A DNA stretch of 46,653 bases from Treponema sp. (GTDB lineage Bacteria; Spirochaetota; Spirochaetia; Treponematales; Treponemataceae). The stretch's first letter is position 1. Each line of letters starts with the position of its first letter. The notes under the pieces are model-generated. The model did not search any database, was not told where the DNA came from, and saw only the letters and a program-made list of their open reading frames with translations. Of this stretch, positions 1 to 46,653 are shown in pieces. Both the position numbers and the translations under genes were made by a program. The stretch is taken from the NCBI GenBank assembly GCA_024699235.1, contig JAILPY010000026.1, forward strand, positions 1 through 46,653, written 5' to 3'.

Positions 1-564
1 AGTGATAGGAATGCTGTAAGAATTTGCGTTACAGAATTGAATGAAGCCGGAAATTATGAAAAAGCATATGAATTAAGCAACATGATTATCCGTAAATCTT
101 CTGCAACGGTAGATGATTTTTGTACACATATAGATATTTGTCTGTCCAATAATAAGATAGAAGAAGCTGTAAGGCTGGCAAAAAGTATGTATGCAAAGAA
201 TTGCCTCAATGAAAATGTTCAGAAGGCCTATGTAAAGGTTTTGGTTTTTTCTGATAGCACTTCTGAAGCAGAGAAATTAATTAATCTTCTTATGGCAAGT
301 GCCAGTGCAGAGTTAAAAAGCTTTCTGTTTTATGAAAAGAGTTTTCTGTATGGAGATGAGTCTTCGACTATTGAAAATCTCAGGTCTAGTCTTACACAAA
401 ATCCCCGTAACAGCGATGCGCTGTATCGTCTTTATCAAGTTTATTATAATAAAAAAGACTGGAAAAGGGCCCAGTATTACTTGAGGCAGGTTGTTGCTTT
501 AAATCCTGTAGATGCTAATGCTCTTGCAAAGAATGAAGAACTTGATGAACTTTTAAAAAGATAG
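1..564 (+). CDS. TPR-repeat protein, 3' part only
   Basis: The reading frame is open from the first base of the window, so this is the C-terminal 187 residues of a longer gene whose start lies outside. It is made of degenerate tetratricopeptide repeats: paired helices with small residues at the usual places (for example NYEKAYELSN near the start), and a clear last repeat near the end (SDALYRLYQVYYNKKDWKRA followed by LRQVVALNPVDANAL). TPR arrays hold protein partners; none can be named here. The first ATG at 37 is internal to a repeat and is unlikely to be the start. A 115-nt gap separates it from yajC, so it is probably a separate transcript. Its proximity to the Sec genes hints at an envelope role, but that is only inference. 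Confidence 0.8.
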   Translation, partial: SDRNAVRICVTELNEAGNYEKAYELSNMIIRKSSATVDDFCTHIDICLSNNKIEEAVRLAKSMYAKNCLNENVQKAYVKVLVFSDSTSEAEKLINLLMASASAELKSFLFYEKSFLYGDESSTIENLRSSLTQNPRNSDALYRLYQVYYNKKDWKRAQYYLRQVVALNPVDANALAKNEELDELLKR

Positions 565-679
565 CTGTTTTATAAATAAATGTTCTGATAGAATTATTGT
601 CTGTATACTTGTCATGCATAAAAAATAATGATATTCTAACTTACTGATTTTTAAACTTTAAAAAAGAAGGAAATAATCT

Positions 680-1096
680 ATGTCTTGTTTACCATTATTT
701 CTCCAGACTGCAGCTTCAGGAGATGCTTCTGCTGCTGGAGCAAGCACATTGGCAACCTTTGTGCCATTTATTTTAATCATTCTGATTATGTATTTTCTGA
801 TGATTCGACCTCAGAGTAAGAAGCAGAAAGAAACCCAGAAAATGCTCGATGCCCTTAAAAAAGGTGACAAGGTTATTACAATCGGTGGTATCCATGGAAC
901 TGTAAGTTCCGTTAAGGAAAATGTTGTTGTTGTTAAGGTTGACGACAGTACTAAGATTGAATTTAACCGTACTGCTATTGCAAGTGTTATAACCGATAAG
1001 CCTGAACAGGAAGTTGCTTCTTCAGAAAAGAAATCTTTGTTTGGAAAGAAGAATTCTGAAAGTGATGTAAAAGCAGAGGATAAGAAAGATGAGTAA
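680..1096 (+). CDS. yajC: Sec translocon accessory subunit YajC
   Basis: YajC is a small single-span inner-membrane protein that associates with SecDF and the SecYEG channel. The 138-residue product has one hydrophobic segment at about residues 25-43 followed by the family hallmark MIRPQSKKQKE, then the conserved GDKVITIGGIHGTV and a variable charged tail of about 35 residues (Lys/Glu/Asp rich), longer than in E. coli (110 residues). A Shine-Dalgarno AAGAAGGA lies about 9 nt upstream of the ATG. The 3' end overlaps secD by 8 nt, implying translational coupling in a yajC-secD-secF operon, the usual order in many bacteria. Confidence 0.96.
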   Translation: MSCLPLFLQTAASGDASAAGASTLATFVPFILIILIMYFLMIRPQSKKQKETQKMLDALKKGDKVITIGGIHGTVSSVKENVVVVKVDDSTKIEFNRTAIASVITDKPEQEVASSEKKSLFGKKNSESDVKAEDKKDE

Positions 1097-2831
1097 GAGA
1101 AGTCGTCTTGTTATTATAGTTGCTGTTCTTGCAATGTGTTTTGTATTCCTCTGGCCGTCTATTCAGTGGTATGCACGCACTCCAAAAGAGCAGCAGGCTC
1201 TCGCCTTGAGTTCACTTGAAAATATTAAGGATTATTCAAGTCAGAAAGCTGTTTCTGAAGTAAAAAACCTTATTTTCCAGGCAAAATCTTATCCAGATGT
1301 AGAACTTTCTAAAGATCAGCAATGGCTTAAGAAGTCTGTTGTAAAGAATTATAAAGAGATGGGGGAAAAACTGCCTTCTCCTCTGTCTTTGCATGATGCC
1401 CTTTCTTCTTTTTCTTCGCAGGCAGCTTTGCAGAGTGTGGTAGAGGCACGCTTTAGAAATGAAATTTTAAAAAATAAGAAAAATTATAAGAATTCCGTAA
1501 AACTTGGACTTGATTTGAGTGGAGGTATGAACGTTATTGTACGTGCAGACCTTGATGCTGTCGTAAAGTCCCAGGAAGGCAACGTCGCTGTTGCAGATAC
1601 AGAGGCTTTGAAACAGGCTGCAATGCAGCAGGCTATCGAAACTCTTTCAAGCCGCATTGACCGTTTTGGTCTTTCTTCACCTACTATTCGTCAGCAGGGT
1701 GAAGATAGGATTTATATTGAACTTCCTGGCAGTGCAGAAACAGATCAGATTAATTCTATTATCCAAGGACGGGGTATTTTAAATTTCCGTCTTGTTGATG
1801 ACGATGCAACTCAGGCATTCCAGCTGTTTTATGCACAGCATCCTGACAGTACATTTGATTCCCAGGGAAGGCTTGTAGATCCTTCCATTATACCGGATGA
1901 TGATGAAGTGTTTGGATACTATCTGACAGATGAATACGGATTGGATCAGCGCGTTAATTACCTTGTCGTAAAAAAGGAAATAGTACTTGATGGTAAGCAT
2001 ATAAAGTCTGCAACTGTTGGTACAGAAGATCTGACAAATAAGCCTTCTGTTAACTTTACTCTTGATGCAGAGGGTGCAAAGATTTTTGGAGAATTTACAG
2101 GTGAGCACATTCATCAGAGTCTTGCTATTTTAAGTGATAATAAAATAAAGTCTAATGCAACGATTCAGACAGCCATTACTGGCGGTCAGGTTTCTATTAC
2201 AGGATTCGGTCAGCAGGAAGCAAGGAATCTTGAAAAGGTTTTGCAGACAGCTTGGCTTGATGTTCCTCTTTCTGTTGAAAGTCAGCAGGTAATTGGAGCT
2301 TCTCTTGGCGATCAGGCTGTAAAGCAGGGTATTTTTGCTCTTGGAGTAGGTCTTATTGCTATTATGCTCTTTATGCTTATCTGGTATAAGGGTGCTGGAT
2401 TTAATGCATGTGTTGCACAGGTATTGAATATGTACATTATGTTCAGTATCTTGAGTGCTTTTAATCTTACCGTTACATTGCCTACTATTGCAGGTATGAT
2501 TCTTACGATTGGTATGGCAGTTGATGCAAACGTCATTATCTTTGAACGCATAAAGGAAGAACTTAAGCTTGGGAAAGACAGGGCTTCTTCTATTAGTGCA
2601 GGCTTTGATAATGCACTTTCAGCAATTATGGACTCTAATATTACGACATTTATTGCAGCATTCTTTATGACAATGCTCGGTACTGGTTCTATCCAGGGAT
2701 TTGCAGTAAGCCTTGCAATTGGTGTTGTTTCTACAGTATTTACAGCTCTTGTTGTTTCTCGTCTTATTTTTGATTTCAACACAGAAGTTATGAAAAAGAA
2801 AGGAATGAGCATAAGCTGGAGGTTAAAGTAA
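1089..2831 (+). CDS. secD: Protein translocase subunit SecD
   Basis: SecD with SecF uses the proton motive force to pull exported proteins out of the SecYEG channel on the periplasmic side. The 580-residue protein has an N-terminal membrane span (about 7-25), a large periplasmic part with the conserved LGLDLSGG motif near residue 140 and the IDRFGLSSPTIRQQGEDRI block, and a C-terminal bundle of about five spans starting near residue 410, with the conserved IGMAVDANVIIFERIKEE segment. Length is close to E. coli SecD (615). It overlaps yajC by 8 nt and its stop shares one base with the secF start (TAATG). A long open frame on the other strand over its 3' half is a shadow of this gene. Confidence 0.97.
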   Translation: MSKRSRLVIIVAVLAMCFVFLWPSIQWYARTPKEQQALALSSLENIKDYSSQKAVSEVKNLIFQAKSYPDVELSKDQQWLKKSVVKNYKEMGEKLPSPLSLHDALSSFSSQAALQSVVEARFRNEILKNKKNYKNSVKLGLDLSGGMNVIVRADLDAVVKSQEGNVAVADTEALKQAAMQQAIETLSSRIDRFGLSSPTIRQQGEDRIYIELPGSAETDQINSIIQGRGILNFRLVDDDATQAFQLFYAQHPDSTFDSQGRLVDPSIIPDDDEVFGYYLTDEYGLDQRVNYLVVKKEIVLDGKHIKSATVGTEDLTNKPSVNFTLDAEGAKIFGEFTGEHIHQSLAILSDNKIKSNATIQTAITGGQVSITGFGQQEARNLEKVLQTAWLDVPLSVESQQVIGASLGDQAVKQGIFALGVGLIAIMLFMLIWYKGAGFNACVAQVLNMYIMFSILSAFNLTVTLPTIAGMILTIGMAVDANVIIFERIKEELKLGKDRASSISAGFDNALSAIMDSNITTFIAAFFMTMLGTGSIQGFAVSLAIGVVSTVFTALVVSRLIFDFNTEVMKKKGMSISWRLK

Positions 2832-4072
2832 TGAATAAGAATTATAAATTCAGCAAGGCCTTTCTTGGCTGTGCTATTGTAAGTGCTGTAATTATACTTA
2901 GTGGTATAGTAAGTTTTTTTATTCGCGGTATTAATTTTGGTATAGATTTTCAGCCAGGACTCATAGAAGAAGTCCGTATAGCTGATTCTGCTATGGAAAT
3001 TACATATAAAGGATCTGCAACTGTAAGTATTGATGCTACAGCAACTGCTCTTGATGTTGTTATTAGTGGTGTTGGCGCAGAAAACGAAACTCGTACATTT
3101 ACTTATGGTCAAAATCCTACTATAGAATTGCTTGCAGCTGCACTTAATAAGGTTGAGGGAATTTCTGCAAAAGTTACGAAATTTGGAGATGCTGATACTT
3201 ACGGGATTTTTACAAATAATGCAGTAACAGCACGCCTTTCTTCTGATGTTCCTTTCCGTCTTTATGTTTCTTCAGGAACTTCTTCTGTTTCTATTGATGA
3301 ACTTCGAGATGTTCTGAAAGAACAGAATGTTGAACTTAAGCAGCTTGGAACAGAGGAAAACCGAAGCTTTCAGATCCGTGCAAAAATTTCAGATGATTCT
3401 GCATCTAGTCAGACTTTACAGAAAAACATCTTGAGTTCGCTTCAGTCTAAATTCGGTGAAAATAATGTAGCAATTATAAAGACAGATTATGTGGGTTCTG
3501 GACTTTCAAGCAGTCTTGCCGTAAAATCTCTCCTTCTTACTGTTTTGACAATATTCCTTATTTGGCTGTATGCTTCTATTCGGTTCCATTGGGATTTTGC
3601 TCTTGGTGCTGTAGTTGCATTGCTGCATGACTGTCTGATAATGTTTACATTCATTAGTTGGGCACAGATAGAATTTTCAACGACAACGCTTGCTGGCGTT
3701 TTGATTATCTTCGGTTATTCAATAAACGCTACAGTTGTCATTCTTGACCGTGTGCGTGAGAATATGAAGATTGTTGAGACAAAAGATTTTAATGATATTA
3801 TTAATAAGTCCCTTAATGATACATTATCACGTTCTGTTATTACTACTGTAACGACTTTGTTTGCATCAATTTCATTGCTCGTATTCACAACTGGCAGCAT
3901 AAGGAATCTTGCAATTGTTTTGACAATAGGTCTTCTTTCGGGCTGTTATTCATCTATATTCATTAGTTCTGGATTCATTTCTTTCATGAGAAGGAAGAAT
4001 CCAAAGTCTGCAAAAAAGAATAATGCAAAGGCTTCTGCTTCTGATAATGTTATAACAATGCCTTCAAGCTAA
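2831..4072 (+). CDS. secF: Protein translocase subunit SecF, with enlarged periplasmic domain
   Basis: SecF is the partner of SecD in late protein export. The 413-residue product has a first span at about 10-29, the motif GINFGIDFQPG (normally IDF-x-GG, so one Gly is Pro here), and a C-terminal five-span bundle from about residue 225 with the family segment IFGYSINATVVILDRVREN. Between the IDF motif and YVGSGLSS there are about 175 residues, against about 95 in E. coli SecF as I remember it. The extra portion is rich in Ser, Thr, Ala and Val and looks like an added beta-rich insert. The start codon overlaps the secD stop. A strong terminator follows. Confidence 0.96.
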   Translation: MNKNYKFSKAFLGCAIVSAVIILSGIVSFFIRGINFGIDFQPGLIEEVRIADSAMEITYKGSATVSIDATATALDVVISGVGAENETRTFTYGQNPTIELLAAALNKVEGISAKVTKFGDADTYGIFTNNAVTARLSSDVPFRLYVSSGTSSVSIDELRDVLKEQNVELKQLGTEENRSFQIRAKISDDSASSQTLQKNILSSLQSKFGENNVAIIKTDYVGSGLSSSLAVKSLLLTVLTIFLIWLYASIRFHWDFALGAVVALLHDCLIMFTFISWAQIEFSTTTLAGVLIIFGYSINATVVILDRVRENMKIVETKDFNDIINKSLNDTLSRSVITTVTTLFASISLLVFTTGSIRNLAIVLTIGLLSGCYSSIFISSGFISFMRRKNPKSAKKNNAKASASDNVITMPSS

Positions 4073-4091
4073 AAGAAATAGATTTCTTAAT

Positions 4092-4129
4092 AAAATCCAC
4101 TGTATTTTTACAGTGGATTTTTTTTTTTT
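4092..4129 (+). terminator. Rho-independent terminator of yajC-secD-secF
   Basis: A perfect 13-bp inverted repeat (4092-4104 and 4109-4121) with a 4-nt T loop runs into an unbroken T tract ending at 4129. It lies 19 nt after the secF stop and ends the Sec operon just before ispH. Confidence 0.93.
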
Positions 4130-4148
4130 GCTGGAGTATACTTTCTGC

Positions 4149-5009
4149 ATGAAAGTTATCCGTGCTTCTGTTCTTGGTTATTGCATGGGGGTCCGGAGGG
4201 CCGTTGATGCAGCAGAAAAATCATTACAAGAAAATGAATCATTTCATAGAGAAATTTATACATTAGGCCCTTTAATTCATAATCCTACAGTATTAAAGAA
4301 TCTTGAAGACAGAGGCTTAAAGGTCCTTACAAAAGAAAATCTTTCTGATGCAGGAGATTCTTCTATAGTAATTATTCGTGCGCATGGTACAACGCCTGTT
4401 ATTATGAGGCGTTTAGAACAGGCTTCTGTACATGTTGTTGATGCAACGTGTCCTCGTGTGCATTTAAGCCAGAAAAGGGCTGCCGAATGGAGTTCAAAAG
4501 GTTACGCTGTCATAATTGCAGGCGACAGAAATCACGGAGAAGTCACAAGCATAATTGGTTTTGCCGAAGAAAATTCTGTAAAAACTTTTGTAGTCCAGAA
4601 TGCTGATGATGCAAATAAAATTTCCGTTCCTGAAAAAGCAATACTTATTGCCCAAACGACATTCAGTCCCAATGAATTCTGTAAAATAGCAGAAATATTA
4701 CAATCAAAAAATAATAAAATAGAGGTTTTTAATTCTATTTGTTCTGCAACATTGGAGAGACAAAATGCCCTTAAGCAGCTGGCAGGACAGGTAGATGGAA
4801 TTCTTGTTATTGGCGGCAAAAATTCTGCAAATACACGCAGACTATTTGAAACTGCGGCATCCCTTTGTCATGCTGCACTAATTGAAAATGAAAATCAAAT
4901 ACCTTCAGAATTTTATGAAATGGGCATAGTTGGTATTACTGCAGGAGCAAGTACGCCTGATGAAGTAATTGATAAAACCGAAAAGGAACTGTTTTCCCGA
5001 AAAAAGTAA
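4149..5009 (+). CDS. ispH: 4-hydroxy-3-methylbut-2-enyl diphosphate reductase
   Basis: IspH is the iron-sulfur enzyme of the last step of the MEP isoprenoid pathway, turning HMBPP into IPP and DMAPP. The three cluster-binding cysteines are in their usual contexts: LGYCMGVRRAV at the N terminus, VVDATCPRVH, and NSICSATLERQ. Conserved histidines appear in GPLIHNP and DRNHGEV, followed by the phosphate-binding SANTRRL. The 286-residue length is typical. An in-frame GTG at 4113 would extend it but lies inside the upstream terminator; ATG 4149 gives the family N terminus MKVIRAS, with GGAG 12 nt upstream. It follows the Sec terminator, so it needs its own promoter or read-through. Confidence 0.96.
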   Translation: MKVIRASVLGYCMGVRRAVDAAEKSLQENESFHREIYTLGPLIHNPTVLKNLEDRGLKVLTKENLSDAGDSSIVIIRAHGTTPVIMRRLEQASVHVVDATCPRVHLSQKRAAEWSSKGYAVIIAGDRNHGEVTSIIGFAEENSVKTFVVQNADDANKISVPEKAILIAQTTFSPNEFCKIAEILQSKNNKIEVFNSICSATLERQNALKQLAGQVDGILVIGGKNSANTRRLFETAASLCHAALIENENQIPSEFYEMGIVGITAGASTPDEVIDKTEKELFSRKK

Positions 5010-5036
5010 AATTTTATACCATAAACAAGAATACTA

Positions 5037-5045
5037 TGATATAAT
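5037..5045 (+). promoter_or_regulatory. Extended -10 promoter for the two-receiver regulator
   Basis: TGA-TATAAT matches an extended -10 (TG-n-TATAAT) with a perfect hexamer at 5040-5045. No convincing -35 is present. Predicted +1 is near 5052, giving a 13-nt leader that holds the Shine-Dalgarno AAGGA at 5053-5057. Confidence 0.5.
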
Positions 5046-5064
5046 TGTATATAAGGACGGTTTT

Positions 5065-5829
5065 ATGGATAATAAAATTTTACTTGTTTGTACAGAAGTT
5101 AATTTTCTTGTAAAAACATTAATAAAAAGTATATCTGATATTGGTTTTGAAGTTGTTGTTACCCAGCCTGATATTGTTGAAATTCAGTTGCTGGAGCCTC
5201 TTCCTGATATCTTTATCGTGTATTTGGAAGGAAATACAACTTTATTTAATGGAACATTGAAGTTTTTAAAAAATAAAATGTCGGAAGACGTTATAGATCG
5301 TGTTTTGTACCTTATAGGCAATGAAACGGAGATAAATGCCGTAAGTGAATTTATTCCAAAAACATTGGTGACTGCAAGTTTTACAAGGCCTGTCAATGTT
5401 CCTGATATATTAACCAAGTTAAAGAATCTTCAGCTTCATACAGGTCCTAATGCCGGAAGAAAGCGAATTCTTGTCGTTGATGATGATGCTACTGCCTTGC
5501 GGGCCATGAATAATCTTTTTTCTAAAAAATATGATGTTTCCATTGTTACTTCTGGCATAAATGCAATTTCCTTTTTGACTCAGGATCAGCAGGGAATAGA
5601 TTTGATTCTTCTAGATTATGAAATGCCAGGTGCTTCAGGACTTCAAGTGTTTGAAATGCTTAAAAATGATCCGCGTACAGCTTTAATACCTGTTATTTTT
5701 CTTACGTCAAAAGATGATAAAGATACTGTATTAAAGATTTTGTCTGCAAAACCTGAAAAATACCTTCTGAAAAATCAGGAGCCTGAGCAGCTTATGCAAA
5801 AGATTGACGATTTCTTTAAAGGAAGGTAA
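5065..5829 (+). CDS. Response regulator with pseudo-receiver plus receiver domain
   Basis: A 254-residue protein with two receiver-like folds and no output domain. Residues 1-120 look like a receiver but carry VYLEGN where the phospho-acceptor Asp block should be, so this half is probably a pseudo-receiver. Residues 128-254 form a standard receiver: acidic pair in ILVVDDDA, phospho-acceptor Asp184 in LLDYEMPG, Thr in FLTSKDD, and the switch Lys in LLKNQ (usually KP, here KN). It may act as a phosphate relay or sink, or bind a partner. The longer frame starting with TTG at 4969 overlaps ispH and is not used; ATG 5065 has AAGGA 7 nt upstream. It sits 56 nt before the hybrid kinase, so the two probably signal together. 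Confidence 0.85.
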   Translation: MDNKILLVCTEVNFLVKTLIKSISDIGFEVVVTQPDIVEIQLLEPLPDIFIVYLEGNTTLFNGTLKFLKNKMSEDVIDRVLYLIGNETEINAVSEFIPKTLVTASFTRPVNVPDILTKLKNLQLHTGPNAGRKRILVVDDDATALRAMNNLFSKKYDVSIVTSGINAISFLTQDQQGIDLILLDYEMPGASGLQVFEMLKNDPRTALIPVIFLTSKDDKDTVLKILSAKPEKYLLKNQEPEQLMQKIDDFFKGR

Positions 5830-5885
5830 TGTTTATCTTTTAATCTAGATTCTGATAATCTGCATCAAAAAGGGAGTATCTACCT

Positions 5886-8800
5886 GTGATTCAATATACA
5901 CGTGTTGTTCATGGAATGGGAGAGTTTTTTCAGTTTGTATGTTCTATAAAATCAGACGATACATACCGTAATTCGAAAAATAAGCTTTTGCAGATTTATG
6001 AATCTAGTTCTGATTCATTTTATATTCAGTCGCTTATAAATACTGTAAAGAGGGAGTTGCCTGACATTATTTTAGTAGGACTGACAACTTCGTCAGGTAA
6101 TTCTTCTTCTTGGAGTGAATCAAGCGGAACTTTATGCAGTTTTATTTTCTTTGAGGATTCAACTTTTACGGTCCATCACTTTGATTGTAAGGAAGACGGA
6201 CCTTTTTCTGTTGGGGACATAATAGGTGAAGAACTCCTTCGAACTGAAAATGCAAAGGGTGCTTTAGTATTTAGTGCAGGCTTATCACTTCCAATTTCTG
6301 ACTTTTTTACTTCAGTTTCAAGTTACGAATCTCACATTCCCTTTTTTGGCATGATGGCAAGTGTAAAAGATATGTCAAGTAACTCTGCAACGCCATATAT
6401 TTTTTCTGATGAATTATATAATTACGGAATAATAGTCGTTATTTTCAAAGGTGAAAATTTACATATTAAAGTTGGCTATAATTTTGGATGGAAACCTTTC
6501 GGCAAGAAAATGACTGTAACAGAGGCTCATAATTCCTGGGTCTATAAAATAGATGATGCTCCTGCAACAGATATTTACCGTAAGTATTTAGGAGTTTTGC
6601 CAAATAAGTATTTTAGGCAGAATAGTGCAGACTTTCCTCTTGTTGTTGATAGAAAAGGCGTAAAGGTTGGTCGTGTGGGGTCCACTGAAGTTGATGGAAA
6701 AAGCGTTGTTTTTTCTGGTGATATTTATGAAGGTGAAAAAATTCAATTTAGTTATGGAAACCTGCATGACATTCTTATGGAGACCCTAAACGATAGCATT
6801 TCTCTAAGCGAATTTGAATCTCAGGCTATACTGCTTTTCGTTTGTGTTTCTAGAAGTTCCTTTCTTAAGGAAGATGCTGAAAGAGAGCTGTCTTGTTATG
6901 AATGTGTAGCTTCTAACTATAGTCATGGATATGGTTTTGCAGAATTTATGCTTGATGAAAATGGCGGAGGCGGAGTTTTAAATACGTCTCTTGTATCTGT
7001 AGGTATGAGGGAGGGGGAACTTAAGCATAAAGATTTGCTTGAAGCCTTGGCGCAACACCGTCAATTAGATCAGACTGATGAGTCTGAATGGGAAAATGAC
7101 AACGTAGTTATTCCTCTTGCTCAGCGTCTTGTAAAGTTCTTGGAAGCTACAACGGCAGAACTTGAGCAAATGGCAGCAGCTGCAAATGCTGCAAATAAAG
7201 CAAAAAGTGAATTCTTATCTAGTATGTCTCATGAAATCAGAACTCCGATAAATGCTGTCCTTGGTTTGGATGAAATGATTATAAGAGAGACTAAAGATGC
7301 AAATATTAAGGAATATGCAAGTAATATTCAAAGTTCTGGTAAAGTACTTCTTTCTTTGATAAATAACGTTCTTGATTTTTCAAAAATTGAGGCCGGTAAG
7401 ATGGAAATTATAGAGGCTGATTATGATTTGTCATCTATGATTAATGATATCATGAATATGATTTTACCGCGTGCACAAAAGAAAAATTTGGAATTAGTAG
7501 TTAATATAGACCCTACTATGCCATACCGATTGAATGGTGATGAAAACCGCATAAAGCAATGTGTCATAAATATACTTACAAATGCTGTAAAATATACGAA
7601 TGAAGGTTTTATTGTTCTTAATATTGGATGGGAAAAGAGAGATGATGTTTCTATTGTCATGAATATTTCTGTATCTGATACCGGTATTGGAATGAAAGCT
7701 GAAGACTTGCCTCGTTTATTTTCTCCTTTTGAACGCATGGAGGAAATGCGTAACAGGAGTATTGAAGGAACTGGATTAGGTCTTAACATTGTAAAAAAAC
7801 TTCTTTTCCTGATGGATTCTCAACTTGATGTTAAGAGTGAATATGGAAAAGGCAGTGAATTTTCATTTTCTGTCAGTCAAAAGGTTCTTGACTGGTCTGC
7901 AATGGGTAATTTTAATGAGCGGCATAAGCAGAACGTTGAAAGAAAGGAGTATCAGGAAAGTTTCCAGGCTCCATCTGCATCAATACTTGTTGTTGATGAT
8001 ATTTCAGTAAATCTTTCTGTTATTAAAGGTTTACTGAAAAAAACTCGTATTAAAATTGATACTGCAAGCAGCGGTAAAGAATTTATTGAAATGGCCTGTG
8101 CTACAAAGTATGATATTCTTTTTGTTGATCATCAAATGCCTGAAATGGATGGAGTAGAGGCCTTTCATTTATTGAAAGAAAAGCCGGATAATGCCTGTGA
8201 GCATACTCCTGCAATAGCATTGACAGCAAATGCTATTTCTGGTGCAAGAGAAAATTATATTAAAGCCGGCTTTACTGATTATTTAAGTAAGCCTGTAGCT
8301 AGTGAAGCTTTGGAAGAAATGATTATAAAATATCTTCCTGAGGAAAAAACTTTGCATAAAGGTGATGCTGGATTTGTGGATTCAAAAGATGTTGGTCAAG
8401 ATCCAAATTCTTCTGTTTCCATAGATCTTGCTGCCTATTTTTTTAAGCGATTCAAAATTGATATTAATGATGCCCTTAAATTCTGTGGCGGCATGGAAAA
8501 TTTTATGTCTGTAGCAGAGAATTTTTATGAAATGATAGATGAGCAGGCTGAAAAAATTAAGAAATTCTCAGAAGAGCAGAATGTTAGAGAATATACGGTC
8601 CAAGTTCATGCATTAAAGAATTCTGCAAGATTAATAGGTGCTCAGGATTTGTCTGACAGGTCTTTGTATCTAGAAAAATGCGGAAATGAAAAAAATATGG
8701 ATGAAATAAATTCTCTTACGCCTAAACTCATAAAGGATTATCTGGCATATAAGCCTCTGATAGGTTCTCTCTTAGGAAAAGAAGGTGTATCAGAAGGAGA

Positions 8801-9026
8801 AAAAGAAGATACTCGTGCGGAAATATCAAAAAATGATTTGAATGATGCTTTGTCTACATTAAAGTCTTTTGTTTCAGCTTTTGATTTTAATAATGCAGAT
8901 AGCGTTATTTCTATGCTTGAAGAATATAAAATGCCTATGGATTTTAAGGATAAGTATAATAAGATAAAGCACCTTATTAAGGCCGTTGATCATGATGCCC
9001 TTATGGAAATTCTTGAGACAATATAA
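5886..9026 (+). CDS. FIST-domain hybrid histidine kinase with receiver and HPt domains
   Basis: A 1046-residue soluble sensor with a whole phosphorelay in one chain. Residues 1-390 resemble the FIST sensory module (FIST_N then FIST_C), a family proposed to bind small ligands such as amino acids; the block WVYKIDDAPATDIYRKYLG is characteristic. A short coiled coil (about 405-440) leads to the HisKA box SHEIRTP with His449, then the ATPase boxes NILTNAVKY, DTGIGM and GTGLGLNIV. A receiver at about 700-820 has LVVDD and phospho-acceptor Asp748 (VDHQMPEMDG). A C-terminal HPt carries His908 in VHALKNSARLIGA. No membrane segment is apparent, so it should sense a cytoplasmic signal. The start is GTG with GGGA 10 nt upstream. 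The final acceptor may be the preceding regulator. Confidence 0.9.
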   Translation: MIQYTRVVHGMGEFFQFVCSIKSDDTYRNSKNKLLQIYESSSDSFYIQSLINTVKRELPDIILVGLTTSSGNSSSWSESSGTLCSFIFFEDSTFTVHHFDCKEDGPFSVGDIIGEELLRTENAKGALVFSAGLSLPISDFFTSVSSYESHIPFFGMMASVKDMSSNSATPYIFSDELYNYGIIVVIFKGENLHIKVGYNFGWKPFGKKMTVTEAHNSWVYKIDDAPATDIYRKYLGVLPNKYFRQNSADFPLVVDRKGVKVGRVGSTEVDGKSVVFSGDIYEGEKIQFSYGNLHDILMETLNDSISLSEFESQAILLFVCVSRSSFLKEDAERELSCYECVASNYSHGYGFAEFMLDENGGGGVLNTSLVSVGMREGELKHKDLLEALAQHRQLDQTDESEWENDNVVIPLAQRLVKFLEATTAELEQMAAAANAANKAKSEFLSSMSHEIRTPINAVLGLDEMIIRETKDANIKEYASNIQSSGKVLLSLINNVLDFSKIEAGKMEIIEADYDLSSMINDIMNMILPRAQKKNLELVVNIDPTMPYRLNGDENRIKQCVINILTNAVKYTNEGFIVLNIGWEKRDDVSIVMNISVSDTGIGMKAEDLPRLFSPFERMEEMRNRSIEGTGLGLNIVKKLLFLMDSQLDVKSEYGKGSEFSFSVSQKVLDWSAMGNFNERHKQNVERKEYQESFQAPSASILVVDDISVNLSVIKGLLKKTRIKIDTASSGKEFIEMACATKYDILFVDHQMPEMDGVEAFHLLKEKPDNACEHTPAIALTANAISGARENYIKAGFTDYLSKPVASEALEEMIIKYLPEEKTLHKGDAGFVDSKDVGQDPNSSVSIDLAAYFFKRFKIDINDALKFCGGMENFMSVAENFYEMIDEQAEKIKKFSEEQNVREYTVQVHALKNSARLIGAQDLSDRSLYLEKCGNEKNMDEINSLTPKLIKDYLAYKPLIGSLLGKEGVSEGEKEDTRAEISKNDLNDALSTLKSFVSAFDFNNADSVISMLEEYKMPMDFKDKYNKIKHLIKAVDHDALMEILETI

Positions 9027-9047
9027 CAGTTGGTTTTTATCATATTT

Positions 9048-11045
9048 TTATTTACCATATGTTTTTTCTATATCCATAATCTGGTCCCTGATAGCTGCGG
9101 CTTGCTCATAATCAAGCCTGTCTGCGGCCTCCATCATTTCTTTTTTCAGTATTTCTATTAACTTATGCCGCTGTGCAGGGACAAACATATTTGCACTCTT
9201 TTTTATTGCATTTATCTCAACTCCGGCTGTTTCTGCAGCTTCTTCTTTTTTATGCTCTAATATATCTTCTACAGCTTTAGATATGGTCTTTGGCGTAATG
9301 TTATGTTCTTTGTTATACGCTTCTTGAATCTTTCTTCTTCGCTTTGTTTCTTCCAAAGCTTCTTTCATTGCATCGCTCATTCTGTCTGCATACATAACGA
9401 CTTTACCTTCTGCATTTCGGGCTGCTCGTCCTATTATCTGTATTAGCGATGTTGTGCTTCTTAAAAATCCAATTTTATCTGCATCAAGTATGGCTATGAA
9501 AGAAACTTCAGGCAAGTCAATTCCTTCTCTAAGGAGATTGATTCCTATTAAGACGTCAATTTCTCCTGCTCGAAGGCTCTTTAAAATTTCAACACGTTCA
9601 AAAGTATCTATTTCAGAATGAATGTACTTTACTTTCATATTTAGGCCTGTCAGATAATCTGTAAGGTCTTCCGCCATCTTTTTAGTAAGTGTAAGGATTA
9701 AAGAGCGCTCTTTTTTTGTTATGCGTTCCTGTACTTCCTTGTAAATATCCTGCATCTGTCCTTCACTAGGACGCACTTCTATTATTGGATCTAACAGGCC
9801 TGTAGGGCGGATAAGCTGTTCTACAACCTGTGAAGATTTCTGTATTTCTTCCTTACGCGGTGTTGCAGTTACGAAGATAACTTGATTCATCTTTTTTGAA
9901 AATTCTTCTGCTTTTAGAGGTCGGTTATCTAATGCACTCGGAAGGCGAAAACCAAAATCTATAAGATTCTGTTTTCTGCTTCTGTCTCCTTCATACATTG
10001 CTCCGATTTGAGGTACGGTGACATGTGCTTCATCTATAAGGCATAAGAAATCATCTGGAAAGTAGTGGAGAAGTGTAGCAGGAGGTTCTCCGTGTTTTCT
10101 GCCTGCAATGGGACCTGAATAGTTTTCTATGCCAGAGCAGTATCCCATTTCTTTCATCATTTCTATGTCGTAAGTGGTTCTTGTCTTTAATCGTTCCGCT
10201 TCAAGTTGTTTTCCCTGTTCCCTTAATTCTTCAATTCTGGCTTTTAATTCTTCTGCTATTCTGTCAGCAGCATTGTTTAGCATGTCTTGAGGAACTACGA
10301 AGTGCTTTGCAGGGTACAGCTGCAATTCGTCAAGATCTTCTATAATATCTCCTGTAATAACGTCGAATCGGGCAATTCTTGCAATTTCATCAAAGTCTAA
10401 TTCTATTCGGTAGGCCTGGTCAGTTTCCATGTATGGAGGAAAAATGTCCATAGTATCTCCGCGTATGCGGAATTTACCGCGTTCTAAAACCATGTCATTA
10501 CGCTGGTATTGTACGGAAATGAGTTTGCCAGCAAGTTTATGAATGTCTATTTCTTGGCCTTTTTCTATATGGGTTCTCATCTCCTTATATAAATCTGGCA
10601 TTCCCAGTCCGTAGATGCAGCTTACGGTAGAAACTATGATGACATCCCTTCTTTCCATAAGGCTGTATGTTGCAGCAAGCCTGAGCTTATCTATTTCTTC
10701 ATTGATAGCAGCATCTTTTTCTATGTACAAGTCTCTTGCAGGAACATAGGCTTCTGGCTGGTAATAATCGTAATAAGAAACAAAATATTCTACTGCATTG
10801 TTTGGGAAGAATGTCTTGAATTCCCTGTATAACTGAGCAGAAAGGGTTTTATTATGACTTATGATAAGGGTTGGCTTTTGGACGGCTTCAATTATTTTAG
10901 CCATTGTAAAGGTCTTACCGGAACCGGTTACGCCTTTTAAGGTTTGATACCGGTCTCCGTTGGCAATTCCTTCTGCCAGTTTTTGTATTGCCTGTGGCTG
11001 GTCTCCTGAAGGAGCATATTCAGAAACGACTTGAAATTTCCTCAT
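9048..11045 (-). CDS. uvrB: UvrABC excinuclease subunit B
   Basis: UvrB verifies DNA damage loaded by UvrA and recruits UvrC for nucleotide excision repair. The 665-residue product shows Walker A GVTGSGKT (Lys44), the beta-hairpin region YYDYYQPEAY, the DEAH-type box LIDEAHVTVPQ, helicase motifs through IGRAARN, and a C-terminal UVR motif DYEQAAAIRDQ that contacts UvrC. The ATG at 11045 gives MRKFQVVSEYAPSGDQP, matching family N termini; the alternative TTG at 11081 would overlap htrA and adds residues not found in homologues. No Shine-Dalgarno lies at the right distance (an AAGGAG is about 24 nt away), and the start is only 4 nt after the htrA stop, so translation is probably coupled to htrA. 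Confidence 0.97.
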   Translation of the reverse strand: MRKFQVVSEYAPSGDQPQAIQKLAEGIANGDRYQTLKGVTGSGKTFTMAKIIEAVQKPTLIISHNKTLSAQLYREFKTFFPNNAVEYFVSYYDYYQPEAYVPARDLYIEKDAAINEEIDKLRLAATYSLMERRDVIIVSTVSCIYGLGMPDLYKEMRTHIEKGQEIDIHKLAGKLISVQYQRNDMVLERGKFRIRGDTMDIFPPYMETDQAYRIELDFDEIARIARFDVITGDIIEDLDELQLYPAKHFVVPQDMLNNAADRIAEELKARIEELREQGKQLEAERLKTRTTYDIEMMKEMGYCSGIENYSGPIAGRKHGEPPATLLHYFPDDFLCLIDEAHVTVPQIGAMYEGDRSRKQNLIDFGFRLPSALDNRPLKAEEFSKKMNQVIFVTATPRKEEIQKSSQVVEQLIRPTGLLDPIIEVRPSEGQMQDIYKEVQERITKKERSLILTLTKKMAEDLTDYLTGLNMKVKYIHSEIDTFERVEILKSLRAGEIDVLIGINLLREGIDLPEVSFIAILDADKIGFLRSTTSLIQIIGRAARNAEGKVVMYADRMSDAMKEALEETKRRRKIQEAYNKEHNITPKTISKAVEDILEHKKEEAAETAGVEINAIKKSANMFVPAQRHKLIEILKKEMMEAADRLDYEQAAAIRDQIMDIEKTYGK

Positions 11046-11049
11046 GTTA

Positions 11050-12312
11050 TTATATAGAAGTGCCTGAAACTTCTCCTTCAAGGACGACTGTCAATTGTTC
11101 ATATTTCTGATCTCTGTATACAGTTACCGTTACTGTATCTCCTGGTTTTTTATTTTCCAACGCACTGTAATAGTCAGCTAGCTTAGAAATAGAAATAGAA
11201 TCTATGGCAGTAATGATGTCTCCTCCGAGGTATATTGTCTGAGGATTAAATGAACGTCCGTATTGGGCAGCTCTTGTACCGCCCTTTATGCCGGCTTTTT
11301 CAGCTTCACTGCCTGCACGTACTTTGCTTACTATCATGCCTGTAGATATTCCGTATCCGACATAATTTGCAATGCGACTTGTATTTTGTACAAGGGAAAC
11401 AAGCATTACGCCTCTGTTTACTTTTCCATATTTGATTAAATCTGCTACAACGCGGCGTGCTGTAGATACAGGAACTGCAAATCCTACTCCACTTGAAGAA
11501 CCGCTTGAAGAATATATTATAGTATTTATTCCAATCATGCGTCCCTGATTGTCAAGAAGCGGACCTCCTGAGTTTCCTGGGTTGATTGCAGCGTCTGTCT
11601 GAATCATATCACGAATAATTACATTAGTACTTTCCTGTATAGGTCTTCCAAGTCCTGATATTATGCCAGTCGTCATGGTTCTTTCTAAGGCAAAAGGGTT
11701 TCCGATTGCAATGACTTTCTGTCCTACTTTTAAATTTGTGCTGTCTCCGAACGATATTGTTTTAAGTTCAACTGTAGATGGAGGGTCAAATTTTAGAACT
11801 GCGATGTCGCTTTCTTTATCCTGGCCGATTACGTGACCTTCATAAGAAGAGCCGTCTGCAAGGGAAATCGTAATTGTAGAAGCGTTTTCAATTACGTGTA
11901 CATTAGTAATGACATATCCGCGCTTATCAATGATAGAACCTGAGCCTGAACCGCTCTGTGTGACTACAGGTTCGTAAAACCAGTTATATCCCATAACCTG
12001 AGTTGTAATGTTTACAACTGCTTCATTGCAACGTTCATATACGGAAATATTCTGTGCTTCATCCTGTGTATAAGAAGAGGAATCATTTATAACCTGAAGC
12101 ACTGGCGTATTGGTTTCTAGTTCAATGTCATCTTCGATATCAGATGGTATGCTGTTACTTGAAATGTTGCTTTCGATGTTTACAGGAACTTCCTGTTCTT
12201 TTTTTGCTGAAGATGAATTATTTTTATTGCATATAAATGCTGTTATGCCTGATGCAAGTACAGCGACCAATATAGATAGCTTTAAGACTTGTTTTCCTGA
12301 ATAAAGTTTCAT
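11050..12312 (-). CDS. Membrane-anchored HtrA/DegP-type serine protease
   Basis: Trypsin-fold periplasmic protease of the HtrA family, which degrades or refolds damaged envelope proteins. In 420 residues: an uncleaved-looking N-terminal anchor (about 10-27), a low-complexity Ser/Glu/Asn linker (about 30-90), the protease domain with catalytic His139 (TNVHV), Asp169 (ESDIAV) and Ser248 (NPGNSGGP), and one PDZ domain (about 300-412), as in DegS-like anchored forms. It lies between cls and uvrB on the same strand, 39 nt after cls. It has its own near-consensus promoter whose predicted start coincides with the ATG, and no Shine-Dalgarno, so the mRNA is probably leaderless. Confidence 0.94.
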   Translation of the reverse strand: MKLYSGKQVLKLSILVAVLASGITAFICNKNNSSSAKKEQEVPVNIESNISSNSIPSDIEDDIELETNTPVLQVINDSSSYTQDEAQNISVYERCNEAVVNITTQVMGYNWFYEPVVTQSGSGSGSIIDKRGYVITNVHVIENASTITISLADGSSYEGHVIGQDKESDIAVLKFDPPSTVELKTISFGDSTNLKVGQKVIAIGNPFALERTMTTGIISGLGRPIQESTNVIIRDMIQTDAAINPGNSGGPLLDNQGRMIGINTIIYSSSGSSSGVGFAVPVSTARRVVADLIKYGKVNRGVMLVSLVQNTSRIANYVGYGISTGMIVSKVRAGSEAEKAGIKGGTRAAQYGRSFNPQTIYLGGDIITAIDSISISKLADYYSALENKKPGDTVTVTVYRDQKYEQLTVVLEGEVSGTSI

Positions 12313-12318
12313 TCTATA

Positions 12319-12347
12319 AATATATCAATATTTACTGTCTATGTCAA
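12319..12347 (-). promoter_or_regulatory. Near-consensus promoter of htrA, predicted leaderless
   Basis: On the minus strand, a perfect TTGACA (12347-12342), a 17-nt spacer and TATATT (12324-12319). Six bases separate the -10 from the ATG, so the predicted +1 is 12312, the A of the start codon. There is no Shine-Dalgarno upstream. The -35 lies immediately after the cls stop codon. Confidence 0.75.
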
Positions 12348-12351
12348 AGCT

Positions 12352-13878
12352 TTACATAAAAGGAGAAAAGAGCTTGCAGAGAGACCAGAAAGCTCTTTTT
12401 ATGATGCTTTTGTTATCGAAATACTCTTTTGTAACGTGCATTGAAATCTTTCTGTCTCTTTCAAAAATACTTTCACATCGTCCTGTAAATTTTTCATCAT
12501 AAAAAATTATGTTTTCTTCATAATGTAAAGAAAAGCTTCTGTTGTCAATGTTTGTGCTTCCCAGTGAGGTAATCTTTCTGTCTATGGTTATCATTTTTGA
12601 ATGTATGAATCCTGGGTACAGATGAAAATGAACCCCTTCTGCACACATCTCCCTTGCGAATTCGAATGATGCAGCTTTCATATAGAATTTGTCCCATGTT
12701 CCAGGAATTATTATGTGCACGTTTACGCCTGTATAAGATGCAATCTTAAGTGCGTTATAAAATTCTTCATTTGGCGTAAAGTATGGAGTTTCGATGTACA
12801 CATTTTTTTTTGCACTCATTATCATTCTGATAAAGGCATCTTCAATGTTTGCCTTATGAGCATTATTTGGACCGCATGTAAGCACTTGAGTAGGAATGTG
12901 CTGCCTGCTGAATACAGTTCTTAAAAGTTTTTCTTCGTCTTCAAATTCAGAGACTTCAGTTAGGCTTGTAATGAGCGACACTGGAAAATACTGAGCTGCT
13001 TCCTGTAATGTCCGGGTTCTCTTAATCCATGCATCTTGAGAATACCAGTCAGTAAGGAATGTTGTTTGCATGTCAAATACGCAGCTTCCGGTAAGGCGTA
13101 TTGCTGTATCCCTCCAGTTTAATTTATATCTTTTACTCTGGTTTTCGTATTCATCGCCTATGTTAATTCCTCCAATAAACGCAATTCTGCTGTCTATTAC
13201 GGTAAGTTTTCTGTGATTTCTGTAATTTAGGGTCAAAGGTAAGCCTAGGCGTATTTGAAAAAAAGGCCTTGCACTGCCTCCTGCATTATTCAGCTTTCTG
13301 AAAAATCGAGTTCTTGTCCTGATAGATCCAAAATCATCATATATGAGTTTGACTTCAATGCCTTCCTTAGCTTTCTGGCACAGAATGTCCATGATTCGGT
13401 TTCCTATTTTGTCAGAGTGAAAAATAAAATATTCCATGTTTATGGAATGCCTGGCCTTTTTTAGTTCCGAGCATAAATCGTCGAAAAATTCCTTGCCATA
13501 ACAGTAAATTGTTGAATTAGAGTCTGCAAAAGACAGGAGGCTATTTCCTTTTTGTAAATTCATATCCATAAGCGGATAGAAATTTTTTATGACATGATTT
13601 GGAATATGGTTTCTGTTTTCACTTAAAATTCTTTGCTGTAAGTCTCTTATAGGTTTTGTAATGTTGTCTGCAGTTGTGTTTACTTCCTGCATTCTCCTGG
13701 TTCCTGTAAATACATGCCCACTGAACAGTATGTATAGGATAATTCCAACTCCTGGGAGCAGATATAGAATTAAAAGCCATACAAATCTTCTTCGTGCTTC
13801 TTTTCGTTCAAAAAAAAGAACAAAAAACATAAAGAGAAATGTTGCAGCTGAAATTGCGACTTTTATTATTGAAAGCAT
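12352..13878 (-). CDS. cls: Cardiolipin synthase, phospholipase D family
   Basis: Makes cardiolipin by condensing phosphatidylglycerol. The 508-residue protein has two N-terminal membrane spans (about 3-22 and 32-52), then two phospholipase D repeats, each with an HKD motif: HRKLTVID in the first half and HSKMITID in the second, the latter followed by LGSTNIDNRSF, typical of bacterial Cls. Length agrees with ClsA-type enzymes (about 480-510). It lies 57 nt downstream of radC on the same strand and has a possible promoter of its own with a short 7-nt leader. No clear Shine-Dalgarno is seen at the ATG (only AAGAAAA). Confidence 0.93.
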   Translation of the reverse strand: MLSIIKVAISAATFLFMFFVLFFERKEARRRFVWLLILYLLPGVGIILYILFSGHVFTGTRRMQEVNTTADNITKPIRDLQQRILSENRNHIPNHVIKNFYPLMDMNLQKGNSLLSFADSNSTIYCYGKEFFDDLCSELKKARHSINMEYFIFHSDKIGNRIMDILCQKAKEGIEVKLIYDDFGSIRTRTRFFRKLNNAGGSARPFFQIRLGLPLTLNYRNHRKLTVIDSRIAFIGGINIGDEYENQSKRYKLNWRDTAIRLTGSCVFDMQTTFLTDWYSQDAWIKRTRTLQEAAQYFPVSLITSLTEVSEFEDEEKLLRTVFSRQHIPTQVLTCGPNNAHKANIEDAFIRMIMSAKKNVYIETPYFTPNEEFYNALKIASYTGVNVHIIIPGTWDKFYMKAASFEFAREMCAEGVHFHLYPGFIHSKMITIDRKITSLGSTNIDNRSFSLHYEENIIFYDEKFTGRCESIFERDRKISMHVTKEYFDNKSIIKRAFWSLCKLFSPFM

Positions 13879-13891
13879 TTTTTTCTTACAA

Positions 13892-13920
13892 AGTATATAG
13901 GATATTTTTTACTTTGACTA
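13892..13920 (-). promoter_or_regulatory. Candidate cls promoter
   Basis: Minus strand TAGTCA (13920-13915, 4 of 6 matches), 17-nt spacer, TATACT (13897-13892, 5 of 6). Predicted +1 is 13885, leaving a 7-nt leader before the ATG at 13878. Confidence 0.45.
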
Positions 13921-13935
13921 CTAAAGATTTTATTG

Positions 13936-14607
13936 TTATAGCATTTCATGTTCTAAAAAACTGAAATAATCAGACTTTGTAAGGATAATGTGGTCTAAAA
14001 ATGCAATTCCCAGTATGGCTGCTGCATTTTTTATTGTCTTTGTACTTTCTAAATCTGCTTTACTTGGAATGCACGGACCAAATGGATGGTTATGGCTGCA
14101 TATTACTGCAGAAGCATGTTCTGAAATTGGATCTGAAAATATTTCTCTGGGATGGATTAGAGTTTTATCGATAGTTCCTACAGAAATTACTCGGATTTTA
14201 AGAATCTCATGAGCGCCATTTAGAGAGGCGCAGATAAAATGTTCTTTTGATTCCATTGCATAATGTTGAATGTATGGAATTATGTCGCTAGGATGGTTTA
14301 TGACGGCTTTTAGGTATGCATTCTTGCGCCTTCCTAGTTCCAAGGCAGCTGCTACTGCTAGAGTCTTTGAAATTCCCATCCCTTTAAGGTCTTTTAAGTT
14401 CTGAATGAGATTATCCTGATTGCTGCTGTTCATTACAGTTATTATTTTTTTTGCAAGTTCATTGATTGGCATGCTTTTTGTTCCTGACCCCAGCATAAGC
14501 ATAAGCAGCTCTGAATCACTGGGATATCCGATGCCATTTTTTAGGGTTAATTCCCTTATGTCTGGGTGACTTCTTTTTGTTTCGTAATTAAATTCTAAGT
14601 CATTCAT
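13936..14607 (-). CDS. radC: RadC/JAMM-domain protein
   Basis: The 223-residue product has the RadC layout: an N-terminal helix-hairpin-helix-like part (LKDLKGMGISKTLAVAAALELGRR) and a C-terminal JAMM/MPN metalloprotease-like domain with the metal-binding SHNHPFGPCIPSKAD and a conserved LDHIILT strand. Despite the name, the family's role in DNA repair is unproven; the fold suggests a zinc-dependent peptidase or nuclease-associated activity. The start ATG at 14607 has no Shine-Dalgarno; a TATAAA sits 5 nt upstream, so this too may be nearly leaderless. It is transcribed divergently from the ABC importer. Confidence 0.93.
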   Translation of the reverse strand: MNDLEFNYETKRSHPDIRELTLKNGIGYPSDSELLMLMLGSGTKSMPINELAKKIITVMNSSNQDNLIQNLKDLKGMGISKTLAVAAALELGRRKNAYLKAVINHPSDIIPYIQHYAMESKEHFICASLNGAHEILKIRVISVGTIDKTLIHPREIFSDPISEHASAVICSHNHPFGPCIPSKADLESTKTIKNAAAILGIAFLDHIILTKSDYFSFLEHEML

Positions 14608-14674
14608 ACTTATTTATATATCTTTAATTGTATCTTTTTGTAGAAATAAATGCTTAACTTACAGAAAATTCTTA

Positions 14675-14703
14675 TTGAGTAAAATTCTGTGTTTGATTAT
14701 ATT
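14675..14703 (+). promoter_or_regulatory. Promoter of the ABC importer binding-protein gene
   Basis: TTGAGT (14675-14680), 17-nt spacer, TATATT (14698-14703). Predicted +1 is 14710, giving a 26-nt leader that contains the Shine-Dalgarno GAGGA at 14726-14730. Confidence 0.7.
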
Positions 14704-14735
14704 TATTTTTGTATTATTTCATTGTGAGGAAAAAA

Positions 14736-15686
14736 ATGAAAAAGATTTTATCAGTTATTACTGCCGCTGTTGCAGTATTGTCCCTTTTTTCTGGATGTAA
14801 TTCTGAAAATAAGGTTACCAGAATTGGTGTTGTCCAGCTTGTTGAGCATCCTGCCCTAGATGCTTCTTATCAAGGTTTTGTAGACGGCCTAAAAGATGCC
14901 GGATATGTAGACGGAGAGAATATTAAAATTGATTATCAGAATGCTCAGGGGGAACAGGCAAACTGTGTTACTATTGCTCAGAAATTAGTTTCTGACAGGG
15001 ATGACTTGATTCTTGCAATTGCAACTCCTGCTGCTCAGGCTGTTGCAAATTTGACTACAGAAATTCCTGTTCTTGTAACTGCAGTTACAGATCCGGAAAC
15101 TGCAAATCTCGTAAAGAGCAATAAACTTCCTGGAACTAATGTTACCGGTACTTCTGACCTTACTCCTTGTGCTGCACAGATTGAACTCTTAAAGCGTTTG
15201 ATTCCAAATGCAAAAAAGGTTGCAATGCTTTACTGCTCAAGCGAAGAAAATTCTCATTTTCAGGTTGATATTGCAAAAGAAGCCTGTGATAAGGCTGGGT
15301 TGACTTATATAGATGCAACCGTTTCAAATACAAATGAAATTCAGCAGGTTGTTCAGAGTCTTGCCGGTAAGGTTGATGCAATTTATTCGCCTACAGACAA
15401 TATGATAGCAAGCTGCATGGCAACTGTATCTATGGTTGCAAATGAAGCAAAAATTCCTGTAATCGTTGGTGAAGACGGAATGGTACAGGGGGGTGGTCTT
15501 GCTACATATGGCATTAACTATTACGAACTTGGAAAGCAGACTGCTGTAATGGCAGTTGATATCCTGAAGAATGGAAAGAAACCTGCTGAAATGCCTGTTC
15601 AGTATTTAAGTACCTGTGATTTTTCTTATAATAAGGATACTGCTTCTGTTCTTGGAATTACAATTCCTGCAGACCTAATAAAGTAA
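14736..15686 (+). CDS. ABC importer substrate-binding lipoprotein (TrpX-like family)
   Basis: Periplasmic-side solute receptor of an ABC importer. ATG 14736 is preceded by GAGGA at 5 nt spacing and gives a lipoprotein signal ending LFSGC with acylated Cys21; an upstream TTG frame is not used. The mature part fits the ABC_sub_bind family: a start VTRIGVVQLVEHPALDASYQGF followed by GLKDAGY, then a two-lobed periplasmic-binding fold with GTSDL near the hinge. Relatives in streptococci take up aromatic amino acids (TrpXYZ), but the family is broad and the ligand here cannot be read from sequence. The permease and ATPase genes follow on the same strand. Confidence 0.9.
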   Translation: MKKILSVITAAVAVLSLFSGCNSENKVTRIGVVQLVEHPALDASYQGFVDGLKDAGYVDGENIKIDYQNAQGEQANCVTIAQKLVSDRDDLILAIATPAAQAVANLTTEIPVLVTAVTDPETANLVKSNKLPGTNVTGTSDLTPCAAQIELLKRLIPNAKKVAMLYCSSEENSHFQVDIAKEACDKAGLTYIDATVSNTNEIQQVVQSLAGKVDAIYSPTDNMIASCMATVSMVANEAKIPVIVGEDGMVQGGGLATYGINYYELGKQTAVMAVDILKNGKKPAEMPVQYLSTCDFSYNKDTASVLGITIPADLIK

Positions 15687-15717
15687 ATTCGTTGAGAATT
15701 TTGTATATGTTCATCTA

Positions 15718-15756
15718 GTAACCGGAAGATGTTTGTTTAGGATTTCTTTCGGTTAC
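15718..15756 (+). promoter_or_regulatory. Hairpin between binding-protein and permease genes
   Basis: An 11-bp stem (15718-15728 with 15746-15756, one G-U pair) and a 17-nt loop, with no T tract after it. It lies 32 nt after the binding-protein stop. It could protect the 3' end of the upstream mRNA or attenuate read-through, which would keep the receptor in excess over the permease. Confidence 0.5.
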
Positions 15757-15805
15757 ATAAAATTTATATGTCTTTTCTATACCTCTTTTCTGATGTAAAA
15801 ATCTT

Positions 15806-15814
15806 TGGTATAAT
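15806..15814 (+). promoter_or_regulatory. Extended -10 promoter for the ABC permease
   Basis: TGG-TATAAT (TG at 15806-15807, hexamer 15809-15814) fits an extended -10. The -35 is poor. Predicted +1 is 15821, three bases before the ATG, so the internal transcript would be almost leaderless. Confidence 0.55.
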
Positions 15815-15823
15815 CTCTCCATT

Positions 15824-16783
15824 ATGTTATTTCTAAGTATAGCTTCATTTTCTAATGCTATGATTGGTGCAGTTTCCCAGGGGGTTCTTTGGGCTGTAAT
15901 GGCTTTAGGTGTTTACATTACGTTTAAGATTCTGGATTTTCCTGATATGACTGTTGATGGAAGTTTTGCTACAGGAGGATGTACTTGTGCAATTCTTATT
16001 GCAACGGGATGGAATCCTGTTCCTGCAATGATTATTTCTATTCTTGCTGGTTCTGTTGCCGGTTTATTGACGGGGTTGTTGACTACTAAGCTGAAAATTC
16101 CTGGAATTCTTGCAGGAATCCTTATGATGCTTGCATTGTATTCAATAAATCTTCATATCATGGGCGGACCTAACAAGCCTCTTTCCCGTACAGATATGTC
16201 ATCTATGAACTATGTAAGCAAATGGCTTCATCTTGGAGATATATTTAAAGATAATGCTACTTCTATTTCCAGTCTTATAACAGGAATCTTGTTCTGTGCT
16301 GCTCTTATATCTATTCTTTATTGGTTTTTTGGTACTGAAATAGGATGTGCAATCCGTTCTACAGGTGATAATCCAAGAATGAGTCGGGCACTTGGGGTTA
16401 ATACCGATAATATGCAGATTCTGGCCCTTATGGTTTCTAATGGGCTTGTTGCGCTTTCTGGTGCGCTTGTAATGCAGCAGCAGCGATTTGGTGATGTAAG
16501 TATGGGAATTGGTACTATAGTGATAGGCCTTGCTTCAATTATAATTGGAGAAGTTATCTTTGGTAAAAGGATAGCTTTCTGGTATTATTTGCTGTCTGTT
16601 GTATTTGGTTCAGTCATTTACAGGCTTATCATTGCTATTGTTCTTCAGCTTGGCATGAAAACTCAGGATTTAAAACTTTTGTCAGCTATTGTTGTAGCCG
16701 TTGCATTGTCTGTTCCTGTCATTAAAAAGAATTTTTCACACAAGCGTAAGTCTTCTGTTGAAACTACTAAGGAAGGAGAGTGA
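15824..16783 (+). CDS. ABC importer permease (TrpY-like family)
   Basis: Inner-membrane channel subunit of the importer. The 319-residue product is almost wholly hydrophobic with about eight to nine spans, begins GAVSQGVLWAVMALGVYITFK and continues with the family segments DFPDMTVDGSFATGG and GIGTIVIGLASIIIGE typical of branched-chain/sugar-type permeases paired with ABC_sub_bind receptors. No Shine-Dalgarno precedes ATG 15824; an internal ATG at 15860 (residue 13) is an alternative start. The 3' end is followed directly by the ATPase gene, whose Shine-Dalgarno lies inside this gene. Confidence 0.9.
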   Translation: MLFLSIASFSNAMIGAVSQGVLWAVMALGVYITFKILDFPDMTVDGSFATGGCTCAILIATGWNPVPAMIISILAGSVAGLLTGLLTTKLKIPGILAGILMMLALYSINLHIMGGPNKPLSRTDMSSMNYVSKWLHLGDIFKDNATSISSLITGILFCAALISILYWFFGTEIGCAIRSTGDNPRMSRALGVNTDNMQILALMVSNGLVALSGALVMQQQRFGDVSMGIGTIVIGLASIIIGEVIFGKRIAFWYYLLSVVFGSVIYRLIIAIVLQLGMKTQDLKLLSAIVVAVALSVPVIKKNFSHKRKSSVETTKEGE

Positions 16784-16785
16784 AA

Positions 16786-17586
16786 ATGCTTACTTTAACT
16801 CATGTTTCAAAAACTTTTAATCCTGGTACTATTACAGAGCGCAAGGCTTTAAAGGATATAAGTCTAACACTTAATGACGGAGATTTTGTTACTGTTATAG
16901 GTGGTAACGGTGCCGGTAAGTCTACTCTTTTAAATCTGATAGCTGGTGTCTATGAATGTGATTCCGGTTCCATAATTCTTGATGGTACAGATATTACTGA
17001 GCATAAAGAACATATGAGAGCAAAATATCTAGGCAGGGTATTTCAGGATCCTATGATGGGAACTGCTGCTTCTATGGAAATAGAAGAAAATCTTGCTATG
17101 GCTTATAGGCGAGGTAAGAAACGAGGCCTTAGGTGGGGAATTTCACAGAAAGAAAGGAATGATTTTAAGGAACAGCTTGCAATGCTGGAACTTGGACTGG
17201 AAAACAGAATGACAGCTAAGGTAGGCCTGCTTTCTGGAGGTCAACGTCAGGCGCTGACATTGCTGATGGCTACTCTTCAAAAGCCAAAGCTATTATTATT
17301 AGATGAACATACTGCCGCTCTTGATCCTAAGACAGCTCATAAAGTCCTTGAACTTACCGAACATTTTGTAAAAAGGGATAACCTTACAACATTTATGGTA
17401 ACTCATAACATGAAAAATGCCATACGGTACGGCAATCGCCTTATAATGATGCTTGACGGTCATATAGTGTATGATGTGGCGGGTGAAGAAAAGAAAAATC
17501 TTCAGGTTCAGGATTTGCTTGATAAATTTGTAACTGCAAGCGGCAGTGATGAAAATCCTGTTTCCGATAGAATGCTCTTGAATTAA
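16786..17586 (+). CDS. ABC importer ATP-binding protein (TrpZ-like family)
   Basis: The motor subunit of the importer: Walker A GGNGAGKST (Lys45), signature LLSGGQRQAL, Walker B LLLLDEHTAALD and the H-loop THNM. The 266-residue length fits. An in-frame GTG at 16780 overlaps the permease stop but leaves only 1 nt from the Shine-Dalgarno GGAAGGAG (16771-16778); ATG 16786 has 7 nt spacing and is preferred. The final roughly 25 residues are a polar tail. A terminator follows within 15 nt, closing the operon against the convergent methyltransferase gene. Confidence 0.94.
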   Translation: MLTLTHVSKTFNPGTITERKALKDISLTLNDGDFVTVIGGNGAGKSTLLNLIAGVYECDSGSIILDGTDITEHKEHMRAKYLGRVFQDPMMGTAASMEIEENLAMAYRRGKKRGLRWGISQKERNDFKEQLAMLELGLENRMTAKVGLLSGGQRQALTLLMATLQKPKLLLLDEHTAALDPKTAHKVLELTEHFVKRDNLTTFMVTHNMKNAIRYGNRLIMMLDGHIVYDVAGEEKKNLQVQDLLDKFVTASGSDENPVSDRMLLN

Positions 17587-17598
17587 TTATATAGAAAT

Positions 17599-17626
17599 CC
17601 CCCATATATATTTATAAGTATGGGGG
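17599..17626. terminator. Bidirectional hairpin between ABC ATPase and methyltransferase genes
   Basis: An 8-bp stem beginning with five C-G pairs (17599-17606 with 17619-17626) and a 12-nt AT loop. It fills the gap between the two convergent stops. T-rich but interrupted tails follow on both strands. Confidence 0.7.
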
Positions 17627-19303
17627 TTAATTAGAGAATCTTTCTTTTCCCAGTATTTTTAAGTCTTCGATTTCATTTTTTATTTTTGCATAGCTGTTTG
17701 ACTGAGTATTTTTTAAATCTTCTATCTTTTTTAGCCATAAATAGAATTTGTCTTTATTTTTTTTACTTGCTAATTTTTTTAGTGTTTTAGGAATAAGTTT
17801 TATAAGTTTATCTGAAGATTCATTTGAATGTATTTTTTCTAGCAGTTCGTTTAGTTCTTCTTCTTTTGTAGCGCAAATGCAGGAATTGAGAATGTCATTA
17901 AGGTCATTCAGTTCATCTATTGACAATAGATCTATATTTTCAGGTGGATTTACATTAAAGAAGTCTTTTGTTTCTAGTATAATGGTTTTATCTGAAATTT
18001 TTAGGGATAGTTTTTTATCTTCTGTAACTGAAAAATGTTCTAAAAGTTTATTCTTGGAAAATTTCTGTTTAAATAAAAGTATTGTTTTTTTTCTGGAAAT
18101 CAGTAAATCTATTTCGTCCAAGTTTTGCTGGTCAGTTTTCTTTTCTGTATCAATGCAAAGTATGAATTCTATGTTTGTATTCTTTCTCTTGTTACTTTGT
18201 TTTCCGCCACGATATGTGGTATATTCATTTGTTACAATTGAGAGTTTGCCTTTTTGAGTGCAGATATCTTTCATCCGCTCAAATGGTATTATACCGTCTG
18301 TGCTGTAGCTTATAAGTATATAGCGTGCATTAAGGTTTTCAATTAAGTCTCTGAAAACAGATTCTGCTTCTCCTTTATAGCAATATGATGACTTTGTATT
18401 TACCCAATCATGTCGTATTGCGGCTTTTTCTTTTAATTCTCCCTTTTCATTTAATGTCATTGGTTCTGGAATGAGATCCCATCGTGCAATGGTATTCAGC
18501 ATGTGATAATTGCTTCCGTACTGATGCTGGTTGTAAGGTGGATCTAAATATGCAATATCCATCTTTGGAAGTGTTTTGCTCTTTACAAGGATATTAGCAT
18601 CCTGTTTAAATACATGAACTGGAAATTTAGAGTCAATTAGTTCTGGTGTGTGAAGCTGAATTTGTTTTAATATCCTGCTGAGGGCATCCTTTCCGAGTCC
18701 TCCGAATCCCTTGTGGTAGGCCTTAAATACACCAGACGTGTTTGTATGTGTTGCTGCTTCGTAAATAAGCTGTGCGATGAGTATGTTCCTTTTTTGAAGA
18801 GTTTTTTCATCTGTATTGTCAGGGAAATATTTTTCAATATAATTTCGAATTTTATCAATTGAGAGTGCATTTTCTCTTGAATAAAATAGTCTTTCGGTTT
18901 TAAAATCTGCCTTTTCTATATCAAAGCTTTTCGGGGCATAATATTTGGCAATGTATTGTTTTGCTTGAGTTGGAGGAGGGAGATCGTTTATTTTTGAGAG
19001 AAGTTTTGATAATTCATCTTCTCCTCCAAAAAGATTTGTTAAATTATTTTTATCTGTTTCTACAAAGCCTTTATTTAAAATATAAGCATATTCTTCCCAG
19101 TCATTTGTATAGAGTTCAAATTGTAATAATTTTGCAAGTCTCGAAACGCTTCCGCTTCCTGAAAATACATCAAAAAAACGCAATCCTGGCTTTATTTCTA
19201 AGTCTGTACTTTCTATGGCCTTTAGTACAAGCGGGAGAAGTTTTCTTTTGTTTCCTATGTACGCAATAATTTGCTGCGTAAGGTAAGGGGTTGTAAAATC
19301 CAT
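17627..19303 (-). CDS. Adenine-specific DNA methyltransferase (D12 class) with long C-terminal extension
   Basis: An N6-adenine DNA methyltransferase. The N terminus has YIGNKRKLL (typical of Dam/FokI-type enzymes), SAM-binding motif I FFDVFSGSGS (Asp45 onward), and catalytic motif IV DPPY at residues 254-257, followed by NQHQYGSNYHML. The catalytic part ends near residue 385. Another 170 or so residues, rich in Lys, Leu, Ser and Asn, match nothing I recognise and may hold a target-recognition or nuclease-partner function. No restriction gene lies beside it, so it may be solitary. It appears more AT-rich and Lys/Asn-rich than its neighbours, which suggests acquisition. No Shine-Dalgarno; a CATAAT at 19324-19319 would give a 9-nt leader. 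A 30-bp palindrome lies just upstream. Confidence 0.88.
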   Translation of the reverse strand: MDFTTPYLTQQIIAYIGNKRKLLPLVLKAIESTDLEIKPGLRFFDVFSGSGSVSRLAKLLQFELYTNDWEEYAYILNKGFVETDKNNLTNLFGGEDELSKLLSKINDLPPPTQAKQYIAKYYAPKSFDIEKADFKTERLFYSRENALSIDKIRNYIEKYFPDNTDEKTLQKRNILIAQLIYEAATHTNTSGVFKAYHKGFGGLGKDALSRILKQIQLHTPELIDSKFPVHVFKQDANILVKSKTLPKMDIAYLDPPYNQHQYGSNYHMLNTIARWDLIPEPMTLNEKGELKEKAAIRHDWVNTKSSYCYKGEAESVFRDLIENLNARYILISYSTDGIIPFERMKDICTQKGKLSIVTNEYTTYRGGKQSNKRKNTNIEFILCIDTEKKTDQQNLDEIDLLISRKKTILLFKQKFSKNKLLEHFSVTEDKKLSLKISDKTIILETKDFFNVNPPENIDLLSIDELNDLNDILNSCICATKEEELNELLEKIHSNESSDKLIKLIPKTLKKLASKKNKDKFYLWLKKIEDLKNTQSNSYAKIKNEIEDLKILGKERFSN

Positions 19304-19332
19304 TTTAAATACATGCTTATTATGTAGATGTG

Positions 19333-19362
19333 AACTTAAGACCTCTTAAGAGGTCTTAAGTT
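19333..19362. repeat. Perfect 30-bp palindrome upstream of the methyltransferase gene
   Basis: Both 15-base arms are fully complementary about the centre 19347/19348. It contains the hexamer CTTAAG three times, symmetrically. It lies between the gpmI stop and the methyltransferase start, both on the minus strand. No T tract follows on the minus strand, so it is not an ordinary terminator. It could be a protein-binding operator or an mRNA end structure for gpmI. Confidence 0.9.
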
Positions 19363-19386
19363 TGACTGCTGTTTTTGACTGCCTGT

Positions 19387-21048
19387 TTATTTTAAGTTAA
19401 TCATGGACTTGTCATAGTCTGTAGGTGCTTCATATCCCATTAAATTTATGAGAGTTGCAGCCCATGAAGAAATGCCTAGTCCTGAGTTTAGAGAAGTATT
19501 GTCATATTCTCCTTTGTATTCTGGATCGTATATAATACCAGGGACTGGATTTAATGAATGACTTGTTTTTGCCTTTGGCTCTCCATTCTTATCCATTTTT
19601 ACAGAACCGTCTTTATTATGCTCATACATATCGTCTGAGTTTCCGTGATCGGCTGTAAGACAAAGAATTCCTCCGGCTTCTTCTATTGCTGCCTTGAGGC
19701 GACCAAGCTGTAAGTCCATGCCTTCCATTGAGCAAACAACAGCATTGAATACGCCTGTATGACCAACCATATCTCCATTAGGGTAATTTAATCTGATATG
19801 GTCATATTTTCCAGATTTTATGGCTTCTATTACTTTGTCTGTAATTTCTGCACATTTCATCCATGGGCGCTGTTCAAAAGGAACTACATCGGAAGGAACT
19901 TCTACATAGTCTTCAAGTTTATCGTCAAATTTTCCCTGTTTGTTTCCATTAAAGAAGTATGTTACGTGTCCGTATTTCTGTGTCTCAGAAATAGCAAGCA
20001 GCTTGACTCCTGTCTTTGTCAGGTATTCTCCCATTGTACGGTCAATGCTTGGTGGGTTTACAAGATACTGATGAGGAATATGTGCGTCTCCGTCGTATTC
20101 CATCATTCCTGCATATTCACATGCAGGCACTCTTTTTCTGTCAAATTTATCAAAGTCTTTGCCTGCTTCAAAAGCGTTTGTAATTTCAAGAGCACGGTCT
20201 CCGCGGAAGTTGTAAAGAATGACAGAATCTCCGTCTTCAATTGTACCAACAGGTTTCCCATCTTTTGCTATTACAAATTCATGCATGTCTTGATCAAGAA
20301 GTCCTGAGTTTTCCTTACGGTATGTTTCAATAGCCTGTGTAGCAGATTCAAACATTCTGCCTTCGCCCAAAACGTGTGCGTACCAGCCACGCTGTACCAT
20401 TGGCCAGTCTGCATTGTAGCGGTCCATTGTGATGAACATTCTTCCGCCGCCGGAAGCAATTCGGTAGTCAACGTCTTTAAACGAAGCAAGGTATTCTTCT
20501 AGCGGAGTAATGTATACAAGTGCAGATGTTGGGTCTACATCACGTCCGTCAAGAAGGGCATGTACGCGTACTTTTTTTATGCCGTCTTTGTATGCCTGTG
20601 CAACCATTGCCTTAAGGTGGTCAATATGACTGTGCACATTACCGTCAGAGGCAAGTCCTATAAAATGAAGGGTAGAATCTTTATCTTTTACATTTTTTGT
20701 AAGTTTCAGCCATGTTGCATCCGTAAACATTTTCCCTGAAGATATGGATTCTCCAACAAGTTTTGCACCCTGTGCAAATACACGTCCGCAGCCAATGGCA
20801 TTGTGTCCTACTTCAGAATTTCCCATATCATCATCAGATGGAAGTCCAACTGCTGTTCCATGAGCTTTAAGCTGTGTATGAGGGCAGTTTTTTGTAAACC
20901 AGTCCAGATACTTCATTTTGGAAGCTTTTACAGCGTCTCCTTCTTCGTACTTTCCGTATCCAACTCCATCCATTATGACAAGGACAACAGGACCTCTTCG
21001 ACCTTGCCAGTTTGGATTCTTTTTCAATGCATGCATTGTATCTGCCAT
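19387..21048 (-). CDS. gpmI: 2,3-bisphosphoglycerate-independent phosphoglycerate mutase
   Basis: Interconverts 3- and 2-phosphoglycerate with a phosphoserine intermediate and two Mn ions, in the alkaline phosphatase superfamily. The 553-residue product shows metal ligand Asp27 (LVIMDGVG), the nucleophile Ser78 in GNSEVGH, the substrate-binding HSHIDHL and LLDGRDVDPTS, and the second metal site LTADHGNSD with a late TSHSLNPVP. It is about 40 residues longer than the B. subtilis and E. coli enzymes. ATG 21048 has AGGAG 5 nt upstream; an upstream start at 21066 is not needed. It follows gpmA, which encodes an unrelated enzyme for the same reaction, and has its own promoter in the gap. Confidence 0.96.
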   Translation of the reverse strand: MADTMHALKKNPNWQGRRGPVVLVIMDGVGYGKYEEGDAVKASKMKYLDWFTKNCPHTQLKAHGTAVGLPSDDDMGNSEVGHNAIGCGRVFAQGAKLVGESISSGKMFTDATWLKLTKNVKDKDSTLHFIGLASDGNVHSHIDHLKAMVAQAYKDGIKKVRVHALLDGRDVDPTSALVYITPLEEYLASFKDVDYRIASGGGRMFITMDRYNADWPMVQRGWYAHVLGEGRMFESATQAIETYRKENSGLLDQDMHEFVIAKDGKPVGTIEDGDSVILYNFRGDRALEITNAFEAGKDFDKFDRKRVPACEYAGMMEYDGDAHIPHQYLVNPPSIDRTMGEYLTKTGVKLLAISETQKYGHVTYFFNGNKQGKFDDKLEDYVEVPSDVVPFEQRPWMKCAEITDKVIEAIKSGKYDHIRLNYPNGDMVGHTGVFNAVVCSMEGMDLQLGRLKAAIEEAGGILCLTADHGNSDDMYEHNKDGSVKMDKNGEPKAKTSHSLNPVPGIIYDPEYKGEYDNTSLNSGLGISSWAATLINLMGYEAPTDYDKSMINLK

Positions 21049-21059
21049 ATATTCTCCTA

Positions 21060-21081
21060 TGTACAAAAAATATTCTGTACA
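21060..21081. promoter_or_regulatory. Paired TGTACA boxes in the gpmI leader
   Basis: Two copies of the palindromic hexamer TGTACA at 21060-21065 and 21076-21081, 16 bp apart centre to centre. They lie directly between the gpmI -10 and its Shine-Dalgarno. The arrangement suits a dimeric repressor, but no regulator can be named. Confidence 0.4.
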
Positions 21082-21110
21082 AGTATAATGTTTTTTTTAT
21101 TATTTGAAAA
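21082..21110 (-). promoter_or_regulatory. gpmI promoter
   Basis: Minus strand TTTTCA (21110-21105), 17-nt spacer, TATACT (21087-21082). Predicted +1 is near 21075, within the TGTACA pair, giving a leader of about 27 nt with a Shine-Dalgarno. Confidence 0.6.
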
Positions 21111-21154
21111 TATATGGCAATGCATTGTTATACAGAAAGCCTTTTAATAGAGTA

Positions 21155-21901
21155 TTATTTCTTTTTACCTTGATTTGCAACGGCTTCCATTTTAGCTTTT
21201 AGAGCCTCTTGGTCTCCTAGATAGTAGTGACGGATTACTTTGAAGTTGTCATCAAATTCATATACTAGAGGCGTTCCTGTAGGAATATTTACTTCTAGAA
21301 TCTGTTCCGGTGTAAGGTTATCCAAATATTTTACAAGAGCACGGAGACTATTTCCGTGTGCAGCTATCATAACCCTTTTACCGGCTTTCATCTGTGGTTT
21401 TATTTCTTCAAGAAAATAGGGGACAACTCGAGCTATAGTTGTTTCAAGACTTTCGTTTTGAGGAAGAAAAGATGAATCTACATCTCGATAGTTAGGAGAT
21501 TTTTTAGCAGAACGTTCATCATCATCAGAAAGAGCAGGAGGCTTTACGTCAAAGGAGCGTCTCCAAATTTTTACTTGCGCTTCGCCAAATTTTTCTGCTG
21601 CTTCAGCTTTATTCTTTCCCTGCAAATCTCCGTAATGTCTTTCGTTAAGTTTCCATGTTTTGATTACAGGAAGAAATTCTCTGTTCATTTCCAGCAGAAT
21701 TCCATTTAACGTATGGATTGCACGTTTTAGATAAGAAGTATAGCATATATCAAAGTCATATCCTTCTTTAACTAATAACTGCCCGGCAGTCTTTGCTTCT
21801 TCTCGCCCTTTATCGCTTAATTCTACATCCATCCAGCCGGTGAACAGGTTTAATTTATTCCATTCACTTTCACCATGTCGTACTAATACTAATTTTTGCA
21901 T
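21155..21901 (-). CDS. gpmA: 2,3-bisphosphoglycerate-dependent phosphoglycerate mutase
   Basis: Catalyses the same glycolytic step as GpmI through a phosphohistidine. The 248-residue length is canonical. The N terminus [12 protein letters not shown] carries the nucleophile His9, followed by [14 protein letters not shown], the acid residue in [12 protein letters not shown], and the second catalytic histidine in [17 protein letters not shown] 21901 is preceded by AAAGGGA at about 8 nt. Its promoter region holds an unusual nested palindrome. gpmI follows 106 nt downstream on the same strand, with no strong terminator between. Confidence 0.97.
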
Positions 21902-21916
21902 AATATATTCCCTTTT

Positions 21917-21967
21917 AGTTAGTTATTGCTAACTATTAGTTATAACTAACTTTTAGAAAATATGCAA
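21917..21967 (-). promoter_or_regulatory. gpmA promoter embedded in a 35-bp dyad
   Basis: A perfect 10-bp inverted repeat (21917-21926 and 21942-21951) spans a 15-nt centre, with a further 14-bp palindrome TTAGTTATAACTAA around its upstream half. The candidate -10 TATAAC (21944-21939) lies inside this palindrome, 17 nt after TTGCAT (21967-21962). An operator covering the -10 and start site implies repression. Confidence 0.6.
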
Positions 21968-21978
21968 CTATTATTTTA

Positions 21979-22012
21979 TAAAAAAAGACCGATTCGTTTG
22001 GAACCGGTCTTT
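21979..22012 (-). terminator. Rho-independent terminator of the fusA operon
   Basis: Minus strand: a 12-bp stem with one G-U pair (arms at 22012-22001 and 21995-21984), a 5-nt loop, and a run of T residues ending near 21979. It lies 23 nt after the stop of the RecA-like gene. Confidence 0.92.
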
Positions 22013-22035
22013 CAGTCTTAAATTTAGACTTTAAT

Positions 22036-22716
22036 TTACTTAGCTGTTATAAGCAAAGTTTTTGAATCAAGTCGGAGTGTTGAAGAAATATCTTTTGAAT
22101 CTCCGAATTTCTGAATGTCAAGCTGAGTTACGGCATTCTTTGAAACAAGATGTACAACAGCTGTAAAGTAAGGAAGAATATCTTTTGGTGCTGCATCTTT
22201 CAATTCATCACCTTCTGCTGTTGCAGCAATCCATACTTTAGTTTTTGTTGCTTTTGCATAATTTGCTACGCACTGAATATCAGCTTCTTGTGCTTTTGTA
22301 AAATCAACGCCATCGATAACAACTGTTGCAACTTCAATTCCTCCAGCCTTGAGGGCATTGAGAGTATTTACAACTTTTTCAAGATTGAAATTATCCTGGT
22401 TAAAGTTAAGGATAGTACGATTGCGTACAATCTGTTCCTTTACATCTGCTTCATTAGGAATAGACTTCTTCTTTGAAATCTCTGTATATATTCCATCATA
22501 CCATGAAATTACATTAGAACTATGCTGGTCAAAAGAAACATGAACAAGCTGTTTTCCGTTCAAAAGTGTATCCATACCAAACTGAACTAATACAGATGTT
22601 TTGCCGAGTCCTTTCTTTGCAGTTACTAAACCAAGTTCACCTGCTTTGAGTCCGCCACTTGTTACTCCGTCAAATGCACGGATAGGGCTGCTTTCAAAAA
22701 GATCCTGTTTTGCCAT
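22036..22716 (-). CDS. Small RecA/DnaB-like ATPase of unknown role, coupled to fusA
   Basis: A 226-residue P-loop protein of the RecA/DnaB superfamily: N terminus SSPIRAFDGVTSGGLKAGELGLV, Walker A AKKGLGKTS, and Walker B VATVVIDGVDF, with a C-terminal half lacking any DNA-binding domain I can see. The layout recalls the core of KaiC, DnaB-C or Sms/RadA ATPases without their extra domains. I cannot assign a function. Its Shine-Dalgarno AAGGAGGT overlaps the fusA stop and the ATG lies 11 nt after it, so translation should be coupled to elongation factor G. A terminator closes the pair. Co-expression suggests a ribosome- or growth-linked job, but that is inference. Confidence 0.8.
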   Translation of the reverse strand: MAKQDLFESSPIRAFDGVTSGGLKAGELGLVTAKKGLGKTSVLVQFGMDTLLNGKQLVHVSFDQHSSNVISWYDGIYTEISKKKSIPNEADVKEQIVRNRTILNFNQDNFNLEKVVNTLNALKAGGIEVATVVIDGVDFTKAQEADIQCVANYAKATKTKVWIAATAEGDELKDAAPKDILPYFTAVVHLVSKNAVTQLDIQKFGDSKDISSTLRLDSKTLLITAK

Positions 22717-22727
22717 TGGATACCTCC

Positions 22728-24818
22728 TTATTTAGCTTTGCGTGATTCTGCATATTTCTTCATGAGATCATCTGCAACATTGTTTGGAACTTTTCCATAT
22801 TTTTCAAATTCCATTGTAAATTCAGCCTTTCCCTGTGTAGAAGAGCGTAGGATTGTAGAGAATCCGAACATTTCAGAGAGAGGTACTTCTGCATTTACTG
22901 TAGATGTATTATTTTCATCAGAAGAATCAACAATAACTCCACGGCGCTGGTTGATAAGACCAAACATATTTCCCTGGAATTCTGTTGGACCGGCTATCTG
23001 AACTTTCATGATTGGTTCAAGAATTACAGGCTTTGCCTTTGCATAACCTTCACGGAAAGCACCGATTGCAGCTGTCTGGAATGCAATATCAGAAGAGTCA
23101 ACAGGGTGATACTGTCCATCGTTTATTGTACAGCGTACTCCAACAACAGGGGCTCCAATTAAAGAACCCTTTTCCATTGCTTTCTTGAATCCCTTGTCAC
23201 AAGATGGTATGTATTCGTTTGGAATTGCTCCACCCTTAATAGAATCAACAAATTCGTAGTCTTTGTCTGAAATTGGTTCCATGAAACCTGCAACGCGACC
23301 ATACTGACCGGAACCACCAGTCTGCTTCTTATGTGTATAGTTAAAGTCTGCCCGTGCAGTGATTGATTCGCGGTATGCTACTTCTGGCTGAGAAACTTCA
23401 ACTTCGCACTTATATTCACGCTTCATGCGCTCAACGTATACTTCAAGGTGAAGTTCTCCCATTCCCTTAATGATGGTCTGGTTAGATTCAGGATCAACAT
23501 AAGTCTGGAAAGTTGGATCCTCTTTTGTAAATCTGTTAAGGGCTTTTGCCATGTTAGCTGCATCCTGCTTGTTCTTAGGTGTAATAGCCTGAGAAATAAC
23601 TGGATTAGGAACGAACATTGATGTCATGGCAATATTCAATCCACCGCCACAGAAAGTATCTCCTGATGCACAGTCAACACCGAACAAAGCAATGATATCA
23701 CCAGGCTGACCTTCGTTGATGTCTTCCATTGTTGCAGAATTCATGCGGACAATGCGTCCAACTTTGAATTTTTTCTGTGCTCGTACGTTGAAAAGTTCGT
23801 CGCCCTTTATAATCTTTCCCTGATAAATACGGACGTAAGTCAACTGACCGAACTGTCCGTCATCAAGTTTGAATGCTAATGCTACGCATGGCTTGTCTGG
23901 TACGTTGAAAAGTTCAACCTGAGCTTCGTTGTTATCGCGATCGAGACCGTAGTTGTGAACTTCTGTAGGGTTAGGAAGGTATCTTTCAACAGCATCGAGA
24001 ACTGGCTGAATACCTTTGTTTACATGTGCGGAACCGAGGAATACACCAACAAACTGCTCAGCAAGCGTTCCTTTGCGTATAGCTGCGATAATCTTTTCGT
24101 CAGCAATGTTATCATATCCATTTTCAAGGATTTCTTCCATTAAATCATCATCGAAGTTTGAAGCTGTATCAAGAAGTTCCTGACGATACCTTTTTGCATC
24201 TTCTACAAGGTGTGCTGGAATTTCTGCATAGCGGAGTGTTTCACCTGCATTGCCGTCAAAGTATATTGCTTTCATTGAAATGAGATCTACTACACCTTCA
24301 AGCTTATCTTCAAGACCAATAGGCAATTCCATCATGTGAGCATTGAGTCCGAGCTTTTCACGGAGCTGTCCGCAAACACGGATTGGATTTGCACCCTGAC
24401 GGTCGCATTTATTTACAAATGCAATGCGAGGTACATGATAGCGTTTGAGCTGGCGGTCTACAGTAATTGACTGAGACTGAACGCCTGCAACGGCACAAAG
24501 AATCATTATAGCACCATCAAGAACGCGGAGTGAGCGTTCTACTTCAACAGTGAAGTCTACGTGTCCCGGTGTGTCGATAAGGTTAATTGTGATGTCTTTC
24601 CACTGAACCTGAGTTGCTGCAGACTGGATTGTGATTCCACGTTCACGCTCCAAATCCATGTTATCCATTACAGCACCAACACCGTCCTTACCGCGAACTT
24701 CGTGAATCTGATGAATCTTGTTACAGTAGAACAAAATACGTTCTGAAGTTGTTGTCTTACCAGAGTCAATGTGGGCGCTGATTCCGATATTACGAACTTT
24801 GGTAATATCAAAAGCCAT
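22728..24818 (-). CDS. fusA: Elongation factor G, spirochaete/mitochondrial EF-G1 type
   Basis: GTPase that drives tRNA-mRNA translocation on the ribosome. The 696-residue protein has G1 [10 protein letters not shown]2 [11 protein letters not shown]3 DTPGHVD, G4 NKCD, and domains II-V of normal length. Several segments (AHIDSGKTT with Ser rather than Ala, [43 protein letters not shown]) are those of mitochondrial EFG1 and of the spd-type EF-G1 found in spirochaetes, planctomycetes and delta-proteobacteria, rather than E. coli FusA. The start has GAGAGGT 8 nt upstream and a leader of about 87 nt. It is not in a str operon (no rpsL, rpsG or tuf nearby). Confidence 0.96.
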
Positions 24819-24911
24819 ATTGTATACCTCTCTAAAAAAATTTGCTAAAATATATAATAAAAATTGATTCAGCGGATAAAAAACAATTCCGCATAATGCA
24901 ATATTTTGAAT

Positions 24912-24940
24912 ACTATACTGGAAAAGTTCATCAATTTCAA
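24912..24940 (-). promoter_or_regulatory. fusA promoter
   Basis: Minus strand TTGAAA (24940-24935), 17-nt spacer, TATAGT (24917-24912). Predicted +1 is 24905. The 87-nt leader contains a short GCGGA/TCCGC hairpin and then the Shine-Dalgarno. Confidence 0.65.
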
Positions 24941-24971
24941 TACTCTTACATAATATTCATCTAAATTTGAT

Positions 24972-26312
24972 TTAAAAAGTTGTACTGATATTAATTTTAC
25001 CTTGCCATTTTGTATATTTGGTTGTAAAAATTATACCAGCTGTGCATGATAGTTTTGAACTGTCATATATTCCATCTTTATATATAATTGAATTATTCAG
25101 TTTTAATGATGCCGAAGGTTTGCCGCTGATGAAAATGCTTTCTGAAAATGTAAATGAAGTTTTGTTTCCTGTTAGGATTGTTCCAGAACTTGCTTTTAGA
25201 GAAAAGTCTCTAAATGACTTAGACGCAGTTACCTTTACTTTGTAAGAATCTTTGTCCTTTTTTTCAGAATTTGTGTAGGAATATTGAATGTCAAGTTTTG
25301 TCTTTCTGCACAGATATGAAATTTCACTTTTTAAAATGTATTCTTCATAAGCTTTATGTGGAAAAGATGTTTTTACCTTTTCAGTTTTCTGTAATAATGT
25401 TCCAGCTTTAAAAGTACTGTTGGTGAATGGATGAATTATTATTTTCGGGTTAAAAACAAACTGGCTTTTAATTCCTAATTTATTACCAGATGGAAGAATC
25501 ATTAGAGGAGTCCAAGAGTGAAAGTCAGAAATCTGAATGAACAGACTGTTTATTTTGATAGAATTTTGTGTTCTTGCCCATAAAAAAGATCTTTCTAAGC
25601 CTCCGAATGGGTTTTCAACTATTCCTATGGCATTATGGCTTGTAATTGCAGATTTTTCTAAAAAGTCTGCTGTTGTTAAGAACAGTTCTGCAGCATAACT
25701 TGAATATTTCTTTTTTGAGAAGAAATGTTCTTTTTGAAACCATGATTTTGATAATTTTCTTCCATAAATAAACTCTGCTTCAGAAATGGCGACTGAAAAA
25801 TGGGGAAATGTTTTTTGTATGCTCCATGAATGTGTTCCGTCTTCAAAATAAGCACCAGTGAATAATGGTGTTTTTATTGCTGACGATTCCATCCTTTTGG
25901 CAGATGAAAAAGAAGGAAGGGCAGGTTTTATTCCTGCCTGTAAAAAAGAAATTGTTGCCAATGCTGACGATGCCGGGAGTCTTGGGTTTTTTAGCAGGCT
26001 GTAAGTTCCGTTGTAACGCAATGTTCCTGTATATAATGTCATGTCGCAGAAAAAATGTTCTTTTTTTATTCTGACTAAAGCCCCATAACGTTGGTTGTTT
26101 GAAATGTTATATTCAAAGTTCTTGAATTCTTGAGAAAATATTGCAGAGATGTCAACTTTACCTTTAAAACTAAATCCTATTCCTGAATCTGCTTTTTTTT
26201 CAGATATAGATGTATAGAAATCAATTTTACTGTTATTTGCAAATATCAATAATGGATTAAATATAGATAAATATGTAATTACTGTTAATAAGACTGAGAT
26301 GTGTTTTTTCAT
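24972..26312 (-). CDS. Predicted outer-membrane beta-barrel protein, unknown function
   Basis: A 446-residue secreted protein I do not recognise. It has a cleavable signal peptide (MKKHISVLLTVITYLSIFNPLLIFAN). The mature part consists of short alternating polar/apolar stretches typical of membrane beta strands, aromatic residues at regular spacing, few long helices, and a terminal Phe (ISTTF), the mark recognised by the BAM assembly machine. Together these suggest a barrel of perhaps 16 or more strands. The Shine-Dalgarno GGAG lies about 9 nt before the ATG, inside a hairpin that also covers the start codon. It lies upstream of fusA, which has its own promoter, and is divergent from the DEAD-box helicase. 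Confidence 0.7.
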   Translation of the reverse strand: MKKHISVLLTVITYLSIFNPLLIFANNSKIDFYTSISEKKADSGIGFSFKGKVDISAIFSQEFKNFEYNISNNQRYGALVRIKKEHFFCDMTLYTGTLRYNGTYSLLKNPRLPASSALATISFLQAGIKPALPSFSSAKRMESSAIKTPLFTGAYFEDGTHSWSIQKTFPHFSVAISEAEFIYGRKLSKSWFQKEHFFSKKKYSSYAAELFLTTADFLEKSAITSHNAIGIVENPFGGLERSFLWARTQNSIKINSLFIQISDFHSWTPLMILPSGNKLGIKSQFVFNPKIIIHPFTNSTFKAGTLLQKTEKVKTSFPHKAYEEYILKSEISYLCRKTKLDIQYSYTNSEKKDKDSYKVKVTASKSFRDFSLKASSGTILTGNKTSFTFSESIFISGKPSASLKLNNSIIYKDGIYDSSKLSCTAGIIFTTKYTKWQGKINISTTF

Positions 26313-26330
26313 TCATGTACTCCATGAATG
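26310..26330 (-). promoter_or_regulatory. Hairpin masking the Shine-Dalgarno and start codon of the barrel protein
   Basis: A perfect 8-bp inverted repeat (26330-26323 and 26317-26310) with a 5-nt loop. In the mRNA the start ATG is the end of the 3' arm and the Shine-Dalgarno GGAG spans the loop edge. Such a stem could make translation depend on temperature or on a ribosome-binding partner. Confidence 0.55.
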
Positions 26331-26402
26331 TAGTGCACCTGGCAAGTTTATTTTGGCGCAAATATTTGAAAATGATAGAAAAAATGAAAATAAAGCAAAC
26401 GC

Positions 26403-26447
26403 TTGCAAAGAATGTTAAAAAACTGTAAGATATTCAAACTTATCTTA
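26403..26447 (+). promoter_or_regulatory. Promoter and operator-like repeat of the DEAD-box helicase gene
   Basis: TTGCAA (26403-26408), 17-nt spacer, TAAGAT (26426-26431). A 7-bp inverted repeat, TAAGATA and TATCTTA (26426-26432 and 26441-26447), covers the -10 and the predicted +1 near 26438, a typical place for a repressor site. Confidence 0.5.
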
Positions 26448-26582
26448 GAGAAAACATGATTCTTGTTACCGCAACAGGGATAGTGCCTTGCAGGGTACAA
26501 GGGTAGCTTATATAGCTTATGCTATGTTCATTATGCGGTACTCAATTTTCATGTAGCGTATTAACAGCGCAGGGGAAACATA
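26448..26582 (+). promoter_or_regulatory. Structured 5' leader of the DEAD-box helicase mRNA
   Basis: About 145 nt from the predicted start to the ATG. A 7-bp long-range pair closes the region (26467-26473 with 26534-26540), enclosing a CCTTG/CAAGG hairpin (about 26486-26502) and repeated TAGCTTAT/GCTA segments able to form alternative stems (26504-26526). The Shine-Dalgarno AGGGGA (26571-26576) lies outside. Long leaders that mediate cold-shock or autoregulation are known for csdA-type helicase genes. The structure was drawn by eye only. Confidence 0.45.
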
Positions 26583-28643
26583 ATGAATGAAAATGAAGAA
26601 GAATTTCAGACGGTAGAAATCAGAACCTCTGATATTTCTAGCGAAACGAGTGCTGAAAAAAATGTTTCTGATGAAACAGAAACAATTTCCTTTGAAGATT
26701 TAGGACTGGATGAGATTACTCTTGAAGCTATTAAAAAGAAGGGCTTTGTAATACCATCGCCTATTCAGGTTCTTGCTATTCCGCGTCTTTTGAATGGCGA
26801 GGCGAATGTTATCGCACGTGCTAGAACTGGAACTGGAAAGACAGCTGCATTTGGACTGCCTCTTGTACAGTCACTCCGTGAAGAAAGTGATCATGTGCGT
26901 GCAATAATCCTTGAGCCTACCCGAGAACTTGCCATGCAGACATGCACAGAAATGTCTTCCTTTACTACTGGTAAATACCCGCGTACTGCAGTTGTATATG
27001 GTGGAGCTTCTATGGGCGAGCAAATGCGGAGTCTTAAACGTGGTGTTGAAATTGTTGTCGGTACTCCAGGCCGTGTGCAGGACTTGATTGACCGCGGTGT
27101 ACTTAAAATTGAAAAAATTGACTATTTTATCCTAGATGAAGGCGATGAGATGCTTGACATGGGATTTGTTGAGGATATTGAGAACATTTTTTCTTCTGCT
27201 AATCCAGACTGTCGCGTTCTTTTGTTTAGTGCAACAATTCCCGCCCCTATATTAAAGATTGCCCAGAAATTCATGGGCGACTACGAAATAGTAGAAGAAG
27301 AAGGTCATGAAGAAGAACCTCTTCTTATTGAACAGCGTTATTGGGTTGTTCGTGAAAGTGAAAAATCAGAGGCTCTTGTCCGTCTTATAGATATGTCTCC
27401 AGAATTTTATGGTCTTGTATTTGTTCAGAAAAAGACTGACGCAGATGCTGTTTGCAAATATCTTGATGAAAAAGGCTATATGGTTGCAGCCCTTCACGGT
27501 GATATTCCTCAGGGGCAGAGAGAAAAGATTCTTGCCCGTTTCCGAGCTAAAAGGGTAAGGATTCTTGTTGCAACTGATGTTGCAGCTCGCGGTATTGATA
27601 TTACAGGTCTTACTCATGTAGTAAATTTTGATTTGCCGTTTGATGGTCCTACTTATGTTCATCGTATTGGACGTACAGGACGGGCTGGAGCTGAAGGAAT
27701 GGCTGTTACATTTGTGCGCCCTGAAGAACAGCGAAGGAAACTTGCTTACTTAAAGAATGCAATAAAGCGCAGTGCAAAGGGGGAACTTCTTGAAGGAAAG
27801 ATTCCTTCTGTGGAAGAAGTCCTGGCAATAAAGAAAATACGGTTGTTTGATGAGGTAAAGGAAAAGCTTGGACTTAAGGATGGTCTTAAAGCTGTTGACT
27901 TAGATGTTAGTGCAGAAGAATTAGCAGAGAATTCTGAAATAACGTCTGAAAATATACCTGTTGTTCCTCATCTTAGGAAAGGAGATCCTGTCTTTGACCA
28001 GCTTGCAGAAGAACTGTGTAATAATCAGAATCCTCAGGAAGTAGTTGCCTCTTTGCTTGCAGCAACTTATGGAAATTCTTTAAGCAAGAAACGCTATGGA
28101 AAAATAAACATACAGTCAGGTTCTGAAAAAGGAGGCAAAAGAGATCGTGGTTCTGGTCGAGACAGAGGATTTGGATCTGTTAATGAAAATCAAATTCGCC
28201 TTTATGTACAGCTTGGCTGGCATGACGGTTATAATCCTCGTAAAATTGCAGGATTTCTTTCTAAATTAGTTCGTATCCGAGACAGGGAAGTTGATGCAAT
28301 AGATATGGCTGATATGTTCTGTCTGGTAAGTCTTCCTGCAGATGCTGCACGGAAAGCTATTGAACTTTCTAAAAATGATGAAACTTTGCCTCATATACAT
28401 GAAGATATAAAAGCCTCTGGTGGAAAACGAGGAGGTGGAAGGCACTTTGATGATGAAGGTGACAGGTTTGCAGTAGGAAGAGGGGGACGTGACCGAAAGC
28501 GTGGTAGGAACGAGCGAAGTGACGGAGGCTTCCGTTCTCGTGCAAAGGGTGGTTCTCATGCTCGCCCTGGAGTTCACACTGCAACTCAAAGAAACGGAAG
28601 GGCTTCTCTTTATAAAAAGTCTGCTGTTTCAGAAGAATACTAA
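26583..28643 (+). CDS. DEAD-box RNA helicase, CsdA/DeaD type, with DEGD motif II
   Basis: ATP-dependent RNA remodelling enzyme. After an acidic 35-residue N-terminal tail come the Q motif SPIQ, motif I ARTGTGKT, Ia PTRELAMQ, Ib TPGR, motif II at residues 185-188, III SAT, V ATDVAARGID and VI HRIGRTGRAG. Motif II reads DEGD instead of DEAD; the catalytic Asp-Glu is kept. Residues of about 535-605 form a DbpA-type RNA-binding domain (IRLYVQLGWHDGYNPRKIAGFL), and the last 70 residues are a basic Arg/Gly-rich tail. The architecture matches the CsdA group, which acts in ribosome assembly and mRNA decay, especially in the cold. The gene has a structured leader and is followed by a strong terminator. 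Confidence 0.94.
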   Translation: MNENEEEFQTVEIRTSDISSETSAEKNVSDETETISFEDLGLDEITLEAIKKKGFVIPSPIQVLAIPRLLNGEANVIARARTGTGKTAAFGLPLVQSLREESDHVRAIILEPTRELAMQTCTEMSSFTTGKYPRTAVVYGGASMGEQMRSLKRGVEIVVGTPGRVQDLIDRGVLKIEKIDYFILDEGDEMLDMGFVEDIENIFSSANPDCRVLLFSATIPAPILKIAQKFMGDYEIVEEEGHEEEPLLIEQRYWVVRESEKSEALVRLIDMSPEFYGLVFVQKKTDADAVCKYLDEKGYMVAALHGDIPQGQREKILARFRAKRVRILVATDVAARGIDITGLTHVVNFDLPFDGPTYVHRIGRTGRAGAEGMAVTFVRPEEQRRKLAYLKNAIKRSAKGELLEGKIPSVEEVLAIKKIRLFDEVKEKLGLKDGLKAVDLDVSAEELAENSEITSENIPVVPHLRKGDPVFDQLAEELCNNQNPQEVVASLLAATYGNSLSKKRYGKINIQSGSEKGGKRDRGSGRDRGFGSVNENQIRLYVQLGWHDGYNPRKIAGFLSKLVRIRDREVDAIDMADMFCLVSLPADAARKAIELSKNDETLPHIHEDIKASGGKRGGGRHFDDEGDRFAVGRGGRDRKRGRNERSDGGFRSRAKGGSHARPGVHTATQRNGRASLYKKSAVSEEY

Positions 28644-28650
28644 TTAAATT

Positions 28651-28690
28651 AACCGCAGTTTTTTGTTTATTATATCAAGAAACTGCGGTT
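28651..28690. terminator. Bidirectional terminator between helicase and YolD-like genes
   Basis: A 15-bp stem (28651-28665 with 28676-28690, one G-U pair) and a 10-nt AT loop between the convergent genes. Tails are AT-rich. The right arm overlaps the last base of the minus-strand stop. Confidence 0.85.
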
Positions 28691-28887
28691 TAAAATTTTA
28701 ATATTTCAGCATTATTTGTTTCATTGCTTTTATTAACTTCATTTTCTACTTTTTTTAGAAGTTCTTCGAAACCTTTAAGTGCAGCAAATGGCATGAATAT
28801 CTTTGCACGTATTGTAAGATTCATTTTGCAGTGTGTTTTGGAACCTTTCCATTCTGTATTAATTATATCGTCATAATTATTATTCAT
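28690..28887 (-). CDS. Short YolD-like protein, partner of the Y-family polymerase
   Basis: A 65-residue protein overlapping the end of the polymerase gene by four bases (ATGA), with GGAGG 9 nt before its ATG, so it is a real coupled gene. The core YDDIIN ... SKTHCKMNLTIRAKIFMPFAALKGFEE lines up with the short Firmicute proteins of YolD type (YDDIINLPHHVS-x-HP-x-MS, then RAAQF-x-PFAALTGY). These are regularly encoded next to UvrX/YqjW polymerases and have been suggested to assist them. This copy is shorter than most and lacks the C-terminal part. No catalytic residues are visible. Confidence 0.72.
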   Translation of the reverse strand: MNNNYDDIINTEWKGSKTHCKMNLTIRAKIFMPFAALKGFEELLKKVENEVNKSNETNNAEILKF

Positions 28888-30251
28888 GCGTGATGTCCTC
28901 CAATCTGTTCGTTTCGTTCCCGTGCAGTAGCCCCGTCTGTAAGGTCTATTCCTTTTAAAATCGCATTTTTTCCATATTTATTTTGTATTGAAAGCAGGGT
29001 TTTTTGAAGTGAACTTTCACTATTCTGTATAGCTGCATTTGTAAAAAGATCAGATTGTTCTTTTTCTTGGTGAATTACATTATCTGCTGTAAGGTTCAAG
29101 CGTTTTGAAAGAAGCGTCTTGTCTATGATTCTGTCAAAAATAGATAGTACTGATTCTTTTATCTTGCTTATTGAAGCTGTTTGTGTATTTAAATGTATGC
29201 TTCCGTGATCTGACTTTGGTATCTCCCTTCCGTATCTGTCTGATTGTGTTTCGCCTTCATAAGAGTCTGTTAGTGAAGACCTGTCATAGGAAATGTATAA
29301 AGTAAAATCTGAAGAGGCAAGTTTTTTTGAAAAAAGTTCTTGAGCAAGAGATTCCGCCATTTCTTGAACAACAATACGTGTTTTGTCCCATGTATATGGA
29401 CTGGAAAGAACCTGTCCTTCCCCTATGCTTCTTGCTGATGAATGGTATTTCTTTATATGTGAGATTGTACACGGTTCAATTCCCCAAGCATGATCTATAA
29501 GAATTTCTGCATCTATTCCGAATGTTTTGTAAAGTTTGTTTTCAGATATTATAGAGCATCGTGCAATGTCTCCCATTGTATAAAGTCTTATATCTGCAAG
29601 TCGTTTTGCAATTCCGTTTCCAATTCTCCAGAAATCTGTTATTGGGGTATGATTCCATAGTTTTTTTCTGTATGATTTTACGTCGAGTTCTGCGATTCTT
29701 ACTCCATTAGAATCAGGTTCGATATGTTTTGCCTCAATATCCATTGCTACTTTACATAAGAAAAGGTTTGGAGCTATGCCTGCTGTTGCTGTTATTCCAG
29801 TATTGCTTAAAATGTCCTGTATGACCATTCGTGCAAGATTATTTGCATCAGTTTTGTAAAGTGATAAGTATGTTGTTGCATCTATAAAAACTTCATCTAT
29901 GCTGTAAACATGAATATCATCTGAACTGAAATATTTCAGGTAAATTTTGTAAATGCGTGCTGAATATTGCATGTATAATGCCATGCGGGGTTTTGCTGTA
30001 ATGTATTCTAGTTTTTTTCCTGTCTTTCGTTCTATTTCATTTGCTTTTTGTATTACTTCAAAAAGCCTGCTTCTGCCTGAAAGTCCATAAGTTTTTAAAT
30101 TTGGAGTTACGGCTAGGCATATTGTTTTTTCTGTACGGGATGTATCTGCTACGACAAGATTTGCAGTAAGAGGATCTAGTTCTCTTTCAACGCATTCAAC
30201 AGAAGCGTAAAAAGATTTTAAGTCTATTGCTATGTAAGTTTTTTCCTGCAC
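28884..30251 (-). CDS. Y-family DNA polymerase, UvrX/YqjW type
   Basis: A translesion DNA polymerase. Catalytic carboxylates are present: Asp10 in AIDLKSFYASVE and the pair in YSIDEVFID. The segments DPLTANLVVADTSRTEKTICLAVTP and the ending RNEQIGGHHA are those of the Firmicute UvrX/YqjW branch rather than of E. coli DinB. The 455-residue length is longer than DinB (351), as expected for that branch. The start is GTG (30251) with no Shine-Dalgarno; a TATGAT at 30268-30263 would give a 5-nt leader. The YolD-like gene follows with a 4-nt overlap. Gene order and protein type suggest transfer from a gut Firmicute. I see no LexA-type box nearby. Confidence 0.92.
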   Translation of the reverse strand: MQEKTYIAIDLKSFYASVECVERELDPLTANLVVADTSRTEKTICLAVTPNLKTYGLSGRSRLFEVIQKANEIERKTGKKLEYITAKPRMALYMQYSARIYKIYLKYFSSDDIHVYSIDEVFIDATTYLSLYKTDANNLARMVIQDILSNTGITATAGIAPNLFLCKVAMDIEAKHIEPDSNGVRIAELDVKSYRKKLWNHTPITDFWRIGNGIAKRLADIRLYTMGDIARCSIISENKLYKTFGIDAEILIDHAWGIEPCTISHIKKYHSSARSIGEGQVLSSPYTWDKTRIVVQEMAESLAQELFSKKLASSDFTLYISYDRSSLTDSYEGETQSDRYGREIPKSDHGSIHLNTQTASISKIKESVLSIFDRIIDKTLLSKRLNLTADNVIHQEKEQSDLFTNAAIQNSESSLQKTLLSIQNKYGKNAILKGIDLTDGATARERNEQIGGHHA

Positions 30252-30579
30252 ATTGAAAGAATATCATAAAAGCAAATATTATGCATGGAATAAATTTTTA
30301 TCTTCAGAAGTTATCCTATTTCAATAGGAATGCTAAAGAATTTTGCAGGTTTGGTGAAAAATTATAATGTTTATGGAGTCTTTGCTCTTAAATTTACTCT
30401 TTATATGGTTGACTGGGAATTTTGAACTTGAACAGCAATCTAAATTCATTACCAAAAACTTTTGTTATAGTCTGAAGAGAGTTTGATAAGTTTGTGTGAG
30501 CTGTTCTTTAGTTTTAGGATATTATTGCACTTGTGTTGAAATACAATAGCAGAAATTTATTTACATAGCTGTTTTCTAT
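30252..30579. other. Intergenic region of about 330 bp upstream of the polymerase gene
   Basis: Nothing coding is supported. It holds a 31-codon frame on the plus strand (30330-30425) with no Shine-Dalgarno, a small hairpin (TCCTAT/ATAGGA, 30314-30329), and the weak minus-strand -10 TATGAT for the polymerase gene. It may be the remnant of a lost gene, but no recognisable protein fragment is left. Confidence 0.5.
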
Positions 30580-30620
30580 AGGGTTGTTCGGAAAAAAAGA
30601 GAGTTATTCCGAACAATCCT
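30580..30620 (-). terminator. Long hairpin after the PAP2-like gene
   Basis: A 14-bp stem with one G-U pair (30580-30593 with 30607-30620) and a 13-nt loop that is T-rich on the minus strand. It starts at the last base of the stop codon. The U tract lies in the loop rather than after the stem, so termination strength is uncertain. Confidence 0.6.
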
Positions 30621-31492
30621 TATAAATATGGTTTGTAAGATTCTAGCCAGCGTAATATAGGTTTTCTCCAGTCTTCTTCTGTGGTTCCCTCTAAAAGAAA
30701 CCTTTCGTATATGAAAAGAATGTGTTCTGTAATATTTTTTTGAGTGTTACTGTCAATATTTGGTTCATTTTTCAAAATGCTGTCAAGCAATTTTACAGCT
30801 TCTGTTGGTGATACAAGTTCTGGTACAATTCTTGTCATCATGTATAATGCTGCGGGAATACAGTTTACACTGTGCTGTTTGAGGTATAAAACTGAATCTG
30901 CAATTTCAACCCCATGTTCTTCAATTTCCTTCATCCACTTTGTTTTTTCTTGTTCAGTAAATAAATTTTGTTCAAACAGTTTTTTGTAAAAATTTGTAGT
31001 CAGCGTTATGACTGCTATATGAAGACTTGGAACGCACATATAATGAGGGTCCATAATTCTAAGCATTTTAAGTCTAATGTTGTTAGTTTCTGGCTGCTTT
31101 GTTGTAGTCATACATTTTTTATAAAGGTTGTATGCTTCGGAATAAGTGAGGGTTATGTATTTAAGGAACTCATTTGCTATTTCTGTTCCTTTTCTTATTC
31201 CAAATTTATGCTGCAACATAGATATTGGTCTTAACCAGAAATTTATAAAATCTAGATAAGTATCCAATAGTTCTGGCTTAAATGGAATGCATCTGTCCAA
31301 TTCATGATCAACATGAATAATTTTAGTCCTGATAATACCGAATTTCCTTAGAAATTGAAAAATAAAAAATTTTGTTGCGGCTGTAAAAATGTAATGCCAT
31401 GCAAAAATAAGACTCTGAAATCTTACAGGAAGAGTAGCATAACATTGAAGGACACTAAACGAATGTAAGGGCCTTGAACTTAAATCTTTCAT
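30620..31492 (-). CDS. Unknown protein with degenerate PAP2-like motifs
   Basis: A 290-residue protein that I can only place tentatively. LDRCIPFKPELLDTYLDF recalls the PAP2_3/inositol-phosphotransferase group (LDR-x-IPF-x-P). VPSLHIAV contains His158 in the place of the PAP2 PS-x-H motif, and LKQHSVNC holds His207 where the nucleophilic His of motif 3 (H-x3-D) would be, but the Asp is Cys211. If right, it is a lipid-phosphatase-like fold, perhaps altered or inactive. One hydrophobic stretch lies near residues 25-50; the rest is not strongly membranous, which argues for caution. Its ATG overlaps the metF stop by one base (TAATG), so it is coupled to metF. Confidence 0.45.
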   Translation of the reverse strand: MKDLSSRPLHSFSVLQCYATLPVRFQSLIFAWHYIFTAATKFFIFQFLRKFGIIRTKIIHVDHELDRCIPFKPELLDTYLDFINFWLRPISMLQHKFGIRKGTEIANEFLKYITLTYSEAYNLYKKCMTTTKQPETNNIRLKMLRIMDPHYMCVPSLHIAVITLTTNFYKKLFEQNLFTEQEKTKWMKEIEEHGVEIADSVLYLKQHSVNCIPAALYMMTRIVPELVSPTEAVKLLDSILKNEPNIDSNTQKNITEHILFIYERFLLEGTTEEDWRKPILRWLESYKPYL

Positions 31493-32373
31493 TAAAGGTT
31501 GCTTGCAGCTATGATAGCATCAATGTTTCTGAGTATGTCTTTTGCAACGGAAGGCTTGTTCATTGTGTAAATATGAATGCCTCGGACTCCATTGGAAATA
31601 AGGTCAATAATTTGGTCTGTTGCGTAAGCAATGCCTGCCTGTCGCATTGCATCAGGATTGTTATAGAATCGGTCACAGATTGAAAGTAGTTTTGCAGGTA
31701 TATATGCTGATGACAGTTTTACCATACGTTCTACCTGAGAACTGTTTGTGATAGGCATTATTCCTGCTAGAACAGGAACATGTATGCCTTTTGACTGAAG
31801 TCTGTAAAGGTATGAATACAGCATATTGTTATCAAAAAACATCTGTGTAGTAAGAAAGTCTACGCCTGCATCAACTTTATATTTTAAGTTGTCAATATCA
31901 TCTGCTCTGTTTTTGCTTTCAGGATGGCCTTCTGGATAACATGCTCCCCCTACACAGAATCCCTCTTCTTTTAATACTGAAACTAGCTGATCTGCATGTT
32001 CAAGTCCTTTGACAATAGCAACCGGTCCTTCTTCCATATTCTGTGGCATATCTCCACGAAGAGCAAGTACATTTTCAATGCCAGCTTGTTTCATTTCCTG
32101 TATGGTTGCCTGTATTGATTCTTTTGTATTGCCTACACATGTTAGATGTGCAAGAGCCGGTGTATCAAAAGACTGAATTTTAGAAGCTATTTCTACAGTG
32201 TTTACTTTTGTTGTCCCGCCTGCACCATATGTTATGGACATAAAATCAGGCTTTAAGCCTGCAAGTTCTTTTGTAGCTTCTACTACGCTATCAAATTTTG
32301 CCTGCTGCTTTGGTGGAAATACTTCAAGTGAAAAAGTAACTTTTTTAGTGTCAAGGATTTGTTTTATAGTCAT
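31492..32373 (-). CDS. metF: 5,10-methylenetetrahydrofolate reductase
   Basis: FAD enzyme that makes 5-methyl-THF for methionine synthesis. The 293-residue protein starts with KVTFSLEVFPPK, the family N-terminal strand with the catalytic Glu, followed by MSITYGAGG, VLALRGDMP, the GGACYPEGHPES block, FLTTQMFFDN and the C-terminal GIHIYTMNK. All are standard MetF landmarks. It has a near-perfect promoter whose predicted start is two bases before the ATG, and no Shine-Dalgarno. The PAP2-like gene is translationally coupled downstream. No metH or metE is in the window. Confidence 0.96.
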   Translation of the reverse strand: MTIKQILDTKKVTFSLEVFPPKQQAKFDSVVEATKELAGLKPDFMSITYGAGGTTKVNTVEIASKIQSFDTPALAHLTCVGNTKESIQATIQEMKQAGIENVLALRGDMPQNMEEGPVAIVKGLEHADQLVSVLKEEGFCVGGACYPEGHPESKNRADDIDNLKYKVDAGVDFLTTQMFFDNNMLYSYLYRLQSKGIHVPVLAGIMPITNSSQVERMVKLSSAYIPAKLLSICDRFYNNPDAMRQAGIAYATDQIIDLISNGVRGIHIYTMNKPSVAKDILRNIDAIIAASNL

Positions 32374-32381
32374 GAGTTAAG

Positions 32382-32410
32382 ATTATAAATAAATGTGCTT
32401 TTGATTGCAA
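32382..32410 (-). promoter_or_regulatory. metF promoter, predicted 2-nt leader
   Basis: Minus strand TTGCAA (32410-32405), 17-nt spacer, perfect TATAAT (32387-32382). Predicted +1 is 32375 and the ATG begins at 32373. There is no Shine-Dalgarno. Confidence 0.75.
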
Positions 32411-32443
32411 GTAAAAGCTTTCTATTTTATATTTATTTAATCC

Positions 32444-32472
32444 TTGAAAAATCAAGAGTTGTGCATTAAACT
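32444..32472 (+). promoter_or_regulatory. Promoter of the GGDEF gene, predicted leaderless
   Basis: TTGAAA (32444-32449), 17-nt spacer, TAAACT (32467-32472), six bases, then ATG. Predicted +1 is 32479, the A of the start codon. There is no Shine-Dalgarno. Confidence 0.65.
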
Positions 32473-32478
32473 TATACA

Positions 32479-33576
32479 ATGCAGTTTCTGTTTCAGATTA
32501 TCAGTGTCGATTTTATTCCATTTTTGACGATAATCTATTTATTTATATTCATGAGTGCAAATGATGCATATGAGCACAGACTGCATTCCCTTTTTATATA
32601 TTCCATGATATTGCTTTTCTGCCTAGCAGTTAGTGATAACGTTGATTTTTATTATTCACACATGTCGGAACCTCACTTTGTAAGGAAAATAGCTGTTATG
32701 GCAGGATTCATTTTACGGGTGTTCCTGCTTTTGTCATCAGTATTCATATTGGAACGGGATAATATGACTGCACGCAAAAAAATCCTGCTTTTCATTCCTG
32801 CGACTCTAAATGCCATAGTAATGTTGTATGCAATGTTTACGGATAAAGTGTTTTACATAGATTCTAATAATATCCTTTGCCGCAAACCTCTTTCATTTAC
32901 ACCTCATGTATTGAGTCTTGTATATTTTTTTGTTGTGCTGTGCATTGCAATAAAAAGAAATTCACTTGGCTACAAAGAAGAGGGGAGAATGTTGTTTGTC
33001 ACTCTTGTTGGAATTATGGTAGGAGTAACTTCTGAGGTTGTACTGGAGACTCGTGGAATTTTCTTAAGTGCTGTGTCTCTCATGCTGTCTTTCTATTATC
33101 TGTACATTCATATTGAGCATTTTAAGAGAGATAACCTTACAGGTGTATTGAATAGAATGAGTTTTTATGCAGACATCAAAAGGTTTCAAAAAGATGGCAT
33201 AACTGCACTCTGTGAGTTTGATATGAACAATCTTAAGGTTATAAACGATACTAAAGGGCATCACGAAGGCGATAGAGCAATAATTGCAGTTACAAATATA
33301 ATACAGAATGCACTTCCTCATTCCAGCTTTATGTATCGAATGGGAGGCGATGAATTTGCAGTTGTTTTTTGCCATACGGACATAAAGACTGTTGAAGGCG
33401 TAATGCAGAAAATTCGTTCAGACATGTCAAATACAGAGTTTAGCTGTGCCATGGGAATGGCAGAGTGGAATCCTGAGATAAGCTTGACAGAAATATATAA
33501 TATTGCAGACAAACGCATGTACGAGGATAAATACCGCATGAAAGCAAATGATGATATGCAAAATAACCGTTCATGA
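32479..33576 (+). CDS. Membrane-bound diguanylate cyclase
   Basis: Makes cyclic-di-GMP from two GTP. The 365-residue protein has six to seven predicted spans in residues 8-210 with no obvious extracytoplasmic domain, then a GGDEF domain: DNLTGVLNRMSF, DMNNLKVINDTKGHHEGDRAI and an intact active site MGGDEFAVVF. No RxxD inhibitory site is seen five residues before GGDEF, so product inhibition may be absent. The membrane part resembles 7TM-type sensor modules. It is divergent from metF, and both genes have promoters abutting the start codon. Confidence 0.92.
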   Translation: MQFLFQIISVDFIPFLTIIYLFIFMSANDAYEHRLHSLFIYSMILLFCLAVSDNVDFYYSHMSEPHFVRKIAVMAGFILRVFLLLSSVFILERDNMTARKKILLFIPATLNAIVMLYAMFTDKVFYIDSNNILCRKPLSFTPHVLSLVYFFVVLCIAIKRNSLGYKEEGRMLFVTLVGIMVGVTSEVVLETRGIFLSAVSLMLSFYYLYIHIEHFKRDNLTGVLNRMSFYADIKRFQKDGITALCEFDMNNLKVINDTKGHHEGDRAIIAVTNIIQNALPHSSFMYRMGGDEFAVVFCHTDIKTVEGVMQKIRSDMSNTEFSCAMGMAEWNPEISLTEIYNIADKRMYEDKYRMKANDDMQNNRS

Positions 33577-33718
33577 AACTTTTGGTTTTTCTGTATGAAT
33601 TAAATTTAGGATTGTAAAGTCATAGGTGATTATCTTCATATTGGCAGATGAAACCTTTGTTAGATGTATGGATGTATACTTGAAACAAAAATTATAGTCT
33701 TGTTCCTTAAATTTTACT

Positions 33719-33766
33719 AAAAAAGCCTGTCCATTTAATGAAGGTGTGTGAAGGACAGGCTTTTTT
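33719..33766. terminator. Bidirectional terminator between the GGDEF gene and idh
   Basis: A perfect 14-bp stem (33719-33732 with 33753-33766), bounded by six A and six T, with a 20-nt loop. It is symmetric and should work in both directions for the convergent genes. Confidence 0.93.
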
Positions 33767-33777
33767 ATGCTAAAAAC

Positions 33778-34980
33778 TTATTTTTGCAAACGAGCAGCTA
33801 TTTCGTCTATATATTCCCAGCTGTTTACGATTTTCTTTGCTTCTGGAACTGCAAGTTTTGCAAGGTCTCCTGTCATTATGCCGTCTTCAATGGTAGTTAA
33901 AGTTGCCTTTTCCAGTTTGTGAGCAAATTCTGCAAGTTCTGGCGTATTGTCCAGTTCTGCTCTCTTTGCCAAAGCTCCTGTCCATGCGAAGATTGTTGCT
34001 ACAGGGTTTGTACTTGTTTTTTCTCCTTTCATATAACGGTAATAATGTTTTTGAACTGTTCCATGACTTGCTTCAAATTCAAATTCTCCGCCAGGACATA
34101 CCAGTACGCTTGTCATCATTGCAAGACTTCCACATGCGGATGCAATCATGTCGCTCATTACATCACCGTCATAATTCTTACAGGCCCAAAGGAATCCTCC
34201 TTCGCTTTTTACAACACGAGCTACAGCATCATCTATAAGTGTATAGAAATAAGTAAGTCCTGATTTTTCAAATTTATCCTTGTATTCTGCATCAAATATA
34301 CGCTGCATTATTTCTTTGAAATTACCGTCATAAGTTTTGCTTATAGTGTCTTTAGCTCCAAACCAGACGTTTATCTTCTGATCAAGGGCATAAGTAAAGC
34401 AGCAGCGTGCAAAGCTTTCTATTGAAGCATCTATATTATGAATTCCCTGGATGATTCCAGGTCCTTTCATTTCCATGATTGTCTTACGAATTTCTTTACC
34501 GTCTTTGCCTGTGAATACAAGTTCTGCTTTTCCTGCGCAAGGAGTTTTGATTTCGCAGTTTTTATATACATCACCGTAAGCATGACGACCAAGCGTAATA
34601 GGTTTTTTCCAGCAACTTACGGTTCCCTTTATGTTATTTACAAATATTGGAGTTCTGAATACTGTTCCGTCCAATTCTCCGCGAAGAATTCCGTTAGGAC
34701 TTGGGGTAAGGTGTGTAAGGCTGTATTCCTTTACGCGTGCGGCATTACTTGTAATTGTTGCACATTTTACACCTATTCCCAACCGCTTTATTGCAGCAGC
34801 GGCATCATAAGTTATCTTGTCATCTGTTTTGTCTCGTTCTGTAATGGACAAATCGTAATATTCTGTTTTAAGGTCAACAAAAGGTAACAGTAATTTGTCT
34901 TTTATGAGTTTCCACAGTACTCTTGTCATTTCATCGCCGTCAAGTTCTGCAATGGCATTTTTCATCTGAATCTTAGACAT
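33778..34980 (-). CDS. NADP-dependent isocitrate dehydrogenase, eukaryote-like (type II)
   Basis: Oxidises isocitrate to 2-oxoglutarate with NADPH formation. The 400-residue sequence belongs to the homodimeric group found in eukaryotes and some bacteria rather than to E. coli Icd: it starts AIAELDGDEMTRVLWKLIKDKLLLPFV, has TPSPNGILRGELDGTVFR, KKPITLGRHAYGD, the metal-binding YDGDVMSD, and FEASHGTVQKHYYRYMKGEKTSTNPVA. The start has GGAGG at 4 nt spacing. It is last in a minus-strand series dnaJ-like/map/idh, with a candidate promoter region of 62 nt before it and a strong terminator after it. No other citrate-cycle gene is in the window. Confidence 0.95.
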   Translation of the reverse strand: MSKIQMKNAIAELDGDEMTRVLWKLIKDKLLLPFVDLKTEYYDLSITERDKTDDKITYDAAAAIKRLGIGVKCATITSNAARVKEYSLTHLTPSPNGILRGELDGTVFRTPIFVNNIKGTVSCWKKPITLGRHAYGDVYKNCEIKTPCAGKAELVFTGKDGKEIRKTIMEMKGPGIIQGIHNIDASIESFARCCFTYALDQKINVWFGAKDTISKTYDGNFKEIMQRIFDAEYKDKFEKSGLTYFYTLIDDAVARVVKSEGGFLWACKNYDGDVMSDMIASACGSLAMMTSVLVCPGGEFEFEASHGTVQKHYYRYMKGEKTSTNPVATIFAWTGALAKRAELDNTPELAEFAHKLEKATLTTIEDGIMTGDLAKLAVPEAKKIVNSWEYIDEIAARLQK

Positions 34981-35042
34981 ACGTCCTCCAATATTAAGGG
35001 AATATATAATTCTGCCGCATTAAATGACGGCATTTGCTTAAT

Positions 35043-35825
35043 TTATACTTGGCAAGCATTTCCATTGTAATTCAAGTCTGTAAGTATTTCCGTATGATCG
35101 GGAAATACTGCTACAGTATGTTCTTCATGACAACTCCAGCTTCCGTCCGCTGTAACGACTGTCCATTCACTTCCATTTGCTCCAGTTACTACTTCTTCGG
35201 TGCCTTCATTAATCATTGGTTCTATTGCAAGGACCATACCTGCTTGAATTCTGGGATTTGCTCCATGACTAGGACAATTTGGAATTGAAGGATCTTCGTG
35301 TACTTCAAGTCCTACTCCATGACCGCAATATTCATATACGACTCCATAGTTATTCTGATTATACGCAATGTCATATACGGCATTAGATATATGACTTATT
35401 CTGTTTCCAGGAATGCAAGCAAAAATTCCAGCGTTCAGACTTTCTCTTGTTACTTGAACAAGTTTTTTATGTTTTGGCTTTACATTGCCTACCATGACTG
35501 TATGAGTACTGTCTGATATGTATCCATTCAAGTTTATTCCAATATCTAAAGATACTAAGTCTCCGTCATGAACAATCTTATTTTTGGAAGGAACGCCATG
35601 AATAACTTCTTCGTTAATGCTTATGCATGCCGCTCCAGGAAATCCTTCCTGATACCATGCAGGCTTACCTCCAAATCTGTGCATGAATTCAACGCACCAT
35701 TCGTCTATTTGCTTTGTTGATACGCCGGGCTTTACTTTAGGAATTATTTCATTGAAAAGATCTGCAAGGAGATGGCAACTTTTTCTGATTTCAATAATTT
35801 CTTTGTCATTCTTTAATTTAATCAT
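35043..35825 (-). CDS. map: Methionine aminopeptidase, type I
   Basis: Removes the N-terminal Met from new proteins. Of 260 residues, the five metal ligands are visible: Asp in LDIGINLNGY, Asp in ISDSTHTV, His in CGHGVGLEVHE, Glu in AIEPMINEG and Glu in CHEEHTVAVF. Length and spacing are those of bacterial type I enzymes. AGAGGT lies 7 nt before the ATG. The gene is 28 nt downstream of the dnaJ-like gene and 62 nt upstream of idh, all on the minus strand. Confidence 0.96.
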   Translation of the reverse strand: MIKLKNDKEIIEIRKSCHLLADLFNEIIPKVKPGVSTKQIDEWCVEFMHRFGGKPAWYQEGFPGAACISINEEVIHGVPSKNKIVHDGDLVSLDIGINLNGYISDSTHTVMVGNVKPKHKKLVQVTRESLNAGIFACIPGNRISHISNAVYDIAYNQNNYGVVYEYCGHGVGLEVHEDPSIPNCPSHGANPRIQAGMVLAIEPMINEGTEEVVTGANGSEWTVVTADGSWSCHEEHTVAVFPDHTEILTDLNYNGNACQV

Positions 35826-35853
35826 ATATATACCTCTTTTTGTACTGATTCAT

Positions 35854-36615
35854 TTAGGAGACTAACCTCATGGATTCTTCTCTGCAAATCCGTGCTGTAT
35901 ATTTGTCTCCTATGCGTTCATAGGCTCCTGCCATTTTTTGCAGGAAATATGAATCGTCCTGTTTGTCAAATTTAAGGTCAAGGGCTCGTTCCCATGCATC
36001 GATGGCAAGTTCATCGCTTATCTGCCCGTCAATATTATTACGGAGTACGTGACGAGTAAGACTTTTTACTTCAGGAAAGAACAGCTTAAAGTAACTGTAA
36101 CTGTATTCCATTTTTATAATTTGCTCCAGAAGTATTACTGCATCGTAATATTCCTGCCTCAGGACTAGTTCTTCTGATAGTATGAAACCATAATCCATAA
36201 AATCTTCTCTTGTGAACCACTTTGAAAGCTTAAAGCCTGAGCGAGTCATATTCATTTTTTTGAATTCATCTACAGCAGAGTCTTCTCTATTATGTGTAAG
36301 GTCAAAGAAAATAAGTTTCGATCGACTTTCGTCATCATCTCGTTCCATTAACCATGCTCTGTAGTCGAAGGATTTTTTGTTTCCAGACGTCTGTCTTGAA
36401 TATGCTGTATTTTTATATGCGTAAGATTCGTCAAAAAGGTTTCGTGACTTTATGTCGGAAAGTGTTTCGTATGCCTGTACTAGTTCCCTGAATTTTTCAG
36501 AATCTTCATGAGTTATGTCTGGATGAAGTATTTTTGCTTTCTGTCTGTAGGCCCTGCGGATTTCTGCAGCAGTCGCATTGTGTGGGATGCCTAGTATTTT
36601 GTAACAATCACGCAT
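35854..36615 (-). CDS. J-domain protein with unassigned C-terminal region
   Basis: A 253-residue co-chaperone-like protein. Residues 1-63 form a J domain: RDCYKILGIPHNATAAEIRRAYR, then the HPD motif in ILHPDITHEDSEKF and VQAYETLSD, so it should stimulate an Hsp70 ATPase. No zinc-finger or DnaJ C-terminal domains follow; the rest is helical, TPR-like near the end (ALDLKFDKQDDSYFLQKMAGAYERIGDKYTA), and unrecognised. I use the ATG at 36615 rather than 36624: the upstream ATG directly abuts a perfect TATAAT and would lie upstream of the predicted +1, while MRDCYKILG is the usual J-domain start. Confidence 0.85.
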   Translation of the reverse strand: MRDCYKILGIPHNATAAEIRRAYRQKAKILHPDITHEDSEKFRELVQAYETLSDIKSRNLFDESYAYKNTAYSRQTSGNKKSFDYRAWLMERDDDESRSKLIFFDLTHNREDSAVDEFKKMNMTRSGFKLSKWFTREDFMDYGFILSEELVLRQEYYDAVILLEQIIKMEYSYSYFKLFFPEVKSLTRHVLRNNIDGQISDELAIDAWERALDLKFDKQDDSYFLQKMAGAYERIGDKYTARICREESMRLVS

Positions 36616-36624
36616 ATTTTTCAT

Positions 36625-36630
36625 ATTATA
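36625..36630 (-). promoter_or_regulatory. -10 of the dnaJ-like gene
   Basis: A perfect TATAAT on the minus strand, with predicted +1 at 36618, three bases before ATG 36615. A TATAGT overlaps just upstream. The -35 is unclear: a TTGCAA stands 15 nt from TATAGT and 20 nt from TATAAT. Confidence 0.55.
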
Positions 36631-36723
36631 CTATACTTTTTTGCATAAATTTGCAATGGTAAAAAAAAATGACAAAAAATTAAATATATTGTAAAATATA
36701 GACATAATTAAAAGGTTCAAATT

Positions 36724-38397
36724 ATGACTGTAAAAAAGTTTTTTTTATTTTTTGTACTTGCTTTGTTTTTGCTTGTTTTGGATTTTATTCCTCTTTTTTT
36801 GTTTGAGAAATATTTCTTCCTGGTTCGAGTGTCTTTTCCCGGCAATGTTATTGCAACAGTGCTTCTGCTTGTACAGCTTTTTATAGGTGTACTGATAACT
36901 CTTATTTATAAAAAAAAAGTTGTCCTTTTTGTTTATGTTGTTTTTGCAATTCATTTTGCAATTGTGTTTTCATTGTTTATCCAGACCAAAATTCTAAATT
37001 TAATACCTGTACTTGGTATAATTATTTCAGAATTGTTTTCTGTTGGCATAATAGCATTCCTTATTGAACGAAACTCTTCCATTAATAAAGTTCTTCTTAA
37101 ATTTGCTCATACTGATTATCTTACTGAAGCTAAAAATATAAGATGCATGGAACTTGATTTGAATGAACTTGTAAGTAAAAAGACTCGCTTTGCATTGATG
37201 CTTATTGATTTAGATTCATTTAAACATATTAATGAAGTTCGGGGGTATAGGTGTGGAAATGAGGTCTTGAAAAAACTTGTTATGCGATGGCATAAAGTTC
37301 TTGAAAACACAAGTAACACTCTGTACCGTATAAATGGCGATGAATTTTCAATTATATTTAGAAACTATGAGACAAAAGAAGAATTAAAGTCTTATATTAG
37401 GAAAGTGTCTTCATCGTTTGATAAGCCTGTCCTTATAGGAACGTTTGAAAATTATATATGTGCATATGCAGGTATTGTAGAGTATCCTGAAAATTCTTCG
37501 AGGGTTGAACAGCTTAGGCAGTTTGCTGATGCTGCTCTATCTGATGCTAAAAAGAAAGTCCGCGGTAAAAATAAATTCAGGTATTGTACGTTTAATGCAG
37601 ATACTTTGCAGAATATAAGGCGAGAACTCTTTATTTCTGATATTTTGCAGAAAGCTGTAAGTTCAAGTCTTTTTTCTTTAAGTTTCCAGCCACAATATAA
37701 TGCAAAAACTAAAACCTTGCATGGGTTTGAGTGTCTTATACGTCTGCATGATTTTGAAGGAAATGTTATAAGTCCGGAAGAATTTATTCCTATTGCTGAA
37801 AAAGAAGGCTTTATCTATAACATTGGTGAGTGGGTTATGAAAAATGGCATAAATGCCTTTAAATCTGCTCTTGATAATGCCAGTGAAATTCATAAGAATG
37901 TTACGCTTTCAATTAATATTTCTTGCATTCAATTTCTTGATGAGACTTTTATTGAATTCTGTAAGGAAATTATTTCTGATAGTCAGATAAATGTTAAAAA
38001 TCTTATGTTCGAAATTACAGAATCTGTTCTTGTAAAATCAACAGAAAAGGCCGTAAAATTTATAGAAGAACTTAATGCTCATGGTGTATGTACTTCTATT
38101 GATGATTTTGGAACTGGATATTCTTCTTTAAGTTATATTTATAAATTCAATTTTAAAGAACTGAAAATTGACAAAAGTTTTACGGATGCTATCTGTTCAA
38201 GTAAAAAGAATGAAGATTTTATTAAGATGATTATTTCAGCATGCCATCGCTTTGGCTTACAAGTGGTAACGGAAGGAGTTGAGAGTGAAGAACAGTATCA
38301 GAAACTTTTGCGTGATGGATGCGATATTATTCAAGGGTATTATTTTTCACGGCCAGTAGATGAAGACAAGATGATTGAACTTATGGCATCATTATGA
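36724..38397 (+). CDS. Membrane GGDEF-EAL protein, probable c-di-GMP phosphodiesterase
   Basis: A 557-residue protein with about four spans (residues 5-115), a GGDEF-like domain and an EAL domain. The cyclase site reads NGDEF instead of GGDEF, so cyclase activity is doubtful and the domain may only bind GTP. The EAL domain keeps its metal and catalytic residues: Glu in ECLIRL (EAL written as ECL), Asn in LSINISC, Glu in FEITES, the pair in IDDFGTGYSS, Lys in KIDKSF, Glu in TEGVE and the ending QGYYFSRP. The likely net activity is c-di-GMP breakdown. An AAAGG Shine-Dalgarno lies about 9 nt before the ATG. Only 2 nt separate its stop from the convergent cupin gene. Confidence 0.9.
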   Translation: MTVKKFFLFFVLALFLLVLDFIPLFLFEKYFFLVRVSFPGNVIATVLLLVQLFIGVLITLIYKKKVVLFVYVVFAIHFAIVFSLFIQTKILNLIPVLGIIISELFSVGIIAFLIERNSSINKVLLKFAHTDYLTEAKNIRCMELDLNELVSKKTRFALMLIDLDSFKHINEVRGYRCGNEVLKKLVMRWHKVLENTSNTLYRINGDEFSIIFRNYETKEELKSYIRKVSSSFDKPVLIGTFENYICAYAGIVEYPENSSRVEQLRQFADAALSDAKKKVRGKNKFRYCTFNADTLQNIRRELFISDILQKAVSSSLFSLSFQPQYNAKTKTLHGFECLIRLHDFEGNVISPEEFIPIAEKEGFIYNIGEWVMKNGINAFKSALDNASEIHKNVTLSINISCIQFLDETFIEFCKEIISDSQINVKNLMFEITESVLVKSTEKAVKFIEELNAHGVCTSIDDFGTGYSSLSYIYKFNFKELKIDKSFTDAICSSKKNEDFIKMIISACHRFGLQVVTEGVESEEQYQKLLRDGCDIIQGYYFSRPVDEDKMIELMASL

Positions 38398-38399
38398 TT

Positions 38400-38999
38400 T
38401 TATACGAATCTTTGTGCAGGAGTAACTATCCAGAGAGCTTTCAATTGTTTTTCACCTGTATTTTCCAATGTGTGTGGGGCACTTGCACTGAAGGATATGC
38501 TGTCTCCCTGTTCAAGTACATATTTTGAGTTCTGGTAAATTAGACTTCCTGTTCCTTCCAAAATAATTCCTAGTTCCTGTCCAAAATGTCCGTAATGACC
38601 TCTGTGTGTTTTTCCACCTGTTGGAATTGTTATTATATAGCTTTCAATAGAATTCTGTCCGTCTTTTTCATGGGGCTTAGAAACTTCTTCATATATTATC
38701 TCTTCTTCATGTATAGTCCTTCGCTCACCAGCATGGACTACAGAAACGGGACGGCGCTGGTTGTATTCTTCGAAAAGATATTCAAGATTTAAATCCAAAA
38801 CGTTTGCAAGAGATAGGAGTGTGTCTATCGCTGGAGAAACCCTGTTCCTTTCTATTTGAGAAATAAGGCTTTCGCTTACTCCCGCCTGTTGGGCAACAGT
38901 TTTCAGAGTCATGTGTTTTTTTTCCCGTACAGCCCTTATCTTTTCACCAAAGTGATAAGTTTTTACAGAAATGTCTGTTTTATTTGTTGTTGCTTCCAT
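38400..38999 (-). CDS. XRE-family regulator with cupin domain
   Basis: A 199-residue transcription factor. Residues 16-72 form a helix-turn-helix (IRAVREKKHMTLKTVAQQAG then VSESLISQIERNRVSPAIDTL). Residues 120-195 form a small cupin barrel (HFGQELGIILEGTG, then LEQGDSISFSASAPHTLEN), a ligand sensor in many such repressors that control amine, amino-acid or sugar pathways. Its targets are unknown. It starts 17 nt after the stop of the 364-residue hypothetical on the same strand and probably shares its transcript; only a partial Shine-Dalgarno (AGG) is seen. Confidence 0.92.
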   Translation of the reverse strand: MEATTNKTDISVKTYHFGEKIRAVREKKHMTLKTVAQQAGVSESLISQIERNRVSPAIDTLLSLANVLDLNLEYLFEEYNQRRPVSVVHAGERRTIHEEEIIYEEVSKPHEKDGQNSIESYIITIPTGGKTHRGHYGHFGQELGIILEGTGSLIYQNSKYVLEQGDSISFSASAPHTLENTGEKQLKALWIVTPAQRFV

Positions 39000-39016
39000 T
39001 TTATTGCCTGTAAGTC

Positions 39017-40111
39017 CTATTTTGCAAAAGAGTCTTTTTTCTGTTTTTCTTTGTTCTGTTCCATTACAAACTGTATGAAGAAGTCTTCAAGCGTATGTTT
39101 TGGACCTTCCAGATGAAGTCTTTGTCTTGCCCTTGCATTGTCTCTTCGTACGGTATACAGCAGATAGAAGTCTCTGTAATCAAGATTGACATCTGTCTTA
39201 ACTCTTTCTCCTAGATATGCGCTTACTTCATCACGTCCTATTGCTTTAACACCTTGTTCTTTTAAAATTGTTCTAAGTCTGTTTATCTGCTCGTAAGAAA
39301 TGCCAAATAGGAATTCTTCCATTGCTTGAGAAACTTCTTTGTCGCCAAGCCTATTTTTTATGAAAAAATTCCATTGACTGTCCATCTGTATGCTTACTAA
39401 AAGCAGTTCACTGGTACCCATCATTGTTCCAAAGGCAGGAGCAAGCTGTCTTCTAGCCCTCCATACCGCCTGTAATACAGGAGCTATGTCTGTAATTGTT
39501 TGGTCTGCACGGTGTTCCCACAGAATTATGAGAGATGTTGCTAGTTCCCGTCTTGTTTCAAGAGCAAGGGTTTTGTCTCTGATAAGATTTAGGTATACAT
39601 CTTCTGCCATGAGAGTAAACATCATTGAAATTGTTTCGTCAAAATATTCTTCAGACTGTTTTGCATCCATTTTGACATAATTTTTTGCCAATTTATACAT
39701 TGAATAAAATGTATGCATTTTTGAGACTAAAAGACCTTTTCCTAGCGTTGCCTTTGATGGAAGGTGTAGCGTCGTATCACCGTCTTCTTGATATGAAACA
39801 AGACTTTCTACAAGTGCTTCTGGTGTTCTTACTGTGGTATTGGTAACAGTTCTCTCTAAAAGAGATGGGAATGTTGCAATTACTTTTGCAAGATTTTCTA
39901 CTTTCCTGAGTCTTTCTTCTAAATGTTCCAACTTTTCAGGAGCATGTTTGTGAAGTTCATCGAGGAGTTTCTTTATTAGTTTCTGCTGATGAGGTGTTAT
40001 AAGGACGATACCAGATGAAATGGTGTCGTCTTTTAATTCATTTTTATCAAAAAAAGAATCAATGCTTACCTGTATAAACTCATTTGTCTCTGGAGTCTTA
40101 TTCTTTTCCAT
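39017..40111 (-). CDS. Conserved spirochaete-type hypothetical protein
   Basis: A 364-residue soluble, mainly helical protein I do not recognise. It is rich in Leu, Glu, Lys and Arg, with a possible coiled coil at about 45-85 and a basic C terminus. There is no signal peptide, membrane segment or catalytic motif. Two ATGs are possible, 40117 and 40111; the second is preferred because the predicted transcription start (40113) lies between them. There is no Shine-Dalgarno. It is followed by the XRE-cupin regulator at 17 nt and is divergent from the von Willebrand A protein gene. Confidence 0.8.
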
Positions 40112-40119
40112 ACACATTA

Positions 40120-40148
40120 TTTGTATTTTCGGTCTTTTTTTACTTCAA
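40120..40148 (-). promoter_or_regulatory. Promoter of the 364-residue hypothetical, predicted 2-nt leader
   Basis: Minus strand TTGAAG (40148-40143), 17-nt spacer, TACAAA (40125-40120). Predicted +1 is 40113; the preferred ATG is at 40111. Confidence 0.5.
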
Positions 40149-40160
40149 TTCAATAATTTT

Positions 40161-40189
40161 TTGAGTTCTTTTGTAGTGAAATCTAATAT
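40161..40189 (+). promoter_or_regulatory. Promoter of the von Willebrand A protein gene
   Basis: TTGAGT (40161-40166), 17-nt spacer, TAATAT (40184-40189). Predicted +1 is near 40196, a leader of about 16 nt without a Shine-Dalgarno. Confidence 0.45.
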
Positions 40190-40211
40190 TAAAACTACCG
40201 ATGATTATTAC

Positions 40212-41846
40212 ATGAAGAAATTTGTTTTGCTTTTTAGTCTTTTTTTATCTATAATAAGTGGCATCGCTTGTGCTGCTGATAAGTCTTTGGAAAACCTTTT
40301 CGTCTTCAAAGAGGATATTGTTGTTGAAGAGAGAGATTCCGACTGGCAGACAAATGGCGTTGACCTGTATATACGTAAAAAAGACGGCATGGAAAGCGTA
40401 ATGCTTGTTGAAACTTCTAAGGATCCTGAAGGTAAGATGGATAATTTTGCTTATAGGGCAGAAGAATATAATACAGTAAACGGAGATGAAATCCGTTATC
40501 TGAATGGGACCGTTTTAAAATCAGAATATGCAAAATACAGTTTGATTTCTTCTACCGTTGTTCAGCATCCAAAATTAGGAGACTGTTTTCATATTTACAT
40601 TCCTAGAAAACTTGTTTACGGTTATCCTTGGGAACGTCATGGTTCTGTTACTATAGACAAAGGTTTTTTCATTAATATAAGAACATTTACTAAAAAATAT
40701 TGTGACTATTCCGGAAAATTTGCAGATAATCCATTTATGTTTGATTATCAGACTCTTACGACTATAACAAAGCGTGAAAAACCAAGGCCTCCTGCTCCAA
40801 AAAAAGAAAAAAAAGTTAAGAAAACAAAACCTCCTGTAGAAGAAAAGAAAGAAATAGTGCCAGAAGATGATGGTTTTGTACCTTCAGAAGATATAATAAA
40901 AGAAATTAAACCTGAACCTGAAGTAAAAGAAGAAGAGCCAGAACCTGTTATTATTCCAGAAGAGGAAATAAAAGAACTTGAGCCAGAACCTGAACCTGAA
41001 GTAGAAGAAGAACCGGAACCTGTAGTTATTCCAGAAGAGGAAATAAAAGAACTTGAGCCAGAACCTGAACCGGAGCCAGAACCTGAACCTGAACCGGAGC
41101 CAGAACCTGAACCTGAACCGGAGCCAGAACCTGAACCGGAGCCAGAACCTGAACCGGAGCCAGAACCTGAACCGGAACCGGAGCCAGAACCAGAACCTGC
41201 TATTACTTTGACAGATGATTATGATGCAAAAGCGGCAAATGAGTTTAATAATCTTGCTGACAGGGGAAAGGGAATGATGATGTATTCTAAAGGTGCAGAT
41301 ACATTGCCGGAAGATCTATATAATCTGGTTGACTCAATAAACCCTAAAGGCGATGTTGATATTGTATTTGCTATTGATGCAACTGGAAGTATGAAAGATG
41401 ACCTTGAGAGTTTGAAAAAGAAATGGGTTCCTATGCTCATGGAACAGCTTGAAGAATTTGAACATATACGTCTTGGATTGTTATTCTACCGAGATTATAA
41501 GGATGATTATTCTTATAAGCAGCTTCCTGTTAAACTTTTTGAGTTTACAGATTCAGGGGAAGAATTTCAGTCTAATATAAGTTCTATTCGTATACGAGGC
41601 AGTGAAGGCGGTGATATTCCAGAACCTGTTTATGAGGCACTTTATGCAAGTCTAAAGTATTTTGACTGGCGTTCTGATGCAACAAAGAAAATAATACTGA
41701 TTGGAGATGCTGCTCCTCACAGTAAGCCTCGGGGACGCATAAAAGTAACACAAGATTCTGTAATGAAACTTGCAGAAGAAATGGATGTATCTGTTGACTG
41801 CGTTATTGTTCCTGATGGAAACAGTAAGACTCGTCATTATTTCTAA
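40212..41846 (+). CDS. Secreted von Willebrand A protein with a (Glu-Pro)24 spacer
   Basis: A 544-residue exported protein. Its start is ATG 40212, giving signal peptide [21 protein letters not shown] with probable cleavage before ADKS; the longer upstream frame crosses the divergent promoter and is rejected. Residues 25-190 form an unrecognised N-terminal domain. Residues of about 195-281 are a Lys/Pro/Glu-rich linker containing a duplicated unit ([18 protein letters not shown]), and residues 282-329 are 24 uninterrupted Glu-Pro pairs. Residues 385-544 form a von Willebrand A domain with the MIDAS motif DATGSM (Asp389) and a later GGDIPE. The rigid acidic rod likely spans the periplasm and holds the adhesive domain away from the membrane. 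A terminator follows. Confidence 0.88.
41055..41198 (+). repeat. In-frame Glu-Pro codon repeat, 24 units
   Basis: 144 bp of near-tandem six-base GAR-CCN units with third-position variation, arranged in higher-order 12- and 18-bp blocks. It encodes (EP)24. A preceding imperfect duplication of about 70 bp lies at about 40930-41060. Both invite slippage that would change length in frame. Confidence 0.95.
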
Positions 41847-41851
41847 AAATT

Positions 41852-41891
41852 AATGCCTGCACGAAGTGTCAGTCTTCTTGCAGGCATTTTT
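41852..41891. terminator. Bidirectional terminator after the von Willebrand A gene
   Basis: A 10-bp stem (41852-41861 with 41879-41888), 17-nt loop, T tract on the plus strand to 41891 and a T run on the minus strand. It serves this gene and the convergent lipoprotein gene. Confidence 0.88.
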
Positions 41892-41902
41892 ATTAACAAA
41901 TA

Positions 41903-42439
41903 TTAATTGTAGTAATATGCATCTGGATCGTAATATTCTTCTTCATCTTCGTAATATTCTTCTTCATTAGAAGATTCACTTTCATCAGCATATTCATCAT
42001 AATCAGATGCCGTTTCTGCATCATTTTTTATTCTGGATTGTATTTCAGCCATTTTCTTTTCAGGTACTTTTGCTAAATCTGTTTTTGCTAGAATAATGTA
42101 TTCTCCTGGTAAAGAACCTGGAACGCTTGTGTCATAAATATCAATAATTTCTTGAAGCATAGGCACTGCAATGTCATATTTTTTCTGTTTTAGGTACATA
42201 TGTGCAAGCTCAAATCGTCCTTCTACATAATCATTTGTGTAGTTACCGTATCTTTGCAGTAATATTTTATAGTAATATTCAGCAACTTTGTAATGATTTT
42301 TGTCATAGGCTGATTGTGCGAGCTGTATTATCTCTCTGTCTGTCATATCGCTTGGGGGCGGTTCTTTAGGAAGTGATTCGCATGAATAAAATGCCATAGT
42401 GGCTGCTATAAAAAGCACTAAAAATCTTGAACGTTTCAT
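41903..42439 (-). CDS. TPR-containing lipoprotein with acidic Tyr-rich tail
   Basis: A 178-residue lipoprotein: signal MKRSRFLVLFIAATMAFYSC with lipobox FYSC (spirochaete-type relaxed box, Cys20). Two TPR-like helix pairs lie at about 35-115 (AYDKNHYKVAEYYYKILLQRYG and FELAHMYLKQKKYDIAVPML). The last 35 residues are almost only Asp, Glu, Tyr and Ser. The TPR part resembles small YfiO/BamD-like fragments, but the length is too short to claim that. The tail may bind metal or a basic partner. The promoter is an extended -10 placed exactly for a leaderless mRNA. Confidence 0.82.
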   Translation of the reverse strand: MKRSRFLVLFIAATMAFYSCESLPKEPPPSDMTDREIIQLAQSAYDKNHYKVAEYYYKILLQRYGNYTNDYVEGRFELAHMYLKQKKYDIAVPMLQEIIDIYDTSVPGSLPGEYIILAKTDLAKVPEKKMAEIQSRIKNDAETASDYDEYADESESSNEEEYYEDEEEYYDPDAYYYN

Positions 42440-42445
42440 GTTTTC

Positions 42446-42454
42446 AGTGTATCA
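42446..42454 (-). promoter_or_regulatory. Extended -10 of the TPR lipoprotein gene, predicted leaderless
   Basis: Minus strand TGA-TACACT (hexamer 42451-42446), then six bases and ATG. Predicted +1 is 42439, the A of the start codon. There is no Shine-Dalgarno and no clear -35. Confidence 0.6.
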
Positions 42455-42551
42455 TTTTTTTTAATTTTAATATAGGGTATCTTTATAAGTTTGAATGTGA
42501 TTTGAATATTCAGACATTGCTTTTTCAAAGAAATTCTTAAAGAGGTTAGTA

Positions 42552-43619
42552 ATGATAAAGGCTGGAATTATTGGTGCTACAGGTTATGCAGGAGTTGAAC
42601 TTTTTCGTATATTGCTTCGTCATCCTAATGTGGAAAAAATCTTTGTAAGTTCTGTAAGTTTTGAAGGCCAGCAGATTGATGATGTCTATCAAAATCTATT
42701 GGGACAGTTGGGGTCTAAGTCTGATGGAAGGCTTTTGACTGCTGATGAAGTAAAGGAGAAGGCTGATGTGCTTTTTACGGCTCTTCCTCACGGTATTGCA
42801 GAACAGTATGCTGATTATTGCGTAAAACATGGCAAAAAGTTAATTGATTTAAGTGCTGATTTCCGCTATGGCATGGATGAAGCTACCTTCAAGGAATGGT
42901 ATAAGAAAGACTGGCAGTATCCAGATGTTCATAAGCAGAGCGTATACGGTTCTCCAGAACTGTACCGTTCTGATATTGCAAAAGCTAATATTATTGGTAA
43001 TCCTGGATGTTATGTAACTAGTGCTACTCTTGCCCTTATGCCAGCATTAAAGCATGGACTTTTAAATACTGATTGTATTATTGTTGACAGCAAAAGTGGT
43101 GTTACAGGTTCTGGCCGTAATCCAAGTATGAGCAACCAGTTTTGTGAGTGTGGTGAAAGTTTTTCTGCTTATAAAATAGGAGCACACCGCCATCAGAGTG
43201 AAATTGTAAGGAATTGTTCTTTGATTGCAAAGAAGAATGTCGGAATTGTTTTTACTCCGCACCTTATTCCTCAAAACAGGGGTATATTAAGTACTATTTA
43301 TGCATCTCTGTCAGAGGAAGGCATAAGGATTGCTTCTTCTGGAACTGCTGCCATACGAGAACTTTATAACGAAGCCTACAAAAATGAACCCTTCGTAAGA
43401 GTTTTGCCAGAGGGAAAAAATCCTACAACTCGTGTTGTAAGGTATTCGAATTATTGCGACATGCAGGTTTATGTGGTAAATGATGGAAAAATGCTGGAAA
43501 TTGTCAGCTGTCTTGATAATATGATTAAAGGTGCTTCTGGTCAGGCTGTACAGAATATGAATATTATGTACGGATTTGCAGAAACTACTGCAATTGACTT
43601 TGTACCACCAGCATTTTAA
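42552..43619 (+). CDS. argC: N-acetyl-gamma-glutamyl-phosphate reductase
   Basis: NADPH-dependent third step of arginine and ornithine synthesis. The 355-residue protein shows the Rossmann start AGIIGATGYAGVELFRILLRHP, the nucleophilic Cys in GNPGCYVTSA, KSGVTGSGR, and the base His in the HLIPQNRGILST region. AGAGG lies 6 nt before the ATG. It is a lone arg gene here; no argB, argD or argJ is adjacent. Its stop codon overlaps that of the convergent glycosidase gene by 4 nt, leaving no room for a terminator between them. Confidence 0.97.
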   Translation: MIKAGIIGATGYAGVELFRILLRHPNVEKIFVSSVSFEGQQIDDVYQNLLGQLGSKSDGRLLTADEVKEKADVLFTALPHGIAEQYADYCVKHGKKLIDLSADFRYGMDEATFKEWYKKDWQYPDVHKQSVYGSPELYRSDIAKANIIGNPGCYVTSATLALMPALKHGLLNTDCIIVDSKSGVTGSGRNPSMSNQFCECGESFSAYKIGAHRHQSEIVRNCSLIAKKNVGIVFTPHLIPQNRGILSTIYASLSEEGIRIASSGTAAIRELYNEAYKNEPFVRVLPEGKNPTTRVVRYSNYCDMQVYVVNDGKMLEIVSCLDNMIKGASGQAVQNMNIMYGFAETTAIDFVPPAF

Positions 43620-44425
43620 CGGGAAAAACCAATACTGTTTGCCTGAGGGCGTATTTGTGCATAGGAAAGCACACTCTTACCGTTCAGGCACAGTTGTGTT
43701 GAACCGCCTCCGTCAAATTCAAGCGCTGACCAACATCCTATCGCTTTAAATATTTTTGCACATTGGTTATATGAAAGACCTGTGCTTTTATCTGTTCGTT
43801 CTCCTTCAACTATAAGAATATAAAGTATCTTTCCATCTTTAGAAACTCCTGCTCCGCATCTGGAATCCAATGCTTTTGATTTGAATTCCTGTTCTTCTCC
43901 GTTAAGAAGTACTGGATAAAAGCCTCCAAAAACATGCTCATATTCAATACAGTTTTCATTTGTCTGTACAGGAATGACTGTTGCCGTTAAATCTTCTTTA
44001 AATGCTAGGGCTGCATATATATTATTTGGCTTTGAAAAAAAAATACCGTCTTTTTTATGGACTCCTGCAATGCAAACAAGTTTCTTTTCTCTTTTTATAA
44101 ATGGAGAAGCATTAAATGCTATTATGCATTTATTTTTTTTTGCAAATTCTTTTGTTTTTACTGGTTTATATCCTTCAGGATCGAGATTTTGAAAGTCAGT
44201 ACTATCAGGAAATGATTTAAGACGAAATCCTTTTGACAGAGCAAGTTTTATTACATAATATTTCAGAGGAATGGAAGTAGATTCAAAATCATATCTTTCT
44301 ATTCCTTCACATATTTTTTTCCAGTCAAAATTTTTAGGAATATAGCGTTTAGAGGCAATGGCTGTTGAAGATATTGCCATCGTTAAAATTATTAATATAA
44401 ATATGATTTTAACTCTGTGCTTCAT
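43616..44425 (-). CDS. Secreted phosphodiester glycosidase (NAGPA family)
   Basis: A 269-residue exported protein of the family named for the human enzyme that uncovers mannose-6-phosphate; bacterial members are thought to cleave sugar-phosphodiester links in envelope polymers. Signs: signal MKHRVKIIFILIILTMAISSTAIAS, then FNASPF, KILYILIVEGERTDKSTGLS and the hallmark ALEFDGGGSTQLCLNG ending with NSIGF. ATG 44425 is used: it starts the signal peptide and fits the promoter, whereas the longer frame to 44536 runs into the divergent PhnP-like gene. It has a perfect TTGACA promoter with predicted +1 on the ATG. Confidence 0.85.
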   Translation of the reverse strand: MKHRVKIIFILIILTMAISSTAIASKRYIPKNFDWKKICEGIERYDFESTSIPLKYYVIKLALSKGFRLKSFPDSTDFQNLDPEGYKPVKTKEFAKKNKCIIAFNASPFIKREKKLVCIAGVHKKDGIFFSKPNNIYAALAFKEDLTATVIPVQTNENCIEYEHVFGGFYPVLLNGEEQEFKSKALDSRCGAGVSKDGKILYILIVEGERTDKSTGLSYNQCAKIFKAIGCWSALEFDGGGSTQLCLNGKSVLSYAQIRPQANSIGFSR

Positions 44426-44431
44426 GTTTTT

Positions 44432-44460
44432 AGTATGGGTGAATGTCTGTTTTGTGTCAA
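44432..44460 (-). promoter_or_regulatory. Promoter of the glycosidase gene, predicted leaderless
   Basis: Minus strand perfect TTGACA (44460-44455), 17-nt spacer, CATACT (44437-44432), six bases, then ATG. Predicted +1 is 44425, the A of the start codon. There is no Shine-Dalgarno. Confidence 0.7.
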
Positions 44461-44488
44461 TTAACTGTACTAAATCTCTATAAAGTTT

Positions 44489-44494
44489 TACACT
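44489..44494 (+). promoter_or_regulatory. -10 of the PhnP-like gene, predicted leaderless
   Basis: TACACT followed by six bases and ATG 44501. The sequence at the expected -35 position (TGTACT) is weak. There is no Shine-Dalgarno. The hexamer equals that of the TPR lipoprotein gene. Confidence 0.45.
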
Positions 44495-44500
44495 GATTTT

Positions 44501-45370
44501 ATGAAAATGATTCTTATGGGAACTGGTACAAGTCATGGTGTTCCGGTAATAGGCTGTAACTGCAGTGTATGTAATTCAAAGGATCCTCATGATACGCGCT
44601 ACCGCTGTAGTGCATACTTAAAGGAACCTGCTTCGATTGTAATTGATACAGGCCCTGAATTCAGACTTCAGGCACTTAAATTTGGCATCAAACGCATTGA
44701 TGCTGTTTTGATTACGCACAGTCATGCAGATCATTTGAACGGATTGGATGATATTCGTGTATTCAGTCATACAGAGGCAGTCGATCCATATCCTACAATG
44801 AATGCTTATGCAACAGAAGGTAAAGGAAAACCGGTCTTTGCAAATTCAAATACCATTACAGATATAAAGAACAGGTTTGATTATATATTTACACCTGTGA
44901 AAGAGGGTGGAGGAAAACCAAAACTTGACTTAATTGACTGTGCTTCTTACGGGGCAGATAATCCAATCAGGATAAAAGGCGTTGAAATAATTCCGATACC
45001 TCTTCTTCATGGATCCCTTAAAGATTCAGGATGGCTTTTGACAGAAATAAAATCTGACGGATCAAGACATAGTATTGCTTATCTGACTGATTGCAGTTGT
45101 GTTCCTGAAGCTTCTGTTCGTCTGCTGAAGGAAAATTGTGGCATTATGGAACATGTTGTTATTGATGGTTTACGGATAAAACCTCATTCTACGCATTTTT
45201 CTTTTGATCAGGCAATTTCAGTTGCAGAACGACTTAGTCCTAATCAGGTCTGGCTTACTCACTTGACGCATGACATGAGTCATGAGGCTGTAAGGTCTTA
45301 TGTAAAGGATCTTGTAAGAAATTCTCTTTCAGTAGAACCTGCTTATGACGGTCTTGAACTGGAGGCATGA
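44501..45370 (+). CDS. Metallo-beta-lactamase-fold hydrolase, PhnP-like
   Basis: A 289-residue metallohydrolase. The N terminus MGTGTSHGVPVIGCNCSVC carries a Cys cluster (Cys19, 21, 24), which in PhnP, a cyclic phosphodiesterase of the phosphonate pathway, binds a structural zinc. The active-site motif is THSHADH (His73, His75, Asp77, His78), followed by LLHGSLKDSG, YLTDCSCVPE and the C-terminal HLTHDMSHE. No phosphonate genes lie nearby, so the substrate is probably another cyclic or phosphodiester compound. It is divergent from the glycosidase gene, with 75 bp between the two start codons. Confidence 0.9.
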   Translation: MKMILMGTGTSHGVPVIGCNCSVCNSKDPHDTRYRCSAYLKEPASIVIDTGPEFRLQALKFGIKRIDAVLITHSHADHLNGLDDIRVFSHTEAVDPYPTMNAYATEGKGKPVFANSNTITDIKNRFDYIFTPVKEGGGKPKLDLIDCASYGADNPIRIKGVEIIPIPLLHGSLKDSGWLLTEIKSDGSRHSIAYLTDCSCVPEASVRLLKENCGIMEHVVIDGLRIKPHSTHFSFDQAISVAERLSPNQVWLTHLTHDMSHEAVRSYVKDLVRNSLSVEPAYDGLELEA

Positions 45371-45382
45371 ATTCTATCTGAT

Positions 45383-46180
45383 TCATTCATTTACAACACT
45401 GATAAGCCAGTCTTCCATAGTTTCATTATTTTTTTCAGTTTTATCTTTGAGCGTTACCAAAAAATGGTATCGTGTCTTGTATTGTACGTATCTTGAATTG
45501 TGACACCATCGTCCGCAAAGTTTTCCTGTCTTTACACCTTGCTCAAATATACCGCTGTCATTTTCTGAAAGAGCAAGATAAAAAGAAACAGGAAGAACTG
45601 TCAGTAGTTCTTTATAAGAAATTATATAGAAGCCACTTCCGGAAATAACACCTCTGAAAAGCCTTGGTTCTGCACATGCGAGTTCTACGACAAATTTTGC
45701 ACCTTGTGAAAAACCGTAACCAATGATATTTGTTTTATCAATGCACTTATTTCTTAGTACGATATTTTGTATCAGAAGACTCATACTGTGAGGATCGGTA
45801 AAGTATTCAACCCTAGATAAAACGACAAGAACTGCTGCACCATTTTGAAAAATTTTCTTTTGAAAATCAGGCTTTGTAAACTGAACCCCCAGTTTTGATA
45901 CGGCGGTTCCTTTTTCGCAAGAACCGTGAAAGGTCACTATTAGAGGGAGTGTAGCGCTTTCATTGTCTCTGTCATTTCTATATTTTTCAGGAAGATAAAG
46001 GAAGTATGAATGCCCTGTAGGTAAGGTTTCATATAACCATTCTCCATGCAAATGTGTTTCTTCTGGCCATAAATAAGCTGCATCTGGAGTAAATTTTAAA
46101 GGTTTTCTTGTATATAGGTAACAGATAGAAATAATTCCAAATATAATAAAAAGTGCTATTATTAATAATATTCTTCTCAT
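45383..46180 (-). CDS. Membrane-anchored alpha/beta hydrolase (esterase/PHB-depolymerase-like)
   Basis: A 265-residue protein with an N-terminal anchor or signal (residues 3-22) and an alpha/beta-hydrolase domain. The oxyanion loop is TFHGSCEKG, the nucleophile elbow is GYGFSQGAK (G-x-S-x-G), and LALSENDSG is a candidate for the acid strand. A catalytic His could lie in RYHFLVTL. The pattern resembles the secreted feruloyl-esterase and PHB-depolymerase group. The substrate is unknown. No Shine-Dalgarno precedes the ATG; a perfect TATAAT (46198-46193) would give a 6-nt leader. It lies just after the rpmB terminator and is convergent with the PhnP-like gene. Confidence 0.75.
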   Translation of the reverse strand: MRRILLIIALFIIFGIISICYLYTRKPLKFTPDAAYLWPEETHLHGEWLYETLPTGHSYFLYLPEKYRNDRDNESATLPLIVTFHGSCEKGTAVSKLGVQFTKPDFQKKIFQNGAAVLVVLSRVEYFTDPHSMSLLIQNIVLRNKCIDKTNIIGYGFSQGAKFVVELACAEPRLFRGVISGSGFYIISYKELLTVLPVSFYLALSENDSGIFEQGVKTGKLCGRWCHNSRYVQYKTRYHFLVTLKDKTEKNNETMEDWLISVVNE

Positions 46181-46192
46181 AATAAACGTTTT

Positions 46193-46198
46193 ATTATA
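46193..46198 (-). promoter_or_regulatory. -10 of the esterase gene
   Basis: A perfect TATAAT on the minus strand with predicted +1 at 46186, six bases before the ATG. No -35 is recognisable; the expected position lies in the rpmB terminator stem. Confidence 0.4.
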
Positions 46199-46206
46199 AT
46201 TTTACA

Positions 46207-46234
46207 TAAAAAAACCGCCTTGAAAAAGGCGGTT
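46207..46234 (-). terminator. Rho-independent terminator of rpmB
   Basis: Minus strand: perfect 9-bp GC-rich stem (46234-46226 with 46221-46213), 4-nt loop, then a run of T to about 46207. Confidence 0.95.
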
Positions 46235-46253
46235 ATATCGACAGACTGATTTA

Positions 46254-46484
46254 TTATTCAGCTTTTGGTGCTCCAGCATTTGCTGGTCTTACATTAATCT
46301 TCTTTACAATGAAATCGCTCTTAAGACACTGTGTGCATATACGCAATGTTCTTGTTGTTCCGTCAATCTCTGTCTTGATTTTAAGAAGATTTGGTCTCCA
46401 TGTGCGGCGTGTATGATTGTATGAGTTACTAACTTTATTACCGTGCATTGGATGCTTTCCGCAAATATCACATGTTCTTGACAT
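46254..46484 (-). CDS. rpmB: 50S ribosomal protein L28
   Basis: A 76-residue ribosomal protein: MSRTCDICGKHPMHGNKVSNSYNHTRR and WRPNL are typical of L28. It keeps both Cys pairs (CDIC near the N terminus and CTQC near residue 50), so this is the zinc-binding form of the protein; E. coli uses a Cys-free copy. A Shine-Dalgarno-like GGTAAGAG lies just before the ATG. It has its own strong promoter and a strong terminator, so it is a single-gene unit. Confidence 0.95.
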   Translation of the reverse strand: MSRTCDICGKHPMHGNKVSNSYNHTRRTWRPNLLKIKTEIDGTTRTLRICTQCLKSDFIVKKINVRPANAGAPKAE

Positions 46485-46528
46485 ATCTCTTACCTACCTA
46501 TTAAATTCAATCAAACGTGAGTTAAAAT

Positions 46529-46557
46529 ATAATACAAAATAGAAGAAATCATGTCAA
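46529..46557 (-). promoter_or_regulatory. rpmB promoter
   Basis: Minus strand perfect TTGACA (46557-46552), 17-nt spacer, TATTAT (46534-46529). Predicted +1 is 46522, leaving a 38-nt leader that carries the ribosome-binding site. Confidence 0.8.
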
Positions 46558-46581
46558 TAGAAACATTTTCACGTCAGGGAT

Positions 46582-46653
46582 TTAAATTCCTATTCTTGCT
46601 TTTTCCAATTCATCAAGGCGTCTCAATCGATTTTCATCAAGTTTAACAAATAG
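46582..46653 (-). CDS. C-terminal end of an unidentified gene
   Basis: An open frame enters from the right edge on the minus strand and stops at 46584-46582. It encodes 23 residues ending LDENRLRRLDELEKARIGI, a charged helix. It is too short to identify. The stop lies just upstream of the rpmB promoter, as expected for a preceding gene. Confidence 0.55.
   Translation of the reverse strand, partial: LFVKLDENRLRRLDELEKARIGI

Follow-up and report, generated by a model that had tools for sequence, protein, structure and literature searches.

Why does a secreted protein of a treponeme carry a long, strictly alternating run of glutamate and proline in front of a von Willebrand A (VWA) domain? The run lies in the window, by which we mean the whole analysed stretch of 46,653 nucleotides from a Treponema sp. 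genome assembly. It was originally predicted to form a stiff, very acidic rod of TonB-like character, to precede an adhesion-type domain, and to gain or lose units in frame. We show here that the protein is a member of a so far uncharacterised family of spirochaete proteins, built of a signal peptide, a beta-rich domain, a variable linker and an integrin-beta-like VWA domain. The array probably forms the stiffest section of a spacer holding apart the two conserved domains, or heads, of a soluble periplasmic protein.

The protein and its Glu-Pro array

The coordinates of the gene, its parts and its neighbours are collected in Table 1. The ATG at 40212 is most likely the start codon, rather than position 40020 given in a mechanical list of open reading frames, because the apparent signal peptide comes right after it. 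The hydrophobic 19-mer beginning at residue 4 is the sole strong hydrophobic segment of the protein, and a simple lipobox pattern was absent from all 28 aligned relatives (window included). A signal peptide without a lipobox or a second hydrophobic segment makes soluble periplasmic the default location. Secretion of a VWA protein was predicted correctly, and these features give no support to the proposed surface exposure.

Table 1. Features of the locus in window coordinates
Feature	Position	Strand	Residues	Basis and remarks
Divergent neighbour, 366 aa	39017..40117	-		No Pfam or NCBIfam match; adjoins the family gene in 60/80 loci (best 80 of 280 relatives)
Gene encoding the secreted protein, 544 aa	40212..41846	+		Domain homologues; stop codon 41844-41846
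Signal peptide	40212..40274	+		Cleavage probable after Ala-Cys-Ala (residues 19-21), site judged by eye
Conserved N-terminal beta-rich domain	40296..40745	+	29-178	No Pfam family reported
Variable linker, 154 residues	40746..41207	+		Profile boundaries; net charge -39
75-bp direct duplication within the linker	40909..41071	+		Repeats ending EPEP; score 273; 46-bp exact repeat
(Glu-Pro)24 array	41055..41198	+	282-329	Sequence, translation and repeat analysis
VWA domain	41358..41819	+	383-536	Pfam; fold of a short-linker relative resembles integrin beta chains
DATGSM, MIDAS-like metal-site motif	41376..41393	+	389-394	
Convergent neighbour, TPR lipoprotein	41903..42439	-		Weak BamD-like similarity; neighbour in 55/80 loci (best 80 of 280 relatives)

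The N-terminal domain comprises about 150 residues and its predicted model is confident (pLDDT 89.5) and beta-rich. No Pfam family matched it at E values up to 0.1, and NCBIfam offered no usable family for the 544-aa protein as a whole. A Foldseek search returned nothing at E <= 0.001 (best 0.041), and the best VIA-align match (Z 6.7 over 85 residues) was below the level regarded as meaningful for that tool. The terms 'Ig-like' or 'beta-sandwich' might be used for the modelled domain purely as a description of these weak structural matches. Matches to BamJ were also weak (E 0.23 and 0.047) and far below the cut-off.

The C-terminal domain scored above the cut-offs of two Pfam families, VWA_4 (E 1.8e-7; 31.3 over a cut-off of 27) and VWA (E 2.5e-6; 28.2 over 23.8). 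Integrin beta chains are the nearest structural matches of the fold predicted for a short-linker relative (best Foldseek E 2.5e-8), and a family profile of the domain searched against solved structures found integrin beta-8 chains only at E <= 0.001 (9 sequences). A canonical MIDAS consists of DxSxS with further Thr and Asp ligands, and we take the DATGSM motif to be MIDAS-like. Residues D389, T391, G392, S393, M394 and D468, and with them the DxTxS pattern and the aspartate of GGDIPE, are invariant in 28 sequences; metal binding is putative. VWA domains are a general protein-binding fold and nothing found here points to adhesion, so the adhesive role that had been assigned to the domain is not supported.

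The array itself is as first described: exactly 24 Glu-Pro pairs, 48 residues encoded by 144 bases, follow each other in frame without interruption in both the DNA and the translation. The hexamers GAGCCA (7), GAACCT (9), GAACCG (7) and GAACCA (1) are ordered as 18-bp (abc) and 24-bp (abbc) blocks, which agrees with the block structure noted before and shows that the array grew via duplication of such blocks. The 75-bp duplication sits just before the array and overlaps its start. A search of the 2.81-Mb genome (93% complete) with the pattern (GARCCN)x4 gave 21 overlapping matches, all inside the array; the reversed control pattern gave 0 matches, and no run of at least four Glu-Pro codon pairs was found outside the array. 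Since the four-unit codon pattern occurs nowhere else in the genome, the array is a real feature and no chance run. The exact count of 24 is to be read with an assembly caveat, because it rests on an assembly in which the array contains exact repeats of 53 bp (the longest) and 50 bp.

Glu-Pro runs of at least 8 units were found in just 7 of 146 genus genomes, namely four in the VWA-family gene, two in a clostripain-type lipoprotein and one in a TPR protein, and a general habit of the genus was therefore rejected. In one clostripain-family (C11) protease frame (L152:1063-2859; Pfam E 1.5e-38) the run is located between the N-terminus and the catalytic domain; the second clostripain-type frame with such a run (L153) ends at a contig end. 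The TPR-like protein of one genus member (L156:1068-3047) is large and acidic and has a pure run of 16 units.

Distribution of the family and variation of its linker

One genome per species was compared, and the nearest records, which are 77% identical in DNA, were taken as other species. The N-terminal domain was present in 133 of the 146 sampled genus genomes and in 114 of the 146 sampled order genomes; of 59 relatives, 52 had the VWA part. Among named records, Treponema sp. assemblies are nearest, and one of these (L043) comes from roe deer rumen. Homologues were found in Treponema ruminis, T. porcinum and T. berlinense, and the relatives are host-associated, many of them from ruminant gut records. 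For the structure alignments, A2 included the window and 56 of 66 locus rows, and A3 included 32 of 38 rows with short linkers. The alignment A4 consists of 19 chosen rows.

Gene neighbourhoods were compared for related loci defined as the best 80 of 280 relatives. The two conserved neighbours of Table 1 are both missing from 10 further loci of this set, and neither is present at any of the six loci of a clade with helix-type linkers described below. Because of this different neighbourhood the helix-type clade is possibly paralogous, and its linkers may not occupy the same slot in orthologues. The BamD match of the TPR lipoprotein (E 2.3e-7) is under the cut-off, and its acidic tail contains a 21-bp duplication (41928-41967).

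Linkers were tabulated from 107 frames with both heads, giving 95 non-identical rows; L002, L052 and L056 (VWA only, start missing) were excluded. Across the relatives both heads are conserved, whereas the linker that joins them differs in length and kind: it ranges from 7 to 289 aa with a median of 33, and 16 of the 95 are at least 100 aa long. Ten of these long linkers are Glu/Pro-rich and form one clade with the window (SH-aLRT 97). The remaining six (L040-L042, L044, L045 and L047) form another clade (SH-aLRT 100) and are 131-146 aa long, with 1-3 prolines and many Glu, Lys and Arg residues. In the linker of L040, i,i+4 pairs of opposite charge outnumber those of like charge by 45 to 8, and the linkers of this type have 10-12% hydrophobic residues. 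To judge from charge pattern and composition, they are probably single alpha-helices of the ER/K type. In a quick tree the linker class switches at least four times, and long and short linkers interchange at least twice.

Glu-Pro runs of at least 10 units are present in five of the 95 relatives. The two species nearest to the window have longest runs of only 6 and 5 units, broken by Tyr-Glu-Glu, Ile-Glu-Glu and similar, and the next clade carries (EP)25, 22, 13 and 12, the first two in L054 and L055 with total linkers of 275 and 277. The expected gain and loss of units in frame is thus borne out between lineages. One further row of the 95 (L060:6018-6197) has (Glu-Glu-Pro)20 at the site where its nearest relatives carry Glu-Pro arrays, and its silent codons are mixed.

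In the genus sample, every N-domain frame of at least 485 residues was examined (24 in all), shorter frames having no room for a long linker, and 13 of the 24 have linkers of at least 100 residues. Two of these 13 are second-copy N-domain/VWA frames (L212 and L213), whose Ser/Gly/Asp-rich segments of 406 and 454 residues may have been inserted near the border of the VWA domain. At least five frames are incomplete (280, 312, 314, 320 and 267 aa) and stand outside the linker classes. Of the order members read from outside the genus, most have linkers of less than 30 residues.

The second head varies as well. One frame (L188:338-2527) has the same N-terminal domain, with an FGE-sulfatase-like domain in place of VWA at its other end (Pfam E 6.5e-20), and another (L211:383-2293) combines the N-terminal domain, an acidic Ser-rich linker and an FGE-sulfatase-like end (Pfam E 1.2e-14), which supports a modular reading of the family. 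In L188 some 20 helix-like repeats of the EAARIEAEKLAQE type follow one another in tandem between the two heads.

Explanations for the array

We consider it probable that the array serves as the stiffest part of a spacer between the N-terminal beta-rich head and the C-terminal VWA head. As an extended polyproline-II rod, with a rise of about 0.31 nm per residue, the 48 residues would reach about 15 nm; no width of the spirochaete periplasm to set against this value was found in the part of PMC7225975 that was consulted. Each head would bind a different partner, the linker would set the distance between the two partners, and the array might have been kept since extension and rough total length outweigh exact sequence. 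Stiffness is suggested by TonB, in which Glu-Pro repeats form polyproline-II rods, and by the exchange of TolA/TonB rods between helical and polyproline forms with partial function. The spacer reading is further supported by the conservation of the heads while the linker spans 7-289 aa, and by the different extended elements in the slot, namely (EP)24, (EP)25/22/13/12, (EEP)20 and a putative helix. The same holds for L188, in which a long linker of helix-like repeats joins the N-terminal domain to an end without VWA. An extended and very acidic spacer, as was first proposed, is therefore supported or at least made likely.

The rival that survives best, although we regard it as rather unlikely, is neutral repeat expansion in a permissive linker, in which slippage or unequal recombination made (EP)24 without functional effect. 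The wide variation in linker length and make-up, the recent duplication of 18- and 24-bp blocks, the absence of a pure run from the two nearest species and the short linkers of most relatives are all consistent with this. Close comparison argues against it. Outside the Glu-Pro part of the linker, pN/pS in four pairs was 0.031/0.72, 0.067/0.63, 0.129/0.65 and 0.095/0.58, so that replacements are far rarer than silent changes and the amino acids of this part are constrained. Values for the whole linker are weaker evidence, since its silent sites approach saturation and the alignment of Glu-Pro on Glu-Pro hides change, which makes pN/pS inside the array circular. Total length is similar within close groups (coefficients of variation of 2.9, 6.8, 5.2 and 9.1% in four groups) despite 13-28 gapped alignment columns in the four compared pairs. 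In addition, Glu-Pro runs with zero interruptions are seen again in the next clade, where they are encoded by a mixture of synonymous codons. A similar length within close groups, a varying charge and constrained amino acids outside the Glu-Pro part support the spacer reading. The linker of the window (154 aa) is also close in total length to those of the two nearest species (155 and 164 aa) despite their different inner Glu-Pro pattern, which is a point against the free tuning of length that repeat gain and loss had been thought to allow.

Several observations weigh against a spacer: most relatives have short linkers, so that the family can do without a long reach, the helix-type clade may be paralogous, and the two nearest species are without a pure long Glu-Pro run. 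In addition, a short-linker relative was modelled at pTM 0.81, and the heads may pack together with a long linker simply looping out.

A function as polyanion is quite improbable. The Glu-rich stretch would then bind a basic partner or cations, calcium for the metal site of the VWA domain being one example, and its stiffness would be incidental. The net charges of the linker (Table 1) and of the mature protein (-56) fit this, and in the clade that includes the window all ten Glu/Pro-rich long linkers have a strong negative charge (-27 to -76). However, long linkers of the helix type have a net charge close to zero (0 to -5), and among the short linkers several have no net charge or a positive one. 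With net charges of -39 to -76 on one side and 0 to -5 on the other, charge is not a common property of long linkers, and we read extension as the property that they share.

A surface stalk of an adhesin is very improbable: the integrin-beta-like fold of the VWA domain and the host-associated relatives are in its favour, but the window protein has no anchor, as judged by the lipobox pattern (0/28) and the single hydrophobic segment, and the N-terminal domain is more widespread in the order than expected of a host-adhesion trait. Least probable of all is that assembly produced the purity of the array or its count, an idea that could draw on the 210 contigs of the metagenome-assembled genome, the exact repeats of 53 and 50 bp and the interrupted arrays of the nearest species, but one opposed by independently assembled records of other species, in which this gene carries pure runs of 10 to 25 units, by the intact flanking frame and by exact repeats that are shorter than common short reads.

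The spacer reading can be extended, as a tentative and rather doubtful proposal, to motor-free periplasmic 'callipers', in which a second head that can be exchanged (VWA or FGE-sulfatase-like) would be held at a lineage-specific distance from the conserved beta-rich one. The rods would be Glu-Pro or Glu-Glu-Pro polyproline in one clade and single alpha-helices in others, converging as rulers with length, not sequence, under selection. An alpha-helix rises 0.15 nm per residue, and helices of 131-146 aa would span about 18-20 nm if fully helical, next to about 15 nm for (EP)24.

Comparison with known systems

Domain II of TonB contains Glu-Pro and then Lys-Pro repeats which form polyproline-II rods with some flexibility, according to the part of PMC10771500 that was consulted. 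The window protein resembles TonB in the strict alternation of Glu and Pro, in its probable periplasmic location and in the expected extended rod followed by a C-terminal globular head. It differs in that it has no SHLS inner-membrane anchor and no Lys-Pro block, a VWA domain replaces the TonB C-terminal domain, and no motor gene is adjacent. An SHLS motif was found within the first 60 residues in 0 of the 28 aligned relatives including the window, where the N-terminus reads as a signal peptide; TonB was absent from the Pfam matches at E values up to 0.1, and the C-terminus lists VWA-type families. A search of the genome (93% complete) with the MotA_ExbB family gave one match, a 260-aa frame on contig C105, and none on the contig of the window (C129). 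The TonB-like character claimed for the array is thus supported for composition only.

In TolA and TonB, the rod at a given place may be alpha-helical or polyproline, and proteins with swapped rods retain part of their function, as described in the portions consulted of PMC12204202 and PMC10666116. Homologous heads joined by rods that differ in secondary structure between lineages are common to these proteins and the present family. TolA and TonB are force transducers on 5:2 motors, unlike the window protein, which is secreted, has no SHLS anchor and has the order head-rod-head. By layout, the closest published kind in the sources consulted is the proposed vWA force transducer of the Tichowtungia type (PMC12204202, in part). 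Proteins of this type have tolQ/tolR-like neighbours and a transmembrane helix, in many cases with SHLS. The window protein shares with them a C-terminal VWA domain behind a linker that is proline-rich or disordered, and differs by starting with a signal peptide and a beta-rich domain, by having no transmembrane SHLS helix and by the location of the MotA/ExbB match on another contig.

Long pure Glu-Pro repeats are also known from the GPI-anchored coat protein EP procyclin of Trypanosoma brucei (PMC5289646, in part). This is likewise a secretory-pathway protein, but a eukaryotic one, and the likeness is compositional only; the Pfam family Trypan_PARP (PF05887) reached 27.5 bits against a cut-off of 100, in the repeat region only.

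Tp0750 of Treponema pallidum is a periplasmic non-lipoprotein with a VWA domain (PMC7521688 and PMC5956850, both in part). It is comparable in location and domain, but it is 224 aa long and consists of VWA only. Orthology was rejected: the VWA profile (A4) gave no match at E <= 0.001 in genome G061, which holds a 227-aa VWA frame (L182, taken as the Tp0750 counterpart) with DKSRSM instead of DATGSM. The complete 1.14-Mb genome G061 matches neither head and has three Pfam VWA matches, one of which is this frame of Tp0750-like size. G161, of the same genus as G061, has the N-terminal domain and no VWA match at E <= 0.001; G170 has both.

In the open-access literature, with subscription journals mostly outside the scope, no earlier report was found of a proline-rich VWA protein in Treponema or of a bacterial VWA protein with Glu-Pro repeats. 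The window marks a conserved family whose function is uncharacterised, and its natural series of 7 to 289 residues asks what selection on a periplasmic linker acts on: length, stiffness, charge or nothing. The swapping of polyproline and helical rods is known from the motor-driven TolA and TonB; here, a widespread spirochaete protein without a recognisable motor link has an equal range of rods joining its two conserved heads.
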